NCBI RefSeq assembly: GCF_021228235.1
Contig: NZ_JAJQRG010000007.1
Span: forward strand, 124,001-188,000
Length of the DNA: 64,000 nucleotides
Source of the DNA: Pseudophaeobacter flagellatus
Lineage (GTDB): Bacteria; Pseudomonadota; Alphaproteobacteria; Rhodobacterales; Rhodobacteraceae
Direction: 5' to 3'
The notes under the pieces are model-generated. The model did not search any database, was not told where the DNA came from, and saw only the letters and a list, made by a program, of their open reading frames with translations. This document shows positions 1 to 64,000 of this stretch, piece after piece. Position 1 is the first letter of the stretch; each line of letters starts with the position of its first letter. The translations under genes and the position numbers were made by a program.

Positions 1-147
1 CCAGTTGACGGCTGGCCCACCTCCATGTGGATGATGTGGCGGCCCTTTTCTTCGGCCTGGCGGGCGGCCTCCATGACATCCATCACAATGAAGGGATCAA
101 CGTTTGACCGACTTGAGTTTCGCATGCTCATCTCCCATGGTGCGCGC

Positions 148-1500
148 ATGACTTTTGACCGTTTCTCCCGCCTGGCGTCAATCCCGACCCTGATGTTTTG
201 TGCCCTGCTGTATACCGCTGCCGCAGTGCAGGCGGCCTCTATCACCTTGTTGCGGGATGCGGATATCGAACAGGGCCTGTCTAGACTGGCTGCGCCTGTG
301 CTGCAGGCCGCCGGGTTGAATGCAAAACGGGTGCGTGTGTTGGTGGTGAACGATTCACAGTTCAGCGCCTTTGTCTTGGACAGCCGGACGATCTTTTTGC
401 ATTCTGGCCTGATCCTCAAAACCACCAGCCCCGAGATGCTGCAAGCGGTGATCGCCCATGAGGCGGCCCATATCAGCAATGGCCATCTGGCGCGGCGGAT
501 GCAGAACATGCGCTCTGCCGGATCGGCGGCGGGGCTTGGCTTGGCGCTTGCCGCCCTGGCCGCAGCGAGTGGCGCCCCCGAGGCCGCAGCGGGAATTGCC
601 ATTGGCAGCCAGACCTCTGCACTGCGGGGCTTTTTGTCCCATACCCGCGCCGAAGAATCCTCGGCTGATCGGGCAGCCGCCAGCTATCTCAAGGCGGCTG
701 GGATCAATCCCCAGGGGCTGATCGATGTGCACCAGCTCTTTGCCGGACAAGAGGTTCTGAGCGCCGCCCACCAGGATCCCTACATGCGTTCGCACCCGCT
801 TAGCCGGGATCGGATTCGCGCCGCCAAGGCCTTTGTTGCCGCGGCCGGTGCCGCCCCCGATCCCTCCCCGCAGGCAGACTATTGGTTTGCTCGGCTACGC
901 GGCAAGCTATCCGCCTTTACGCGCGCGCCGAAATGGAGCCTGCGTCGCGCCACGGGTGAGAGCCATAAAGACATCCAGCTGATGCGCGAAGCCATTGCCC
1001 ATCACCGACGCCGCGATCTGTCAAAGGCGCTGCGCGCGATCAATGGGACCCTGGCAATCCGGCCCAACGATGCCTTTTACCATGATCTTAAGGGGCAGAT
1101 TCTGTTTGAACACCGTAACTGGAACGCCGCCAAAAATAGTCTGGCACGGGCGGTGCAGCTGGCCCCGTCGGATGCGCTGCTTCTGGCCAACTATGGGCGG
1201 GCGCAGCTCGCCGCCGGAGCGCCCCGCCAAGCTCTGAAGACGATGGAAAAATCCCGCAATCTGGATTTTCGCAATACGCTTTTGCTGCGGGATATGTCAC
1301 AGGCCTATGCCAAGACCGGTCAAAACGGAATGGCAGCCTTGGTAACCGCCGAACGCTATGCCCTTGCCGGGCGTATGGAAGATGCAGGCCTGCATGCCAA
1401 ACGTGCCGCCGCCCTCTTGCCGCGTGGTTCTGCCACTTGGCGGCGGGCCCAGGATGTCTTGGTGGCCTATGAACAAAGTCAGAAAAGGAAACGACGATGA
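148..1500 (+). CDS. M48 family metalloprotease with TPR tail (BepA-like)
   Basis: Exported zinc protease of about 450 residues. An N-terminal hydrophobic stretch ending in an A-x-A-like site (VQAAS) looks like a signal peptide. The zinc motif HEAAH lies at about residues 104-108 and the third ligand region EESSAD at about 169-174, as in M48 peptidases. The C-terminal third has repeated helical TPR-like units (about 305-440). This layout matches periplasmic BepA/YfgC proteins that check outer-membrane protein assembly. I chose the ATG at 148 because it puts the signal peptide at the N-terminus; the frame is open further upstream. Its stop overlaps the start of the DsbA-like gene, so the two are probably co-translated. 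Confidence 0.85.
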   Translation: MTFDRFSRLASIPTLMFCALLYTAAAVQAASITLLRDADIEQGLSRLAAPVLQAAGLNAKRVRVLVVNDSQFSAFVLDSRTIFLHSGLILKTTSPEMLQAVIAHEAAHISNGHLARRMQNMRSAGSAAGLGLALAALAAASGAPEAAAGIAIGSQTSALRGFLSHTRAEESSADRAAASYLKAAGINPQGLIDVHQLFAGQEVLSAAHQDPYMRSHPLSRDRIRAAKAFVAAAGAAPDPSPQADYWFARLRGKLSAFTRAPKWSLRRATGESHKDIQLMREAIAHHRRRDLSKALRAINGTLAIRPNDAFYHDLKGQILFEHRNWNAAKNSLARAVQLAPSDALLLANYGRAQLAAGAPRQALKTMEKSRNLDFRNTLLLRDMSQAYAKTGQNGMAALVTAERYALAGRMEDAGLHAKRAAALLPRGSATWRRAQDVLVAYEQSQKRKRR

Positions 1501-2267
1501 AATCTCTCTCACGCGGGGTCACTGGGGCCACAACCGCCCTGGTACTGGGGCTGGGCAGCCTGCCGGCGCAGGCCTTTGATCTGGGTGCCATGTCCAAAGA
1601 TGAACGCGCGGCCTTTGGCGCAGAGGTGCGTGCCTATCTGATGGAAAACCCCAACGTCATCATTGAGGCCGTCAACCTGCTGGAACAACAGCAGGCCGCA
1701 CAAGAGGCCAACCGCGATGAAGCCATGGTCACGGCCAATATGGAAGCGCTGTACAATGACGGCTATTCTTGGGTTGGTGGCAACCCCGAAGGCGATATCA
1801 CCCTGGTCGAATTCATGGATTATCGCTGTGGCTATTGCCGCAAGGCCGCCCCCGAGGTTGCCAAGCTGTTGCAGACCGATGGGAACATCCGCTTGATCAT
1901 CAAGGAATTTCCCATCCTTGGCGAAGCCTCTGTCTTTGCCTCGCGCTTTGCGGTGGCGACCAAGCAGGTGGCGGGCGACGACGCCTATGAACAGGTGCAT
2001 GACGCCCTGATCGCGATGGGCGGAGAGCCCAACGAAATCACCCTTCGCCGCCTGGCCGACGGGCTCTCGCTGGATGCGGATGCGATTATCGCCGCAATGG
2101 ACACCGAGGCCGTCACAGAAGAGCTGCGCCGCACCCGCACCCTGGCGCAAAACCTGGCGATTTCGGGCACACCGACCTTTGTTCTGGGCGACCAGCTGCT
2201 GCGCGGCTACCTGCCGGCCGATCAGCTGAAAGCCATGGTCGACGAACAGCGTGAAGAAAACAGCTGA
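1497..2267 (+). CDS. DsbA family protein (periplasmic thiol oxidoreductase)
   Basis: 256-residue protein with a signal peptide (cleavage probably after PAQA), a helical lead region and a thioredoxin-fold domain. The active-site motif CGYC is at residues 111-114, and a cis-proline-like SGTPTFV segment lies near residue 220. This is the family of DsbA/Com1-type periplasmic disulfide oxidoreductases. The start ATG overlaps the stop of the M48 protease by 4 bases, a typical translationally coupled pair acting on envelope proteins. A rho-independent terminator follows directly. Confidence 0.88.
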   Translation: MKSLSRGVTGATTALVLGLGSLPAQAFDLGAMSKDERAAFGAEVRAYLMENPNVIIEAVNLLEQQQAAQEANRDEAMVTANMEALYNDGYSWVGGNPEGDITLVEFMDYRCGYCRKAAPEVAKLLQTDGNIRLIIKEFPILGEASVFASRFAVATKQVAGDDAYEQVHDALIAMGGEPNEITLRRLADGLSLDADAIIAAMDTEAVTEELRRTRTLAQNLAISGTPTFVLGDQLLRGYLPADQLKAMVDEQREENS

Positions 2268-2290
2268 TCGCTGCTGTATCAACAAAACAA

Positions 2291-2317
2291 AAGGGCGCTG
2301 GTCTGGCGCCCTTTTTA
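2291..2317 (+). terminator. Rho-independent terminator after the M48/DsbA operon
   Basis: An 8-bp perfect stem AAGGGCGC / GCGCCCTT with a 7-base loop is followed by a T run. It lies 23 bases after the DsbA-like stop codon and ends the rightward operon before convergent ispG. Confidence 0.85.
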
Positions 2318-2382
2318 GTACAATCCTTTGATTTCACGCAGGGCAAAGGCCCAAAGCCCCTGCCCCGTTACCCTGGCACGGA

Positions 2383-3513
2383 TCAGGCCTCGGCCGCCTG
2401 GGCGGCCTCTTCCGCGTCGAGGGCTGCGGCCTTCTTCTCTACCTCTTCGACGATATGGTCCACCATGGCGGCATTGCTCATCTTATGGCTGGCCTTGCCC
2501 GCCAGATAAACCATGCCAGAGCCAGCGCCGCCGCCGGTAAAGCCCACATCCGTCATCAGTGCCTCGCCCGGTCCGTTCACAACGCAGCCAATGATCGACA
2601 GGCTGAGAGGCGTGTGGATATGGGCCAGTCGCTCTTCCAGCGCTTCGACCGTCTTGATCACGTCAAACCCCTGGCGCGCACAGGACGGGCAAGAGATAAT
2701 GTTGACACCACGATGGCGCAGGCCAAGGGATTTGAGGATCTCAAATCCAACCTTGATCTCTTCGACTGGATCGGCCGACAGGCTGACGCGCAGGGTATCA
2801 CCAATGCCCATCCACAGCAGCTGACCCAGACCAATGGCTGATTTGATTGTCCCCGAGACAAAGCCGCCCGCCTCGGTAATGCCAAGATGGATCGGGGCAT
2901 CCGTGGCTTCGGCCAGTTGCTGATAGGCGGCGGCAGACATAAAGACATCTGAGGCTTTGACCGAAATTTTAAAGTTGTGAAAATCGTGATCTTCCAGGAT
3001 CTTGATGTGATCCAAACCGCTTTCGACCATGGCCGCGGGACAGGGTTCGCCGTATTTTTCCAGCAGGTGCTTTTCCAGCGACCCGGCGTTGACGCCAATA
3101 CGAATGGCGCAGTTGTGATCGCGCGCCGCCTTGATCACCTCGGCCACCCGCTTTTTATCGCCAATATTGCCCGGATTGATCCGCAGACAGGCAGCCCCGG
3201 CCTCGGCAGCCTCAATCCCGCGTTTATAGTGAAAGTGGATATCAGCCACGATCGGCACCGGGCTTTCTGCGACGATTTCTTTCAACGCCTTGGAAGAGGC
3301 CTCATCCGGGACCGAAACCCGCACCAGATCGGCCCCCGCTTCGGCGGCGGCCTGCACCTGGGCAATGGTGCCGGAAATATCGGTGGTCAGGGTATTGGTC
3401 ATTGTCTGCACCGCGATCGGCGCATCGCCGCCAATGGCCAGGTTGCCAACATGGATCTGGCGGCTTTTGCGGCGCTCGATATTGCGCCAGGGGCGAATGT
3501 GATTCATCGACAT
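2383..3513 (-). CDS. ispG: 4-hydroxy-3-methylbut-2-en-1-yl diphosphate synthase (IspG/GcpE)
   Basis: Converts MEcPP to HMBPP in the non-mevalonate isoprenoid pathway. The protein of about 375 residues has the N-terminal TIM-barrel start ([16 protein letters not shown], then QTMTNT) and the C-terminal iron-sulfur domain with the cysteine motifs [10 protein letters not shown] and CVVNGPGE that bind the [4Fe-4S] cluster. The start was placed at the ATG at 3513 (MSMNHIRPW), where homology begins; a second ATG at 3507 is possible. The C-terminus has an acidic, alanine-rich tail. It is transcribed leftward and convergent with the DsbA gene. Confidence 0.95.
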
Positions 3514-3771
3514 GCAGACTGATCCCGGTTGATCCTCGTTACCGGTTAGATACGGGCTCCGCCCCGGCGCTGCAATGGGGCGACCAGCGGGCAAGCCCGG
3601 CAAAAGCAATTTCTTTTGGCCGAAAAGACCAAGCGCCCCTGTATGAAACAGATCAACAGGTGGGCAACACGGCACAGCCTAGCCCCGCGATCACAACAAA
3701 AAGATTTGGTTCGATGTCATCCAAAACCTGCGCAAAATCCCGGTAAGGGATCGGCACAGCTGCAAGGCGAT

Positions 3772-5028
3772 TTATTCGCTGGCAGGTTTCTGGGTTTGCA
3801 ATGACGCCACCATGGTGGCCAGGGCGCTGTTTTTCACATCCGCCAAGTCAGCCACTTCAAACCGATCCAGCACACCGTCAACCGAGAGGTCGATGTTCTT
3901 GCTAACCTGGCCACGATCGCCCACCGGGCCAAAATGATTGCCATTGACAGCAAAGTAAATCGCGCCGCTTTCGCCGGTGCGCAGTTTTGGCGCCTCTTCG
4001 GTAAGCGGCACTGTAAAGCTGTCTCCGGCGTTCATGATGGTTTCATAGATGACCGAGCCATCGGCGACAGTCACCTGCACCCAAGAGGGACGCACCGCAA
4101 CCATTTCAACCCCAGGAGAGACGGTTTCGACAACCTGCGGCACGCCAGCCCCGGCAGGGCCGCCGACTGGCAGGCTGGCATCCGCCAGCAGCACGCTGGG
4201 CAGTTCTTCGGGCACGGCAAAGTTACCCAGGCTGCGCGGATCAAGAGTTGCGATGGGGGCATCACGCGCGGTCAGAACCGGCACATCCAACGCCTGCGGA
4301 CGGTACAAACGATCCAGGGCCTCGGTCGCGGGGTCGCTGACAGCATTTGCCGCCGCCATCGCATCGCCAAGACGGCGCGCGGATTGCAGCGGGTCGACAT
4401 CAGCCAGAACCAGCGGCGTCTGCTCCACCGGGGCGAATTGCACCTGCTGCACCTCCTTCAGGATGCTCAGCCCGCCATAGCCAATACCGGCGATCAGGCC
4501 GGCAAGCACCAGCAAGGAACCGATAGCGCGCGGTTCAATATGGCTGAACACCCCGCCATCCGCCGGTGCAAAGGGGGTAGTTGGGGTGGTAAAGGCACCG
4601 CTGCCCAGACCACCACTGATGGTGATCGGGCTGGGCAGTGCTTTACGCGACGAGGCCTGAGAAGACATGCCATGCGCAACAGAAAAGCCGCTTTCGCGGC
4701 AAAACGTGTCAAAAGCGACCTCGGGATCCATATTCAGATAGCGCGCGTAAGAGCGCACATAACCGGCGATAAAGCCTGGCGTATCAAAAACGGAAGGTTC
4801 GGAATTTTCAATGGCAGCGACGTAAGAGGCTTTAATGCGGAGTTCGCGCTGCACGTCGAGCAGGGATTTCCCCATGGTCGCCCGCTCGCCACGCATCATA
4901 TCCCCGAGGCGCATCTCATAATCATCGAAGCTCTTCAGAGCAGGAATCTCTTCATGCTCCTTCGACTTGCGCAAAGTGAGGCGCCTCATCATGCCCGCTG
5001 TCCCATCATAGCCTGCCGCAATCGACAT
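3772..5028 (-). CDS. RodZ-like helix-turn-helix membrane protein (DUF4115)
   Basis: 418-residue protein: an N-terminal HTH_25-type domain (about 30-110, with GERATMGKSLLDVQ and AAIENSEP), a proline/alanine-rich linker, one membrane helix (about residues 170-190, LLVLAGLIAGIGYGG) and a C-terminal DUF4115 beta domain (about 315-400, WVQV...DGSVIYE). This is the build of RodZ, which links MreB to the cell-wall elongation machinery. The ATG at 5028 is the longest start; the paired ATGs near 4992 are an alternative. In Rhodobacteraceae this gene commonly precedes ispG, as here, with a 258-bp gap between the two that holds no convincing gene. Confidence 0.8.
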   Translation of the reverse strand: MSIAAGYDGTAGMMRRLTLRKSKEHEEIPALKSFDDYEMRLGDMMRGERATMGKSLLDVQRELRIKASYVAAIENSEPSVFDTPGFIAGYVRSYARYLNMDPEVAFDTFCRESGFSVAHGMSSQASSRKALPSPITISGGLGSGAFTTPTTPFAPADGGVFSHIEPRAIGSLLVLAGLIAGIGYGGLSILKEVQQVQFAPVEQTPLVLADVDPLQSARRLGDAMAAANAVSDPATEALDRLYRPQALDVPVLTARDAPIATLDPRSLGNFAVPEELPSVLLADASLPVGGPAGAGVPQVVETVSPGVEMVAVRPSWVQVTVADGSVIYETIMNAGDSFTVPLTEEAPKLRTGESGAIYFAVNGNHFGPVGDRGQVSKNIDLSVDGVLDRFEVADLADVKNSALATMVASLQTQKPASE

Positions 5029-5123
5029 CCCAAGATACTGACCGAATCACCCAGCGATTCAGCTGTACCTTTTCATTGAGTAAGACATAACACACTCAAC
5101 CGGTTTGAACACAAATCTGTGCT

Positions 5124-6359
5124 TTAACCGGCCAGTTCGGCACGATTCAGCGCACAATGCGCCCAAAGACTATCCATTGCCTGGACCAGATGGTCGATTT
5201 CTTTCGGCCCATGCACCGGCGAAGGGGTGAACCGCAGCCGTTCGGTGCCTCGTGGCACAGTTGGGTAATTGATCGGCTGCACGTATAGGCCGAACTCTGA
5301 CAGCAGCATATCGCTGAGTTTCTGGGTATGCACCGGATCGCCAACAATCACCGGCACGATATGGCTGCCGTGGTCGATGATCGGCAGGCCCAGACCTTTC
5401 AGCCGAAGCTTCAGCGCCTTGGCCAGCGCCTGATGTTCATCACGCAGTTCAGGATGCCCCTTGAGATAGGCCACCGAGGCCGCTGCCCCCGCTGCAACCG
5501 CAGGCGACAACGAGGTGGTGAAGATAAAGCCTGGCGCATAAGAGCGGATCGCATCGCACATTTTGGCCGAAGCCGCGATATAGCCGCCCATCACCCCATA
5601 GGCCTTGGCTAGGGTGCCGTTGATGATGTCGATACGGTGGGCCAGATTATCGCGTTCGGTCACGCCGCCACCGCGCGCCCCGTACAGGCCCACGGCATGC
5701 ACCTCGTCAATATAGGTCAGGGCACCAAATTCATCCGCCAGATCGCAGATCTCTTGAATTGGTCCGAAATCACCGTCCATGGAATAGACCGATTCAAAGG
5801 CGATCAGTTTTGGCGTTGCCGGATCGTCTGCCTCCAGCAACTGGCGCAGATGCGCCACGTCGTTGTGGCGAAAAACACGTTTGTCGCCGCCATTGCGGCG
5901 CACCCCTTCGATCATCGAGGCATGGTTCAGCGCATCAGAGTAGATGATCAGCCCCGGAAACAGCTTGGGCAGCGTCGACAGGGTGGCATCATTGGCAATA
6001 TAGGCCGAGGTGAACAACAGCGACGCCTCTTTGCCGTGCAAATCAGAAAGCTCTGCCTCTAGCCGTTTGTGATAGACCGTGGTCCCAGAGATATTGCGCG
6101 TCCCACCAGAGCCAGCCCCGGTGGCATCAATGGCGTCGTGCATCGCTTGCAACACGACGGGGTTCTGCCCCATGCCCAGATAGTCATTACCACACCAGAC
6201 CGTGATGTCCTGGCAGCTGCCATCCGGGCGGGTCCAGACGGCATGAGGAAACTGGCCATTTTTGCGCTCAATATCAATAAAGGTGCGATACCGCCCCTCT
6301 TCGTGAAGGCGATTAATGGCGGCATCAAGTTTCGCGGAATAGTCCACCGGCTTCTCCAT
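5124..6359 (-). CDS. hemA: 5-aminolevulinate synthase
   Basis: PLP enzyme of the C4 pathway that condenses glycine with succinyl-CoA to start tetrapyrrole synthesis, typical of alphaproteobacteria. At 411 residues it matches the usual length of about 405. Visible signatures are the start [15 protein letters not shown], the glycine-rich [15 protein letters not shown] segment, the [12 protein letters not shown] cofactor-binding stretch and the PLP lysine context [12 protein letters not shown]. The start ATG at 6359 is fixed by homology. An FnrL-like box lies 144-157 bp upstream, suggesting oxygen control. Confidence 0.96.
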
Positions 6360-6502
6360 AGCTATCTCAAGGCGCCGATCCGACAGCGCTGGCTGTGTAT
6401 CTGAAACGCAGTTGGCGGGTCGCAAACTCATGCAGATTAGTGAATAGGTACCAAATGCGTATCGTCTCTTCAAGCTGATAGGCCGCAAGACACATAACAA
6501 CT

Positions 6503-6516
6503 TTGATGTAGGTCAA
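6503..6516. promoter_or_regulatory. Putative FnrL/FNR box upstream of hemA
   Basis: TTGAT-GTAG-GTCAA fits the FNR consensus TTGAT-N4-ATCAA with one mismatch. It lies 144-157 bp upstream of the hemA ATG. hemA control by FnrL is known in Rhodobacter; its action here is inferred. Confidence 0.55.
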
Positions 6517-6801
6517 ATAAACCTATAGCAAACACCCGGCAAGAAGCTCAGCGCCCGCTTTCCCCCCTAAACCGGCAAATCCGCTGCGACAAAAGTTCCG
6601 AATGCAGCTGATTGGAAACCCAATGGGAGCATGATCGCTGCCGCAACCATTCCCCACAGCCCAAAGGGGGGAATCGCCGCCCCGCAGCACAGGGTGCACA
6701 ATCGCGCCAATCGCACAGGTCGGCAGATCTGGCCCCCGGCATTTGAGGCTGCTAGGGTCCGGGCATCACCTCTCAATTCCCACCAACTGCCGGAGAAAAC
6801 A

Positions 6802-8190
6802 ATGTCGCTGAATGACGTGCTTGATCGGATTGACACGGACCTTGACGCCGCCACCGAGCGCCTGCTGGAGCTGCTGCGCATCCAATCCATTTCCACTGAC
6901 CCCGCCTTCAAAGCCGACTGCGACAAGGCCGCCGATTGGCTGGTTGCAGATCTCAACAGCATCGGCATCCCGGCGCAGAAACGCCCCACCCCCGGCCACC
7001 CGATGGTGGTGGGCCATATCGGCGAAGAAAATACCAAAGCGCCGCATGTTCTGTTTTATGGCCACTATGACGTACAGCCGGTGGACCCGCTGAACCAGTG
7101 GACCACCCCACCCTTTGAGCCACAGCTGGAAGAGACGGAAAACGGCACCGTTATTCGCGGTCGCGGTGCCTCGGATGACAAGGGGCAGCTGATGACCTTT
7201 GTCGAGGCCTGCCGCGCATGGAAAGCGATCCATGGCTCGCTGCCCTGCCGCATCACCTTCTTCTTTGAAGGAGAGGAAGAAAGCGGCTCCCCCTCTCTGG
7301 TCCCCTTCATGAAAGAGCACGCCGCCGAGCTGAAGGCGGATCTGGCGCTGATCTGCGACACCTCGATGGTGTCGCGCGGGGTGCCGTCGATTGCCTCGCA
7401 GCTGCGCGGCATGGTCAAGGATGAATTCACCCTTGTCGGGCCACGCATCGACCTGCATTCTGGCCATTACGGCGGGCCGGGCCTGAACCCCCTGCGGGAA
7501 ATGTCACGCATCATCGCTTCTTTCTATGACGAAGACAGCGGTGCGGTTGCAGTTGAGGGCTTTTACGAGGGCGTCGAAAAGGTGCCAGCCGAACTGCTGC
7601 GCCAATGGGAGGCCTCGGGCTTTAACGCCAAGGATTACCTGAGCAACGCAGGCTATACCCAGGCCCACGGGGAAAAAGACTATACCATTTTGGAACAGCA
7701 ATGGGCCCGCCCGACGCTGGAAATCAACGGCATATGGGGCGGATATAACGGCGCGGGTTCCAAAACCGTGATCCCATCCGAAGCCCATTGCAAGATTACC
7801 TGCCGCCTGGTCGGCGACATGGACCCGGATGCCCTGCGCCAGAAGCTGCGCAAACATGTCGAAGCCCAGCTTAAACCGGACTGCAAGGTGGTCTGGAACA
7901 ACGATCTGGAAGGATCTCGCGCCTCGGTGATGGACATTTCCCGTCCCGAATTCGAAGCTGCCCGCGGTGCGCTGAGCGATGAATGGAACCGCGAAGCCGT
8001 CTTCTGCGGCATGGGCGGCTCCATCCCGATTGCGGGCTTCTTCAAGTCAATCCTGGGCATGGAATCGATGCTTGTCGGCTATGCCAACGAAGACGACGCG
8101 ATCCATTCACCAAATGAAAAATACGACCTCAAGAGCTTCCACAAAGGCGCGCGGTCCTGGGCGCGCATCCTGGATGCCTTGAGCAAATAA
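6802..8190 (+). CDS. M20 family dipeptidase/peptidase
   Basis: 462-residue zinc-dependent exopeptidase. The metal-binding motifs are in order: YGHYDVQPVDP (His/Asp), GRGASDDKG (bridging Asp), EGEEESGS (catalytic Glu), and ESMLVGYANEDDAIHSPNE near the C-terminus (metal His). A lid/dimer domain lies between. It resembles the M20 dipeptidase group common in Rhodobacterales that cleaves dipeptides or N-acyl amino acids; the substrate is not visible. The ATG at 6802 has the ribosome site GGAGA 6-8 bases upstream; the frame is open further upstream but without homology. Confidence 0.9.
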   Translation: MSLNDVLDRIDTDLDAATERLLELLRIQSISTDPAFKADCDKAADWLVADLNSIGIPAQKRPTPGHPMVVGHIGEENTKAPHVLFYGHYDVQPVDPLNQWTTPPFEPQLEETENGTVIRGRGASDDKGQLMTFVEACRAWKAIHGSLPCRITFFFEGEEESGSPSLVPFMKEHAAELKADLALICDTSMVSRGVPSIASQLRGMVKDEFTLVGPRIDLHSGHYGGPGLNPLREMSRIIASFYDEDSGAVAVEGFYEGVEKVPAELLRQWEASGFNAKDYLSNAGYTQAHGEKDYTILEQQWARPTLEINGIWGGYNGAGSKTVIPSEAHCKITCRLVGDMDPDALRQKLRKHVEAQLKPDCKVVWNNDLEGSRASVMDISRPEFEAARGALSDEWNREAVFCGMGGSIPIAGFFKSILGMESMLVGYANEDDAIHSPNEKYDLKSFHKGARSWARILDALSK

Positions 8191-8389
8191 CGACAATCAG
8201 GAGGGGCCGCCACGTCGGCCCCTCTGCCACGGGCGCCCCGGCTGCGCCGCGCCAAAGTGCTCGCGCATCTCCTGCGGGCAAAATTATGTGCGTAACTCGC
8301 CCGAAACCCTGCTCGCTTTAAGACTTGCTTAGCCAGATCTTGCGAGACTGAGCAGGAACATTACGGTCCTTTGCGAATGGAGACACACA

Positions 8390-8611
8390 ATGCCGCATAG
8401 TAAATTCAAACGTCCTGCTGGTTTTGAAGGCATCCAAAGCGATCCAGAAGAAAGCTACCGCGCGGGCTATCAACACGGGGTGCGGGTCATGTTGCGCCAC
8501 CTGGAAGCACAGCCCGCGCCAGACATGGAGCGCCTGACACAGTGGGTTAACTCAGAATTGACCGCCTGGCGCCACGATACCCAGGCCGAGCCCACGCCCC
8601 CAGCCCCCTAA
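8390..8611 (+). CDS. Small hypothetical protein
   Basis: 73 residues, hydrophilic, no membrane segment. GGAGA precedes the ATG by 7 bases and a strong terminator follows 38 bases after the stop, so it looks like a real monocistronic gene. The sequence (FKRPAGFEGIQ..., RAGYQHGVRVML) contains no motif I can name. The stretch EESYRAGYQHGV may be a helix. Function unknown. Confidence 0.65.
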   Translation: MPHSKFKRPAGFEGIQSDPEESYRAGYQHGVRVMLRHLEAQPAPDMERLTQWVNSELTAWRHDTQAEPTPPAP

Positions 8612-8648
8612 GCCCGGCAACGGCCATGATGCGGTAAATCAGATAGTT

Positions 8649-8674
8649 CAGCCCCCGCTCGGGGCTGTTTGCCT
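8649..8674 (+). terminator. Rho-independent terminator
   Basis: CAGCCCC / GGGGCTG stem of 7 bp with a CGCTC loop, followed by a partial T tract. It lies 38 bases downstream of the small gene. Confidence 0.7.
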
Positions 8675-8704
8675 ATTTAGGGCCTCGCCGCTCAGCGCCC
8701 CGAT

Positions 8705-8732
8705 TGTGCAGTATCCAATGTGCAGTATCCAA
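8705..8732. repeat. Two tandem 14-bp repeats
   Basis: The 14-mer TGTGCAGTATCCAA occurs twice back to back between the terminator and the tRNA-Asp array. No function is apparent. Confidence 0.6.
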
Positions 8733-8797
8733 AATGGACGTCGCTTCCGGTGCGGTATTCGCCGCAAGAAAATGATATTTTAATCTGTGTTGAAAAG

Positions 8798-8874
8798 TGG
8801 CGCGGTTGACGGGGCTCGAACCCGCGACCCCCGGCGTGACAGGCCGGTACTCTAACCAGCTGAGCTACAACCGC
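8798..8874 (-). tRNA. tRNA-Asp (anticodon GTC), copy 1
   Basis: 77 nt including encoded CCA. The acceptor stem GCGGTTG/CAACCGC, the D arm, the anticodon stem CCGGC/GCCGG with loop CTGTCAC (anticodon GTC) and a TTCGA T-loop are all present. It is the most downstream of three identical copies. Confidence 0.97.
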
Positions 8875-8916
8875 GCATCTATGCCTTTTCAGGCGGCCCA
8901 AAGGGCATAAGGAAAG

Positions 8917-8993
8917 TGGCGCGGTTGACGGGGCTCGAACCCGCGACCCCCGGCGTGACAGGCCGGTACTCTAACCAGCTGAGCTACAACCGC
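8917..8993 (-). tRNA. tRNA-Asp (anticodon GTC), copy 2
   Basis: Identical in sequence to copy 1, including the 3' CCA. It is separated from copy 1 by 42 bp and from copy 3 by 80 bp, and is probably co-transcribed with them. Confidence 0.97.
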
Positions 8994-9073
8994 GCATTTT
9001 CCTTCTTCTGTGGCTTGCGCCACATTCCCCATCCGGAGCGGGATTTGATATGCCCAAATCAGACAGGCAGCAG

Positions 9074-9150
9074 TGGCGCGGTTGACGGGGCTCGAACCCG
9101 CGACCCCCGGCGTGACAGGCCGGTACTCTAACCAGCTGAGCTACAACCGC
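9074..9150 (-). tRNA. tRNA-Asp (anticodon GTC), copy 3
   Basis: Third identical copy and the first to be transcribed. The unrelated spacers on either side show that the genes, not one long segment, are what is conserved. Confidence 0.97.
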
Positions 9151-9417
9151 GTGCTGCCCATCCAGCATCGCTGCTGAATGTTGGGCTGTAATATTCCCAG
9201 CACTCGGGGATCGTCAAGCGGTGTTTTGGCATTTTCTCCGCTTTGGTCGAAAAAAATAGCCAAAACATCCTAACTATTTGATTTTCATAACTTCGATTGC
9301 GCCTACCCTGACCGGCAGAACCATTTCAGATGCGCTTGCCCAGAATCGGGCACAGCCGCACAGCGGCGCTGGTCGGGATTTGCCAATCCGGGAACGGCCT
9401 GATGCAGCAAGAGCCGA

Positions 9418-10161
9418 TCAATCGATGCAGACCTCCTTCAGGGTCGTCATCATCGCGTCGTAATTCGGCACGAAATCCTCAATACGATGTGAGCTCTGCT
9501 TGCCCTTTTCATTCAGTTTGTCGAGTTTGTTCCCCTCGCCCGATACATCAATGCCAATCTGCCGCGCCAGATTTGCCGCATGCACAGAAACCGGCTGTTC
9601 CCCTTTGTAGATTTCTTCGAACACCAGCCATTGGTAGGAAACATTCTGATACCGCAGCATCGAAAGCACACGCCCCAAAACCAGTTGATCACTCCAGTAT
9701 TGCCTTTTCACCTTCTCCAGGTCGACGGGCGTCACCTTGAATTCCCCGGACAAGATCCCCGGATAGCGAGCCTCTTCCTGCTCTGGCCCCCAGGCACCTG
9801 TCATCATTGCCATAAAGAGAGAGCGCAGGCGGCGCACGCTGTCGCGACGCGTCAGGACAATGAAGAAATACCCCCGCTTTTTGGCGCATTTGATCAATGT
9901 CTTTGTCACCTCGGGGGGCACAACCTCGATGCAGTGTTTTACATTGACCTCTGCCTCGAGCAGCGCATCAATATCAGCCTCAAGCGCGACCAGATCCCTG
10001 CCGTCCCGGAATTTTTTGACAACATGCCCCCAGATCCTGTCAGGATTGAACGGCTCGTGCTCAACACTCTGGAACGGAGAGATCTGCGCAAGAAAGCTTT
10101 GCAGAGAGGTCCCGCCAGTGCGGCGCAACGTTAGGGTTAAAGTGGGGCGAGGTTCAGGCAA
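9418..10161 (-). CDS. Sulfotransferase-like protein
   Basis: About 247 residues. The N-terminus has a beta strand followed by RRTGGTSLQSFL, like the 5'-phosphosulfate loop of PAPS-dependent sulfotransferases. FFIVLTRRDSVRRLRSLF in the middle resembles the 3'-phosphate-binding segment (R...S). I favour the TTG at 10161: AGGAGA lies 8 bases upstream and the P-loop strand then begins at the N-terminus, as is usual in the family. An ATG at 10188 lacks a ribosome site. It lies between the tRNA-Asp array and an old integration site, so it may be island cargo. The assignment is by motif only and the substrate is unknown. Confidence 0.55.
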   Translation of the reverse strand: MPEPRPTLTLTLRRTGGTSLQSFLAQISPFQSVEHEPFNPDRIWGHVVKKFRDGRDLVALEADIDALLEAEVNVKHCIEVVPPEVTKTLIKCAKKRGYFFIVLTRRDSVRRLRSLFMAMMTGAWGPEQEEARYPGILSGEFKVTPVDLEKVKRQYWSDQLVLGRVLSMLRYQNVSYQWLVFEEIYKGEQPVSVHAANLARQIGIDVSGEGNKLDKLNEKGKQSSHRIEDFVPNYDAMMTTLKEVCID

Positions 10162-10429
10162 GCGTCTCTCTCCTATGGATATGAACATCCGGCAGTTTTC
10201 GGTTTTGACGAAACTTAGCACTGGCTTACAGGGGCAGCAACACGCAGATGACCCTGCCCAGCCAGCCGCCCAGAGATGGGCAGGGAACCGGCCAGAACGG
10301 GCCGGGGCTGCTGGCAATCACACAAACCGACATGCCTAGTCATGGGGTTGCATCATCGGCGGGCAATCAAAATCGGCAGTGTTGATTACCCGCACCGAGA
10401 ATGATCAACATCGGGATCAGATCACGTTT

Positions 10430-10698
10430 TGTCGCAAGGATGGACCAGAGAGTTCGATACAATGTGCCGCGCTGGACAATGTGATCCTGAACACGAATCG
10501 CCACGCTGCGTTGTTGCTATGGCCTCAAATGCGCTGCCACTGAAAAAGGATACCCAATGCCTTGGGCACCCCAACAGGGCGATCACCTGTCAAACCTACG
10601 CCAGATTTTCACCGGGCGAGCTTCAAGATACGCAAAAGTTCTGGATTACACCCAGATCTGAAAAATCAGGTGATACAGGATGTGGTTCAGGGAACTGA
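10430..10698 (+). pseudogene. Decayed 3' end of a tyrosine integrase gene
   Basis: This stretch aligns with the last ~90 codons of the intact integrase at 46212-47219. It first matches in one frame (CRKDG..., DNVILNTNRH against ENVTLHTIRH), then after a frameshift near 10505 in another (AMASNALPLKKDTQCLGH, then AITCQTYARFSPGELQD). The catalytic tyrosine context QTYARF survives, but the frame is broken, there is no 5' part and the box I region is absent. The similarity continues past the stop into the non-coding DNA up to the tRNA-Val fragment, mirroring the intact copy. Confidence 0.85.
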
Positions 10699-10758
10699 GG
10701 AAGGTTTCGCAGATCAGCCCCAACCCCGAAGTTAATCATATTTAACAAGGGGGTTGTA

Positions 10759-10804
10759 TGGTGGGTGATGAGAGGCTCGAACTCCCGACATCTTCGGTGT
10801 AAAC
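10759..10804. repeat. Left attachment site: 46-bp copy of the tRNA-Val 3' part
   Basis: 46 bp identical to 47306-47351, covering the 3' CCA, acceptor 3' strand, T arm, variable loop and anticodon stem-loop of tRNA-Val (minus strand). It is cut off inside the anticodon arm, so it is not a working tRNA. As a direct repeat of the intact tRNA next to the integrase, it marks the far end of the element. Confidence 0.9.
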
Positions 10805-11226
10805 AACACGCACCTCGCTCAAGCCATTGATTTCAGGCAAGGGAAGCGCTTTTTATTAATGAGTTTTTCACCACCTACGCAAGATAGATGGGTTCCGCCC
10901 GGTTCACGGAACCTATGAACACTTCGTTATAGAACCCAGATGACTGCACCCAGCCCGAAGTGGTCATTGGATTGAGCCACTTACTTCTTTGTCTCGTGTT
11001 GACCGCATGTCGGGAACAGTTTTTTTTGCTGCCATCGTTGCAGTCAAGACAGTAAGTCCGTTGAACTAGCGAGGTTGATTTTTTGTCAGACCTTGAGGGC
11101 TTTGTTCGAGTTCCAGTTTATGCCAATCGATAGACACTTGATCTGTGCCCTGCAGCCATCCATCTTCCCGCCAGCTCGTTGTGCAGGACTGCAACTTTGG
11201 GCTCATGGTGATTGGGGAGTTTCATT
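10805..11226. other. Non-coding stretch next to the left att site
   Basis: About 420 bp with no supported gene on either strand. It is the first DNA inside the element and could hold attachment arm sites, but I see no clear repeats. Confidence 0.5.
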
Positions 11227-11229
11227 TTG

Positions 11230-11892
11230 GTGATACCAACGAGCGCGGAAATCGCACTTAGGAAAATTAATAAGTTAGTCGAAAAACTGGCAGCCGAGCA
11301 CAGGCCGCTTTCAAACGAAGAAGTATCCGACTCAGTCGAAGAGATCGCTACAAAAATGCAACTGACCTTAGACAAGGCAATGAATGCAATCTGGCTCAAA
11401 TACAACTCGAAGGCGGAAGGAAAGAACAAAGCCTACGTTTACTTCCCCTGCCTACGGTCGGAGGAAAAATTGCAAACTAAGTTGAACCAATGCCAGATGT
11501 CGAATTTGGCAGATTTAAACAGCGAGTTGTACGCGACAATATTGGCGACACAACCGATCGAAGAGGGCAACTGGCTATCGCTTCTTTCGGATATCGCTTC
11601 AATTCGACACGAACGATCCCCTGACACACAAAAACGCGTGCAAAAAAGTACGATAATTGGCCAAGGGCAGGACGGTGTCCGATTGTCTATGCGAACCGGC
11701 CCAAACGGAGAGATCACGGAGCTTTCTGGTTATGCTTGGGGGACTGGCGGAGAAATCCAACCCATGAACGTACAACACCTGAGATCTGTCATTTCTTATT
11801 TCTCAGATCACAACGTCCGGGTGGTTCCGTGGGCAAAAGACACCGCCAAAAAAGTCGATAAGACCGTCCGAACCGTTTATCGATTGATCTAA
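11230..11892 (+). CDS. Hypothetical protein, possibly HEPN-like N-terminal domain
   Basis: About 220 residues. The first half is strongly helical and includes FPCLRSEEKL, NSELYATILATQPIEEGNWLS and SDIASIRHERSP. This reminds me of a helical HEPN-like family with a late N/H pair, but I cannot name the family with certainty. The C-terminal third is more beta-rich. No membrane segment or signal peptide is seen. GGGGAG lies about 10 bases before a GTG (11230) and 7 before a TTG (11227); either may be the start. It is the first gene of the cargo zone, alone on its transcript, and its AT content looks higher than the phage genes. Function unknown. Confidence 0.55.
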   Translation: MIPTSAEIALRKINKLVEKLAAEHRPLSNEEVSDSVEEIATKMQLTLDKAMNAIWLKYNSKAEGKNKAYVYFPCLRSEEKLQTKLNQCQMSNLADLNSELYATILATQPIEEGNWLSLLSDIASIRHERSPDTQKRVQKSTIIGQGQDGVRLSMRTGPNGEITELSGYAWGTGGEIQPMNVQHLRSVISYFSDHNVRVVPWAKDTAKKVDKTVRTVYRLI

Positions 11893-12168
11893 GCGCTTGT
11901 CTGTTTTCCCACGTGTAATGTGGCACAGAGTTGATGCTAAACTGGTTCGTAGAACGGTAGCCATGCAGGCTGCGACCATAGCGTATAGTTAGGCAGAGCA
12001 AAGGCTGGGAATGGGCCGTCAGCCTAACTTTGCAAAGGTCGCTATCCTGCGCATAGCGGGCGAAGCAAATGATCACCACTGGCCCCAGGTATGTAGGACG
12101 CAGTTGGCTTGAATGTGTATTCCGACATCTGCAACAGTATCCTCAAACAAAACCGAATAGGAAAAACC

Positions 12169-12567
12169 TTGAAATTCACGCTAGGCTTAGCCCTATCAGT
12201 TGTCCTCGCAGTTCCCGTGTCTGCAGCTGGTCTTAAGGTGCGGGACGCAGACACAATTGTGGTGGGAGGCAAACCTGTACGGTTGCAGGGCGTCGATGCA
12301 CCTGAACTCAACACCCGGTCAGGTAAGGATTCCCGACGCTGGATGGTGAACTACCTGGCAGGCAAGTCAGTGGAATGCCAACTTACTGGCGAGCGGTCAT
12401 ATGATCGCTGGATTGGGGTCTGTTACGCCGAGGGTGTCGATATTGGCGCGGCGGTAATATCAGCGGGCCATGCCCTAGATTGTCGAAGGCATTCCGGTGG
12501 TAAATATCGCCATCTTGAGACGCGAGCGGCCAAATCTCGGATTAGGCGGGCGGATTACTGCCGGTAG
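12169..12567 (+). CDS. Secreted staphylococcal-nuclease-like thermonuclease
   Basis: 132 residues from a TTG start at 12169, preceded by AGGA. This start gives a clean signal peptide (hydrophobic core, cleavage near VSAA). The SNase fold follows, with the motifs VRDADTIVV (Ca-binding region), VRLQGVDAPEL and YDRWIGVCY. The three catalytic residues are conserved as R38, E46 and R80 (family Arg35, Glu43, Arg87). It probably cuts DNA or RNA outside the cytoplasm. A longer frame starts at 12109 but hides the signal peptide. It precedes the SRAP gene in the same direction. Confidence 0.8.
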   Translation: MKFTLGLALSVVLAVPVSAAGLKVRDADTIVVGGKPVRLQGVDAPELNTRSGKDSRRWMVNYLAGKSVECQLTGERSYDRWIGVCYAEGVDIGAAVISAGHALDCRRHSGGKYRHLETRAAKSRIRRADYCR

Positions 12568-12687
12568 GCAGGTGAGGTAGGATCGCGACTTTGTGCGGGT
12601 GAAGATTTCTCATGCATTGAGCGGAAATTCACACCATGAATATTATATGTTGTAGATCTATTGAATGCCAAACTTAGTGAGGAATTC

Positions 12688-13347
12688 ATGTGTGGCCGCT
12701 TTATCGAACCCGAGCTGATCGGGACTGATCAGGAGCATTCGGAAACCAAGATCAATCCCTTCCCGCGACACCCAGTTATAATCCCTCCGCGTGCCCCGCG
12801 ACGCTACAACGTCGCCCCTACGCAGGACGTCCTAATTCTTGCGAAAGAACCGTTGGAAGCCTTAACCGCCCGATGGTGGTTTGTTCCCTCGTGGCATAGC
12901 GGGGAGTTGAAAGACTGGAAGGCAACCACGTTTAATGCCCGTATTGAGACTGCGCGAGACAAGCCCACATTTCGGGCTGTATGGCGTCACGGACGCTGCC
13001 TGATCCCAGTAGGGGGATACTACGAATGGACTGGCGAAAAAGCCAACAAGCAGCCGCATGTGATCCTGTCTGGCGGCAACGAGAGCACACTGTGGTTCGC
13101 GGGTTTGGCCTCTCGTTGGCAAGACGTCTTGACTTGCACCATTATGACCCGAGAAGCCAATGAAGGACTTTCAGGCCTTCACACTCGAATGCCGGTAATA
13201 CTCAACCTTGATGAACGCAGCCAATGGCTGAGTGGCAGCGATGATGTGGCCGGATTGGGCAAAGACACGCTTGTGAGATACTATCCTGTCGAGCGCTTCT
13301 CTGTGCGTGACGAAGGGCCAGACTTGATCGCGCCAGCTCACAGGTGA
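12688..13347 (+). CDS. SOS response-associated peptidase (SRAP/YedK-like)
   Basis: 219 residues starting MCGRF, which leaves the catalytic Cys2 at the N-terminus after Met removal. Other family residues are in place: N83 in TFNARIET, E113 in YYEWT and H165 in GLHTRMPVIL. SRAP proteins form a covalent bond with abasic sites in single-stranded DNA and protect them. The ATG at 12688 has GAGG 6-9 bases upstream and is required by the chemistry; the TTG 27 bases earlier would block it. Its position in mobile DNA, 120 bp after a nuclease gene, is notable. Confidence 0.9.
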   Translation: MCGRFIEPELIGTDQEHSETKINPFPRHPVIIPPRAPRRYNVAPTQDVLILAKEPLEALTARWWFVPSWHSGELKDWKATTFNARIETARDKPTFRAVWRHGRCLIPVGGYYEWTGEKANKQPHVILSGGNESTLWFAGLASRWQDVLTCTIMTREANEGLSGLHTRMPVILNLDERSQWLSGSDDVAGLGKDTLVRYYPVERFSVRDEGPDLIAPAHR

Positions 13348-13652
13348 GGCGAAGACGGCCCCTCCCGGACATTGGCCAGGCATGCCATCGCTGCCGCGCA
13401 GCTTCCCCAAACCTGCCCTTAGAGGCAGTGTGCAGCATGATCTGGCGCCCCAAGCTTGGAAGAGCGGACGGGAACGGACCTTGGCCTCTAGCATCCTTTC
13501 GGCCGCGGTCAGCCCAATGTCTTAAACTAAAGTGCGACTGAGGAGCCCGACGGACCTCGTGGGCTTTCGTTCCCTAGACGGGCCTGTGCTGAGCCTGTAC
13601 ATCATGCCCGCTGTTAGTCGAGCTGGACTCTGGTGCACCAAGGATCTTTGTT

Positions 13653-14564
13653 ATGGATAAAATGGAATGGGCGGTTTGGGGCCTCGAATACCTGCAAAGG
13701 GCTCGCTTGGCGATCCATGACGATTTCAATGCAGCGATGGAAGAGCTGAGAGGCTACCACACTTCTCACCGTGAAAGCTGGTACAGTAGTTGCAAGAATA
13801 TCATTTCCACTCTCTACCACAGATCAGCTGAGATCACGGCATCTACTCAAATCCCCAACGAGGAGTTCGCTTCACCTGATTCCTTCGAGTCTGAATTAGT
13901 GAACTACCGGGCCTGGCTCTTGGGTATGGCTGAGGAGCTCAAACAAGAATCGGAAAATTATAGGCGAAGTAATGATGTCGATGGTGCGCCCTTCTTAGTC
14001 GACGTTGCCAATCGGCATGTGCATAACATCCTCGCGGCTGTCGACTACGTTCTAGAAAAGCAACCGGCAGAAATCCCGAACGTGATCAGTCCGGAGACGG
14101 CGGATCTAAATCTCATTGTGGGACTTGCGCGCCGGTTCCACGAGGCAGCTTTAAGCCTAAATCACCATCCTCACAATGGAACCACCTTGGAGATCAAAAA
14201 CGAATGGGATTGCCAATACCTGTTCCGATCAATCCTAGCTGCATATGTACCCGACATTCGCGATGAAGAATGGAGTTCCTCCGTCGCGGGTTCGTCAGCG
14301 CGGTGCGAGTTCTTTCTCAAATCATTGCGAGCAATGATCGAATTGAAATTCGCGCGCAAACCTACAGACGCAAAGAAAATTAAGGGGGAACTTGCAGTAG
14401 ACTTCCTCGACTACGGTGGCAACGATGAAGTTGACCGTGTTATCTGCCTTATTTACGATCCGGCGTGTACGCTAAAGAATCCCGCTGCGATACAGTCTGA
14501 CCTCTCCGGCCCTAAGACTGGCCTTGAGCGTGTCGATGTTGTGATTTCTCCGCCACGTTCATAA
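13653..14564 (+). CDS. DpnII/MboI-type PD-(D/E)XK nuclease domain protein
   Basis: 303 residues. Residues 1-165 are mostly helical and unrecognised. From about 178 to 275 the sequence follows the DpnII-MboI restriction-endonuclease-like domain: NEWDCQYLFRSIL, DIRDEEWSSSVAGSSARCEFFL, MIELKFARKP, and ICLIYDPACTLKNP. The likely catalytic core is E219, E230 and K232 (E-x-K); the first acid is Glu rather than the usual Asp. There is no partner methylase or specificity gene beside it. It is probably a stand-alone nuclease effector, perhaps of abortive infection; that role is inferred. Confidence 0.65.
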   Translation: MDKMEWAVWGLEYLQRARLAIHDDFNAAMEELRGYHTSHRESWYSSCKNIISTLYHRSAEITASTQIPNEEFASPDSFESELVNYRAWLLGMAEELKQESENYRRSNDVDGAPFLVDVANRHVHNILAAVDYVLEKQPAEIPNVISPETADLNLIVGLARRFHEAALSLNHHPHNGTTLEIKNEWDCQYLFRSILAAYVPDIRDEEWSSSVAGSSARCEFFLKSLRAMIELKFARKPTDAKKIKGELAVDFLDYGGNDEVDRVICLIYDPACTLKNPAAIQSDLSGPKTGLERVDVVISPPRS

Positions 14565-14978
14565 CCGTATAAAGAACGCTTTAACGACTGTTACGCAGAC
14601 TCACGTTAAGGTGGCCGGGACGATTGCACTTGATCGGTCTAATTAAGGGATAGCCGCTACGACTTGAAAACTTGGCTTCGCGATCTGAGTAATCGAGCCA
14701 ACTCCGACGTTGAGGTCCTCCCGGAGAAACCGATGGAGCATTTCCACGGTGCCCGCTCCGGCTATCCGACAAGTCTAAACGAAACGAGCGAGAGCTTGCA
14801 GGTAGCATGCAAGGAATATTGACGGCCCAAACCCGACCTTGACCAAGTCTGGCCACGCCGCAGAGCGGCGTCACCGAACCGGTCACTCATCCACCGTTCG
14901 GCAATTTCGCTGAGTGAAGGTCGGCTTTCACGGTGCCAAAAATGGTGGTTTGCGGGCATCCAACAAAGTGTGGGCGGG
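14565..14978. other. Non-coding, apparently decayed DNA
   Basis: About 410 bp between the nuclease and the peptidoglycan-binding gene. Only short overlapping frames without ribosome sites or motifs are present. The style (GGTCGGCTTTCACGG and similar) recalls eroded intergenic filler of Roseobacter islands. I see no gene. Confidence 0.5.
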
Positions 14979-15581
14979 TCAACGGGCAAACTCGCAGATG
15001 CCGCTCGAAAGGCAGTTGAAGCTGTCCGGAGTGACGCCGTAGCCGAGGAAATCGCTGTTTCGGTAACCATTCGCGTTCGAAACAACGGTGGTGACCGCAC
15101 AGTTGGCTGCACCACAAATCATACTACACCCCGCAGCAGATCCGTCGATCACGTAATCGAGGATCCCGTCGTTATTCATCTCGCCACTTTGCAGCAGTCC
15201 CTGCCGTGCGGCCAGCGCTGCCGCGGTCGTGCCGCACATCTGTGCCATCTCGGCGATGGCACCTTGTGCGGGCATGGGTAACGTGTCCCCCGCCGAAGCG
15301 TCCGCTCTTCGATCGGCGCGATATTGCTCCAGCAAGTTGCCCAGGTCGGCACGACTGAACTCCCCGGTGGCTCGTGTCCCACGCGTAGCTTGCCAAGCGC
15401 GAATAGCCGCCCGGGTTTGCGATCCAAATACACCGTCGGCTGGACCGGCGTCGAAGTCGTAATAGGACAGCGCCTGCTGGGCCTCGGCGCGGATTTCGCG
15501 TGAAAACATTGTTCCGTTCTGCGCCAAAACGGGCATAGATATTCCGACCAAAAGAATTATTGCGCAAAGAATTCGCGTCAT
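14979..15581 (-). CDS. Exported peptidoglycan-binding-domain protein
   Basis: 200 residues: a signal peptide (cleavage near VLAQ), then a peptidoglycan-binding_1 type three-helix domain (about 30-85; QQALSYYDFDAGPADGVFGSQTRAAIRAWQ). After this comes a linker and a C-terminal domain with six cysteines and an N-N-D-G-I-L-D-Y-V-I-D-G stretch, possibly a Ca-binding-like turn. The ATG at 15581 is preceded by GGGGGGTG, a good ribosome site. It probably sits in the periplasm bound to the cell wall. No catalytic domain is visible. A possible lysogenic conversion or leftover host gene. Confidence 0.7.
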   Translation of the reverse strand: MTRILCAIILLVGISMPVLAQNGTMFSREIRAEAQQALSYYDFDAGPADGVFGSQTRAAIRAWQATRGTRATGEFSRADLGNLLEQYRADRRADASAGDTLPMPAQGAIAEMAQMCGTTAAALAARQGLLQSGEMNNDGILDYVIDGSAAGCSMICGAANCAVTTVVSNANGYRNSDFLGYGVTPDSFNCLSSGICEFAR

Positions 15582-16224
15582 GGATACACCCCCCATCAAC
15601 TCTCGAATTCTTGCAGGTATTGCGCCGGCCTTCAACCTTTTGGCTGCGCAAAAGCGCCTTACGCAAACGCCGCCAGGTGCATGTCTGAAACTTGACGTTG
15701 GACACAACTTTTAGCCTTCACTGCGCGCCCGCTCGAAGGGTCACTACCGGGCGGAAGTCCGGTTGCACAACTGTTACCACGTAACGGCATAGCGGTAGTT
15801 TCTGACCCTTCTCGCGAGCAGCCGCCGCGCCAGAAGGTTAGACCAGACACAACCCCCAGACAAAACCTACGTGGTTGCGGCACATTTGTGTTTTGTCATC
15901 GGAGAGGCCTGTCGCTACAGCGGGTCGAACTGGCAGGAATGGCTCTCTGCGGACCACGGAGGAGTCGCAGCGTCGGCATGATTTGGGGCGCGCGGAGAGG
16001 TACGAACGGCCCTGAGCCGACATTCGATCAGACCGCAGCGAATGGCTGGTCAGGAGCCTGAACTTATCGGTGCTGCAACCTGTACAGACGACTGCTAATT
16101 CTGGGTACGAGCGCATGCGATTGACTACCGTCAATTCCGCATGACGCGATAGCATATACAATAGAACCAACAAATATTTTCTCGAGCTTTGCGGACGAGT
16201 TTCTGGACGATACGGAAGCTCGGT
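15582..16224. other. Non-coding, apparently decayed DNA
   Basis: About 640 bp between divergent genes. Short frames exist on both strands but lack ribosome sites and protein-like composition. I find no RNA gene or clear repeat. It presumably carries the promoters of the two flanking divergent genes. Confidence 0.5.
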
Positions 16225-16998
16225 ATGATCTCTCTCCGTGTCACTCTCGCCGTAACGCGTCTCGTATTGGAGCCTGACATGTTAGACCATGCAGTACGAA
16301 TTCTGTTATTTCCAGTTCTGGTCGCTCAAGGCGCATTTGTGCGCCGTTCAGCGTTGCACCTGGCTGATCCTTCCGGTCGCCGCGATGGTGTCAGCGGGCA
16401 GGGCCCTGACCTCCGTCTATTGATCATCGGAGACAGTTCTGCTGTCGGGGTCGGCACCTCGCATCAAGAAGAAGCGCTCTTGGGGCATATGCGCAAAAGG
16501 CTTTCGCAGACGAATACAGTCTACTGGTCTGTAGATGCGAAGACCGGCGCCACCACTGCCGATACGATCGCCCGTCTGCAGAAGCGCACACCACAGAAAT
16601 TTGATATCGTGTCCGTTTCGCTTGGCGTAAACGATATCACTGCACGCGTGCCTCTATCGGAATGGTTGCAGCGTTTTGCAATATTGCTTCAGCTGGTAGA
16701 ACTGAAATTTCAGGCCGATGTCATTTGCATATCGGGTATTCCCCCAATCCACCATTTCCCGCTGCTCCCACAACCGCTCCGGTGGGTATTGGGTGCACAG
16801 GCAGCACGATTTGATCGGGCGCTTCGCAAACTTGTCACCAATCGTACTGGATGTCGGTTTATTGAAATGGATTTTGAACCTAACGTCTCACAAATGAGCC
16901 CTGACGGCTTTCATCCTGGTCCCAAAATCTATTCACAGTGGGGCCGCAAGGTCTATCGTGCGATCCGCCGCGATATCAAGCAGCTCGGCAAAACGTAA
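16225..16998 (+). CDS. SGNH/GDSL-type hydrolase
   Basis: About 257 residues. Block I is IIGDSSAVGVG (catalytic Ser71 in GDSS), the block III Asn is in SLGVNDIT (about residue 136), and block V is DGFHPG with Asp227 and His230 completing the triad. The family hydrolyses ester or acyl groups on lipids or carbohydrates. The N-terminus has a hydrophobic stretch (AVRILLFPVLVAQGAF) that may be a membrane anchor. The ATG at 16225 has GGAAG 6 bases upstream; a TTG at 16189 and an ATG at 16279 are alternatives. Confidence 0.8.
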   Translation: MISLRVTLAVTRLVLEPDMLDHAVRILLFPVLVAQGAFVRRSALHLADPSGRRDGVSGQGPDLRLLIIGDSSAVGVGTSHQEEALLGHMRKRLSQTNTVYWSVDAKTGATTADTIARLQKRTPQKFDIVSVSLGVNDITARVPLSEWLQRFAILLQLVELKFQADVICISGIPPIHHFPLLPQPLRWVLGAQAARFDRALRKLVTNRTGCRFIEMDFEPNVSQMSPDGFHPGPKIYSQWGRKVYRAIRRDIKQLGKT

Positions 16999-17068
16999 TA
17001 GCCGTCTCGAAATGGCAGTTGATATGCGCGCTTCTTTGGCTAACTGACATGTTTAGCAGACCACCGCG

Positions 17069-17209
17069 ATGCTGCTGCTCGTGATCGCACTGGTGGCGTG
17101 TTCTCCGGTAACCGGAGACCGGAAACCAGCACGTTATGCACGAGGCCTGATATACGGCATTAGCGGAGCGTCGGGGTCGAAGTGCAACCTATGGATTATT
17201 CCATATTGA
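17069..17209 (+). CDS. Possible 46-residue lipoprotein
   Basis: A short frame starts MLLLVIALVACS, a compact signal with a lipobox-like LVAC, followed by a short polar tail. It overlaps the 3' end of the convergent SIR2-like gene by 14 bases. There is no clear ribosome site, so it may be chance. Confidence 0.3.
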   Translation: MLLLVIALVACSPVTGDRKPARYARGLIYGISGASGSKCNLWIIPY

Positions 17210-18572
17210 GCTCATAGGACTCGCCCGCGTGAAGTTTTCTAAGGACTACTAGCATATCCGGTGAATACTTATGGAACGTGGACGTGTTAACCTGCTCGGC
17301 TCGATGGTAGCGGTTGTCACTCGCCTTAATATCGACACCAGTCTCCTCTTTGATTTTTCGCAACAGGGAAACGGCCAGGTAGGATCCCGTACCTCCGAGG
17401 TGGCGTGTGAGTTGTGTAGCACTCAGCGGATACTGCGCCGATGCGGCGCTATAGTCACCAATATTCGCAATGCCGAATAGTTTCGCAAAGCTGTCTGAAT
17501 CCGACACTGCCTGATCTAGCATCTGGAAGTCGGCCTCCACCGTCATTGTTGGAATATCATGCCGGACCATGTTATAAGACCGTGCGATCAGTGATCTCAG
17601 AACTCGAGGGTTCACATCGTTTAGGACAGGGTTCGCCGCGAACGCGTTAAATACCCACGTGAAATCAGAAGCTTCAATTAGCTTTACGCGGACACTCCGG
17701 CCTTCGCTCGTTGGTATTACTTTTTCTCTGGCCGGGTTGGCTTCCTGATCGATCGTATCATTCCACTCTAAGATGTATACGTTTGGGATCACCCCCCCTT
17801 TCACAGGCAGAGCCTCATCTATATCCGAAAGAATTGATTGGATATTCGGATCCGACGCGCTATATCCAATGAAAATAAGAGGATGTTCATTGAAGAAAGT
17901 AAGCAACTTCGCGCTTAGAAATTTCTTTTTCTTTGAAAACTCATCGTAATCCGTCTGAGTGAAAACAATGCTTTCATGATCCTCGATGGACCCATGGATC
18001 TTATAAATTTCGCCCACCGATAGTTGCAAGCCTTTCAGAAGCTGCTGACCGACTATCGGTTCATGGTTCGGAAACACTAACTCCAACATCTGATCATAGT
18101 TCGTAGTAATGACGGCGTGTGGTTTTATCCGGCAAAGGGCGTCAATCTCCGCTCGTTGATCCGCACTGCCAAGATCTGAAGCCGCGGCAGGCGTTAGGTT
18201 TCGCAGATGGCTCGCAACTTTGAATTTCAAGTAGGCTTGAGCATCCACGCCGTCTGCGAACATTTCCGACGGAAACTCATTGCTTCCTGCGTCCCACGCC
18301 CATTCCTGATAAAGGCGAGCAAACTCTTCACCAATCTTCATCGGTGATTTCAGAGACTGCCGATAGAAGCCGAGTCCCTTGTCTATTGCAGAGCATTGAT
18401 CCGCCAGATGTGCGAGCAACTCGTCCCAGCTCGGCGCGCTCATATAGCGTCTCGACAAGCCTGAGCCGATAAAAAGGATAGGCTGACACCCCATCGTTTT
18501 TACCGTCTCGGTTATGTCTTCACTTATTTCCTCAACATAACGCTCAAATTTTGTCGTCTGCTCGCCGCTCAT
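17196..18572 (-). CDS. SIR2-like domain protein (candidate anti-phage NADase)
   Basis: 458 residues. The SIR2_2-type NAD-binding motifs are all visible: FIGSGLSRR (36-40), VITTNYDQML (N158, D160), YKIHGSIEDH (H193) and FIGYSASDPNIQ (S238/D241). Proteins of this type often deplete NAD+ on phage infection. Residues from about 300 to 458 hold no domain I can name; the last ~70 (PLSATQLTRHLGGTG...) could be a small helical, winged-helix-like module. The start ATG follows GGGGGGTG. It is a single-gene transcript in the cargo zone next to the phage Dam gene. Defence function is inferred from the family. Confidence 0.75.
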   Translation of the reverse strand: MSGEQTTKFERYVEEISEDITETVKTMGCQPILFIGSGLSRRYMSAPSWDELLAHLADQCSAIDKGLGFYRQSLKSPMKIGEEFARLYQEWAWDAGSNEFPSEMFADGVDAQAYLKFKVASHLRNLTPAAASDLGSADQRAEIDALCRIKPHAVITTNYDQMLELVFPNHEPIVGQQLLKGLQLSVGEIYKIHGSIEDHESIVFTQTDYDEFSKKKKFLSAKLLTFFNEHPLIFIGYSASDPNIQSILSDIDEALPVKGGVIPNVYILEWNDTIDQEANPAREKVIPTSEGRSVRVKLIEASDFTWVFNAFAANPVLNDVNPRVLRSLIARSYNMVRHDIPTMTVEADFQMLDQAVSDSDSFAKLFGIANIGDYSAASAQYPLSATQLTRHLGGTGSYLAVSLLRKIKEETGVDIKASDNRYHRAEQVNTSTFHKYSPDMLVVLRKLHAGESYELNME

Positions 18573-18937
18573 GATTCACCCCCCGCTAAAGCCTTCTGTT
18601 TTGAGCTAGCAGGTGAGAAGCGAATTTTCTAGGTATCGCGTACATGCTGTGTTGATCCATAGACCTATCCTCGCCCTCCAGCATGAACTACTAAGCTGTC
18701 ATAGAAGGGCAATGGGCACACATGCTCGACCGTCCGCCGCGTGCCGCTACGCTTGGCAAAACGGAGCGGCCTTGTCCGAATAACGGCCACCCACTGCGCC
18801 TGACATAAGTGTCCGTTCAGGGCCCGGCTTGCCCTCAAGGGCACCTTCACCGCGTCAGTTTGCAAAGTCAGGCTTGTCCCTGCGCATACCTGCCGTTCGT
18901 CCAGAGCGCGGCGAAGGTCGGCTCCCTGCCCTTCCAA
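18573..18937. other. Non-coding boundary between cargo and phage genes
   Basis: About 365 bp with no supported gene. A 90-codon frame on the minus strand (18665-18937) has no ribosome site and low-complexity, arginine-rich composition. This is where the cargo zone meets the end of the leftward phage transcript. Confidence 0.5.
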
Positions 18938-18963
18938 CTGGCGGGACCACTGCGCCCCGCCAG
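18938..18963. terminator. Hairpin downstream of dam
   Basis: CTGGCGGG / CCCGCCAG perfect 8-bp stem with a 10-base loop, beginning 15 bases after the dam stop codon. There is no T run on the minus strand, so termination is only possible, not shown. Confidence 0.4.
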
Positions 18964-18977
18964 CTTGTTTCGCCCTA

Positions 18978-19793
18978 TCAAATCAAGCCGATACGCGGCT
19001 CAAAGTTGGATACGATCAGTTCCGCCGCCTCTGTCGCACCGCCTGCGGCAACGGTGTATTTCAACCGGACCTCTTCAAATTCAAACCCGGCGAACAGCTC
19101 ACGGATCTCGGGGCGGTCATTGATTGACAGGATGAACTTGCCACGGATTTCGGCCAGCTGTTCGGCCATGGCCTGGAAGGCGCTGCGCTCAAACAGGCCT
19201 TTGCCATAATCACTTTCACCGCCCCAATAGGGCGGATCGAGGTAGAACAGCGTCTTACTGCCATCATAGCGGCGGATCAAATCCGACCAGTCGAGGTTCT
19301 CAAAGATGACGCTTTCCAGCCGTTCATGGGCGGCCTCAAGAATTGGCTCCAGGCGCGACAGGCTGAACCTGGATGGCCGATCGGTGGCCACGCCAAAGAC
19401 ACCGCCGAGCTTGCCACCAAAGGCCTGGCGCTGCAGATACAAAAACCGGGCCGCGCGCTGCAGGTCGGTCAGGGTGGCGGGGTCGGTTTTGCGCAACCGC
19501 TCGAACTCCCGGCGCGAGGCGATCTGATAGCGCATCACCTCCATCAGCTGCGGCAAATGCTGCTGCAGAATGCGGAACAGATTGGTAATTTCACCATTGA
19601 AGTCATTGGCAACCTCGCACTGCGGCTTCCAGCTGCGGCGCAGAAAAACACCGCCCATGCCGACAAAAGGTTCGGCATAGGTGGCATGGTCGATGGCCTC
19701 GATGCGCGCGATGATGCGGGCACTCAGGGCCTTTTTGCCCCCAAGCCAGGGGGCGACGGGCGCGGCAGGGCGCACCTTTATCATTGTTGTCAT
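18978..19793 (-). CDS. Phage DNA adenine methylase (D12 class)
   Basis: 271-residue N6-adenine methyltransferase. It has the N-terminal PWLGGKK motif, the SAM-binding EPFVGMGGVFL, and the catalytic DPPY at residues 186-189 (LFYLDPPYWGG). Dam-type enzymes of this class methylate GATC or related sites, which may protect phage DNA or time packaging. It is the last gene of the leftward phage transcript, 147 bp after the lysis cassette. A downstream ATG nine bases later is a possible second start. Confidence 0.88.
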   Translation of the reverse strand: MTTMIKVRPAAPVAPWLGGKKALSARIIARIEAIDHATYAEPFVGMGGVFLRRSWKPQCEVANDFNGEITNLFRILQQHLPQLMEVMRYQIASRREFERLRKTDPATLTDLQRAARFLYLQRQAFGGKLGGVFGVATDRPSRFSLSRLEPILEAAHERLESVIFENLDWSDLIRRYDGSKTLFYLDPPYWGGESDYGKGLFERSAFQAMAEQLAEIRGKFILSINDRPEIRELFAGFEFEEVRLKYTVAAGGATEAAELIVSNFEPRIGLI

Positions 19794-19819
19794 TGCTGAT
19801 TCCAGAATATGGGGTGCCC

Positions 19820-19833
19820 ACTCTCGCGAGAGT
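19820..19833. repeat. 14-bp perfect palindrome
   Basis: ACTCTCGCGAGAGT lies between the lysis genes and dam. GCCC and GGGC beside it can extend the stem imperfectly. It could be a hairpin or a protein site; nothing decides between the two. Confidence 0.4.
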
Positions 19834-19913
19834 CGGGCGACATTTTCTGATGTGTGATGTCGGCGCAGCCGCTTTGAACGGTAGGCTGCGTGGGAAAGGG
19901 TGTTCGCGCACCC

Positions 19914-19941
19914 GATCCCCCCGCTAGGGTGCGGAGGGATC
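19914..19941 (-). terminator. Strong hairpin at the end of the lysis cassette
   Basis: An 11-bp stem with one mismatch (GATCCC-C-CCGC against GCGG-A-GGGATC) and a 6-base loop overlaps the outer spanin stop codon. No T run follows on the minus strand. It may lower read-through into dam or stabilise the upstream mRNA. Confidence 0.4.
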
Positions 19942-20191
19942 AGTCTTCAAGAATTGGCACGGCCAAGATCTCGCCCACGGCGGCCAGCTTGCCATTGGCG
20001 CAGGAACGCCCCCTCGCCTCGGCAATCAGGGCATCCGAGATCTGCCCCTCGGATTGCGGCATCGGCCCGGTGTATCCGGCGCAGGGCTGCAGCAAATCCG
20101 CCGGCACTCGCGGTGGCGGTATCACCGCCTCACTGGCCCGATCGGAACAAGCGCCGAGCAGTAGCAGCAAGCAAAGGGGATAAAGGCGCAT
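19940..20191 (-). CDS. Outer spanin (Rz1-like lipoprotein), overlapping the inner spanin gene
   Basis: 83 residues with a short signal peptide and lipobox (LLLLLGAC) followed by a proline-containing periplasmic segment (VIPPPRVPADLLQPC). Its ATG is preceded by GGAGGG and lies inside the inner spanin gene in another frame; it extends 190 bases past it. The nested or overlapping Rz/Rz1 layout is characteristic of spanin pairs that fuse inner and outer membranes in the last step of lysis. Confidence 0.75.
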   Translation of the reverse strand: MRLYPLCLLLLLGACSDRASEAVIPPPRVPADLLQPCAGYTGPMPQSEGQISDALIAEARGRSCANGKLAAVGEILAVPILED

Positions 20192-20477
20192 CGCGGCCCT
20201 CCATGTTTTGCAACTCATTTGATAGCGCAGACCATTGGCGGGCCTCATCGGCGGCGCGGTCCAGGTGGGCGCGGTGAATGCGGGCGGTCTCGGCGGCTTG
20301 CTGCAGGCTGGCCTGCGCCGTTGCCAGATCCGCCTGCGAGGCCGCCAGTTCGATCCGCAACCGGCTGCGATCCTGGAAGGCAGAGGCCACAGTCCAGACC
20401 GCCCCGGCCAGCATCGCCACCAGGGCAAGCCCTGGCAGGTTGCGCAGCACCCACCCCCATAGCCTAACCGAGATCAT
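20130..20477 (-). CDS. Inner spanin (Rz-like)
   Basis: 115 residues: one N-terminal membrane helix (LALVAMLAGAVWTVASAF), then a long charged coiled-coil (SRLRIELAASQADLATAQ...), as in phage inner spanins. The ATG at 20477 overlaps the endolysin stop by 4 bases. It works with the outer spanin encoded in the overlapping frame. Confidence 0.75.
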   Translation of the reverse strand: MISVRLWGWVLRNLPGLALVAMLAGAVWTVASAFQDRSRLRIELAASQADLATAQASLQQAAETARIHRAHLDRAADEARQWSALSNELQNMEGRDAPLSPLLAATARRLFRSGQ

Positions 20478-21199
20478 GCCGCCGCTTTCAGGGCCTGATG
20501 GCACATGGCGCGCTCAGCGCCGCGCCGATTGACCAGCCCGGCCCAGACGCGCCCGCCCGCCTTGTTCCAGCGCGGCAGCTCATCGCAGGCCCCAGCGAGA
20601 TCCCCGGCATTGGCCTTGCGCACCAAGGTCGATTTACAGGCAGCCCCGGCCCCGACATTGTAGGTCCAGGACACCAGGGCGATCTTCATGCCGATGGGCA
20701 CAGGGTGTTTCAGGCATCGATCCAGCGCTGCCTCATAGGCCAGGATCTCGCGCGCCAGCATCGCATCACAGTCCGCCTTGCTGTAGCGATCACCGGGCTG
20801 TACCCCCTTGGTTTCGCCATAGCAGACGGTCCAGACGCCCACGACATCGCGGTAAGCCTCGGTCCGCAGCCCTTCCCACTGGCCAATGAAGCCAATGGCC
20901 GAGGTCAGCGCAATACCGCTGCCTGCGATGACGCCAACCGTGCGCCGGCGGACCGCGCCGCCCGTATCACGGCGGAAGGCGGCAAGGCCGGACAAGCCGT
21001 TCTGCAGCACCAGCCGCGCCGGGATCGCCAGCACCTGACACGTGGCCGAGGCCATGGCAAAATACAGCGGATCCCAGCCCAGCAGCTCAGGCTTCACCAG
21101 GGTCAGAAAATACCCGCCCAGCAGAACCAGGCTGGCAAGGACAAGCCAGAGCGACCAGGATCCGGTCAGAGTGGCGCGCCAGTTTGAGATGAGTTTCAT
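20474..21199 (-). CDS. Endolysin (GH24 lysozyme) fused to a holin-like membrane domain
   Basis: 241 residues. The C-terminal part (about 100-241) is a T4-type lysozyme with the catalytic triad E109-x8-D118-x5-T124 and the family stretch GVWTVCYGETKGVQPGD. The N-terminal ~70 residues hold two membrane helices (LWLVLASLVLLGGYFLTLV and FAMASATCQVLAIPARLVL) resembling small putative phage holins. A third hydrophobic stretch (VGVIAGSGIALTSAIGFIG) looks like a signal-arrest-release helix directly before the enzyme. GGAGC precedes the ATG. Such endolysins are usually about 150-180 residues, so the extra N-terminus is unusual. Confidence 0.85.
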   Translation of the reverse strand: MKLISNWRATLTGSWSLWLVLASLVLLGGYFLTLVKPELLGWDPLYFAMASATCQVLAIPARLVLQNGLSGLAAFRRDTGGAVRRRTVGVIAGSGIALTSAIGFIGQWEGLRTEAYRDVVGVWTVCYGETKGVQPGDRYSKADCDAMLAREILAYEAALDRCLKHPVPIGMKIALVSWTYNVGAGAACKSTLVRKANAGDLAGACDELPRWNKAGGRVWAGLVNRRGAERAMCHQALKAAA

Positions 21200-21269
21200 T
21201 GCGGTTGCTCCAATGCAAAAGACCCCGCCAGAGGCAGGGTTGGTTTCAGGTTTCAGTTTTGTGGTGGTT

Positions 21270-21584
21270 TTACGGCTTGGCGCGCACCAGCCATTTGGTC
21301 AGCAGCACCTCAGCCCCGCGCGGGCCGATATAGGCGGCCAGCGCCACAATGCCCGTGGTCACGGTTGGGCCTGCGCCCATGTAGCTGGCGATCGCCTCGC
21401 CAATGATCGCCATGCCGATGGCCACCGGAATTTCCCAGAGCAGCTCCGGGCCAAAGAAACGGCGCTGGCCTTTGCGCACCTCGCCGGAATGCCACATCAG
21501 GCGGCCTATGGTGGCCCCGATCAGTGTGGTCGCCGCGCCGCCCAGCAAGTTCGACATCCAGTCTATCAGTCCCGGTTCAGTCAT
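21270..21584 (-). CDS. Holin (LydA/holin superfamily III-like)
   Basis: 104 residues with two or three membrane segments (GGAATTLIGATIGRLM; IPVAIGMAIIGEAIASY; TGIVALAAYIGPRGAEVL) and a charged loop with RKGQRRFFGPELLWE, as in LydA-type holins. GGGGAG lies 5 bases before the ATG. It heads the lysis cassette holin - endolysin - inner spanin - outer spanin. Confidence 0.75.
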   Translation of the reverse strand: MTEPGLIDWMSNLLGGAATTLIGATIGRLMWHSGEVRKGQRRFFGPELLWEIPVAIGMAIIGEAIASYMGAGPTVTTGIVALAAYIGPRGAEVLLTKWLVRAKP

Positions 21585-21586
21585 GA

Positions 21587-22048
21587 TTACTCCCCAGCAC
21601 CCTGCACAGACAGGCCAAAGATCGCATCAAGGCCCAGATCATCGATCCCCATATGGGTCGCGATCATCGCCAGCAGCGGATGCAGGCGGCGCACCTCTGT
21701 CGAGGTGGCCCAGACGATCCGCGCCTCTGCCGCAGCATCTGATGGCAGCGTAGCCAGAACGTCACTCAAGGCCGTAGGCCAATCCCCCCTGGCAGCCGCA
21801 ATTGCATCCGCCTCTGTCAGAATCCCCTCGCGGAACAAGGCGAGACAGAAGGCCTGGCGCGACAGCGAGGCTACCGCCCGTAAGCCATCACGCGGATCTG
21901 GCTCTATCCAGTTCCCATCTAGCCACAGGGCCGCAGCGCTCTTTGGTGGGCAGTCCCGCTCGATCGCGCCCGCAGGGGGCTGCACGCCATCAACAAACGC
22001 GCCGAGGTATGCGCCCGATGCATCGCTAAAATATTTAGTGCCCATCAT
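21587..22048 (-). CDS. Phage tail fibre-associated/assembly protein
   Basis: 153 residues. The first 60 residues (KYFSDASGAYLGAFVDGVQPPAGAIE..., LWLDGNWIEPD) look like the small accessory domain found beside tail-fibre genes. The rest is helical. Its ATG overlaps the fibre gene stop (ATGA). Probably a fibre assembly factor or minor tail component; inferred from position and style. Confidence 0.55.
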   Translation of the reverse strand: MMGTKYFSDASGAYLGAFVDGVQPPAGAIERDCPPKSAAALWLDGNWIEPDPRDGLRAVASLSRQAFCLALFREGILTEADAIAAARGDWPTALSDVLATLPSDAAAEARIVWATSTEVRRLHPLLAMIATHMGIDDLGLDAIFGLSVQGAGE

Positions 22049-23457
22049 GCCATCGCCTCCACAATCAATTCCCAATTGGAGTTAGTCAGTCCCGTCACGA
22101 CGCCATTGGTTTTGTTGGCCGCCGCAAAGGCATATGTCGCGTCCGACGAAAACCGCACCGCCACGTTGGCGGCGTCCACGATCGCAACTGATGTTCGGCT
22201 GTTGTTACTGTTGGAGCCGTTGAAATCCACCATGACATTGTCGCCGACTGAGTAGCCGAATTCGGCGACAGTGCAGCGCATCCGGTAGCCCACATACTTG
22301 GGAACCACGCCCAAACCATGCGCCAAAGTAACAAGCCCGCCAGACACGATCGTTTGCGCCGGGCTGGTATAGCGCCGGGCGTATCGCGCATCCCCCATCT
22401 CCCGCGTCATCAAGCTGATCGGCGAAGGTGCTGCTGCGCCAGCCGGTTCAACTCTGGCGCTGTCCGTCTCAGGGGTCACATCTTCATTCACCCGGAAAAC
22501 AAGGCCTGCCGCTTCCAGGCCAGCGATAAACTTACTATTTAATCGGACCATCGAGATCTTTTCAAAATCCGGGCCAAAGCATGACATCACCCCGCCGACA
22601 GAAACCCCGCCGCTGATCTGCCAGACGCCAACTGCCGGGTTATATGACATCTTCTTGCTGATATCGTACCCCCCAGCCAGATCCGTTGGGGCAATATCGA
22701 CACGATCGCCCGACCGGGAGATGCTCAAACCGTATCCGCCGCCGGTCACACCTTTTGCAAACTCGCCAACCCCATCAGACTGAATGCCGCCAAATGTGAC
22801 TGTCTGGTATTTCCCCAGCTCCAGATTGTTGCGGGCGGCTTCTATATCCTGCAGGTCCGCCAGATTTTGATCTGGGTGCAAACTGCCAAGCGTCATAATG
22901 AACGTCAAAGCACCGGGATCCACCCGATAGCGGGCGCGCACATCGCCCCGGCTCTCATCGATCATCACCTCAATCAATGTATCGACCGGCAGACCCGCCC
23001 AGATCTCACTCGCCGTGGCATATGTTTCGACAAAAACGACATTACCCGATGCCTCTGCCGCAGAGACGGCCAGCAGCGCAGATGCGTTGGCCCCGCCTGC
23101 ATATCCCTGCGCCGCGTCTTCAGAAGCCTGCGCCGCCTGGGCAAACCCCTGAGCCTGCACAGCGGCCATACTTTCCAGAAAGATCGCCGGAATGTCCGCC
23201 ACCTTCAGCCAGGCCCCGCCGTCGCGCTCATAGACCCCGGCCTCTGCCTCGGCATTCAGCACGAGCGCAAATTGGCCATCAGCCACACCTGCGCGCAGAT
23301 TCAACCCCGCAAGGCTGTCGTTGATATAAGAAAGACCACCACCGGCAGCGATACTTTCAGTCTCTTGCATCCAATCAGCAAGATCTGCCTTGGATGGCTG
23401 ATGGCCCGCACTCGGCGGATTCCCCATCATGATGGTTTGAGGCAAAAGGGCGACCAT
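22045..23457 (-). CDS. Tail fibre-like protein
   Basis: 470 residues. The N-terminal part (KADLADWMQ..., YERDGGAWLKVADIP, then alanine-rich helical AAQASEDAAQGYAGG) resembles the connector of phage fibres. The middle is glycine and beta-rich. The C-terminal ~110 residues (ARRYTSPAQTIVSGGLVTLAHGLGVVPKYVG) look like a fibre tip domain. CAGGAGA precedes the ATG by 6 bases. Probable host-recognition protein. No reverse transcriptase or template repeat is near, so there is no sign of a diversity-generating system. Confidence 0.65.
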   Translation of the reverse strand: MVALLPQTIMMGNPPSAGHQPSKADLADWMQETESIAAGGGLSYINDSLAGLNLRAGVADGQFALVLNAEAEAGVYERDGGAWLKVADIPAIFLESMAAVQAQGFAQAAQASEDAAQGYAGGANASALLAVSAAEASGNVVFVETYATASEIWAGLPVDTLIEVMIDESRGDVRARYRVDPGALTFIMTLGSLHPDQNLADLQDIEAARNNLELGKYQTVTFGGIQSDGVGEFAKGVTGGGYGLSISRSGDRVDIAPTDLAGGYDISKKMSYNPAVGVWQISGGVSVGGVMSCFGPDFEKISMVRLNSKFIAGLEAAGLVFRVNEDVTPETDSARVEPAGAAAPSPISLMTREMGDARYARRYTSPAQTIVSGGLVTLAHGLGVVPKYVGYRMRCTVAEFGYSVGDNVMVDFNGSNSNNSRTSVAIVDAANVAVRFSSDATYAFAAANKTNGVVTGLTNSNWELIVEAMA

Positions 23458-23471
23458 GCGCGTCTCCTGTT

Positions 23472-25298
23472 TTAAGCTGTGAATATTTCAGAGGCTGACC
23501 AGTCTGATATCCCAAGGCCTGCGCTGCGGTTGCGGATCTGCATCTCGTATTCCTCCCCGACGGTAAAACCGCCGAGCGGTGTGGACACACCCGCAAACAC
23601 CAGCCCCCGAACGGTCCAAGAGGATGACCCATCACTAAGCTGGTAGCGAAGATCCTGCTGGTAAGCCTCGCTCTGTGCATCCCATTGCACCGTGACATCG
23701 CCACCCCCCGAAGCCGTGACGGCCAGACCAGTTGGCACCGGAATGCCGCTATCCCCCTGGACCCTGTCATAAACCGGGCGCGCAGGCTCTTCAGTCGCGG
23801 CATCGAATGCAAAATCCTCTGGACTGACCGAATTGGCGGTCAGCGAGAACACCCCCGATGCCTCGCGCGCCAGCTCGCCCACCTCAAAGACTTCATCAAT
23901 CTGATGCTCAGGATGGACGACACGTACAAACCGATGCGCCCGGCCACCACCACGCCCGCCTGTTCGGCCCCCAAGGATCTCATAGCCGCGAAAGCCAATG
24001 GTAGCGGTGAGCTGGAACCGCGCCCGCTTGGTGCGGGCAAGCCGCTTGTTCAGCCGGGCGATCTGGTTGTGGCTGTTTACCATGAATAGCTGCGGCTCAT
24101 CGCGAACTGGTTTGGCCACATCCCTTTCAACCCAGGCCCCGGATGGGGTTTCCCGCCAGCCGTTTTCCGGCTCGATGTAGACGCCGGCCACCTCATCCGG
24201 GGCATCAGCGCCAAACTCACCGCTGGCCAGTTCCAATGACAAAAAGTCATCCGGCCCCAGCACCAGATCCGGCTCTATCCAGCGCCCGACCGTAAAGCCA
24301 ACCCTGCCATCGGTGCGCTCATACAAAAACGCATCGCAAGCCGCCGCCAGCGCCACCCGCTGACCCTCAAAATCCTGTTCATCCGACAGGGTGCCATTCA
24401 GCTCCCAGCGGTTCTGCAAATACCCCTCGGCATTCAGGACCTGCGCATCGCAAGCATCCGCCTCATCCGCGACTTCATCCCAGTCAACATCACGGCCGAG
24501 GATCTCGACAATCCAATCCGCCAGCACCAACGCCGCATTGGCGCTGAACCCGCGACTGTTGTCGCGTGGGTCGAACAGATCATTCTTGCCATCCAGCACC
24601 GGCGCATAGGCCCATTGACGGCTTTCAGGATAGATATGCGTAAAAGACGATTGCGGCGGGCGCGTGGCCCAGATCACCGCGCCCGACAGCCCCTTGAAGT
24701 CAAACTCATCGGTGACTTCTGCAAACCGGTTATTAAACGACAGATGCACCTGCTGACCTGGTGCGCCATCAAAGACATTGATGCGCCCATAGCCTGCGAT
24801 TGGTGCCTCTGCGATATTACTATACAGACGATCCGCCTGCGCGGTCAGCGTCACCACACGCTCATCCAGCCAGTGCTGCACCACGCCCTCGATCGGATGC
24901 GCCGCGAGAATTGGCACATAGTACCGAGTACCATCAGCAAAGCCGGTGAAGCCCAGAAAGCCCCCCTTGCGAGTGCGGCCATAGACCCATTCCGCATAGC
25001 TGACCGGCTGGGCAAAATTGGCCATTAGGATACTGGGGGGCGGCGATGTTGGCTTGGGCGCAAGCCGCGCCGCCAGGGCTGATAGGCCAATCGCCACAAC
25101 CGTCTTGACGATAAAGCCCCCCACGACAGTGGCGGCAAATCCCGCACCCGCCAAATAGGCCGCCGTGGTGGCCAATGCGGTCCCACCAGCCACCCCAACT
25201 GCCCCGGCGACGAAGGCAACAACCGGCCCCGCCTCGGCAGGCCGGGGCGTCAACATGGTGCAGCCCATCAGCGCGGCGAACAGCAGACTACGCTTCAT
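23472..25298 (-). CDS. Tail tip/host-specificity protein (J-like)
   Basis: 608 residues. Alanine/glycine-rich hydrophobic segments occupy the first ~95 residues, as in many tail-tip proteins. Next comes PVSYAEWVYGRTRKGG, and then a long central body with aromatic-acidic repeats. Near the C-terminus there is a fibronectin-III-like module (PTGLAVTASGGGDVTVQWD...). Position after the tail peptidase and before the fibre gene fits the tip attachment protein. It overlaps the preceding peptidase gene by 11 bases. Confidence 0.75.
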   Translation of the reverse strand: MKRSLLFAALMGCTMLTPRPAEAGPVVAFVAGAVGVAGGTALATTAAYLAGAGFAATVVGGFIVKTVVAIGLSALAARLAPKPTSPPPSILMANFAQPVSYAEWVYGRTRKGGFLGFTGFADGTRYYVPILAAHPIEGVVQHWLDERVVTLTAQADRLYSNIAEAPIAGYGRINVFDGAPGQQVHLSFNNRFAEVTDEFDFKGLSGAVIWATRPPQSSFTHIYPESRQWAYAPVLDGKNDLFDPRDNSRGFSANAALVLADWIVEILGRDVDWDEVADEADACDAQVLNAEGYLQNRWELNGTLSDEQDFEGQRVALAAACDAFLYERTDGRVGFTVGRWIEPDLVLGPDDFLSLELASGEFGADAPDEVAGVYIEPENGWRETPSGAWVERDVAKPVRDEPQLFMVNSHNQIARLNKRLARTKRARFQLTATIGFRGYEILGGRTGGRGGGRAHRFVRVVHPEHQIDEVFEVGELAREASGVFSLTANSVSPEDFAFDAATEEPARPVYDRVQGDSGIPVPTGLAVTASGGGDVTVQWDAQSEAYQQDLRYQLSDGSSSWTVRGLVFAGVSTPLGGFTVGEEYEMQIRNRSAGLGISDWSASEIFTA

Positions 25299-25731
25299 AA
25301 CCCACCCCCCAGATTGCCAGCACCGATGGGATCAGGATCGGCTTGATGGTGATCGCACCCCGCCCCCCATGATCTTCGCGCCGCGTCTTGAACCCCCAGG
25401 CCTCCCCGAGCCATAGCCCGCCACAGGGCGACAGACGCCCCTTGGCATCATGGGCCATGATGATGCCGACATCACCGGGGGCCGGTTCCTCGACACGGGG
25501 CAGCCCGCCGATGGTGGCCAGACAGGCCTCGACCGTTTCCACAGGATTGCGCAGAAACCCGGTTTCGCGCTGGCAGGATCCGCGACTGTCATAGACACCG
25601 CGCAAGCGCGCCGCCGGATCTTTGCCGGTGACCTGCTCGACCCAATCTGCGACGGACAAGACGCAATCCATTTCTCCCCAGATGAAGGGGGTCACATTCC
25701 AGCGGTGCAGTTCCCGATATAGTGGTGTCAT
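25288..25731 (-). CDS. Tail-associated peptidase-like protein (NlpC/P60-like or DUF6950)
   Basis: 147 residues. The early segment FIWGEMDCVLSVADWVEQVTG carries the Cys expected for an NlpC/P60-type catalytic nucleophile, and PAPGDVGIIMAH follows in the place of the usual GD strand. In siphophages such a gene sits just before the tail tip gene and helps local wall digestion or tip assembly. The catalytic His is not clear, so activity is uncertain. Confidence 0.6.
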   Translation of the reverse strand: MTPLYRELHRWNVTPFIWGEMDCVLSVADWVEQVTGKDPAARLRGVYDSRGSCQRETGFLRNPVETVEACLATIGGLPRVEEPAPGDVGIIMAHDAKGRLSPCGGLWLGEAWGFKTRREDHGGRGAITIKPILIPSVLAIWGVGYEA

Positions 25732-26315
25732 CCGAACAGTTTCTCTTCTTCAAAAGCGCTGGTGGGCATAAATTTCAATGAGGGGTTTGCCTCGCCAATC
25801 AGCTTGGCATGGCCTTCGGTGTTCATCACGATCCGGCGCGCCGCGCGGCGTTTTTCGGTCCAGGCCTCAAAGCCCAGCGAGATCGATCGATCCTGCGCCC
25901 CGCTGGCCGAGAACCGCAGGCTGCGCATGATGCGCTGCATCCACTGCAGCGGCGGGTGCTTTGGCTTGTACAGTTCCGCCATGCTGCCGATGGGCTGGAA
26001 GTAGAACCGAATGGCACGGCCCTGGATATACTCCACCCCCAGCGCCTTCACCTGCGCGATCAGGTCATCGGCATCAGGATCCTGAAAGTAGGAGAGCGTG
26101 ATCGACCCTTCAGGGGCACGGCCCTCCAGCGCGCTCTCCAAAGAGCCGACACTGGCGAGCTGGGTGCCATACCATTTATGGCCGTTCACATCGGTAAACA
26201 CGCCATCGGCACCAATCATAAAACGCATTGGCCCATCCGGTGTTTCGATCTCGCACAGGTCCAGCGCCCCAAGGATCTCTCCCTGGGGATCATAGCCTTC
26301 AGGAAAAAAACTCAT
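25728..26315 (-). CDS. Phage tail (baseplate hub-like) protein
   Basis: 195 residues, no family I can name with confidence. It is beta-rich at first (LCEIETPDGPMRFMIGADGVFTD) with a basic C-terminal half. Overlapping starts and stops with both neighbours and its place between the distal tail gene and the peptidase indicate a tail-tip component. Confidence 0.55.
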   Translation of the reverse strand: MSFFPEGYDPQGEILGALDLCEIETPDGPMRFMIGADGVFTDVNGHKWYGTQLASVGSLESALEGRAPEGSITLSYFQDPDADDLIAQVKALGVEYIQGRAIRFYFQPIGSMAELYKPKHPPLQWMQRIMRSLRFSASGAQDRSISLGFEAWTEKRRAARRIVMNTEGHAKLIGEANPSLKFMPTSAFEEEKLFG

Positions 26316-26968
26316 CTGTTCAGAACCTCACGAAAATTCAGTTTGATCTGGGCAGAGCGCGTGACCCCATAGCTGGGCCGCCCCATCCCATCCTCGATCG
26401 CTTCAAACAGGCCCATGCCCGTCAGCAGAACAGGATCACCCGCCGCCATGGCACCGCGCAGGGGCATCTGGATACCCAGATCAAAGACACCTGCCGAGGC
26501 CTGCTGCACCCAGGTAACCACGAAGGGCCAAAGCTCATGGCTCATGATCTGACCAACACGCGGCGCAGCCTCTGCCTCTATTCGGATTTGCTCTGCCCCG
26601 GCCTCTGCCGCCTGCGCCGCAAAGCCCAGAGGTTCAGCCGCAAACCCCGTTCCAGAGGCAAAGCTGGATCCATCCGCAAAAGGCAGATCCATATCCGCCC
26701 CCGCGTCAAACCCGATCGGGTCCACCATGGGCAGCCGATAGACGCCCACCCGCCCCTGTGCCGTCGCCCGGATCCCGCGCCACTGCGCCAGCGCCGCGCC
26801 CTCCAGAAACACCGATGGCGCGCCAACCCAGCGCGGGAACCGGTTGAACACCACCGCAGAGCCGCCGCCGGTGTTTTCCCCCAGCCCCTGGCCGCGCCAG
26901 TCGATATCCCAATCAACCTGCAAGAATTTGAGAAAGCCCGCAGGCAGGGTCACAATAGGGCGCTGCAT
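26312..26968 (-). CDS. Phage tail protein, distal tail-like
   Basis: 218 residues, beta-rich, following the tape measure gene directly as distal tail proteins do. A tryptophan-rich N-terminus (FLQVDWDIDWRGQGLGEN) and an alanine-rich middle are visible. No catalytic motif. Assignment by gene order. Confidence 0.55.
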   Translation of the reverse strand: MQRPIVTLPAGFLKFLQVDWDIDWRGQGLGENTGGGSAVVFNRFPRWVGAPSVFLEGAALAQWRGIRATAQGRVGVYRLPMVDPIGFDAGADMDLPFADGSSFASGTGFAAEPLGFAAQAAEAGAEQIRIEAEAAPRVGQIMSHELWPFVVTWVQQASAGVFDLGIQMPLRGAMAAGDPVLLTGMGLFEAIEDGMGRPSYGVTRSAQIKLNFREVLNR

Positions 26969-28959
26969 CAGCCTTTCCTCGCCAAATGAGTTGCCAGATT
27001 GCTGGAGGTTTTACGATCCTGCATCGCCATGCCCGCCGCCACATGCTGTGCCGAGACATTGCCGCTGACGCTCTGAATCAAGGGCACCAGATACCCACTG
27101 TCATCAACACCAACACTGACATGCAAAGAGTTCTGCGCCGCCCCCAGCATCGACCTGGTGGCCTGCGCAGTATTCACCTGCGCACCGCGCGGCAGGTTGA
27201 CCAGTTCCGGCCCCCGCTCCCCCACCAATGCCAAACCACCCGGCGCAGACAGGGTGCCATTGGCAAAGCCAAGAACGCCTGAAAGCCCATCAAAGGCATT
27301 TCCGAACAGGGAATTGAATGCGCTATTCGCCAGCGCTGTCGCCAGGCTGGACAGCATTTCGCCCAAAGCTTCCTTAGCGCTCTTGGCACCCGTCACCAGC
27401 CCCGCAAAGGCAGACTTGGCCGAGGATTTCACAGACTGCAGGCCCTCGGAAAGCTTTTCCGTTTCATCTTTCGCCTTACGCACCCCACCAGTTGCGCCGC
27501 CGCCGAGATTACCAAGGGCGTCGCCTAGACGATCGGCTGCCGTGGTGCCGTCTTCTGTTTCCTCATTGTTGGCCCGGATCGCAGCGCGCAATGCTTCCAT
27601 ACTGGACAGAGGCCGCTTTGCAGCCTGAGCTAAAGCATCAGCACGGGCCTGCGCCGACGCAGCAGAACCAAAATACCCTTCAGCAGCATCCCCTGAATCC
27701 ATGGATGCATACCGGGCCTTCAGTGTCGCACCCACAAGGCCTTCATATACAGGCGTAAATCCCGGCAGTTCTTTGACGGTCTCCGCCAGCCCCCGCAGAA
27801 ATGAAGCCCATTTATTCTGCAACACCTGCAGCATCGTCAAAAAACCACCGGAAATGCCGTCCCAAGTTGCACCAAGGGAAGCGCCAAGAGAGGAGGCCCC
27901 AAGGGACATGCGATCCCATAGCTCTGAAGCAACATCCTTCAGAAGTTTAAGCGCCTCGCCAAAACCACCGGCACCAGAGACCATCCGCGAGAACTGATAG
28001 ACCAATTCCCCTGCCCCCACGATCAAGGCCCCAATGCCCGTGCGGATCAACGCCCCGCGCAAAAACACCATCGACCCTGCCAAGGTTGCTGTGGCCACTT
28101 TTGCCGCAACCAGGGCCGCCACATAGCGCACCCCAAAGCCAGTGACCGCCACCGCAAGATAAGTGGTCAGCCGCTGCACATTCGAGGCCAGCCCGTCCAG
28201 CCCCCCCCGCAGCGCCCCACCTGCGCGCAGACTGTTGGTTATCCCCAGAGCCATCTGCCCAAGGGCTGGCACCACCTCCAGCGCCAGCCGCTGACCCAGG
28301 TATTGCGTCACCAGACCCAGCCGCGCGATGCGATCATTGGCCTGCTCGATTTGACCCGCATCAACAGAGCTGACCGCAAGGCCATAGTCCTCGATGTCGC
28401 GCCGCGCCGAGCGGATCACATCACCGCCGTTCAGCATCAGCAGAACCATTTCCCGATTCCGCACACCAAGGTCGCGCAGGATTGAGCTGGTCTCGCCAGT
28501 GCTCAGCCCCAGCGCTTTGACCCGATCGGCAATAAGCGCCAGCTTTTCATCAGCATCAGCGCCCGACAGCTGCTGCGCCGAAATCCCCAGCGCGTCCAAT
28601 GCCCGCTTCGCATTGCCGGATTTCCCGATCGAGGCAATCTCGCGGTCAACGGTCTGGATGTCATTGGTCATGCTCGACAGACTTACGCCCGCCTCGCCCG
28701 CCGCTAGTTCCAAAGCCCGGAAACCGCCGATCGACGCACCCAGGCGCCGGGCAGACTTTGCCGCCCTGTCCAGATCCCGCGCCCCCGCCAAAGCCATGGC
28801 CGAGATCGCACCCCCGGCAGCCGCAGCAACCGCCGCCACCGCGAGGAATTGTTTCTTCATCTGGGCCAGCGGTGATTTCACCCGCTTTGCCCCGCGTTCA
28901 AACTTGGCGCTGTTCAGCCCCAGATTGACCCGCAGCGCACCAATAACAGATTGTCCCAT
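26968..28959 (-). CDS. Tail tape measure protein
   Basis: 663 residues from the ATG at 28959 (MGQSVIGALRVNLGLNSAKF). It has a long helical N-terminal region, hydrophobic segments near 35-60 and 290-340, and a C-terminal alanine-rich end typical of lambda-type tape measure proteins (GLVTGAKSAKEALGEMLSSLA, then FANGTLSAPGGLALVGERGPE). Its length predicts a tail of about 100 nm if the usual ~1.5 angstrom per residue holds. The start codon overlaps the stop of the second tail chaperone. Confidence 0.85.
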   Translation of the reverse strand: MGQSVIGALRVNLGLNSAKFERGAKRVKSPLAQMKKQFLAVAAVAAAAGGAISAMALAGARDLDRAAKSARRLGASIGGFRALELAAGEAGVSLSSMTNDIQTVDREIASIGKSGNAKRALDALGISAQQLSGADADEKLALIADRVKALGLSTGETSSILRDLGVRNREMVLLMLNGGDVIRSARRDIEDYGLAVSSVDAGQIEQANDRIARLGLVTQYLGQRLALEVVPALGQMALGITNSLRAGGALRGGLDGLASNVQRLTTYLAVAVTGFGVRYVAALVAAKVATATLAGSMVFLRGALIRTGIGALIVGAGELVYQFSRMVSGAGGFGEALKLLKDVASELWDRMSLGASSLGASLGATWDGISGGFLTMLQVLQNKWASFLRGLAETVKELPGFTPVYEGLVGATLKARYASMDSGDAAEGYFGSAASAQARADALAQAAKRPLSSMEALRAAIRANNEETEDGTTAADRLGDALGNLGGGATGGVRKAKDETEKLSEGLQSVKSSAKSAFAGLVTGAKSAKEALGEMLSSLATALANSAFNSLFGNAFDGLSGVLGFANGTLSAPGGLALVGERGPELVNLPRGAQVNTAQATRSMLGAAQNSLHVSVGVDDSGYLVPLIQSVSGNVSAQHVAAGMAMQDRKTSSNLATHLARKG

Positions 28960-29249
28960 CAGCTTTCCTTTGCCCCCCAGGATACCGCCAGGGTTTCGCA
29001 CATCGCCTGCAGGGTCTCAGGCGATTGAGGTTCAACAGGGCCAGCGCCCGCAAATTCAGAGAAACTCGGCAGCGCATCCATTCGGCTCAGCGCCGCGACA
29101 TGCCAGACCTGCCAGGCGCGATCCTTGTGCTCGCGCTCCAACCGCTGCGCAGCCCCCTTCATCAGGGACAGATACAGCCGAGGTGTCAGAGACCAGAAGG
29201 CCGCCGGATCCGGGAACCCAGCGGCCACATAGGCCTCCAACATTTTCAT
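28959..29249 (-). CDS. Tail assembly chaperone T part (DUF2376/TAC-like)
   Basis: 96 residues as a separate frame (FPDPAAFWSLTPRLYLSLMKGAAQRL), resembling the small protein between tail chaperone and tape measure in Rhodobacterales phages and gene transfer agents. It is probably made mainly as a -1 frameshift fusion with the upstream chaperone, because the frame is open back to the slippery site at 29294-29300. The ATG at 29249 lies 5 bases after the upstream stop, so independent translation is also possible. Confidence 0.7.
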   Translation of the reverse strand: MKMLEAYVAAGFPDPAAFWSLTPRLYLSLMKGAAQRLEREHKDRAWQVWHVAALSRMDALPSFSEFAGAGPVEPQSPETLQAMCETLAVSWGAKES

Positions 29250-29254
29250 GTAGC

Positions 29255-29608
29255 TTATCCCGGCTTGGTCTCCGGGGCCGCCAGCGCCTGACCGTTTCCC
29301 AACTCTGCGGCCTCACCTGCAGTTGGCATGGATGCCGCAATCAGCCGCTCCACCACACCTATGTCATGGCTCAGCACATCGCCCGCATCGCACAATGTGG
29401 CGTCAGGATGATGGCGCAGCAGACAGGCGCGCACCAGGTGCCGCAGATCCAGCACAGAGACATCGCCCTGTTCAGCCGCCTCAAAAGCCGTCATGGCATC
29501 CTTGCCGGTGGCCTCTTCAAACGCGGCCATCGCGTTAAAGTCGCAGCGCAGGGTCCAGTTGTTGCCATCTGCCTGGGCAGTGGTCTCACCCATGAAACGA
29601 TTGGCCAT
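29255..29608 (-). CDS. Tail assembly chaperone G part (GTA-family)
   Basis: 117 residues: ETTAQADGNNWTLRCDFNAMAAFEEATGKDAM resembles the gene-transfer-agent/TAC family that binds the tape measure during tail assembly. The end of the gene (codons 103-105) contains the heptamer GGGAAAC in the phase G-GGA-AAC, 39 bases before the stop. Slippage there would yield a 216-residue G-T fusion. Confidence 0.75.
   Translation of the reverse strand: MANRFMGETTAQADGNNWTLRCDFNAMAAFEEATGKDAMTAFEAAEQGDVSVLDLRHLVRACLLRHHPDATLCDAGDVLSHDIGVVERLIAASMPTAGEAAELGNGQALAAPETKPG
29294..29300 (-). other. Putative programmed -1 ribosomal frameshift site (GGGAAAC)
   Basis: The heptamer reads X-XXY-YYZ in the zero frame (TTG GGA AAC). 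After a -1 slip the frame is open through 15 codons to the ATG of the next gene and on to its stop. Lambda uses GGGAAAG at the same place between G and T. Confidence 0.7.
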
Positions 29609-30027
29609 TATACCACCGCCAGAACTGGCTTGCCGCTGGGCTTCACCGTCAGCGTTGCCGACATCTTGTCATTGGTCAGCTCGCCAAATTCCAACCCGGT
29701 GATCACCGCATTGAAGGTGAGCGTTGTGGTCACATCTGGGAAGGTGATCTGGCACCATTTGGTCCCTGCCTCAAACGCTGCATCCAGCGTGGCCGCAACC
29801 GATGGCGCAAAGTTCAGGCCGATCTTGGCCTCGCTGCCATCCTTCATGCCAGCCATAAATTCCTTGTAGCGATCGGGGCTTTTAAGGTGGGTCTTATCCA
29901 CTGCATCCCGCGACTTGCTTGGCGGGGTAATACTGACCACCCCGGCGATTGCCGGAAACGGCCCCGCCTTGACTTCCGCCATTCCAAACGTGGAATTATA
30001 TCCGATATCTGCATCTACCTCAGGCAT
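29608..30027 (-). CDS. Phage tail tube (major tail) protein
   Basis: 139 residues, beta-rich, with YNSTFGMAEV at the start and an IAGVVSITPPSKSRDAVDKTHL segment of the type seen in siphophage tail tube proteins (the SRDAVDKTH loop). Position after the DUF3168 protein and before the chaperones is canonical. Confidence 0.75.
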   Translation of the reverse strand: MPEVDADIGYNSTFGMAEVKAGPFPAIAGVVSITPPSKSRDAVDKTHLKSPDRYKEFMAGMKDGSEAKIGLNFAPSVAATLDAAFEAGTKWCQITFPDVTTTLTFNAVITGLEFGELTNDKMSATLTVKPSGKPVLAVV

Positions 30028-30412
30028 TGCTTTCTCTCCAGTTCACCAAAAAATCCATTGAAACGCGGGCGGCCCGATCAGGCTCATTTGATCCGCGTTC
30101 TGTGTTGTCGCGCTGGCTTTCGAGGAACACCCCCCGAAAGCCGCCTTGCCGATAGCCCGCCAGGGCATGGCGGACCGCCGCTGCCAGTTCGGCAGCGCCA
30201 GTGTAGGTCTCAGCGTAGCAATCAACCTGCACCCGCCCCTGTGACAGCCCATCCGGGCCGCGCAAGGTCTGGCCTTCGCGATCACCAATCAGATGCAGGC
30301 AAATGCCCGGATAGGGATCTTTCGCAGGCCGTTTGCCCCAATCCACCCGCTCCCCACAAAGCGCGGCCACCGCAGGCACCGCGCGCAGCATCGATCTAAG
30401 TGCAACCTGCAT
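30020..30412 (-). CDS. Tail completion/terminator protein (DUF3168)
   Basis: 130 residues, beginning with LRSMLRAVPAVAALCGERVDWGKRP, then GRVQVDCYAETYTGAAELAAAVRHAL, which matches the DUF3168/gp17 family. It caps the tail tube and joins it to the head. It overlaps the tail tube gene by 8 bases. Confidence 0.8.
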   Translation of the reverse strand: MQVALRSMLRAVPAVAALCGERVDWGKRPAKDPYPGICLHLIGDREGQTLRGPDGLSQGRVQVDCYAETYTGAAELAAAVRHALAGYRQGGFRGVFLESQRDNTERGSNEPDRAARVSMDFLVNWRESNA

Positions 30413-30415
30413 GAC

Positions 30416-30865
30416 TTATCCTTTCGCGGCCTTGCGCTGCGCCCGCGCCAGTGACTTTTCAAATTCCGCCCACAGATGACCGCCAAGCCGATCCAGCAGC
30501 GCCTGCTGATCCTGATCCCAGGCTGGCCGCGCAAAGGGCTGTGGGGCCTGATGCTCATTGCCAAATTCAGACTGATGCGCCTGCGGCAAGGCACCAGCAC
30601 CCACAAACATTTCCACCGCAGCCCGCTGATCACGAAACATCGCGCGATGCTCTGCAGCCTGCCGTTTTGACAGCTTGCTGCTGACCGCAATACTCTCTTC
30701 CAGATCGCCCTGACCGTGTGGCGCACGGCTCCGCATCAGATCCGCCATTGGCTCTGCCGCCTTCATCAGGGACCGGCGTAACACACCCCGGCCCGCTGAT
30801 TTGCTCAGATCATCCAGCGCATCTTCCAATTCGCTGAACCCTTCCAGCTGCATTTCCATGCTCAT
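30416..30865 (-). CDS. HK97 gp10-like head-tail connector protein
   Basis: 149 residues: EGFSELEDALDDLSKSAGRGVLRRSLMKAAEPMADLMRSRAPHGQGDLEESI is the standard gp10 opening (helix, then removal of charged side chains before RAP...G.L..SI). It precedes DUF3168, the usual order. The ATG overlaps the head-closure gene stop. Confidence 0.82.
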   Translation of the reverse strand: MSMEMQLEGFSELEDALDDLSKSAGRGVLRRSLMKAAEPMADLMRSRAPHGQGDLEESIAVSSKLSKRQAAEHRAMFRDQRAAVEMFVGAGALPQAHQSEFGNEHQAPQPFARPAWDQDQQALLDRLGGHLWAEFEKSLARAQRKAAKG

Positions 30866-31191
30866 GGCTGCACCTTCGCAACTGCGGTGATTTCAAAAAT
30901 GCGGCGACGGCCAGGCACCTCGCGAATGCCAAGGATTTCAAACTCCTGCCCGCCACAGTCCAGCCGGTGCGCCGCCGTGATCGAAGAGGTGAAGGCTGAT
31001 TTTTGTACTCTGAAGCGCACGGCCAGCCGCGCCGCATCCTGACCGGCACGGAATATCTCATCCGCGCCGACATCATCTTTGGCGGCCCAGACCTTTTGAC
31101 CAATGGGTTGAAACCCGCTTTCGCGCCGCAGCCCATCATCCACTAACCCCTCCGCGAGGAACTGAACCCGCCGATCCAATCGCCCTTTCAT
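30862..31191 (-). CDS. Head closure/head-tail adaptor protein (SPP1 gp16-like)
   Basis: 109 residues with the family pattern LDRRVQFL...VWAAKDDVGADEIFRAGQ...FRVQKSAFTSSITAAHRLDCGGQEFEILGI. It forms a ring between portal-adaptor and tail. Order connector - closure - gp10 is as expected. Confidence 0.82.
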   Translation of the reverse strand: MKGRLDRRVQFLAEGLVDDGLRRESGFQPIGQKVWAAKDDVGADEIFRAGQDAARLAVRFRVQKSAFTSSITAAHRLDCGGQEFEILGIREVPGRRRIFEITAVAKVQP

Positions 31192-31192
31192 A

Positions 31193-31768
31193 TCAGGCCA
31201 CCTCGCAGGGACGCCGGTAGCGCGCCTGCTTCATCAGTCGATGCACCCCGAAAGACATGCGCGGCGCGTCTTCATTCTCAATCGAGATCCCGGCCTCAAG
31301 CCATTCCTTGGCCAGCAGAATGACCGCCTGGCGTAACCGGGCCTTGGTGGTCTGATCTGCACCGCCCACATCAGCCTGCACCCGCAACAAATCCCCACTG
31401 CCAGCGCGCCCTGACCAGTCATCGCCCAGAACAAGCTGGGGTTCATCATGAGCCTGTTGCACCCAGGCACCGTCCAAAGGTTGATCGACCCAACCGCCTG
31501 CACCGTCATCCAATGCTAGGCCCACCAGCCCCTGCACTGGCAACACCGGAAACCACCAGCGCCGCCAGCCGCCCCGCGTGACCACAAATTCAACCCGGCG
31601 CGCGGTCAGCGGGCGACCGGTTGCAGTGGCAACAGCCGCCTCTGCAGATTGCAGCGCCAGAAGCGGCGCGGCATCATCCGCGACATCATCAGACAGAAAA
31701 TGGATCGACCGTTTGAAGTCTTCCAAATCAACCCCCGCTGCAATGGCACCCTGCTCAATCACCCGCAT
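31193..31768 (-). CDS. Head-tail connector (gp6/phiE125 gp8-like)
   Basis: 191 residues. The helical start (LEDFKRSIHFLSDDVADDAAPLLALQSAEAAV, then GRPL) and the tail KARLRQAVILLAKEWLE resemble the DNA-packaging adaptor family. The first gene after the capsid block, followed by head closure, supports the call. Confidence 0.75.
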   Translation of the reverse strand: MRVIEQGAIAAGVDLEDFKRSIHFLSDDVADDAAPLLALQSAEAAVATATGRPLTARRVEFVVTRGGWRRWWFPVLPVQGLVGLALDDGAGGWVDQPLDGAWVQQAHDEPQLVLGDDWSGRAGSGDLLRVQADVGGADQTTKARLRQAVILLAKEWLEAGISIENEDAPRMSFGVHRLMKQARYRRPCEVA

Positions 31769-31780
31769 ATCCCGCGCCCC

Positions 31781-32221
31781 TTAAGCTTTTGCGCCCTGCT
31801 TGGGCGGCGCGCCGGGCGCTTTGTCTTTAGGCTCAGGGTCGGCCACGGCCTGCGCCGCAGGTTCTTTTGAAAGCCCCGCCTCAGAGGCTTGTTTCACCGA
31901 GGTGACGCGCGCGGCCTGAAGCTCCAGCTCGCGCTCAGCAAGAGCCGCCTCGCGGACCGCCAAATCCTGCTCGCGCTGGTCAAGATCTGCCAGCTGGTCT
32001 GCCAGGTTTGCATTGGCCTGGTCCAGTTCCTGACGGTCACGCTCCAACAGATCGACATCTGTTGCGGCCTGTTCGCTTGCCCGCTTCACCGGGCCAACCA
32101 GTCGCGCGACCGGGGCCTTGCCGCTACAGAGTTGCTCTGCCTTCGCCTTATCAAAACCAGCGGTTTCGCCTTTGTTATACCGGGAATACCCGATCAGGAA
32201 TTGCACCAAAACGCGTGTCAT
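31781..32221 (-). CDS. Small head/connector-region protein with coiled coil
   Basis: 146 residues. The first 40 (VQFLIGYSRYNKGETAGFDKAKAEQL) form a short beta motif seen in small proteins after capsid genes. Residues 55-105 form a strong coiled coil (RQELDQANANLADQLADLDQREQDL...). The C-terminal tail is lysine, proline and alanine rich. GAGGTG precedes the ATG at 32221. The function is unknown; it could be a minor head or scaffold-type protein. Confidence 0.6.
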   Translation of the reverse strand: MTRVLVQFLIGYSRYNKGETAGFDKAKAEQLCSGKAPVARLVGPVKRASEQAATDVDLLERDRQELDQANANLADQLADLDQREQDLAVREAALAERELELQAARVTSVKQASEAGLSKEPAAQAVADPEPKDKAPGAPPKQGAKA

Positions 32222-32296
32222 TTCACACCTCATAATTTTCAGGAATAGAAAAGGGCGACCTCATGGTCGCCCCGTTTTTGCTGCGCTAGCCGCGCC

Positions 32297-33604
32297 TTAG
32301 AGGCCCCAACCGGTGCCTGTCAGCACCGAGATCGCCTCATCATGTGCAGGCGCCAGATCATGGCGCGACACAGCCCGCATCAGCGTCAGATCCCGTTGGA
32401 AGGCCGAGATCGTATTGCCGCCGGTATCGACAAAGGAGGCCTCGGTCGAAGACGCCACCCGGATTTCCTGATCATCGCCAATCATGATTTCGGCAAAATC
32501 CGCAAAGGTGATCTCGGTATCGTTCCCGGTGCCCAGATTGTTCGGTACCTGCGAGGTAGTCTCGATCGGATAGCCATGCAGCGTATTGCTGGCCTCGATC
32601 GAGGGATACATTTTGGCACCAGAGGGATCGCGCAGACTGGCCAGGAAATGCTTTGTCGCGCCGCGCATGATCCAGCCAGGCTGCTGCATGGCCACATTGG
32701 CATCTTCCACCACGCTCACCATCCAGCGCAGATTGGCCTCAACCACCGCGGGGGTATTGGCCACGGCCAGGCGCACATTGGCAGGCAGGCACCAGTTGCG
32801 CAGACCCTTGGGGGTTTCGCCGGTGCCATCTCCGCGAATGAACGCCAGATCTTCGCGCAGCGCCATATAGTCCAGGAGCAGATCCCGCACCGTGGCCCCA
32901 ACGCTGGCGCTGGAATGCGACAACAGCGCATTGCCGATCGGCACCAGCGCGGTCAGAGTTTTGAAATCCTGATCCACCTTGTCAAAGCTGGGTTCACTTT
33001 CAACAATCGGAGCGTTTTCCCCGATGTAGCCCGCCGTGGGGGCCGAGGCGACACGCCCCATCCGAAGCTTACCCGCAGGCATGTCCTGCACCCGCGCGCC
33101 CAGCTTGCGCACCACAACGCGCGGGGTCAGCAAGTTAATCAAAACAGTGCTTTGCGCCCGAGGGATCAGGATCCCCCCTGCGCCATCGCTGGCCCCCGAC
33201 AGGGTGGCAGCAATACCGCTGTGCCCCTCGGCCTCAAGGAACGTGACAGCCTGATCCTTGTTGCCCTTGGCATTGGCCAGCGCCGCCACCATCAGGCCAG
33301 TATCGGCCCCCTTGTCATCAGCCTTGGCAACCTGCCCCGGCAGAGGGGAGCCACCGCGAGAGCCGCCAGGGTTCAGCTCAGATCCAGCCGTGCTGGCTTT
33401 GGCGGCTTCGACGTCCTCTGCCCGCGCAACCCGCACCTTCAGGCCTTCAAATTCCGCCTTGGCCGCATCAAAGGCAGCGGTCGCTGCCTCGATCGCGCTG
33501 GCCTCGGCACTGCCACTGGCTTCCAAATCATCCAGCGCCTGCGCCGTGGTTCCCATGGTTTCAGCCGCTGCTTTCAGCATGCGGCGCAGATCATTGATAT
33601 CCAT
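32297..33604 (-). CDS. Major capsid protein (HK97 fold)
   Basis: About 435 residues. The first ~90 residues are helical (DINDLRRMLKAAAETMG..., AAKAEFEGLKVRVAR), an HK97-like delta/scaffold region likely removed by the neighbouring protease. The body shows the capsid pattern LINLLTPRVVVRKLGARV...GYIGENAPIVESEPSFDKV...LTALVPIGNALLSHSS. The ATG at 33604 has AAGGA 7 bases upstream; the ATG at 33625 lacks one. Confidence 0.88.
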   Translation of the reverse strand: MDINDLRRMLKAAAETMGTTAQALDDLEASGSAEASAIEAATAAFDAAKAEFEGLKVRVARAEDVEAAKASTAGSELNPGGSRGGSPLPGQVAKADDKGADTGLMVAALANAKGNKDQAVTFLEAEGHSGIAATLSGASDGAGGILIPRAQSTVLINLLTPRVVVRKLGARVQDMPAGKLRMGRVASAPTAGYIGENAPIVESEPSFDKVDQDFKTLTALVPIGNALLSHSSASVGATVRDLLLDYMALREDLAFIRGDGTGETPKGLRNWCLPANVRLAVANTPAVVEANLRWMVSVVEDANVAMQQPGWIMRGATKHFLASLRDPSGAKMYPSIEASNTLHGYPIETTSQVPNNLGTGNDTEITFADFAEIMIGDDQEIRVASSTEASFVDTGGNTISAFQRDLTLMRAVSRHDLAPAHDEAISVLTGTGWGL

Positions 33605-33712
33605 GTTGTATTCCTTTTCAGTCATGGAAAGGCTGCATATGCGCAGCCCAATTGGCCCCGCCGCAAATGCGCGAGGTGAACACAGGCAAAGATGCCGGTG
33701 GGTTTCGTTTTT

Positions 33713-34636
33713 CTAAAGGGAGGCCTGCGCCTGGGCCGCTGCAGCCAGGGCCGTGGCAGCACGCGTTTTCACCCGTGGCTTGGGCGCATAAAGCCCACCA
33801 ATGCGCGCCAGAAAATCAGGCAGGGTTTCTTCTGCATCAACCAGTCCGCGGCTGATTGCATCCGCCCCCCAGAACACATCGCCACCATCGGCGGCATTGT
33901 CCGTGCGGCTCATCCGGCCCGGAACATCGCCAACAGCAATCCCGCGCCCCTCAGCCACCGCCGCAAGAAATTCGCCTTCCATTGTATCAAGGCGTACCTG
34001 CGTAAGCTGCTTGCCCTCATCCGTTGAAGGGTCTGGACGCTTGGCCCCGGCATGGGCCGAGGTCTGAATAAAGACCTGATCGCCACTGCCCCCCGGCTGC
34101 ATCGGCTGAACACTGGTGGCCATGGTGCCAACCGATCCCACCCAAGATCCCGGCGTCACGCTCAAATCACCGCACTGGCTGGCGATCCAATACCCCGCCG
34201 AGGCCGCCAGCGGATGCACCAGACCATGCACCGGCTTGATCTGTGCTGCTGCGCGAACCGCCTGCACCGCCGCCTGAATGCCCACGACAGAGCCACCAGG
34301 CGTATCAAACAGCATCACCGTGGCCTGCACCTCATCGCTGGCCGTGACTGCTGCCATGGTTTCAGCCAACCCGTGATAGGTGGCCCAGCCAAGGTAGCGC
34401 TCCAGCATGGCAGAATTTGGCGTCAACACGCCCCGCACCGGCACAAAGGCAACGCCGCGATGCACGGTAAACCGCTGGCCGCGTTCAAACTGGATCGCTT
34501 CGCCGCCCAGAGCCGTGATCTCGATCGGCGCGACAGCTTCACCTGTTGGCAGATCCATGGCCAGCATGGGCAAGCCATGCTCGCAAATCGCCAGCGGTGC
34601 CGCGCCAACCAGCGCCGCAATTGTGGTCCCTGTCAT
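33713..34636 (-). CDS. S49-family prohead protease (ClpP/SppA-like)
   Basis: 307 residues. The segment VMLFDTPGGSVVGIQAAVQA, then LVHPLAASAGYWIAS gives the crotonase-type serine protease signature with the catalytic Ser in ASAGYW. It lies between portal and capsid genes, so it probably processes the capsid N-terminus. It overlaps the portal gene by 4 bases. Confidence 0.85.
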   Translation of the reverse strand: MTGTTIAALVGAAPLAICEHGLPMLAMDLPTGEAVAPIEITALGGEAIQFERGQRFTVHRGVAFVPVRGVLTPNSAMLERYLGWATYHGLAETMAAVTASDEVQATVMLFDTPGGSVVGIQAAVQAVRAAAQIKPVHGLVHPLAASAGYWIASQCGDLSVTPGSWVGSVGTMATSVQPMQPGGSGDQVFIQTSAHAGAKRPDPSTDEGKQLTQVRLDTMEGEFLAAVAEGRGIAVGDVPGRMSRTDNAADGGDVFWGADAISRGLVDAEETLPDFLARIGGLYAPKPRVKTRAATALAAAAQAQASL

Positions 34637-35913
34637 TCTTCTTTTCCTTTCGGCTTTGCCTCATCCTTGCGGGTCATGTTGGGCGCTGGGTTCATCGTGT
34701 TGCCATCCGCAGTGGGCGGCAGACCAACCTTTTGACGCCCCTCATTTGGCGTATAGATCGGCCCGCCAACCGCCTTGGTCACCGCCTCGATCTGGTCTTT
34801 GATCGTGGGCTGCAGCAGCGCCCCGAAGTCATGGCGCAGGAACAATCCGCGCTCGCGCTCCCCCCGTGTCAGCACCGACATCGCCAGCGCTTCCTCTGCC
34901 AACCCCGACCAGTGCAGTAGGCAATCTGTCAGATAGTCGATCGCCTGTTGCTCGCCATTGGCCTTCACGCCGTTTTCCAGCATCTGCAATTTGCTCGGCG
35001 GCATCCGGTAGATCGCGGCCAACTGCTCGCGGTCAAACTTGCGGCTGGCCAGCAGCTCCTGATCTGCCGCTGTCAAATCAAGGCTCTTGATATCGTCATC
35101 CGGCCCAAGCACCGGAATGCCGTCCGAGTTGGGATTGGTGATGTGGTTTTTGAGACGGCGCGCGTTCCGTGTTCGCGCCTCGTCATCCTCATAGCTTTCG
35201 CCAAGTTTCAGAAAGGCCTTGGCATGGGCACCAGAGACAGACCGGCCCGCCGCCTCTTGCCCGGCAAAGGCCAGCCCAACGCTTTCGCTGGCAACCTGCA
35301 AAGGCGAGCGCCCCGTCCAGCCATCCAGCGCCAAATAGCGCAGATGCACCATCGACCGGCTGGCCGCGCGTCGCTGCACATCCGCCCCATCGGTAAAATC
35401 ATAAAACCGCGACCGGCCAGAACGCAGCATTGTGCAGCTGTCCTGATTGATCACCTCGATCAGCTCCAACTCGCCCCCGCCATCGCGCGGGCCGTAAGCG
35501 TAGCTGTTGCCGCGCAGCGCCCAGGCGTAGATCAGAGCCAGGCGCATCACCTTGGCCGGCACACCATCCGAAGCCTCAACATTCAGCAGATAGGCAGCCG
35601 GATGATCACGCACCCGCACCTCTTGCCCGTCACCTTTGCGCTGCCAGATTTTCAGCGGCACCTTGGACAGATCCCCGGCGATATTGTTGCAGCAGGCAAA
35701 CACCGTGGCATGCTGTTCGCCCCGCTGTGGCGAGACGCGTGGAAGATGCTTGGCCAGCCGCCCGCCAGATCCGCCCCAACCAATGTCAGACAGCCAAGGC
35801 TCTGGCGTCATGGTGCCGGAGCTGGCGGCCTCGGCAGACATAACCGGCGGCTCGACCCGCTGCACAACAGTCTCATCAGAACCGCGCGCAATATCCCATC
35901 CAAAGAACCTCAT
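34633..35913 (-). CDS. Portal protein (HK97 family)
   Basis: 426 residues. Visible marks are VFACCNNIAGDLSKVPLKIW near residue 75, YAWALRGNSYAYG, and FDREQLAAIYRMPPSKLQMLENG, which are typical of the HK97 portal group. It forms the 12-fold ring at the capsid vertex through which DNA passes. It overlaps the terminase gene by 4 bases. Confidence 0.9.
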   Translation of the reverse strand: MRFFGWDIARGSDETVVQRVEPPVMSAEAASSGTMTPEPWLSDIGWGGSGGRLAKHLPRVSPQRGEQHATVFACCNNIAGDLSKVPLKIWQRKGDGQEVRVRDHPAAYLLNVEASDGVPAKVMRLALIYAWALRGNSYAYGPRDGGGELELIEVINQDSCTMLRSGRSRFYDFTDGADVQRRAASRSMVHLRYLALDGWTGRSPLQVASESVGLAFAGQEAAGRSVSGAHAKAFLKLGESYEDDEARTRNARRLKNHITNPNSDGIPVLGPDDDIKSLDLTAADQELLASRKFDREQLAAIYRMPPSKLQMLENGVKANGEQQAIDYLTDCLLHWSGLAEEALAMSVLTRGERERGLFLRHDFGALLQPTIKDQIEAVTKAVGGPIYTPNEGRQKVGLPPTADGNTMNPAPNMTRKDEAKPKGKEE

Positions 35914-37577
35914 ACCACCTCGACTTCCCGTGCTTTGCGTTTCTGTTCGCCCGCCTCGGCGCGCCCCAGGGCCATGATCGCGGCCACCGCCGCATCGATC
36001 CGGCCCGATGATTTCTTTTTGTTCGGCTTCACATTCTCCGAGGCGTCCTCATCCCGGTGAACATTGCCAACCTGCCAGGCCAGCATTGGATTGCCGCCGT
36101 GGCGGATCTTGTTTTCCATGACTTTCTCTTCAAACCGCTTCATCGGGTTTGACATCGACTGATAGCCCTGCCGGTGCTCCACCATCGGGAACCGGCGCTT
36201 GTCCAGCTTGTCAGCAAGGTACTTCATGCCCCAGGGGTCATAGGCCACTTCCTGCAGATCAAAGTGCTGCCGGATCCATTCCAGCCGGGTGGCTAGCTCA
36301 TCCTCATCAATGGTGCCGCCCTTGTGGACCTCCAGCCAGCCCTGATCCCGCCAACCGACATATTCCCGCTTTTCCGATTGCGCCCGCTGGATAAACCCCT
36401 TGGGCCCCTCCGGCAGGAAGGTGAAGGCGACTAGGTAGATCAGCCCATCCATCGGCACCGCAATGACAATCGCCGTGGTGTCAATCTTGTTGGACAGATC
36501 CAGCCCGACCCAGGCCTTGCGGCCAAAGAGGCTTTCAATCTCAAACGGCGCGCAGGCCATCCCCCGGTCCCAGACATCCCGAGCAATCCAGGTCTCGGCC
36601 CCTTCGGTCCAGAGGTTCAGGTGGAAGCGCTTGAAGTTGGGCATGCGCCCTGCGATCGCCAGCGCCTTTTTCAGCGTTGACTGCATCGCATCTATCTTTT
36701 TACTCACCCCCAGATTGGGATTGCCCATGGCCCAGAACTGCGGATCTGCCGGATCGCAATCCGCTGGCGGCTCAGCGATATAGCCAAAGAAGGCATCATC
36801 CTCGACCGCGCCGCGCAGCACACTTTCGCCGTAGTCACGCAGCTCACCGCAGAGCGATGCCCGATCCTGACCCGCCGTGGTGATCACCCAATCAATCGGC
36901 TGCGCCCGTGCGATCATGCTTTCAACAATCGTGTCGGCAAGCTCGCGATCGGTCCAACGGTGCATTTCATCCCGCGCCAGAAAGCTCGGGTTGATCCCAT
37001 CTGAGGAATCGCCGTCCCGGCTCAGGCAGGCAATCAACCCGTCCGTTTTGGAAGTCTCGATCGCAGTGCGCGAGACATCCATGAATTCACGCAGCAGCGG
37101 CGATCGCTTGATCATCCGCTTCATTTCTTTGAACAGCAGCCCCGCCTGGTTCTTGGTGGTGGCCGCGCAATAGCCCTGCGGCGCGGCCTCGCCATCAAAC
37201 AACTGCGTGTACAGCATCGGCACCGCCGTATCGGTGGTTTTGCCGTTTTTCTTGCCCACCTGGTGATAGGTGGACTGGAACCGGCGCAGGCCGGTGTCCA
37301 ATCTTTTCCAACCAAAGACAGAGCCATGCCTAAATTCCTGCCAGGGTTCCAGCTTCAGCGGCTGGCCTGCCATTGGCCCCGTGGTGTGCTGCAGCATGCC
37401 GCCCCAGTTGATGATCCGGCTGGCGGCCTGGCAGTCAAAGTACAAACCGCGATCGGCCCCGGTTTCCAGATCCATCAGGTGGCGCTCGCAGGCCATCCGC
37501 ACCAGATCACCCGCGACCAGATCCCCCTCAACAACCCCCAGCGCATAGCGGCTGACGGGGTGGTCAATCGGTTCCAT
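35910..37577 (-). CDS. Terminase large subunit
   Basis: 555 residues. The ATPase Walker A is VGKKNGKTTD and Walker B is FLARDEMH. The C-terminal nuclease has VGLDLSNKIDTTAI and VAYDPWGMKY, the usual acidic sites. It packages DNA into proheads with the P27-type small subunit directly upstream, whose stop it overlaps by 14 bases. Confidence 0.93.
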   Translation of the reverse strand: MEPIDHPVSRYALGVVEGDLVAGDLVRMACERHLMDLETGADRGLYFDCQAASRIINWGGMLQHTTGPMAGQPLKLEPWQEFRHGSVFGWKRLDTGLRRFQSTYHQVGKKNGKTTDTAVPMLYTQLFDGEAAPQGYCAATTKNQAGLLFKEMKRMIKRSPLLREFMDVSRTAIETSKTDGLIACLSRDGDSSDGINPSFLARDEMHRWTDRELADTIVESMIARAQPIDWVITTAGQDRASLCGELRDYGESVLRGAVEDDAFFGYIAEPPADCDPADPQFWAMGNPNLGVSKKIDAMQSTLKKALAIAGRMPNFKRFHLNLWTEGAETWIARDVWDRGMACAPFEIESLFGRKAWVGLDLSNKIDTTAIVIAVPMDGLIYLVAFTFLPEGPKGFIQRAQSEKREYVGWRDQGWLEVHKGGTIDEDELATRLEWIRQHFDLQEVAYDPWGMKYLADKLDKRRFPMVEHRQGYQSMSNPMKRFEEKVMENKIRHGGNPMLAWQVGNVHRDEDASENVKPNKKKSSGRIDAAVAAIMALGRAEAGEQKRKAREVEVV

Positions 37578-38004
37578 TCAACTGCGCCATGACCTGATCG
37601 AACAAATCCCCCTGGCCGCCTGCGCCAAGCCGCGCCTCATCTACAGGAGACAATCCGAACAGGGCAGCGTCACGGCGCATCGCCGTCATCGCCGTTTCCT
37701 GCAGGGTCAGCGCAGGATGCTTGCGCTTCTGGTTGCCATTGCGCCCCTCGCCTGTTTCATAAAATTGGCCTTCCATCGCCACGGTATTGGTCGCGGTAAT
37801 GAAATTCGCCACACCAGCGCAGTAGCTGGCGAACTGATATTTATAGATCAGTTCCATCCGTTCCTTGCGCACCAGTTCCGGCACCAGCTCATCCCAGACA
37901 TCGCGGGCGAGGTCATCCAAGAAGTCTGGCGCGGATGGGATCTCTCTTTGGATATCCCCCTTCATGGGGATGACATTTTGCAGATCCGGCTTGCGTCCCT
38001 TCAT
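37564..38004 (-). CDS. Terminase small subunit (P27 family)
   Basis: 146 residues starting MKGRKPDLQNVIPMKGD, then APDFLDDLARDVWDELVPEL and a late ETAMTAMRRDAALFGLSPVDEARLG, the P27 pattern. It recognises the packaging start of phage DNA. A strong AAAGGAGGG lies upstream of the ATG. Confidence 0.9.
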   Translation of the reverse strand: MKGRKPDLQNVIPMKGDIQREIPSAPDFLDDLARDVWDELVPELVRKERMELIYKYQFASYCAGVANFITATNTVAMEGQFYETGEGRNGNQKRKHPALTLQETAMTAMRRDAALFGLSPVDEARLGAGGQGDLFDQVMAQLNGTD

Positions 38005-38113
38005 CCTTCATCCCTCCTTTCAAAGTGGGTTTTTTTCTCCAATTTCCCGGTCGCGTAAAAAAAGGTTATCCCGCCGGTTTATCTCTGTGGGCGTCAGTTT
38101 TCAGATACCCCCC

Positions 38114-38491
38114 CTATTGGTGGAACACCTCACGCGCGGTCTTGCGGCTATGGCATCGATGACAAAGGCTCTGCCAATTCCTGCGGTCCCAGAACAATTT
38201 GCGATCGCCCTTGTGCGGTGTGATGTGATCCACGTCTGTCGCGGCCTCGACCACGCCCAATTCATCACAATCTTTGCAGATCGGGTTGGCGCGCAGATGA
38301 ACCAGCCGCGCCGCTTTCCATTTCGGATCAGCGTACAACCGCCGGGCAGCCAAAGCAGTCGGCGAGGTCTGTGCCGCCTGCCGCCGCTCCTTCAGCTTGG
38401 TCTTGCGACGTGCCTCATGGTCTTCGCAATGCGACAGCCCAGGCAATGCGATCTCATCGCAGCCTGCCGCCACGCAGATCTTTGATCGCGC
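38114..38491 (-). CDS. HNH endonuclease (packaging-associated)
   Basis: 125 residues. Early cysteines CVAAGCDEIALPGLSHCEDH form a zinc knuckle. The HNH core is CKDCDELGVVEAATDVDHITPHKGDRKLFWDRRNWQSLCHRCHSRKT. Such proteins next to P27-type terminases assist DNA cleavage at packaging. I chose the GTG at 38491 just before the first conserved cysteine; a TTG at 38527 is the longest start. Confidence 0.85.
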   Translation of the reverse strand, partial: ARSKICVAAGCDEIALPGLSHCEDHEARRKTKLKERRQAAQTSPTALAARRLYADPKWKAARLVHLRANPICKDCDELGVVEAATDVDHITPHKGDRKLFWDRRNWQSLCHRCHSRKTAREVFHQ

Positions 38492-38597
38492 CACCGGATA
38501 ACCCCAACACTGTCTGAAAGCCCACAACGCAAAAACGCCCGCCGGTTTCCCGTGGGCGCATTTGTTGATGATGCACTATTCATGCTCTGCGGGTGGG

Positions 38598-39380
38598 TTA
38601 AGTGTCAACACCCTTTTTCACAACCATCAAATCATATCCCTGCATTCGATCTAGCGCACCGCAGAGAGACAACCGCAAAGCCTTTGATGCTCCACCATCT
38701 TTTGACCAACCATGCGCTTGAAGAACCTGAAGAATAGACATGTCACCGAGGCAAACCATGTCCACCAGCTTGCGCACATAGATGACCCGGCGCTTCACCC
38801 CACCATTCTTTGATGGCCGGATGCGTCTGACCTCCTTTGCCAGCCCATCGCCAATACGGCGATGCAGTGCCCGCAACCGCTGAAAGTCCCGAAAGATCGC
38901 AGCCTCTCGATCGCCGCCACAACCGCCACCACCGGAATGAATAGCCTCAAGAGACGAACATTTGACACCAGACGTACTGACCCGCTCGACCAGCGCCGCA
39001 TAGTCGCGCGCCGCGCTGATCTGCCCCGGCGTGAACAATGCGCTATAGGCCTGCGGATCCTGTCCTGCCGAGGCCCGCCGGACCTCTGCCGCCCGATGTG
39101 CCTTTAGTGAAGCCCGCTCCATAGCATCAAACGCATCTGCAACCCGCGCTGCATCCCGGCCAGCTTCACCAGTCTTGACCGAGACAAAGCCGCCACATTC
39201 GGTCTGGCGCATTTCGCGTGGCGTGAAGCGCATCATAGGCCCACGGCCAGGGGCCATCGGTATCTCTGGACCACACTGAACCGGAACGCAGCCGCGCAGC
39301 TTGATATCAGCAATCCTTGCCGCCTCATCCTGCAGCCGCGCCACCCCAGCCGAAGACACAATCACCACCTGTTCATTCAT
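38598..39380 (-). CDS. Hypothetical phage protein
   Basis: 260 residues, unrecognised. The N-terminal half has PRERMRQTECGGFVSVK-like features, and the middle is helical and arginine rich. The C-terminal 50 residues (LVDMVCLGDMSILQVLQAHGWSKDGGASKALRLSLCGALDRM) resemble a DNA-binding helical domain. Its place before the packaging genes would fit a late-gene regulator; inference only. GAGG lies 7 bases before the ATG. Confidence 0.5.
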   Translation of the reverse strand: MNEQVVIVSSAGVARLQDEAARIADIKLRGCVPVQCGPEIPMAPGRGPMMRFTPREMRQTECGGFVSVKTGEAGRDAARVADAFDAMERASLKAHRAAEVRRASAGQDPQAYSALFTPGQISAARDYAALVERVSTSGVKCSSLEAIHSGGGGCGGDREAAIFRDFQRLRALHRRIGDGLAKEVRRIRPSKNGGVKRRVIYVRKLVDMVCLGDMSILQVLQAHGWSKDGGASKALRLSLCGALDRMQGYDLMVVKKGVDT

Positions 39381-39955
39381 CGCTGCACCTCAATTTCCCG
39401 CATTATTCGACGGCATTTTTCAGCAGCCTTGCCACGCATGTCTTTCAGCCTCTGATCTTCTGCTGAAAGGGCGAAACCACGACCACCCAATTCCTGCGCT
39501 TTGGCGATCCGATGGCGCGCATCATCTGCCCGCCCCTTAATGGCAGCCAAGTCTGGTGCCTTTGGCCAAGTCCGGTACTTGCGTATATGAGACAGCAGCT
39601 CTGGTGCCCAATCTTCAGCCATTGCTTCTTGGCCTATTTCCCCGGAGAAGACCGCAATCATCAGAGGCGAGGCGCTATCCTCTGGCCGCTGGATCTCAGC
39701 TGCCCAGCCGAGGATCTTGGCTGCGATCGGAAACCGTGACCCATCCCGGCCACCAGGTCGCACCGCCGCCTGTTCTGCCAGCGCATCCAGGTTCAAGGCC
39801 GTCATGTAGGACAAGCGCCCACACAGCTCATCGACCATTTCATCAAACTGGGTCACGGTCATGCCCGATGGCCGCCGCAACCCCAGCCGCAGCAGGGGAT
39901 CCACCAGATGCACCTTGACCCGTTTCTTTGCCTCTTTCAGGTCAGTTGACCCCAT
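39377..39955 (-). CDS. Hypothetical phage protein
   Basis: 192 residues, soluble, mostly helical (FDEMVDELCGRLSYMTALNLDALAEQ), with a basic C-terminus. No family recognised. It overlaps the next gene by 4 bases and follows the DUF1376-like gene, so it may be part of the replication or regulation segment. AGAGGTG lies directly before the ATG at 39955. Confidence 0.5.
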   Translation of the reverse strand: MGSTDLKEAKKRVKVHLVDPLLRLGLRRPSGMTVTQFDEMVDELCGRLSYMTALNLDALAEQAAVRPGGRDGSRFPIAAKILGWAAEIQRPEDSASPLMIAVFSGEIGQEAMAEDWAPELLSHIRKYRTWPKAPDLAAIKGRADDARHRIAKAQELGGRGFALSAEDQRLKDMRGKAAEKCRRIMREIEVQR

Positions 39956-40078
39956 CACCTCTAACCTTTTCTCTGCTCTTTCTCACTTATCCACAGCCAA
40001 ACCCGGCCAATTACGACGCGACTGCGTTTATCTTTTCATTATCATTTTCTTCTCTTCTCCTTTCAGAACCGCGTTTTT

Positions 40079-40149
40079 TGGAAGAAAAAAAACTTCCAAA
40101 ATCTTCCGGCGGAATTCCGTTTTCTTCCGGCGGAAGATTTCTGGAAGAA
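40079..40149. repeat. Cluster of TTCC/GGAA repeats near a putative replication gene
   Basis: The 13-mer TCTTCCGGCGGAA occurs at 40102-40114 and 40123-40135. Further GGAAG/CTTCC half-sites lie at 40079-40084, 40093-40097 and 40143-40147, and there is an A8 tract. On the minus strand the same DNA reads as nested stems before a T8 run. It is either a terminator-like element or a set of binding sites (iteron-like). Confidence 0.6.
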
Positions 40150-40151
40150 AA

Positions 40152-40766
40152 TTATTCACGCGAGGACAGGGCATTCAGCGCCTCTTTCACCCGCGTCACC
40201 GTGCAACTGCCGCCAGGGTATTCTCCTTCGATCCAGGCGCTGATCTGCTCAACCATTGACTGGCTCTCCGCAAACCGGCCACCGCCTGGAATATCGCGGG
40301 CAAGAATCTTGCGGATGCTGGCAAAGCGCTTGCGCTCGCGATCATTGGCATTGGCCGCAGCATTGCGCTTTTTGGAATTGACAGCCTTCAGTGCAATCTC
40401 GGTCACCACCGGGTGATGCAGTCGCTGCACCCCATCACACAGGCAGGGTGCCCAATTGTGCAGTGGGCCGACTTCGCGTTTACACAGGCTATCAAATACT
40501 TCCTGGGATAATCCCACCAGCTTTGCCAGCAGCTTGGGATTGGTTGGCAATGTGCCGACCGGGGATTGCGTCTGGGCAAGGCAGATCAGGTCGAGAAATA
40601 CCGATCGAACCTCAAGATCCGCCAGCAGCCGCGTGTCACTGGTCAGCCAGCGCTGATAGTGGAACTCAACAAAATAGTGGCTCTCTAACCGCTCGCTTGC
40701 CTCGATTGGGTAGACTGGAAGTGATCCACTATCGACCGGCTGCAGGTGGCTGGCATTGGCATTCAT
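40152..40766 (-). CDS. DUF1376-like phage protein, possible replication initiator
   Basis: 204 residues. Segments HYFVEFHYQRWLTSDTRLLADLEVRSVFLDLICLAQ, then GTLPTNPKLLAKLVGLS resemble the DUF1376/replication-protein N-terminal module. A basic middle (NSKKRNAAANANDRERKR) and a small C-terminal domain follow. The repeat cluster lies immediately downstream of its stop. A role in replication is inferred from the family and the adjacent repeats. Confidence 0.5.
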   Translation of the reverse strand: MNANASHLQPVDSGSLPVYPIEASERLESHYFVEFHYQRWLTSDTRLLADLEVRSVFLDLICLAQTQSPVGTLPTNPKLLAKLVGLSQEVFDSLCKREVGPLHNWAPCLCDGVQRLHHPVVTEIALKAVNSKKRNAAANANDRERKRFASIRKILARDIPGGGRFAESQSMVEQISAWIEGEYPGGSCTVTRVKEALNALSSRE

Positions 40767-40812
40767 CTAGCACCGCCTTTCTCTCGAACCCAATTGAACA
40801 GGGTTTCAGACA

Positions 40813-41250
40813 TCACGCGCAGCCCTCCAGCAGATAGACAGGTTTCACCGCCGCCAGGGCCAGGCAAGCCGCCTGCCAAACATCCGGCGCATCGCGCCAG
40901 CCAACCGCTGGCGGAACAATGACGCAGCCGCAGGCCCGCACGGCGGGCGCTGGCAAGGCAACGTCCTGCCCGGACCAACCGGCCATAAAGGCAGGTGCAA
41001 TCGCCATGATTTGGGCCTGGGCGAGATCTTGCAGCCATGCCCCGGCATAATCAGCACCCAGCACAGGCCCGCCCTCAGAATATCGATAAGGCGTGGCCAA
41101 GCAGGCCAGCTGGCCGGTTTCACGCGCGGCGATTTCAGCAAGCGAAAGGCCTTCATACAGGATTGGCTGACCCTGCCAGTGCCAACGCAGCCAGGTCCAA
41201 TCCGGCTGCGTTGGAAATTGGCAGCGCCGGGTTGCGAGGTGCCCAGTCAT
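40813..41250 (-). CDS. DUF1937-like protein (nucleoside 2-deoxyribosyltransferase fold?)
   Basis: 145 residues. LACLATPYRYSEGG near residue 50 and the end ACGCVIVPPAVGWRDAPDVWQAACLALAAVKPVYLLEG resemble DUF1937, a small phage and bacterial family related to nucleoside deoxyribosyltransferases. The match is by eye and weak. The start overlaps the HNH gene stop (ATGA), giving a translational pair. Confidence 0.5.
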   Translation of the reverse strand: MTGHLATRRCQFPTQPDWTWLRWHWQGQPILYEGLSLAEIAARETGQLACLATPYRYSEGGPVLGADYAGAWLQDLAQAQIMAIAPAFMAGWSGQDVALPAPAVRACGCVIVPPAVGWRDAPDVWQAACLALAAVKPVYLLEGCA

Positions 41251-41579
41251 TCTGCCGCCATCCTCAACGCCCGATCACGCCGCCGCTGATTTTCTTTGTG
41301 AGTTACCATTTCCAAATGGTCAGGATTGACGCAGCGCCGGTTGCGGCACTTGTGATCGATCTGTTTTTTGCCAGGAATGAAGCCGTTCTTATTGGTGAAC
41401 ATCACCCGATGCACCGCGACAGTCTGGCCGTCCAGGCACATGCGGGGATAATCACCACCGCGCCCATCGCCCGAATCTGGGCCGGTCCATTGCCAGCAAT
41501 CACTGCCCAAGACCGGGCAGCAGACAAGCTCAATCCGCGCGCGGACCTTTGCCTCGATCGCTTCGCGCCGGTCACCCAT
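41247..41579 (-). CDS. HNH endonuclease, second copy type
   Basis: 110 residues from the ATG at 41579. The motif VHRVMFTNKNGFIPGKKQIDHKCRNRRCVNPDHLEMVTHKEN is a classic HNH/homing-like core with paired cysteines and histidines. Unlike the packaging HNH at 38114, it lies in the early region and is of the free-standing type found scattered in phages. AAGGGG precedes the ATG. Confidence 0.8.
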   Translation of the reverse strand: MGDRREAIEAKVRARIELVCCPVLGSDCWQWTGPDSGDGRGGDYPRMCLDGQTVAVHRVMFTNKNGFIPGKKQIDHKCRNRRCVNPDHLEMVTHKENQRRRDRALRMAAE

Positions 41580-41808
41580 TGTGTGCCCCTTGAAAAAGCG
41601 GACGCGCAGCGCGAACTGCGCCAACGCGCCCGAGGTTAGACAGGGAGGATTTGGGGGCCACTTGCAGGCGCGCCTGCCCCCGATCGGCGTAGACAGCGGA
41701 TGGCGATCCGCAGCCTGCAGTGTTTTCGCAAACAACCGGGGCTTGTTTACCACCCCGATTGCCTGCACCTTTCGTCACACGCCAATGATTTTCGAAAGGG
41801 ATTTCAGA

Positions 41809-42426
41809 ATGTTTATTATCTGGTTGGTTTTGGCCGCACTGGGCATGTTCGCCCTCGCAGGCATCCTTGGGAGATGGGAAAAACGAATTACCAAAGACAA
41901 TCCGCGACACAAAGATCACACAGCAGAGTGCGAATTCGACGGCGACAACGATTACGAAGACGAAGACGATCTTCTTAATGAAGAGGGAGATTACCAATCC
42001 AAATGGGAAATAACGCATTTCCCAAGTATTGTTAGCAAACGCCCGAAAGGATTCGTCGCCCTCAAGGGATATGGGAACATCAACCTCGCAGGCCTTTCTG
42101 CTGAGAAGACACTCACCAACGATTTCATCCGAATAGCCAACCCTTCCAAGGCATTTGCATCCCTGCAAAGAGAACCCGACAACCCGCATGACCCAAACGC
42201 CATTCGAGTTTTTGGTCATACAGCCGCTGGGGCTCCAGCATTGCCCATTGGCTACATTCCCGCGACAGTGGCCGCTGAACTGAACCACCAGCATCCAGAA
42301 GACATGCCCATCGGTATCGAGATCAAAAAAATCGGCAAGCTGCGCACTGGGGAGAGCTGCTTCATCAACGTGCTTTTGACAGGCCCCAATGCCGCGATGA
42401 GGAAGAAACTCGAGAGAGTTGGGTAA
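41809..42426 (+). CDS. Membrane-anchored HIRAN-domain protein (probable moron)
   Basis: 205 residues. An N-terminal membrane helix (MFIIWLVLAALGMFALAGIL) is followed by a very acidic linker (DGDNDYEDEDDLLNEEGD). Then comes a HIRAN-type domain: FIRIANPSKAFASLQREPDNPHDPNAIRVFG, then PIGYIPATVAAEL. HIRAN domains bind DNA 3' ends in helicases, while stand-alone bacterial versions have unknown roles. It is the only rightward gene within a leftward run, and it looks less GC-rich than its neighbours, as expected of a moron expressed in the lysogen. GAAAGGGA precedes the ATG at 41809. Confidence 0.7.
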   Translation: MFIIWLVLAALGMFALAGILGRWEKRITKDNPRHKDHTAECEFDGDNDYEDEDDLLNEEGDYQSKWEITHFPSIVSKRPKGFVALKGYGNINLAGLSAEKTLTNDFIRIANPSKAFASLQREPDNPHDPNAIRVFGHTAAGAPALPIGYIPATVAAELNHQHPEDMPIGIEIKKIGKLRTGESCFINVLLTGPNAAMRKKLERVG

Positions 42427-42458
42427 CAAGGCGTACCCAAAATTCAATCGCACAACAC

Positions 42459-42782
42459 TCATGCCGCCCGCCCCATCTCAGCACCAAAAAATCCCGGCGC
42501 AGCCGGATCTGTCAGCATAACCAGCAGCGCGATGTGGCTAGCGGGGGCTGTGACCGCGCCCCACCAGTTCAGCGCGGTCTGGAAACTGACATCACAGAAC
42601 AGCGCCACCTCGCGCGGGCTGTTGAACCGGGCGCGGAAATAGCTGGACCACAGATCCGGTGCGCTGACCTTCAGGGCGTAGGGGTCAAACTGATTTGACC
42701 AAGAGCTTTGATCGGAACCGGCGCTAGGGTCAGCGCATGGCAGATCATTGTTCACAATCAAAGTCAGGCGAGGGCGGCTCAT
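42459..42782 (-). CDS. Hypothetical phage protein with helix-turn-helix-like segment
   Basis: 107 residues. RFNSPREVALFCDVSFQTALNWWGAVTAPASHIALL could fold as a helix-turn-helix (CDVSFQTALNWW as the recognition part). It overlaps the Cro-like gene by 4 bases and so belongs to the first leftward transcript after the switch. Perhaps an early regulator. Confidence 0.5.
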   Translation of the reverse strand: MSRPRLTLIVNNDLPCADPSAGSDQSSWSNQFDPYALKVSAPDLWSSYFRARFNSPREVALFCDVSFQTALNWWGAVTAPASHIALLVMLTDPAAPGFFGAEMGRAA

Positions 42783-42988
42783 GCGGCGTCCTCAGATTCT
42801 CGACCTGTAGTCTCCGCCACCATGTACGACCTCACTTTTTCGATCGTACTCGGGCGGCATTCACCACCCTTTCGCAACCGATAAACAAACCCCGGATCAT
42901 TGACGGTTTGGCGACCAAACCGAGACGGCGAAACGCTCGCTCGAATAAGGTATTGCTCAATCTCATTTTTAAACTTGGACATCATCAT
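42779..42988 (-). CDS. Small Cro-like protein divergent from the repressor
   Basis: 69 residues. IEQYLIRASVSPSRFGRQTVNDPGFVYRLRKGGECRPSTIEKVRSYM has the size and helix pattern of a one-domain DNA-binding protein. It is first in the leftward transcript and faces the CI-like gene across 86 bp of operators, the usual place of cro. Three ATGs in a row (42988, 42985, 42982) are possible starts. Confidence 0.6.
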   Translation of the reverse strand: MMMSKFKNEIEQYLIRASVSPSRFGRQTVNDPGFVYRLRKGGECRPSTIEKVRSYMVAETTGRESEDAA

Positions 42989-43074
42989 GCTCGGGAATGT
43001 GTAGGTTTTATCCCACGAAGTAAAGAGGATTTATCCTATTTGCACGAGAGGCAGCCATGTAGGATATTACCTAC
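42989..43074. promoter_or_regulatory. Divergent switch region with three operator-like palindromes
   Basis: Three related sites: GTAGG-TTTTAT-CCCAC (43001-43016), AGAGG-ATTTAT-CCTAT (43024-43039) and GTAGG-ATATTA-CCTAC (43059-43074). The half-site is GTAGG. This resembles lambda OR with three operators between cro and cI. A -35-like TTGCAC (43040-43045) lies 17 bases before a -10-like GATATT (43063-43068) facing cI. Confidence 0.75.
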
Positions 43075-43710
43075 ATGGATACCAGCCAGATGATTGCAGA
43101 CAGAATCGAGCGCCTCGTAAACGAACAAGGCACCAATCCGCGCGCAGTTGCGCTCTCAGCGGGTATGAGCCCAACTGGTGTACGCGACATCATTACCAGA
43201 AAAACGAAGAACCCTACCTTTGCTAACCTTCTAAAAATATCCGAAGTTCTAGGTGTCGACATCTCTGAGATAGTTGGCGGGGCAACCCCAGAGCGCCCTA
43301 CAATATCTATCGCGGGTAAGGTCGGTGCTGGCGCCCAGGTTCCAGTCTTTGATAGCTACGAAAAAGGGGGCGGCCCTCAGGTCGAATGCCCTCCAGGCCT
43401 CTCTCCTCATGGAATTGTTGCAGTAGAAATTGCTGGAGACAGCATGGAACCTGTATACTCAGCAGGAGATTTGCTTTTTTACACGCGAGCAAGCCACGAA
43501 GGCATACCAAACGACGCGGTTGGCCATCGATGCGTCTGTGAGTGCGAAGAGGGGTTGGGCTGGGTAAAGCAGATCAAGCCAGGTGATGAACCTGGGCTCT
43601 TCCACTTAATATCGTTAAACCCCGGCGCAACAACCATGTGGAATAGGCGCTTGAAGTGGGCAGCTAGAGTAAAGCTTCACTGGCCTTCAGACCTCGCAAC
43701 GAAGCTCTAA
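43075..43710 (+). CDS. CI-like repressor (HTH + S24/LexA-type peptidase)
   Basis: 211 residues. The N-terminal XRE helix-turn-helix (about 20-62, NPRAVALSAGMSPTGVRDIITRK) is followed by an S24 domain with catalytic Ser123 (EIAGDSMEPVYSAGD) and Lys165 (GWVKQIKPGD). A-G pairs at 80-81 and 85-86 are candidate self-cleavage sites. This build suggests a RecA/DNA-damage-inducible lysogenic repressor. The ATG directly follows an operator palindrome and has no ribosome site at normal distance, so the mRNA may be leaderless like lambda cI. Confidence 0.9.
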   Translation: MDTSQMIADRIERLVNEQGTNPRAVALSAGMSPTGVRDIITRKTKNPTFANLLKISEVLGVDISEIVGGATPERPTISIAGKVGAGAQVPVFDSYEKGGGPQVECPPGLSPHGIVAVEIAGDSMEPVYSAGDLLFYTRASHEGIPNDAVGHRCVCECEEGLGWVKQIKPGDEPGLFHLISLNPGATTMWNRRLKWAARVKLHWPSDLATKL

Positions 43711-43816
43711 TCGGAAACCCCAACTCCAACAAAACGTTTCCCCGCTTTGCCAGCATCCCCCCCTGGCCGCACTTGACGTGCGACTAAGGGATAGAATGAA
43801 CTGGATTAATGCGATC

Positions 43817-43861
43817 GTAGGTTATTTCCTATATTTCGTATTGACGTAGGTTATTTCCTAC
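43817..43861. promoter_or_regulatory. Second operator region: two palindromes upstream of the rightward early genes
   Basis: GTAGG-TTATTT-CCTAT (43817-43832) and GTAGG-TTATTT-CCTAC (43846-43861) match the sites in front of the repressor. Their centres are 29 bp apart. A -35-like TTGACG (43841-43846) abuts the second site. The repressor likely controls the 43896-47219 transcript from here. Confidence 0.75.
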
Positions 43862-43895
43862 AATAGCTTCACCCCATCAACCGATGGAGGATTGA

Positions 43896-44177
43896 ATGCA
43901 AGAGAAACCAAACACCGTGCTGCGCAATGCCCAGCACATCGCCGGATCGCCCGAAGATCACATTGACGATCCCACCCTGTTCACCACCGCCTGGGCCGCA
44001 ATGAAGGCCGCGCGCGGTCAGGGGTTCGATCCGCAGCGCCTGCGCCCACAACATCTGATCGACCGCCCCGAACCAACACCGGAACCGATCGACCAGACCC
44101 TGATCCGGGTTGGCGAAACCGTGCGCTGCTATGCCGAAAAACAGGGATACCGGGTTCAACGCCGACATGCCGCGTGA
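43896..44177 (+). CDS. Small hypothetical early phage protein
   Basis: 93 residues, soluble and proline-containing (RPEPTPEPIDQTLIRVGETVRCYAEKQG). GGAGG lies 7 bases before the ATG, and two operators sit just upstream, so it is the first gene of the rightward early transcript. No family recognised. Confidence 0.6.
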   Translation: MQEKPNTVLRNAQHIAGSPEDHIDDPTLFTTAWAAMKAARGQGFDPQRLRPQHLIDRPEPTPEPIDQTLIRVGETVRCYAEKQGYRVQRRHAA

Positions 44178-44424
44178 TCTGAACCCACCCCGCCGCGCAG
44201 CCTGCCCTATTATCCGGCACGGCACCCTGCCGCCCGCGTCACAGCGGGCACCACCCCTGCCCCACTAGTAACATCAGGCCTGCGATCAGGAGGACGTCGC
44301 AGGTCTTATTTCACCGGAATTCCGCGCAGATTCCAATTCTCGCGCGGATTAGTGCGGGCGGTTTCAGTCCTCCTCCAAAGTACCCACCGCCCGCACGACA
44401 ACCCCAGCCTGCCGAGGTCAGACC

Positions 44425-44754
44425 ATGCCGCCACATAACCTTGCCGCCGCCGCGGCTGAAATCACCGCCCAGCAGGGCATTTGTAAAATGCTGAAATTTC
44501 GGGATCTCGGCGGCACCCTGACCCCGCCCAGCGATGATCCGCAAGACTGGTGGGAACCGGAAACCCTAACCCACCGCGCCGAATTGCACGGCATCAAGAC
44601 GAGCGCCGACAACTTCTTTGACGCGATCACCGCCTGGACCGCAGCCGCCCATAAGGCTGGCACCCGCAACCGCCGCACCACCGATGGCAGGCCGGATTGC
44701 CCCTACAACGGCCAAGGCATAGCGCCCGGCGCCCTCGACACACCCGCAGCGTGA
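44425..44754 (+). CDS. Small hypothetical early phage protein
   Basis: 109 residues. KFRDLGGTLTPPSDDPQDWWEPETLTHRAELHGIKTSADNFFDAITAWTAAAHKAG has a WW pair and a helical end. GAGGT precedes the ATG. The 247-bp gap in front of it holds no gene that I can see, but several GC-rich inverted repeats. Function unknown. Confidence 0.55.
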   Translation: MPPHNLAAAAAEITAQQGICKMLKFRDLGGTLTPPSDDPQDWWEPETLTHRAELHGIKTSADNFFDAITAWTAAAHKAGTRNRRTTDGRPDCPYNGQGIAPGALDTPAA

Positions 44755-44833
44755 GCGCTGCACCAGGGGCGCGGCACTAAAGACCATCACTCACGGACCA
44801 CAGCCGCGCCCCACCGAACAACAGGAAGCAGTC

Positions 44834-45103
44834 ATGCAGAAAATCACCCAGGAAAAGGCACCACAGCGCGCCGCCATGCTGGCCCATGACGTGGCTTTTC
44901 AACGCTACGCTGCCACCCGCAATGGCCTGTCCCGCCACCAGTTCAGCCCGACCGCCGCAACCGAGCATCTGCGAACCGTCTGCGGCGTTTTCAGCCGCCG
45001 CGATCTTGCCTGCAACGCGGACGCCTTTCAGCGGTTTGAAAAAATGCACACTGATTTCCTGATCTGGTCTGGCCGCATCCAAGCCCCTAGAAAGTATGGG
45101 TAA
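44834..45103 (+). CDS. Small hypothetical early phage protein
   Basis: 89 residues, basic and helical (RAAMLAHDVAFQRYAATRNGLSRHQFSPTAATEHLRTVCGV). AGGAAG lies 5 bases before the ATG. Its stop abuts the start of the next gene (TAAATG), so they are coupled. No family recognised. Confidence 0.55.
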   Translation: MQKITQEKAPQRAAMLAHDVAFQRYAATRNGLSRHQFSPTAATEHLRTVCGVFSRRDLACNADAFQRFEKMHTDFLIWSGRIQAPRKYG

Positions 45104-45370
45104 ATGCCAATGAAACACACCTCAGAAGCCACAATTCGTGCACTAGCCGCTGCTGTACAGGCCGACATGCCAGAAGCGCCGCAACAAGAGCCATTTGGCC
45201 TTGGCGCACCCTGGACGCATTACGCAACCACGGAAGAATTTGAACGCCTCGCACGACTGCACAGCCGGATTCTGCGTAAGGAAAAAGCGCTCGCATCCAT
45301 GCGTGACGAACGCGCCGCCATCATGCGCCGCAGTATCCGCCGTATGCGCCGCGCCACAGGAAAAGTCTAA
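45104..45370 (+). CDS. Small hypothetical early phage protein
   Basis: 88 residues. Helical throughout, with a strongly basic C-terminus (RAAIMRRSIRRMRRATGKV) that could touch nucleic acid. The start follows the upstream stop without a gap. A second ATG 6 bases later is possible. No family recognised. Confidence 0.5.
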   Translation: MPMKHTSEATIRALAAAVQADMPEAPQQEPFGLGAPWTHYATTEEFERLARLHSRILRKEKALASMRDERAAIMRRSIRRMRRATGKV

Positions 45371-45377
45371 GATCCCC

Positions 45378-46037
45378 ATGAAACAGTTGAAAGTTCTTAT
45401 CGGCTGCGAAACCAGCGGCGAGGTGCGACGCGCCTTTCTCGATCGCGGCCATGACGCTTGGTCCTGCGATCTGCTGCCCGCACAGGACCGCAGCAACCGC
45501 CACATGCAATGCGACGTGCGCGAGGTGCTGGATATGGGGTGGGATCTGCTCGCCGTTATGCATCCGCCCTGCACCCGGCTCTGCAATAGCGGGGTGCGCT
45601 GGCTGCACCAGCCGCCAAAGGGGCGCAGTCTGGCAGAGATGTGGGCTGATCTGGATGAAGGTGCCGCGCTGTTTTCAGCCTGCTGGAATGCACCGATCGC
45701 GCGCGTCGCGGTGGAGAACCCAGTGATGCACAAGCACGCGAAACAGCGGATCAAAAACTTCCAACCCGCCGCCCAACATGTGCAGCCCTGGTGGTTTGGA
45801 GAGCCAGCCTTCAAGGCAACCGGCCTTTACCTGCGCGGGTTGCCCACGCTCACCCCGACAAACAAGCTGACACCGCCAGAGAAGGGCACAGAAGACCACA
45901 AGCGCTGGTCCGCCATCCACCGCGCCCCACCTGGCACACTGCGCTGGCAGATCCGCAGCAAGACATTCCCAGGCATTGCCAAAGCAATGGCAGAGCAATG
46001 GGGCAACTACGCAACAGCCCAATTTTTGGCAGCATAA
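45378..46037 (+). CDS. Phage C5-cytosine methylase-like protein
   Basis: 219 residues. KVLIGCETSGEVRRAFLDRGHDAWSCDLLPAQ resembles SAM-binding motif I and II of DNA C5-methyltransferases. VMHPPCTRLCNSG (residues 61-73) has the PC dipeptide of motif IV with the catalytic Cys65. The ENPVMHK stretch corresponds to motif VI (ENV). The protein is much shorter than normal enzymes (>300 residues) and lacks a clear target-recognition domain, as in a known phage subfamily of uncertain activity. It might modify DNA or a free base. Confidence 0.65.
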   Translation: MKQLKVLIGCETSGEVRRAFLDRGHDAWSCDLLPAQDRSNRHMQCDVREVLDMGWDLLAVMHPPCTRLCNSGVRWLHQPPKGRSLAEMWADLDEGAALFSACWNAPIARVAVENPVMHKHAKQRIKNFQPAAQHVQPWWFGEPAFKATGLYLRGLPTLTPTNKLTPPEKGTEDHKRWSAIHRAPPGTLRWQIRSKTFPGIAKAMAEQWGNYATAQFLAA

Positions 46038-46062
46038 GCATGCCCTACCCCCGGAGGAACAC

Positions 46063-46335
46063 ATGAAACCATTCACGCCGGAAATGCTTGCAGATCGGTG
46101 GGGCGTCAGTGCCACCACCGTTCGCAACATGTGCATGGACGGGAGCCTTCAGCATTTTCGCTTGGGCCGTCTATACCGAATACCAGCCTATACCGTAGAG
46201 GAAATTGAGAAATGCCAGACATCAGCATCGGAAGGTTCAGAGGCGGCTTTTGCGTCTATTGGCGCGAAGACGGAAAACGGCGCCGCTATCAGCTTGAGGC
46301 ACGCACCCGAGCGCAGGCCGAGCCAGAGGCAATAG
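46063..46335 (+). CDS. Excisionase-like helix-turn-helix protein
   Basis: 90 residues. FTPEMLADRWGVSATTVRNMCMDGSLQHFRLGRLYRIPAYTVEEIEKC is a MerR-like/excisionase winged helix-turn-helix. GGAGGA lies just before the ATG. Its 3' end overlaps the integrase start by 124 bases in another frame, a typical xis-int arrangement. Probably directs excision. Confidence 0.75.
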   Translation: MKPFTPEMLADRWGVSATTVRNMCMDGSLQHFRLGRLYRIPAYTVEEIEKCQTSASEGSEAAFASIGAKTENGAAISLRHAPERRPSQRQ

Positions 46336-47219
46336 ACGTCTACCGCCGGGAGACCCTCTCGCAGCAACAGGACAATTCCACTGTGTCAGACATATGGGAG
46401 GCCTACCGGCGCGACCTGGGCAACAAACCCACCGCAAAAACGATGGGCTACACCGGCAAGGCCGTACTGGAGCACTTTGGCGCTTACCGCCCAGACCAAA
46501 TCACCACCGCCCTATGCCGATCTTATGTGACCAAGCGGACCGACACCGGCAAGTCACAGGGCACGGTTCACACAGAGCTAGGCCACTTGCGCAGCGCCAT
46601 GCGCTTTGCAGTCAAAGAACGGATCATTGAGCGCGCACCAGAGATCGAGCGACCAGCAAAGCCGACACCAAAAGAGCGATATCTAGAGAAGACTGAGATC
46701 TCGGCTCTCATTAACGCCGCGTCCGCCCCACACATCAAACTAGCAATTCACCTGCTGTTTGCGACCGCAGGACGCATTGGAGCAATTTTGGATTTGACCT
46801 GGGACCGAGTAGATCTTGAACGGGGCATTGTTAATCTGCGCCTTGAAGACGCGAAGACCCGCAAGGGCCGCGCGATTGTACCGATGAATGACGGGATCCG
46901 CGCAGCACTGCAGACCGCCCACCATGCCGCCTTGAGCGACTACGTGGTCGAATATGCAGGTGGGCAAGTGAAAAATATTCGCAAGGGATTTGAGGCGGCT
47001 TGTGCGAGGGCCAGACTGGAAAACGTAACACTCCACACGATCCGCCATTCCAGTGCTGTAGCCATGGTTTCAAATGGAGTTCCGCTGGAAAAGGTTGCCC
47101 AATACCTCGGGCATTCCAACGTGGCGATCACCTATCAAACCTACGCTAGATTTGCACCGGACCACCTGCAAGATGCTGCAGAAATTCTGGATTTCACTCA
47201 AGTACGACAAGTCAGGTGA
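46212..47219 (+). CDS. Tyrosine integrase of the element
   Basis: 335 residues. An N-terminal arm-binding region and a SAM-like core-binding domain (about 55-145) precede the catalytic domain. The catalytic residues are R188 (TAGRIGAIL), K near 215-218 (EDAKTRKGR), H275 and R278 (LHTIRH), H301 (LGHSN) and the nucleophile Y311 (QTYARF). It sits 86 bp from the tRNA-Val gene used as attachment site and is homologous to the decayed copy at 10430-10698. Confidence 0.93.
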   Translation: MPDISIGRFRGGFCVYWREDGKRRRYQLEARTRAQAEPEAIDVYRRETLSQQQDNSTVSDIWEAYRRDLGNKPTAKTMGYTGKAVLEHFGAYRPDQITTALCRSYVTKRTDTGKSQGTVHTELGHLRSAMRFAVKERIIERAPEIERPAKPTPKERYLEKTEISALINAASAPHIKLAIHLLFATAGRIGAILDLTWDRVDLERGIVNLRLEDAKTRKGRAIVPMNDGIRAALQTAHHAALSDYVVEYAGGQVKNIRKGFEAACARARLENVTLHTIRHSSAVAMVSNGVPLEKVAQYLGHSNVAITYQTYARFAPDHLQDAAEILDFTQVRQVR

Positions 47220-47305
47220 TATCGAGTTAGGTTCAAAGAACCAAGGAACACTTTGTACAAGTGACCCAGATCCCCGCAGGGAACCATAATTTAAAAGTGG
47301 TTGGA

Positions 47306-47381
<76 letters not shown>

Positions 47382-47453
47382 GATATGCGGGGATTTAGAC
47401 AAAGAGCGGGGCGGACGCAAGAGGGTAAAAGGCATTTCTGACAAAAAAACTGC

Positions 47454-48026
47454 TTACTTCAAAAGTTCTTCTTTACCGTGCTCAAGCACATAGACGCAGC
47501 CCTGCTCATTCGACAGCGCCGCCATTTCCTGGCGTGACAGCCCAAGGGCAATGCCGCGCAGCACCTGCCCCAGCAATCCATGCGCGACCACCACGGAAGG
47601 GCCTGTCAAAGACTGCATGAACGACAGGATCCGGGCATGGAAACGCCCAAAGCCTTCGCCATTGGGCGCGGCGCAGAACAGTTCCAGATGCCTGGGATTG
47701 CTGTCCCAGATGGCGGGATAGCGCGCCGCAACCTCTGGCAGTGTCATACCCTGCAGATCGCCAGCATGGGCCTCGGCCAGGCGGGGATCGGTGGCATACT
47801 CCTTACCGGCAAGGGCGATCTCGGCCGTTTGTTGCGCCCGCCCCAACGGTGAGACAAAGCAGGCAGGTGCCTGTGCCAGAATCGGGCCCATCACAGTGGC
47901 CTGCTGCTGTGCATGGGTCAGGCCCAGGGGGCTCAGGCAGGATTCCAGCTGCCCCTGGATGCGCAGTTCGGCGTTCCATTCGGTTTGCCCATGGCGCAGA
48001 AACCAGATTTTTGGAAAAGTCTTCAT
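47454..48026 (-). CDS. Histidine phosphatase family protein (phosphoglycerate mutase-like)
   Basis: 190 residues. The catalytic motif LRHGQTEWN near the start and a second histidine in VVVAHGLLGQVLR define the family. SPLGRAQQTAEIA and the EAHAGDLQG loop are also typical. It could be a phosphatase of small metabolites such as alpha-ribazole phosphate, but the substrate cannot be told. ATG at 48026. Confidence 0.85.
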   Translation of the reverse strand: MKTFPKIWFLRHGQTEWNAELRIQGQLESCLSPLGLTHAQQQATVMGPILAQAPACFVSPLGRAQQTAEIALAGKEYATDPRLAEAHAGDLQGMTLPEVAARYPAIWDSNPRHLELFCAAPNGEGFGRFHARILSFMQSLTGPSVVVAHGLLGQVLRGIALGLSRQEMAALSNEQGCVYVLEHGKEELLK

Positions 48027-48270
48027 TGGCAGCCTATCCCCGTGGCTTGATTGGATTTCCATACTGTTAGCGCCGCCTTGCCAAGAAAGAAAGCACCCCC
48101 GCACCACGCCAAGCGGCGCAGGCTTCGCCAACCTTCCCGTCCCTGCCCCGCATCAGGCAAGCTGCGCCTCTCGACAGCGGTGCAGAAAATCTATTTGGTG
48201 CCAGCCTCCACCCACAGACGGCCCGCTCCCCCTCCCCGGCGCGGTGCTGAAACACACTGGCGACACCACG

Positions 48271-48918
48271 ATGACCTGCACGCTCTACTCTTTTCGCAGA
48301 TGCCCCTATGCCATGCGCGCCCGCCTGGCCCTTGCCGCAGCCCAGCAACAGGTAGAACTGCGAGAGGTGGTGCTACGCGACAAGCCCGCAGCCTTTTTGC
48401 AGGCCTCTGCCAGTGCGACCGTACCCTGCCTGGTGACGCCTGAAGCGGCAATCGACGAAAGCCTCGACATTATGGTCTGGGCCCTGCGCCAGAACGACCC
48501 AGAGCGCTGGCTGGACATGCCACAGGCGGGCTGGGATTGGATCACCCGCGCCGACGGACCGTTCAAACAGGCGCTGGATCGCACAAAATACGCCAGCCGC
48601 TACCCCGGAGAGGACAGCGCAGCGCAGCGGCAACTGGCCGCAGAGTTTCTGGCACAGCTGAACGATCAGATCGGGGATTGGATCTTTGCCAAGGCCACCC
48701 TGGCGGACTATGCGGTTTTGCCCTTCGTGCGTCAGTTTGCCTTTATCGACAAGCCCTGGTTTGACAGCCAGCCCTGGCCCGCTCTGCAGGCCTGGTTGCA
48801 GCGTTTTCTGATCAGCCCCCGTTTTGCGGCGATCATGCATAAATACCCGCAATGGCAAGCAAGCGATGCGCCGACGCTCTTTCCTGACTCTGGGGACCTT
48901 GCCCAGCCTAAACTTTAG
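48271..48918 (+). CDS. Glutathione S-transferase family protein
   Basis: 215 residues. A thioredoxin-like N-terminal half starts with TLYSFRRCPYAMRARLAL, with a CPYA motif as in omega/stringent-starvation-type GSTs (active Cys). The cis-Pro VPCLV is near residue 57. A helical C-terminal half follows. The ATG at 48271 begins the fold; the longer frame upstream is not homologous. It converges with the TetR gene and overlaps its end by 11 bases. Confidence 0.8.
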   Translation: MTCTLYSFRRCPYAMRARLALAAAQQQVELREVVLRDKPAAFLQASASATVPCLVTPEAAIDESLDIMVWALRQNDPERWLDMPQAGWDWITRADGPFKQALDRTKYASRYPGEDSAAQRQLAAEFLAQLNDQIGDWIFAKATLADYAVLPFVRQFAFIDKPWFDSQPWPALQAWLQRFLISPRFAAIMHKYPQWQASDAPTLFPDSGDLAQPKL

Positions 48919-49486
48919 GCTGCAACCAGGCCTGCAGGTAAAGCTGCATCCGTTGCGCCATGGGCTGGCTGCAATGCAGCGCACAGAAATGCAGCGCCAT
49001 GGCCTGGGTAAGAAAGGCCTGCAGTCCCTCCGCCTGCAGCTCTGCATCGATGTCGCGGCGAAAATGACCCGTTTCGAACCAACGCGTTGCTAGGCGGTGA
49101 TAGCGTTCAAAGGTGGTGGCAATCACGCCGATTTCGGCAATTTCAGCGGCGCCTGACAGCCGCAGAATCACATCAAAGACATAGCGTTCCTGGGTCATCA
49201 CCCCCAGCAAAGGCGCGTGCAGCGCCACCAGATCCGCCACCGTTTCAGGCGCGGCTTCCTGCGCCATCTGATCCAACTGCTGGTCGATCGCGGTGCCGAT
49301 CAAGATGTCCATCAAGGCATCTTTATCCTTGAAATGGGCAAAGAAAGTGCCTTTGGCAACGCCTGCCCGCTTGACCACTTCCTCGGTGCGCAGCGACGCA
49401 TAGCCCTGCTCGGCCACCAGATCGGTGGCCACCGCCACAAGCCGGGCGCGGGTCTCTAGGGTTCGTTTCTGCAACTGTTTTGCCAT
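48908..49486 (-). CDS. TetR/AcrR family regulator
   Basis: 192 residues. The N-terminal HTH (RARLVAVATDLVAEQGYASLRTEEVVKRAGVAKGTFFAHFKDKDAL) is a textbook TetR domain. The C-terminal ligand-binding part is helical. It faces the oxidoreductase gene across a 149-bp gap with a perfect palindrome, so it probably represses both. Confidence 0.88.
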   Translation of the reverse strand: MAKQLQKRTLETRARLVAVATDLVAEQGYASLRTEEVVKRAGVAKGTFFAHFKDKDALMDILIGTAIDQQLDQMAQEAAPETVADLVALHAPLLGVMTQERYVFDVILRLSGAAEIAEIGVIATTFERYHRLATRWFETGHFRRDIDAELQAEGLQAFLTQAMALHFCALHCSQPMAQRMQLYLQAWLQPKV

Positions 49487-49558
49487 GCATCCTTAGGTGC
49501 CACGTCCAGGACACAGGGTCAAACCGGGTCACGCCTCCTCGGGCAAGGCTTATAAAAA

Positions 49559-49593
49559 GTGACCCTGGTCATTTAAATATTGACCAGGGTCAC
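49559..49593. promoter_or_regulatory. Palindromic operator between the TetR and oxidoreductase genes
   Basis: GTGACCCTGGTCA and its exact reverse complement are separated by 9 AT-rich bases. A shorter TGAC-CGCA-GTCA palindrome lies at 49608-49619, right before the oxidoreductase ribosome site. Likely TetR binding sites. Confidence 0.75.
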
Positions 49594-49635
49594 TAATATT
49601 GCATAAATGACCGCAGTCAATTACTGGAGATACCG

Positions 49636-50220
49636 ATGACCCGGATCTATATCTTGAACGGCCACCCTGCCGAAATCTCTCTCTCCAAGGAGTTGAGCCT
49701 CACCTATGCACGCAGCGCCAAGGCCAATGGGCATGAGGTCCGCATCAGCCACCTGCATGACCTGACCTTTGATATGGATTACGGCTTTGCCGGCTACGCC
49801 CAGACCAAACCACTGGAACCCGACCTGGAGACCTTTGTCAGCCAGCTGAAATGGAGCGAGCATTTTGTCCTGACCACGCCAATGTGGTGGGGTGGAATGC
49901 CCGGGAAATTGAAAGGCTTGTTTGATCGCGCCCTGCTGCCGGGAACCGCCTTTGATCCGCGCAACACCAAGATGGGCCTGCCAGCCCCCTTGCTGCAGGG
50001 GCGCAGCGGCCGGGTCTTCATGACCTCGGACACCCCCAAATGGGCCATGTCGCTGATGTATAACAACGCAATGCTGCGCCAGACAGAACGACAAATTCTT
50101 GGCTTTATCGGGCTAAAGCCGGTCAAGATCTCTTTCTTTGCCCCAGCCTCGCAGCCAAAACCCAAGGCAGTCGCGGGCTGGCTGGCGCAGACACAGAAAC
50201 TGGCGGCAAAGGCCGCCTGA
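49636..50220 (+). CDS. NAD(P)H-dependent oxidoreductase (flavodoxin-2/MdaB-like)
   Basis: 194 residues. RIYILNGHPAEISLSKELSLTYA is the FMN/FAD phosphate loop of the quinone reductase family, and LTTPMWWGGMPGKLKGLFDRAL is its conserved flavin-binding stretch. It reduces quinones or electrophiles by two electrons. Regulation by the divergent TetR protein is likely. Confidence 0.85.
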   Translation: MTRIYILNGHPAEISLSKELSLTYARSAKANGHEVRISHLHDLTFDMDYGFAGYAQTKPLEPDLETFVSQLKWSEHFVLTTPMWWGGMPGKLKGLFDRALLPGTAFDPRNTKMGLPAPLLQGRSGRVFMTSDTPKWAMSLMYNNAMLRQTERQILGFIGLKPVKISFFAPASQPKPKAVAGWLAQTQKLAAKAA

Positions 50221-50294
50221 TCCAGCATCCGCCCGCATAATAGGGCCCGGGCCTTGCGCGATACTCCCACGCAGCCCGGCCCCCAGTGCAGGCG

Positions 50295-51920
50295 CTATCC
50301 GCGCGGCGTGTTTTTCAAACGAAACCGCTGGATCTTGCCGGTCTCGGTCTTTGGCAACTCTTTGGTAAAGACCACCGAGCGAGGATATTTGAAGGGAGCA
50401 ATGCTGGCCTTGACGTGATCCTGCAACAGCTTGACCAGATGGTCCGAGGGCACCTCTCCGGTCGAGAGCACCACGTGCGCCTCGACAATCTCTCCCCGAG
50501 CCTCATTTGGAGCCCCGATCACCGCGCATTCCGCCACGGCCTCATGCGACAGCAGCGCCGCTTCGACCTCGGGGCCGGCGATGTTATAGCCAGATGAGAT
50601 GATCATATCGTCATTACGGGCGGCAAAATGCAGATACCCGTCTTCATCCATGACAAAGCTGTCGCCCGTGACGTTCCAGCCGTCTTTCACATAGGCCTCT
50701 TGCCGCTCGTCCGCGAGATAGCGGCAACCGGTCGGTCCCTTGACCGCCAAACGGCCGACCTCGCCGCGCGGGGCCTCATTGCCGTCAGCATCCAGCACCC
50801 GCACCTGATAGCCCGCCACCGGTTTGCCCGTGCAAGCAGGGCGGTGATCAGAAAAGCGGTTGGTAATAAAGATATGCAGCATCTCGGTGGCACCAATACC
50901 ATCCAGCATCGGCTTGCCAGTTTTGGCAATCCAATCCTCATAAACCGGCGATGGCAGGGTTTCACCCGCCGAAACCGCCGCCCGCAGCGATGACAGATCC
51001 GCGCCCTCCTCCATCGCCTGCAGCATCACGCGATAGGCCGTCGGCGCAGTAAAGCAGACCGTTGCGCGATATTTCTCGATGATTTCAATCAAGCTGGGCG
51101 GTGAGGCATTTTCCAACAGCGTCGCCGCCGCGCCAAAGCGCAGAGGAAAGATCGCCAACCCGCCCAGACCAAAGGTAAAGGCCAGCGGCGGCGAGCCGAC
51201 AAAGATATCTTCGGGCTGCACATCCAGCACTTCGCGGGCATAGCCATCGGCAATGATCAACAGATCGCGATGAAAATGCATCGTCGCCTTCGGCGATCCC
51301 GTCGTACCCGAGGTAAAGCCCAGCAGCGCCACATCGTCCCGCCCGGTTTCAACCGCCTGATAGTGAACCGGTTTTTCCAGCGCCAACCGGTCCAGCTCCG
51401 CATCGTGATTGGATGTCCCGTCAAAACCGACGACCGATTTCAGATAAGCCGAATCTTTCGCACAGGTGACCAGTTCCTCCATCAGCCTAGTATCGCAGAG
51501 CGCATGGCTGATCTCTGCCTTGTCGACAATCTGTCCCAGCTCTCCGGCGCGCAGCATCGGCATGGTATTGACCACTACCGCGCCCACCTTGGTCGCCGCC
51601 AGCCAACAGGCCACCATGGCAGGATTATTGGCCGAACGGATCAACACCCGATTGCCCGGCTTCACGCCAAGATCCTCCACCAGAACATGGGCCAGCCGGT
51701 TGGTCCAATCGCTCAGCTCCTTGTAGGTGCGGCGCCGACCATTGCCGATAAGGGCGGTGCGATCACCAAACCCCTTTTCGACCATGGCATCGGTCAGTTC
51801 GACGCCAACATTGATCCGCTCGGGATAGTCAAACCCCTCCAGCAGGAACTCAGGCCATTGCGCCTCGGGCGGCAGGTTGTCGCGGGTAAAGGTATCGGCA
51901 TGGGCACTTGCGCTCAGCAT
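50295..51920 (-). CDS. 2-aminobenzoate/benzoate-type CoA ligase
   Basis: 541-residue AMP-forming acyl-CoA ligase. Motifs: LLGFTSGTTGSPKATMHFHRD (A3 phosphate loop), DGIGATEMLHIF (A5), and VTGDSFVMDEDGYLHFAARNDDMIISSGYNI (A7-A8), then FPKSVVF-like PRSVVFTKELPKTETGKIQRF with the catalytic lysine. It resembles benzoate-CoA ligases. With the monooxygenase at 55175, 2-aminobenzoate is the most likely substrate; salicylate is an alternative. GGAGG lies 8 bases before the ATG at 51920. Last gene of the operon. Confidence 0.8.
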   Translation of the reverse strand: MLSASAHADTFTRDNLPPEAQWPEFLLEGFDYPERINVGVELTDAMVEKGFGDRTALIGNGRRRTYKELSDWTNRLAHVLVEDLGVKPGNRVLIRSANNPAMVACWLAATKVGAVVVNTMPMLRAGELGQIVDKAEISHALCDTRLMEELVTCAKDSAYLKSVVGFDGTSNHDAELDRLALEKPVHYQAVETGRDDVALLGFTSGTTGSPKATMHFHRDLLIIADGYAREVLDVQPEDIFVGSPPLAFTFGLGGLAIFPLRFGAAATLLENASPPSLIEIIEKYRATVCFTAPTAYRVMLQAMEEGADLSSLRAAVSAGETLPSPVYEDWIAKTGKPMLDGIGATEMLHIFITNRFSDHRPACTGKPVAGYQVRVLDADGNEAPRGEVGRLAVKGPTGCRYLADERQEAYVKDGWNVTGDSFVMDEDGYLHFAARNDDMIISSGYNIAGPEVEAALLSHEAVAECAVIGAPNEARGEIVEAHVVLSTGEVPSDHLVKLLQDHVKASIAPFKYPRSVVFTKELPKTETGKIQRFRLKNTPRG

Positions 51921-51921
51921 C

Positions 51922-53082
51922 TCACTTGCCTCCCTGATAGGCACCTAGGGTTTGCCGGGCGATCACCACCCGCTGCACATCCGAAGCCCCCTCATAGATA
52001 CGCAACGCCCTAATATCACGATACAACTCTTCGACCTTTTGACCATGACGCACGCCATCACCACCATGCAACTGCACCGCCTTGTCGATGACCTGCTGCG
52101 CCTGATCGGTAGAAAACAGCTTGGCCATGGCAGCCTCGCGAGTGACGCGCGCAGCACCACTGTCCTTGGCCCAGGCGGCGCGGTACACCAGCAGGGCCGC
52201 CGCATCCACATCCAGCGCCATATCGGCTATATGGCCCTGCACCATCTGCAATTCAAACAGCGCCGCCCCCTGAACCTGCCGGGTCGAAACCCTCTCCAAG
52301 GCCTCATCCAGGGCACGCCGGGCAAATCCCAGCGCCGCCGCAGCGACAGTAGAACGGAATACATCCAACACCGACATCGCGATCTTGAAGCCCCCCCCCG
52401 GCTGCCCCAGAAGCGCCGATTGGGGAATGCGACAATCGCTGAAACGCAGCGTGGCCAGGGGATGCGGCGCAATGACCTGCTGCCGCTCAACCACCTCAAA
52501 CCCAGGCAGGCCCGTCGGCACGACAAAGGCCGATAGCCCCTTGGCACCCGGCGCCTCGCCGGTGCGGGCAAACAGGGTGTAGACATCGGCGATGCCACCA
52601 TTGGAAATCCAGGTCTTTTCCCCATTCAGCACATAGTCATCGCCATCCAAATGCGCCGTCATGGTGGAATTTGCCACATCGGATCCAGACTGCGGCTCGG
52701 TCAGGGCAAAGGCTGAAATCGCCTTGCCACTGCGGGTCAGCGGCAACCATTCCGCCTGCTGCGCCGCCGACCCAAAGAGCGAAATGGCCCCGGTTCCCAG
52801 CCCCTGCATCGCAAAGGCAAAATCCGCCAGCCCGTCATGGCGCGCCAGGATTTCGCGGATCAGGCAAAGGCTACGCACATCCAGGCTCTCGCCCGTCATC
52901 GCGCCGCTGTGCTGCGCCCAACCGCCCGCACCCAGAGCAGCAACCAGACTGCGGCAGGCCTCATCCACATCACTGTGATCAATGCCGCTCAGGTGCCGCT
53001 CGGCCCAAAGGTCCAACTCATGCGCCAGCGCCCGATGCCGGTCCTCAAAGAATGGCCAGCTCAAATATGTCCGGTCTGCCAT
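51922..53082 (-). CDS. Acyl-CoA dehydrogenase
   Basis: 386 residues. [18 protein letters not shown] (FAD-binding), [25 protein letters not shown] and [47 protein letters not shown] are standard signatures; the catalytic Glu is in IYEGASD. In the aminobenzoyl-CoA pathway it likely acts on ring-cleaved or non-aromatic acyl-CoA products. It follows the hydratase gene with an 82-bp gap. Confidence 0.88.
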
Positions 53083-53164
53083 CTGTCACCCCTTCCCTTC
53101 ATCTTTCCCTAAAATACCTCCGCCGGAGGCATCCAACCGCTGCTCCACGCGCTGCGCTGGCGGA

Positions 53165-53968
53165 TCAATCGCCTTCAAAAACCGGTTTTTCCTTGTTCAC
53201 AAAGGCATGATAGGCACGTTCGAAATCTGCCGTCTGCATGCAGATCGCCTGCCCCTGGGCTTCGGCCTCGATGGCCTGCTCGATCGACATCGACCATTCC
53301 TGCGCCAGCATGGTCTTGGTCATCATATTGCCAAAGTTCGGCCCTGCCGCGATCCGCGCCGCCAGGGCCTCGGCCTCGGCGTTCAGATCTTCGCCCGGCA
53401 CCAGCTTGTTGTGAAACCCCCAGGCCGCGCCCTCTTCGGCGCTCATGGATCGGCCAGTATACAGCAGCTCCGCTGCGCGGCCCTGACCAATAATCCGCGG
53501 CAGAATTGCACAGGCCCCCATGTCACAGCCAGCTAACCCCACGCGGGTGAACAAAAACGCTGTCTTGGCCTCTGGCGTTGCGATCCGCAGATCGGACGCC
53601 ATGGCAATGATGGCCCCGGCACCTACGCAGATGCCGTCGATCGCCGCAATCACCGGCTTGCCACAGTTGACAATCGCCTTGACCAGATCCCCGGTCATCC
53701 GGGTGAAGGCCAGCAGCTCTTTCATGCTCATCTTGGTCAGGGGGCCAATGATTTCATGCACATCCCCCCCCGAGCTAAAGTTGCCACCATTGGAAGCAAA
53801 GACCACTGCCTTGACCGAGTCATTGTAGTGCAGATCGCGGAACCAGTCGCGCAGTTCAGCGTAGCTGTCAAAGGTCAGCGGGTTCTTGCGCTCTGGCCGG
53901 TCCAGGGACACCGTGGCGATGCCCTCTTCAATCTTGCAAAGAAAATGCTGTGTATCCACCTGGGTCAT
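53165..53968 (-). CDS. Enoyl-CoA hydratase/isomerase family protein
   Basis: 267 residues. A crotonase fold with [16 protein letters not shown] (oxyanion loop), [32 protein letters not shown] (second oxyanion strand) and [22 protein letters not shown]. It adds water to, or opens, a CoA-bound intermediate. The start overlaps the MarR gene stop (ATGA). Confidence 0.88.
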
Positions 53969-54426
53969 TGCGTTTTATCCTTGTTTTCCAACCGCCGGGC
54001 CACTGCATCCAGCGCCTCGGCCATGCCCTGTGCCGCCTCTGGCGCCACATCGGCAAAAATTCCGTCAATCCATTGTTCATGCGCAGCTGCCTGCCGCGCA
54101 AATTCGGCCTCTCCCTCCGGGGTCAGACGCACCCGGCTGGCGCGCCGGTCTCCGGGCACTTTTTCGCGCAGCACATGGCCATCCTCTACTAGGCGCTCAA
54201 CAATGCCGGTCACATTGCCATTGGACACCTTCAGTACGCTTGACAGCTCACTCATCTTCAGCCCAGCGGCATGCTGGCTCAGCGCCGCCATCACGTCAAA
54301 GCGCGGCAGCGTGGTGGCAAACCCCTGCCGCAGGTTTTCACGCAGTTCGGTTTCCACACTGCGCGTCGCCTTAAGCACCCGCAGCCACAGCCTCAGCCGG
54401 TCTTTTGCAATATCCGTCTCGCTCAA
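53965..54426 (-). CDS. MarR family regulator inside the operon
   Basis: 153 residues. [66 protein letters not shown] is a standard MarR winged helix with the wing DRRASR. Being co-transcribed with the enzymes, it probably senses the aromatic CoA ester or acid and controls its own operon through the palindrome at 57524-57553. Confidence 0.88.
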
Positions 54427-55178
54427 ATCTCACCTCCTGAAATCGGCAGCGCAGCCCCATTCACCGAAGACGCGCCAACGCTTGCCAGCCACAATGCAGC
54501 CTCGGCCACTTCACCCGGTTGGATAAAGCGATCCTGCGGATTACCACGGCGCAGTGATTTTGCGGCTTGTTCCGATGACATGCCAGTGGTTTTCACGATG
54601 GTCTCAAGCGAGTTCTGGAGCAAGGGCGTCTCGATAAAGCCCGGACACAGAGCATTTGCCGTCACCCCCGTCTTGGCGAGCTCAATCGCCAGGGCACGGG
54701 TCAGGCCCACCACCCCATGTTTGGCCGCGCAGTAGCCTGACACATATGGATAGCCCTTTAGCCCTGCAGTTGAAGCCACGGCGATCAACCGCCCCCAACC
54801 TGCCTGCTTCATCATCGGCAGACAGGCCTGCCACAGATTGAACACCCCCAGCAGGTTGACCCCAAGCGCTCCGGTGAAATCTTCCGGTGTCATGCGTTCA
54901 AACGGCTTTGACGGCGCAGCCCCCGCATTGGCCAGGGCAATATCAACCCCGCCCTGCTTGGCTGTCGCCGCCTTGATTGCCTGATCGAGACTGTCCCGCA
55001 CTGTGACATCGCAGGACAGCGGCAGGGCACCGGTTTCTGCCGCCACCTCCTGCAGGGCCTCTGCGCGCCGCCCAAGGATGGTAACGCGGGCCTCTTGCAC
55101 AGCAAACTGGCGCGCAAGTTCCGCCCCCAGACCCGAGCCACCGCCAGTGATAACAACATGTTTGCCAGCAAAGCTCAT
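54423..55178 (-). CDS. Short-chain dehydrogenase/reductase
   Basis: 251 residues. NAD(P)-binding [24 protein letters not shown], the catalytic Ser in [22 protein letters not shown] with the Y-x3-K pair, and [13 protein letters not shown]. Overlaps its two neighbours by 4 bases each. Probably oxidises a hydroxyacyl-CoA in the pathway. The ATG at 55178 gives the normal N-terminus ([14 protein letters not shown]). Confidence 0.88.
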
Positions 55179-57469
55179 GCTCGGATCACCTCTGTTTCGC
55201 GGTCCGCCAGACGCCAGGCCTGATCGCGACCGGCAAGATAGGGCAGCGGCCATGTGCCCGCACGATCCCCCAGTTTGGTGGCCTCATGCAGGGTCCAATA
55301 GGGGTCTGCTAGATGCGGACGCCCGACACAGACCAAATCGGCCCGCCCCGCCATCAGGATGGAATTGGCATGATCAGCCTCGTAGATATTTCCCACCGCC
55401 ATGGTGGCCAGGCCCGCCTCGTTGCGGATCCGGTCGGAAAACGGCGTCTGGAACATACGGCCATAGACGGGCTGACCTTCAACCGAGGTCTGCCCGGCAG
55501 AGACATCGACAATATCAACCCCCGCTTCAGAGAAGGCCCGCGCGATATCGACCGCCTCTTCCGGGGTGACCCCATCCGCCCCCAGCCAATCCGTGGCAGA
55601 GATGCGCACCGACATCGGCTTGTCCGTCGGCCAGACCGCGCGCATGGCGGAAAAGACCTCTAGCGGGTAGCGCATCCGGTTTTCCAGCGGCCCGCCGTAC
55701 TCATCCTGGCGAATGTTTGATTTGGGTGAAATGAATGATGAAATCAGATAGCCATGCGCCGCATGAAGTTCGATCATGTCAAATCCACAACGTGCTGCCA
55801 TCTCGGCGGCGGCGGTAAATTCGCCTTTGATCTGGTCCATTTCAACGCGGCTGATCGCTCGCGGAGTGGCGTTTTGATCCGACCAGGGCACCGCCGAGGC
55901 TGAGACCAGATCCCAGTTGCCATTCGGCAGTGGCGCATCCATGGTTTCCCAGCCAACCTGCGTCGACCCCTTGCGCCCCGAATGACCAATCTGGCAACAG
56001 ATCTTGGCATCGGTTTCCTGATGCACAAAATCCACCAGACGCGTCCAGGCCGCTTCATGTTCGGGTGCATAAAGACCGGGGCAGCCTGGCGTGATCCGCC
56101 CCTCGGGGCTGACGCAGGTCATTTCAGTGTAGACCAGTCCGGCGCCCCCCTTGGCGCGTTCGCCATAATGGATCAGGTGCCAATCGGTGGGGCAGCCCTC
56201 TACCGCCTTGTACTGCGCCATCGGCGAGACCACGATGCGGTTCTTCAGATGCATATCGCGCAGTTGGTAGGGGGCAAACATCGGCGCACGCACCGGGGCA
56301 TCCGCTGGCACACCAGCCTTGTTTTGAAACCACTTTTCCGCCGATTCCAGCCAGTTCGGATCACGCAGGCGCAGGTTTTCATGGGAAATACGCTGGCTGC
56401 GCGTCAGCAGGGAATAATTGAACTGCACCGGATCCATATCCAGGTAGCGCTCCACATCCTCGAACCATTCCAACGAATTGCGCGCCGCCGATTGTAACCG
56501 CAACACATCCAGGCGCCGCTCTTCCTGGTAGCGTTCAAAGGCGCGCTCTAGGCTGGTCTCGCAGGTTAGCAGCTCTGCCAGGGCAATGGCGCTATCAAAG
56601 GCAAGCCGCGTGCCAGAGCCAATCGAGAAATGCGCCGTGGCCGAGGCATCCCCCAGCAGCACCACGTTTTCATGGTGCCACTTATCACAGAGCACCCGCG
56701 GAAAGTTGATCCAAACCGCAGAACCACGCAAATGATCCGCGTTGGAAATCAGGTTGTGACCGCCCAGATGATCGGAAAAGATCTCCTCGCAGGTGCGGAT
56801 AATCTCTTCCTTGGACATATCCTCAAAGCCCCAGCGATCCCAGGTCTCGCCCGAACATTCGACAATCACCGTCGCGGTATTGTCGTCGAATTGATAGGCA
56901 TGGATCCAGACCCAGCCATGTTTGGTCTTCTCAAAGACAAAGGTGAAGGCATCATCAAATTTCTGATGCGTTCCCAGCCAGATAAACTTGCAGGGGCGCA
57001 CATCAACATTCGGTTTGAAGTGATCGGCAAACTCGTTGCGCACCGCAGAGTTCAGTCCATCGCAGCCCACCACCACGTCATAGTCTTTCTGATAGTCCGA
57101 GGCAGGTTTAGCACGGGATTCAAAGCGCAGATCAACACCAAGCGCCAGGGCGCGCTCTTGCAGGATCAAAAGCATCTTCTTACGGCCAATCCCGGCAAAG
57201 CCATGCCCCTGAGAAACCGTGCGCACGCTATTTTGCACCACGGCAATATCATCCCAATAGGCGAAATTCTCTTTGATAGACTGGGCGCTGGAGGGGTCAT
57301 TCTTGCTCAGGTTTTCTAGCGCGTCGTCAGACAGAACCACGCCCCAGCCAAAGGTATCGTCAGCCTTGTTCTGCTCGAACACCGTGACCTCAGCCTCGGG
57401 TTGCCGCAACTTCAACGAGATTGCAAAATAGAGCCCGGCTGGCCCGCCTCCTAAACATGCGACTTTCAT
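55175..57469 (-). CDS. 2-aminobenzoyl-CoA monooxygenase/reductase-like (also annotated salicylyl-CoA 5-hydroxylase)
   Basis: 764-residue natural fusion. Residues 1 to about 370 are a FAD aromatic monooxygenase ([56 protein letters not shown]). About 390 to 764 is an old-yellow-enzyme domain ([73 protein letters not shown]). This two-domain enzyme hydroxylates and reduces aminobenzoyl-CoA in Azoarcus. First gene of the operon, which then reads SDR - MarR - hydratase - dehydrogenase - ligase. Confidence 0.88.
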
Positions 57470-58065
57470 GACCCATTCTCCCTGGAAGTAGATTATGAAG
57501 TCAGGATAGATTGGCGTGAAAAAACTTCAAGCTTAAAGTTTCAGGCTTGAAGTTAATTCGACTATCAGGCCGCCAAGCGCCTCTGCCCAAACCTGCCTGC
57601 GCGGCGTGGCACCAAAGCCCCCAGCACACCGACAATTCGAATATCCACAGCCCCCTATGGATATCTTAATTTTAACACTTATTAACAGTGTATTAAGATG
57701 CACTCTTAAGTGAGTAACTTGGTAGAAAAATGGGACAAGCCATAATAGTCGCCGCGCCATAGAACAGAAAATGCCGTAAATCCCGAACTGCGCCCAGGTT
57801 TTCGCCCCCCCTGATCACTGCGAAGGTCAGCCAAACACGACAAACGCACCTAAAAAGTTGAAAAACAGTAACTTTTCCGCCATTTTGTCAAAAAAACACA
57901 CAGATATATACGATATAAGACAAGTTCACCCCCAGAAAACCGACAGAAAATCAGAAAAAAGGCGACAAAACCGCCGGACAAAGCCCGCTCGCCGCAGCAA
58001 ACTGCTAGCAGACCAGGCGGGCGACGCGGAATAGCCAAGGGTGGGGCGAACAGCGCGGGCGCAGG
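57470..58065. other. Intergenic region upstream of the aminobenzoate operon
   Basis: About 600 bp between the operon start and the ptsP end. It carries the palindrome at 57524-57553 and a long AT-rich stretch (57640-57780), and presumably the operon promoter. I see no gene; the short frames have no ribosome sites. Confidence 0.5.
57524..57553. promoter_or_regulatory. Putative MarR operator of the aminobenzoate operon
   Basis: ACTTCAAGC and GCTTGAAGT form a 9-bp perfect inverted repeat with a 12-base spacer, 55-84 bp before the first gene. The left arm itself runs into AAGCTTAAAGT, giving a second, overlapping palindrome centred on AAGCTT. Confidence 0.65.
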
Positions 58066-60306
58066 TCAGACTTCGCGTAGGTAACGCATAACCGCACCGC
58101 GAACCGATTGGTCGCCACGGTGACGTGAGGCAAAGATAACGCGCCGCAGATCAGCCAGGTTAACCCTCATTAACAAAGACTTAACAGGTCCAATTGAAGC
58201 GGGCCGCATTGACAGCGTATGCATCCCCATTGCCGCAAGGCAGACTGCCTCAATGGGGCGGCCGGCATCTTCACCACAGAAACTGAGCGGGGTGCCAGAG
58301 ATGGCGCAGCGCTCAACAATCTGCTCAATCAGGCTTAGGAAGCTCACATTCAGACTGTCATACCGCTTGCGCACACGCTCATTCTCGCGGTCGGCGGCAA
58401 AGAAAAACTGCTTCAGATCATTGCCGCCCACCGAGATGAAGCCAACATCATCAAAGAACTTTTGCGGGGCAAAGGCCAAAGATGGGGTTTCCAGCATTGC
58501 GCCGATCTCAAGGCTCTCTGGTAGGGCGTGGCCAAGAATACGCTCACGTTCCAGTGTTTTGGTCACCTCATCGCGCGCCGCGCGGTATTCATCGGCCTGG
58601 GCCACGAAGGGAAACATCACCGTCAAAGGCCGCCCATCCGCGGCCCGCATCAAGGCCTGCAATTGCATCCGCATGATGCCGGGCTTGTCCAGCCCCACCC
58701 GGATCGCGCGCCAGCCCAAAGCCGGGTTCGGCTCATCGTTGGGCTTCATATAGGGCAGCACCTTGTCAGAGCCGATGTCCAAGGTTCGAAAGACAACCCT
58801 CTTGCCATGTGCCGCATCCAGCACCCGTTTATACAGGGCAACCAGCTCCGAACGCCGGGGCATCTGGTTGCGCACCAGAAATTGCAGCTCGGTGCGGAAC
58901 AGGCCAACGCCCTCGGCACCCGAATTTTCCAGCGATGGCAGATCCGCCATCAGCCCTGCGTTCATCACTAGGTCGATCTTCTGACCATCCAGAGTTACCG
59001 CCGGTTTGTCGCGGATCGAGGCATAGCGTTGCTGTGCCTGGGCCAACATGGCGATCTTGTCGCGAAAGGCCCCGACCACGGTATCGTCGGGGCGCAGATG
59101 CACCACGCCCTGTTCGCCATCCACCATGATATGATCGCCGTTCAACGCCTCAGTGCTGATCCGTTTGGCATTGACCACCAGTGGTATCGCCAATGCCCGC
59201 GCCACGATCGCCGCATGCGATCCAACCGAGCCTTCCTCGAGCACAATGCCTTTGAGGTTGCGGCCATATTCCAGAAGTTCCGCCGGTCCGATATTGCGCG
59301 CCACCAGAATCGGATCCTCTGGCAGTTCGGCCCCGGTTTCGGCCCCCTGGCCGGTCAGAATGCGCAGCAACCGGTTGGACAGATCGTCCAGATCACTCAG
59401 CCGTTCTCGCAGGTAGGCATCCTGCGCCTGCGACAGCCGGGCACGGGCCTGGGATTGTTCCTTTTCCACTGCGGCCTCGGCGCTGAGCCCGCGTGCGATA
59501 TCTTCCTCCATCCGCCGCATCCAGCCCTTGGAATTGGCGAACATGCGATAGGCCTCAAGGACCTCCAGCTGTTCCTTATCGCCGTTTTGCGAGATCTCCA
59601 GCATCTTGTCGACGCCCATGCGCAGCTGTTCCACGGCTTCGCCCAGCCGCACCTGCTCGCGCTCGGGGTCATCGGCGATTGGATTGGTGACCAGCACGCG
59701 CGGTTCATGCAGCCAGACATGGCCCTCTGCAGCGCCCTCCTGGGCGGCAGTACCGGACAACAGAACCGGCTGCTGGTGCAGCGGCGACAACGCCGCCCCC
59801 TCGCCGACAAAGGCCCCAAGCTCTGTCATCTCGGCAATGACCATCGCCACCACCTCTAGCGCGTAAACCGCATCCGACGAAAATTCACGGGCATCCTTCG
59901 ACTGTACTACAAGCACGCCAAGCATTTCGCCAAGCCGTTGAATCGGCACACCAAGAAAGGAAGAAAACCGTTCTTCGCCGGTTTCCGGCATATAGCGGAA
60001 CCCCTTGGCATTGGGGGCATCTGGGGTATTGATCACCTTGCCAAACTTGGCAACCCGGCCCACCAGACCTTCGCCAATGCGCATTCGGGTCTGGTGTACG
60101 GATTCGACATTCAGACCTTCACTGGCGCAGAGCTCAAGCGTGTCATCATCGCGAAACAGATAGACCGAACACACCTCGGTACCGATGCTGTCGCCAATCA
60201 GATGGGTGATCTTGTCCAAACGGGCCTGGCCAGGGTTGTCCCCGGCCATAGCCTCGCGCAAGCGGCCAAGCAGCTTGCGACTTTCAGATTCAGTACTTTC
60301 GACCAT
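58066..60306 (-). CDS. ptsP: PTS-Ntr enzyme I (phosphoenolpyruvate-protein phosphotransferase)
   Basis: 746 residues. The N-terminal GAF domain (about 15-155; IGTEVCSVYLFRDDDTLELCASEGL) can sense nitrogen metabolites such as glutamine. It is followed by enzyme I: the phospho-histidine site GSVGSHAAIVARALAIP and the PEP-binding TIM barrel (FRTLDIGSDKVLPY, then FFAADRENERVRKRYD and PLSFCGEDAGRPI with the active Cys-like loop). It starts the nitrogen phosphotransferase relay to NPr and EIIA-Ntr. It lies 42 bp downstream of lysC, the same order as in other alphaproteobacteria. Confidence 0.94.
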   Translation of the reverse strand: MVESTESESRKLLGRLREAMAGDNPGQARLDKITHLIGDSIGTEVCSVYLFRDDDTLELCASEGLNVESVHQTRMRIGEGLVGRVAKFGKVINTPDAPNAKGFRYMPETGEERFSSFLGVPIQRLGEMLGVLVVQSKDAREFSSDAVYALEVVAMVIAEMTELGAFVGEGAALSPLHQQPVLLSGTAAQEGAAEGHVWLHEPRVLVTNPIADDPEREQVRLGEAVEQLRMGVDKMLEISQNGDKEQLEVLEAYRMFANSKGWMRRMEEDIARGLSAEAAVEKEQSQARARLSQAQDAYLRERLSDLDDLSNRLLRILTGQGAETGAELPEDPILVARNIGPAELLEYGRNLKGIVLEEGSVGSHAAIVARALAIPLVVNAKRISTEALNGDHIMVDGEQGVVHLRPDDTVVGAFRDKIAMLAQAQQRYASIRDKPAVTLDGQKIDLVMNAGLMADLPSLENSGAEGVGLFRTELQFLVRNQMPRRSELVALYKRVLDAAHGKRVVFRTLDIGSDKVLPYMKPNDEPNPALGWRAIRVGLDKPGIMRMQLQALMRAADGRPLTVMFPFVAQADEYRAARDEVTKTLERERILGHALPESLEIGAMLETPSLAFAPQKFFDDVGFISVGGNDLKQFFFAADRENERVRKRYDSLNVSFLSLIEQIVERCAISGTPLSFCGEDAGRPIEAVCLAAMGMHTLSMRPASIGPVKSLLMRVNLADLRRVIFASRHRGDQSVRGAVMRYLREV

Positions 60307-60348
60307 GGGCCCTGTTCACATATTTTTTGTGGCAGGCAGCCCGAGTGA

Positions 60349-61587
60349 TCAGGCTGCCTTATCCAATTCAAAAGCATCATGCAGTGCTTGGACCGCAAGT
60401 TCCATGTATTTCCGATCAATAAGAACGGAAATCTTGATCTCAGAGGTTGTAATGACCTTGATGTTGATACCCTCATCAGAGAGCACCTTGAACATTTTGG
60501 CAGCAACACCCGACTGCGAGCGCATGCCAATACCCACCACAGAGACCTTGGCGACATCCTTATCTGCCACCAGCTCGGCGTAGTTCAGCTCACCCTGTTC
60601 CTTGATGCGCAACAGCGCCTGATCGGCACGGCTCACCTGATCCGTTGGGCAGGAAAAGGTCATATCCGTGCGGCCATCTTCCGAGATGTTCTGCACGATC
60701 ATGTCGACGTTCACGCCACCATCAGAAAGCGCATTAAAAATGATCGCGGCGATGCCTGGACGGTCAGCAACCGACATCAGCGTCACTTTGGCTTCGTCGC
60801 GGGAATAGGCCACACCGGCCACAACATTGGATTCCATGATTTCCTCCTCATCGCAGACCAGCGTACCCGCCGCGTCGGATTGTTCTTCAAAGCTTGAAAG
60901 AACGCGCAGTTTCACCTTGTAGCGCATCGCCAGCTCTACCGAGCGGGTCTGCAGCACCTTGGCCCCCAGCGAGGCCAGTTCCAGCATTTCTTCAAATGAG
61001 ATCTTGTCGAGCTTGCGCGCCTTGCCGCAGATCCGCGGGTCGGTGGTATAGACGCCATCCACATCCGTGTAGATATCGCAGCGCTCGGCCTCGAACGCGG
61101 CGGCAAAGGCCACGGCGGTGGTATCAGACCCGCCTCGACCCAGTGTGGTGATACGCCCCTCAGCGCTGATCCCCTGAAAGCCGGCCACCACAGCAACACG
61201 CATGCCTTCGCCAAACTTGGCGTTGATGTTCTCCGGCGGGATCTCTTCGATCCGGGCCTGGCTATGGGCGCTGGTGGTTTTCAACGGCACCTGCCAGCCC
61301 TGCCAGCTGCGGGCGGGAATATCCATTTCCTGCAGGGTCAGCGCCATCAATCCGGCGGTGACATTTTCCCCGGATGACACCACGGCATCATATTCGCGGG
61401 CGTCAAACAGCGGCGACGTCTCATTGACCCAGCCAACCATCTCATTGGTTTTACCAGACATGGCAGAGACGATGACAATGACATCATAGCCCTTTGCCAC
61501 TTCGACGCCAACACGTTTGGCCGCGCGTTTAATCCGGTCGAGATTGGCGACCGAAGTGCCGCCAAATTTCATTACTAGAACGGGCAT
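60349..61587 (-). CDS. lysC: Aspartate kinase
   Basis: 412 residues. Phosphorylates aspartate, the first step toward lysine, threonine and methionine. The start VLVMKFGGTSVANLDRIKR is the kinase motif; TLGRGGSDTTAVAFAAAFEAERCDIYTDVDGVYTTDPRI is the ATP/substrate region. Two ACT domains fill the C-terminus (about 265-410), with MIVQNISEDGRTDMTF. Feedback inhibition by lysine or threonine is expected. The ATG at 61587 is preceded by GGAGA; a TTG 6 bases upstream opens the frame but is not needed. Confidence 0.95.
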   Translation of the reverse strand: MPVLVMKFGGTSVANLDRIKRAAKRVGVEVAKGYDVIVIVSAMSGKTNEMVGWVNETSPLFDAREYDAVVSSGENVTAGLMALTLQEMDIPARSWQGWQVPLKTTSAHSQARIEEIPPENINAKFGEGMRVAVVAGFQGISAEGRITTLGRGGSDTTAVAFAAAFEAERCDIYTDVDGVYTTDPRICGKARKLDKISFEEMLELASLGAKVLQTRSVELAMRYKVKLRVLSSFEEQSDAAGTLVCDEEEIMESNVVAGVAYSRDEAKVTLMSVADRPGIAAIIFNALSDGGVNVDMIVQNISEDGRTDMTFSCPTDQVSRADQALLRIKEQGELNYAELVADKDVAKVSVVGIGMRSQSGVAAKMFKVLSDEGINIKVITTSEIKISVLIDRKYMELAVQALHDAFELDKAA

Positions 61588-61703
61588 GGGCAAAAGTCTC
61601 CGTGCGCTCGCTGTTTCCGATCAATGCCTCATAGGGGCTTGTGGTTTCAAGGGCAAGGCTATGGATTGTAGCGATACAAGCGCCAAAGGGCCTAATGCAG
61701 GGC

Positions 61704-63152
61704 CTAGGCGCGCCAAAACCGTACTGTAAGAATGGCATAAACCGCCATCAGCTCTAGCCGACCAATCAGCATGGCGCTGCTGAGGATCCATTTTGCCGCA
61801 TCATTCAGCGAGGCGAAATTACCCGCCGGACCGATGGTATCCCCCAGACCAGGCCCCACATTAGCCACCGCCGTGGCGGCACCGGATATCGCGGTGATGA
61901 AATCCAGCCCGGTCAGCGCCAGGGCCCAGGCCACGATCCCCATTGTCACCACGAAGAACATGAAAAAAGAAATCACCGAGCTCAGCACATCTGATCCAAC
62001 AGCGCGCCCCTGAAACCGCGGGGCAAAAACCCCATGCGGCGATCTGATGCGCTGGATTTGCACCCGGATAGAGGCAAAGAGCAGCTGATAGCGAAAGATC
62101 TTGACCGAACAGGCGGTAGAGCCCGCACAGCCGCCGATCAACCCGACAAAGAAGAACACCATAATCAGAAAGCTGCCCCATTTCATATAGTCGACACTGG
62201 CATAGCCGGTGCCGGATATGATGGAGGTGATGTTGAACAGCGCTTCGCGCACCGCCTGCTCGGGGTGATGCGGAAATATGGTTCCCAGGACGGTGGCGGT
62301 CACCGCGACCAGGATCGCAATCGTGGCAAGGAATGCCCGCACTTGACTGTCACTAATCAGCGGGTTCGCCTGGCCATTGATCAGCTGCACATAGCGCACG
62401 AAAGGCAGCGCCGCGAGGATCATGAAAACCGAGGCTGCATATTCTGGCGGACCGGAAAAGGTGCCAAATGACGCATCATAATTGGAAAACCCACCCGTCG
62501 ACATCGTGGTCATGGCGTGGACCAGTGCATCAAATGAGCCCATGCCCAGGGCCATATAGACGACCATGCAGGTCACTGTGAGGCCCAGATAAATCAATGC
62601 GATCTGTTTCGCAATCGCCTGCGCCCGTGGTAAAATTTTCCCCATTGTATCAAAGGCTTCAGACTTGAAGATCTGCATACCCCCGACCCGCAGTTCGGGC
62701 AGGAAAACCATGGCGACCACAATGATCCCGATGCCCCCCAGCCATTGCAGGATACCGCGCCACAGCAACAGCCCCTTGGGCAGTGCATCCAGACCGGAAA
62801 TCACCGTTGACCCGGTCGTGGTCAAGCCAGACATGGCTTCAAAAAACGCATTGGTAAAGCTGAGCTCGGTCGCCCCAAGCATAAAGGGCAGCGCGCCAAA
62901 TATCGGCAGGGCAACCCAGACCAAGGTGGTCAGCAAAAAGGTCTGCTGGATGGACAGCCCTTTTTGCGTGGCGCTGCCACAGCTAAGCGCCATCAGCGCC
63001 CCCGCCAGCATGGTAATGATACCGCTTTCCAAAAAGACAGGCCAGTGGCCCCGCCCCTCCAGAAGGTCGGCAACAAAAGGGAACACCATCATGCCCCCCA
63101 AGATCACAACCAGAAGGCCGATCACATATCCAACGGGTCGAAAATCCAACAT
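61704..63152 (-). CDS. trkH: TrkH family potassium uptake protein
   Basis: 482 residues with about ten membrane helices. The four pore segments of the K+ transporter are recognisable: AMSGLTTTGSTVISGLDALPKG, MTTMSTGGFSNYDASFG, ITSIISGTGYASVDYMKWG and ATAVANVGPGLGDTIGPAGNF, each with a selectivity glycine. It works with a cytoplasmic TrkA, which is not in the window. Confidence 0.93.
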   Translation of the reverse strand: MLDFRPVGYVIGLLVVILGGMMVFPFVADLLEGRGHWPVFLESGIITMLAGALMALSCGSATQKGLSIQQTFLLTTLVWVALPIFGALPFMLGATELSFTNAFFEAMSGLTTTGSTVISGLDALPKGLLLWRGILQWLGGIGIIVVAMVFLPELRVGGMQIFKSEAFDTMGKILPRAQAIAKQIALIYLGLTVTCMVVYMALGMGSFDALVHAMTTMSTGGFSNYDASFGTFSGPPEYAASVFMILAALPFVRYVQLINGQANPLISDSQVRAFLATIAILVAVTATVLGTIFPHHPEQAVREALFNITSIISGTGYASVDYMKWGSFLIMVFFFVGLIGGCAGSTACSVKIFRYQLLFASIRVQIQRIRSPHGVFAPRFQGRAVGSDVLSSVISFFMFFVVTMGIVAWALALTGLDFITAISGAATAVANVGPGLGDTIGPAGNFASLNDAAKWILSSAMLIGRLELMAVYAILTVRFWRA

Positions 63153-63337
63153 AAGAGGGAGCGTTGGCCCGCCACGGCGAAACTGTCAAGACACAGGCGG
63201 CGTATCCTCTGTGTCACATGCAGACGGGCAACGCTGCAAAGCAGACACCATCAACCGCCAGAACCAAAGCCGCATGGCGGTAAATACGCCACCAAACAGG
63301 TCTTTCAGGTCCGGCACCTGTAAATCCCTGTGCAGGA

Positions 63338-64000
63338 TCAGCCCTGATGAATCAGGGTTGAAAACAGTTTCGGATCCAGGCTTGGCTGCGCAAAAAGCGC
63401 CCCTTGGGTCAAGATGCTGATGGCGTCGTGACTGTGCAGGCTTTCCTGGTGGCTGGCGACAACCCGGAAATCGCCAATGCGCGAATCTCCTTGCAGGACC
63501 TCGCAGAACAACCGGGCAGCATCCTCGACAAAGATCGGATTGGCGGCATTCAGCTCGGCAAAGGCCTGCTCATCCTCTCGTTTGACCATGACCTGTGTCT
63601 CGGTTGGCACAGCCTGGCGGCAATGGCCAATCAGATCCTCGAACCACAGACATTCGCCTGCGGGATCCAGCGCCACCGAAATCCGCGCCACAGAGCGTTG
63701 CGAATGCGGCGTTGCCAGCTGGCCGCGCGCCTGGCGGGCATGTTCACTCAGCTCCAGCGAACAGGGGCAGGTCGAGGAATAAACATAGTCCAGATGCATG
63801 ATCTTGTGGCGCTGCCCCCCAGTCTGCACCAGTTCCAGCGCAATGTCGTAATATTGATAACCGGACAGACCAGAGCGCAGGCTTTCAATCCGCACCGGAA
63901 AGGAAAACCGCATTTGCAGCCGCGCATCCATACTGTCAAGATCCGTAAGGTAATCGCTCAGCGTGGCCTCCATCACCTCGAAACTAAATGTTTTTTCGGC
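63338..64000 (-). CDS. folE2: GTP cyclohydrolase FolE2 (3' part, runs off the window)
   Basis: 221 codons of the C-terminal part. The frame is open to the last base of the window, so the start lies outside. STCPCSLELSEHARQ holds the zinc Cys of the FolE2 type, and NPIFVEDAARLFCEVLQ, then VVASHQESLHSHDA is typical. It converts GTP to dihydroneopterin triphosphate for folate. Full proteins have about 365 residues. Confidence 0.92.
   Translation of the reverse strand, partial: AEKTFSFEVMEATLSDYLTDLDSMDARLQMRFSFPVRIESLRSGLSGYQYYDIALELVQTGGQRHKIMHLDYVYSSTCPCSLELSEHARQARGQLATPHSQRSVARISVALDPAGECLWFEDLIGHCRQAVPTETQVMVKREDEQAFAELNAANPIFVEDAARLFCEVLQGDSRIGDFRVVASHQESLHSHDAISILTQGALFAQPSLDPKLFSTLIHQG

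Follow-up and report, generated by a model that had tools for sequence, protein, structure and literature searches.

Probable programmed ribosomal frameshifting in the tail chaperone genes of a Pseudophaeobacter prophage, with a slip site that differs among relatives

Between the tail tube gene and the tape measure gene of a siphovirus-type prophage lie two small genes, and the question they raise is how the second is made: as a protein in its own right, or as an extension of the first by ribosomes that change frame on the way. The DNA comes from Pseudophaeobacter flagellatus (assembly GCF_021228235.1, contig NZ_JAJQRG010000007.1, positions 124,001–188,000 of the forward strand), and we refer to this whole stretch of 64,000 nt as the window, using its own numbering throughout. 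The sequence points, with a high degree of confidence, to expression of the pair by a −1 programmed ribosomal frameshift of the lambda G/GT type. The genes are read from the minus strand in the order tube protein, gene 1 (TAC_11), gene 2 and tape measure protein, with both chaperone reading frames between the major tail protein and tape measure genes, as that type has them. The features are the following.

29608..30027, minus strand: major tail (tube) protein gene, Phage_TTP_12 (E 2.1e-14), directly upstream of gene 1
29255..29608, minus strand: gene 1, putative tail assembly chaperone of the Phage_TAC_11/GTA-gp10 family, 117 aa (PF11836; phrog_2115, tail protein)
29313..29315, minus strand: upstream stop codon bounding the open −1 frame
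29294..29300, minus strand: slippery heptamer G_GGA_AAC in slip phase (from the sequence; kept in relatives)
28959..29294, minus strand: −1 frame extension, 111 residues after re-reading of base 29294 (from the reading frame)
28959..29249, minus strand: gene 2 under conventional annotation, 96 aa from the ATG at 29249, putative T-like second domain (phrog_19318, E 8e-21)
26968..28959, minus strand: tape measure protein gene (phrog_8462, E 6.1e-60), directly downstream

The PF11836 match of gene 1 is barely above threshold (28.2 bits against a cut-off of 27.8), and the same family is matched by 7/7 members of group A1. For gene 2, the match to PF09550 (Phage_TAC_6) stays below the cut-off (16.2 versus 23.4 bits), and 11 of the 15 members of group A2 match that family, at E values of up to 0.1; the protein is predicted to be helical, and its best predicted-fold match is an unnamed protein. 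In its predicted fold, gene 1 resembles viral proteins of likewise predicted structure, several of them named tail assembly chaperones, and fold and sequence searches of the PDB with gene 1 matched no solved structure and yielded nothing usable. Its AlphaFold2 model (pLDDT 82.3) is confident to about residue 95 and of low confidence over residues 97–111; on this model, the slip site falls in a seemingly flexible tail.

A preliminary description of the locus had placed the heptamer GGGAAAC, at 29300–29294, exactly in slip phase. Base 29300 is indeed the third position of a codon, and the site reads TTG GGA AAC, that is, nnG_GGA_AAC in the X_XXY_YYZ phase, over codons 103–105 of the 117 in gene 1. 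Upstream of the re-read base, the −1 frame continues without a stop for just 18 nt, to 29312, so that the heptamer comes early in the usable −1 stretch. From there, the same description had the frame run for 15 codons without a stop to the gene 2 ATG and on to 28959, giving a 216-residue fusion that ends just before the tape measure gene. Reading of the frames bears this out: 111 codons without a stop, ended by the stop codon at 28961–28959, follow the 105 zero-frame residues (to N105), starting with CGG TCA, and add up to a predicted fusion of 216 residues, whose stop codon overlaps the tape measure ATG in a TGATG. Every number in that description that could be checked was right. The junction peptide of the predicted fusion would read ...ELGN-RSGAGG..., with ...AAELGN-R (tryptic) or SGAGGPGDQAGISYMK as diagnostic candidates.

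The slipping, its rate and the roles of the chaperones, as we infer them, would be these. Most ribosomes would complete gene 1 (117 aa), while a minority would slip by −1 with tRNA-Gly (GGA) in the P site and tRNA-Asn (AAC) in the A site of G_GGA_AAC; the slipped tRNAs would re-pair with GGG and AAA, and reading would continue through gene 2 to give the 216-residue G–T-type fusion. If lambda is a guide, the short form would coat the tape measure protein, the rare long form would recruit the tube protein, and the frequency of slipping would set the ratio of the two.

Assignment to the lambda G/GT type, also proposed in the preliminary description, is supported as to kind, though not to the last letter: the slip heptamer of lambda is GGGAAAG, and the window has C in place of the final G, so that the A-site tRNA here is that for Asn, which shifts less readily in E. 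coli (PMC4066793, in the portion available). Gene 1 is, moreover, a member of the GTA-gp10 (TAC_11) family, unlike lambda G, and ratio and function are carried over to it by analogy only. Lambda makes about 30 copies of gpG for every gpGT; the tape measure protein is bound by the G part and the tube protein by the T part (PMC5009743, available sections). G_GGA_AAC is a low-efficiency motif in Escherichia coli, yet one used by insertion sequences (PMC4066793, in the portion available), and such low efficiency would suit a low T-to-G ratio. Elsewhere, frameshifting rates of 6 and 7% are given for two HK97-like phage tail chaperone genes (PMC3711429, in part), and tail chaperone frameshifting is described as usual, and as likely absent in the R. 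capsulatus phage RcZahn, in the accessible text of PMC8601537.

Taken alone, the window carries the site only modestly beyond chance; its relatives carry it well beyond. The whole window holds 7 copies of GGGAAAC against 8.07 expected, an uninformative count, and in 20,000 whole-gene codon shuffles the last 55 nt of gene 1 contained an in-phase GGGAAAN in 0.7% of cases and any XXXYYYZ in 5.3%. Folding revealed no structure or pseudoknot downstream of the window site (z 0.05 to 0.23 versus shuffles); a downstream stimulator is not required by the definition of the XXXYYYZ class. A Shine–Dalgarno-like AGGTGA is seen by eye 12 nt upstream of the site. Synonymous conservation among four close relatives was set aside as support: an identical run of 7 codons spans the site, and it is only the second longest in gene 1, the longest being one of 8 at codons 58–65.

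Relatives were gathered with gene 2 as the sole criterion of similarity, which kept the site in gene 1 from influencing which loci were taken. This first set comprised 118 loci – 15 from genomes of the same family, the best 80 of 137 from IMG/VR, 22 from GTDB genomes, and the window. All but one of them, 117, have an assigned gene 1, and in 116 of the 117 gene 2 is in its −1 frame. Removal of near copies, which in this first de-duplication were recognised by comparing fixed positions, reduced the 117 to 73 loci, 72 of them in the −1 frame. Over this search and the second one described below, the loci dropped besides near copies were L227, L298 and L313 (no gene 1 assigned), L022 (contig ending at the junction) and L016 (closely resembling L014 from the same genome, with gene 1 in another frame).

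Conservation of the heptamer in homologues, which the preliminary description had named as a check, is what these loci display: GGGAAAN or AAAAAAN stands in slip phase in 52 of the 72 non-redundant loci, as opposed to 3 and 1 in the other two phases, and any XXXYYYZ in 60, as opposed to 9 and 4. In 500 codon-order shuffles of the 72 loci, which treat related loci as independent although the loci span many lineages, the strong class reached a mean of 3.9 and a maximum of 11, and any XXXYYYZ a mean of 17.3 and a maximum of 29. A gapped de-duplication gave much the same picture (strong heptamer in slip phase in 53 of 73, other phases 3 and 1, with 43 loci lacking a start codon for gene 2). At GGGAAA sites, the Gly codon is GGA in 46/46 cases, compared with 97 of 1013 Gly codons elsewhere (9.6%), and the codon before the site varies in amino acid (P 13, A 9, S 8, L 8, G 4, E 4, others) while ending in the repeated base. 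Phase, shuffles and codon choice in the relatives rule out a chance heptamer, and the comparison argues strongly that the slip site has been kept by selection.

Signals around the heptamer are weaker. Downstream folding in the heptamer group shows no consistent difference from its own three controls (p 0.0004, 0.20 and 0.16), and the Shine–Dalgarno-like signal exceeds that of synonymously resampled sequence by only a little (p 0.029; energy lower at 30 of 52 sites). In L123, L128, L137 and L223, GGGAAAG directly abuts the gene 1 stop codon. A second tRNA-Lys failed as an explanation for AAC over AAG: tRNA-Lys UUU was found in 12/12 genomes of the host genus and CUU in 0/12, with CUU present in 6/8 genomes of other families, by a pattern search that a diverged tRNA could escape.

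The relatives also bear on whether gene 2 is instead a separate protein, started at ATG 29249 through translational coupling, with the heptamer a coincidence or relic. The window does have that ATG, 6 nt after the gene 1 stop, and another two codons on, and gene transfer agents (GTAs) with a homologous first gene appear to be coupled, a start codon being present in 67 of 68 recognised gene 2s. Such coupling would nonetheless leave the heptamer's conservation at the nucleotide level, and in one phase, unaccounted for, and 42 of the 72 relatives – 25 of 52 among those with a strong heptamer – lack any ATG, GTG or TTG that could start gene 2 over the stretch examined, which ran from the site (or from 60 nt upstream of the match) to 18 nt into the gene 2 match. 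In L018 and L019, the two nearest IMG/VR relatives among the matches listed, ATC replaces the first ATG, and in the window itself only a weak GGGA, noted by eye, precedes the ATG as a possible ribosome-binding site. We therefore consider coupling alone highly improbable.

Frameshifting and a free gene 2 protein might, however, coexist in this phage, as distinct from its start-less relatives. The window's own gene 2 has an ATG, a start that could be used as well; a possible start exists in 30 of the 72 relatives, and the close group has starts in common, for example the M of ML..Y, although this recurring M may be simply a conserved residue of the domain. We hold this dual mode to be rather unlikely. 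A change of frame by slippage of RNA polymerase, not of the ribosome, seems exceedingly improbable: relatives of the C type, described below, use other motifs, so that the heptamer is not the sole route to the −1 frame, but the window site has no single-base run longer than 3, and the phase of the site relative to gene 1 codons is conserved, as only a codon-based event would require.

GTAs offer the contrast within the same family. PF11836 is found in 225 of 295 genomes of the family, and from these matches we sampled 70 GTA loci (L028–L057 and L314–L353), the best-scoring 30 plus 40 picked from the match list. In the last 118 nt of gene 1, GGGAAAN or AAAAAAN stood in slip phase in 0 of the 70 sampled Rhodobacterales GTA loci; some XXXYYYZ occurred in 5/70 and C_CCT, in the last 60 nt, in 1/70. 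Of the 68 loci among the 70 in which gene 2 was recognised, 51 have it in the −1 frame, 15 in the +1 frame and 2 in the same frame as gene 1; its start codon in the printed examples is mostly an ATG or GTG overlapping the gene 1 stop – an overlap of ATG and stop that accounts for the −1 majority. Judged by sequence, these loci look like coupled gene pairs without frameshifting. In RcGTA, with its genes g10 and g10.5 (= g10.1), and in other Rhodobacterales GTAs, gene 1 belongs to the same PF11836 and is followed by a small second gene of similar pattern; the sampled Rhodobacterales GTA loci differ from the window in having no slip heptamer, 67 of their 68 recognised second genes have a start codon, and the window, with its slip site and an ATG 6 nt after the stop, does not fit an RcGTA-type coupled pair. 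The GTA genes have been named tail chaperone 1 and 2 (PMC11409702, in the sections available), and the GTA tail consists of five tube hexamers (PMC7296036, likewise in part); perhaps such short tails, with less need for a tuned chaperone ratio, are the reason for the loss. The accessible portions of PMC11409702, PMC9765227 and PMC7296036 contain no mention of frameshifting that we could find.

Homologues without the heptamer had been named in the preliminary description as evidence that would tell against frameshifting. There are such loci, 20 of the 72 having neither GGGAAAN nor AAAAAAN, and we do not count them as a refutation; 16 of them carry an in-phase C_CCT at the same place (5 as AAACCCT, 2 as CCCTTTA). 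The remaining four have G_GAA_AAG (L014, L139) or GGGGGAA (L138, L221), the latter being the motif at about a thousand annotated actinophage sites (PMC10885494, as far as its available text goes).

As C_CCT had been noticed post hoc, it was tested on new loci from a second search seeded with ten such relatives, of which the best 80 of 169 were taken; the new loci are kin of the seeds, which makes this a test within the group and not across phages at large. The search added 76 new loci. Gene 1 could be assigned in 74 of them, and the −1 relation of gene 2 to gene 1 holds in 74/74, as in 116/117 of the first set; this is the outcome for the other counter-case raised beforehand, a stop in the −1 frame of homologues. 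Removing near copies left 31 of the 74, and 29 once L305 and L308, on contigs already in the first set, were excluded. These 29 new non-redundant loci (gapped de-duplication) have C_CCT in 26 cases, C_CCC in 2 and GGGAAAG in 1 (L245). C_CCT itself occurs in slip phase in 27 of the 29, with 0 and 0 in the other phases; in a wider stretch of the first set (n = 73), the corresponding counts are 17 versus 4 and 6. L245, in which GGGAAAG and AAACCCT are both in phase and 12 nt apart, falls among the C_CCT loci on the tree described below and may be an intermediate.

C_CCU is known to shift by −1 in E. coli when a stimulator is present, tetramers needing a strong one, and the E. coli hierarchy of tetramers runs A_AAG, U_UUC, U_UUU, C_CCU = C_CCC, A_AAA (PMC4066793, available part). 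Those tetramers, as far as the same part of the paper describes them, were in synthetic constructs, whereas here a natural gene family has C_CCU at the change of frame; the window lies outside this group. Relative to shuffled sequence, the 72 nt past C_CCT have a mean folding z of −1.54 (42 sites), 38% of sites being under −2. With loci taken as independent, the folding is stronger than in three control stretches from the same genes (p 0.003, 0.0007 and 0.000006) and, on the same assumption, stronger than in the corresponding stretch of the heptamer group (mean z −0.81, 54 sites; p 0.013). Before gapped de-duplication, each of positions 6–16 past the tetramer was base-paired, through pairs of various types, in 31 to 41 of the 44 minimum-energy folds, and long hairpins of differing arm sequence begin about 5 nt past C_CCT in L142, L244, L249, L252, L265, L267, L275, L276 and L287. 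Enriched structure after C_CCT is consistent with the need of tetramers for a strong stimulator (PMC4066793, in the part cited above). Simple local hairpins did not hold up as the full signal: a strict search for ungapped stems separated the tetramer from the heptamer group at only p 0.09, and the energy of the whole 72 nt was needed. The Shine–Dalgarno-like signal is also stronger in the C_CCT group (p 0.00006, loci taken as independent).

On a tree of 103 loci, the three motif labels require 9 changes by a quick method, against a mean of 37.0 for shuffled labels, and the starred branches force at least 2 changes for the C group; L014 is labelled C on this tree because an in-phase C_CCC was also counted there. 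On balance, we lean towards a reading whose parts we hold jointly: within one gene family the slip site was re-invented, from a two-tRNA heptamer (GGGAAAN, AAAAAAN) to the mainly one-tRNA tetramer C_CCU, aided by a stem beginning about 5 nt further on; the −1 relation of the two frames stayed fixed while the slip site changed; and the GTAs dropped frameshifting in favour of start–stop coupling. The step of loss in the GTAs and the direction of change are what we infer.

Annotated phages bring the gene pair into named records. Phage-record matches numbered 1 with gene 1 of the window, none with gene 1 of L021, 3 with gene 2 of L021 and 10 with gene 2 of L148. The Paracoccus phages Pthi1, Pben1 and Shpa, the Caulobacter phage Kronos and the Agrobacterium phage Rivra have the same gene pair in the same place, with in-phase GGGAAAC, GGGAAAG, AAAAAAG and CCCCCCG, within the overlap, in Pthi1, Pben1, Shpa and Kronos, respectively; Rivra has no XXXYYYZ and, by eye, an in-phase C_CCC. 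That the two frames are usually listed as separate genes, as had been supposed at the outset, is true of all five of these records (5/5), each of which has two separate hypothetical or structural genes and no join.

This kind of frameshift is already known, and novelty is low for the window; the pattern among its relatives is of more interest. A limited literature survey found no description of the C_CCU group or of slip-site loss in GTAs. If the reading holds, the annotation of the gene pair could be corrected across a large group of alphaproteobacterial phages, and one chaperone family would provide a natural experiment – with a heptamer, with C_CCU and structure, and, in the GTAs, with neither – in which one could ask what purpose the chaperone ratio serves and how frameshift signals are replaced without loss of function.

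As for the surroundings, a 65-nt direct repeat, 91% identical, occurs at 10747–10811 and 47294–47358, the second copy overlapping the end of a tRNA-Val gene (47306–47381), and a tyrosine integrase lies at 46212–47219; the repeats are likely to be the attachment sites of a prophage some 36.6 kb long, which includes the chaperone pair. Inside it, the gene at 17196–18572 has a SIR2-like domain (PF13289) and matches the PADLOC candidate defence family PDC-S25 (E 3.3e-77), a D12-class adenine DNA methyltransferase (18978–19793) lies between this gene and a lysozyme gene, and, near one end, 13653–14564 encodes a DpnII/MboI-type nuclease domain that matches the PADLOC Aga_Helical-REase models (E 2.8e-25). 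Outside the prophage, at 8798–9150, are three near-identical tandem tRNA-Asp genes.
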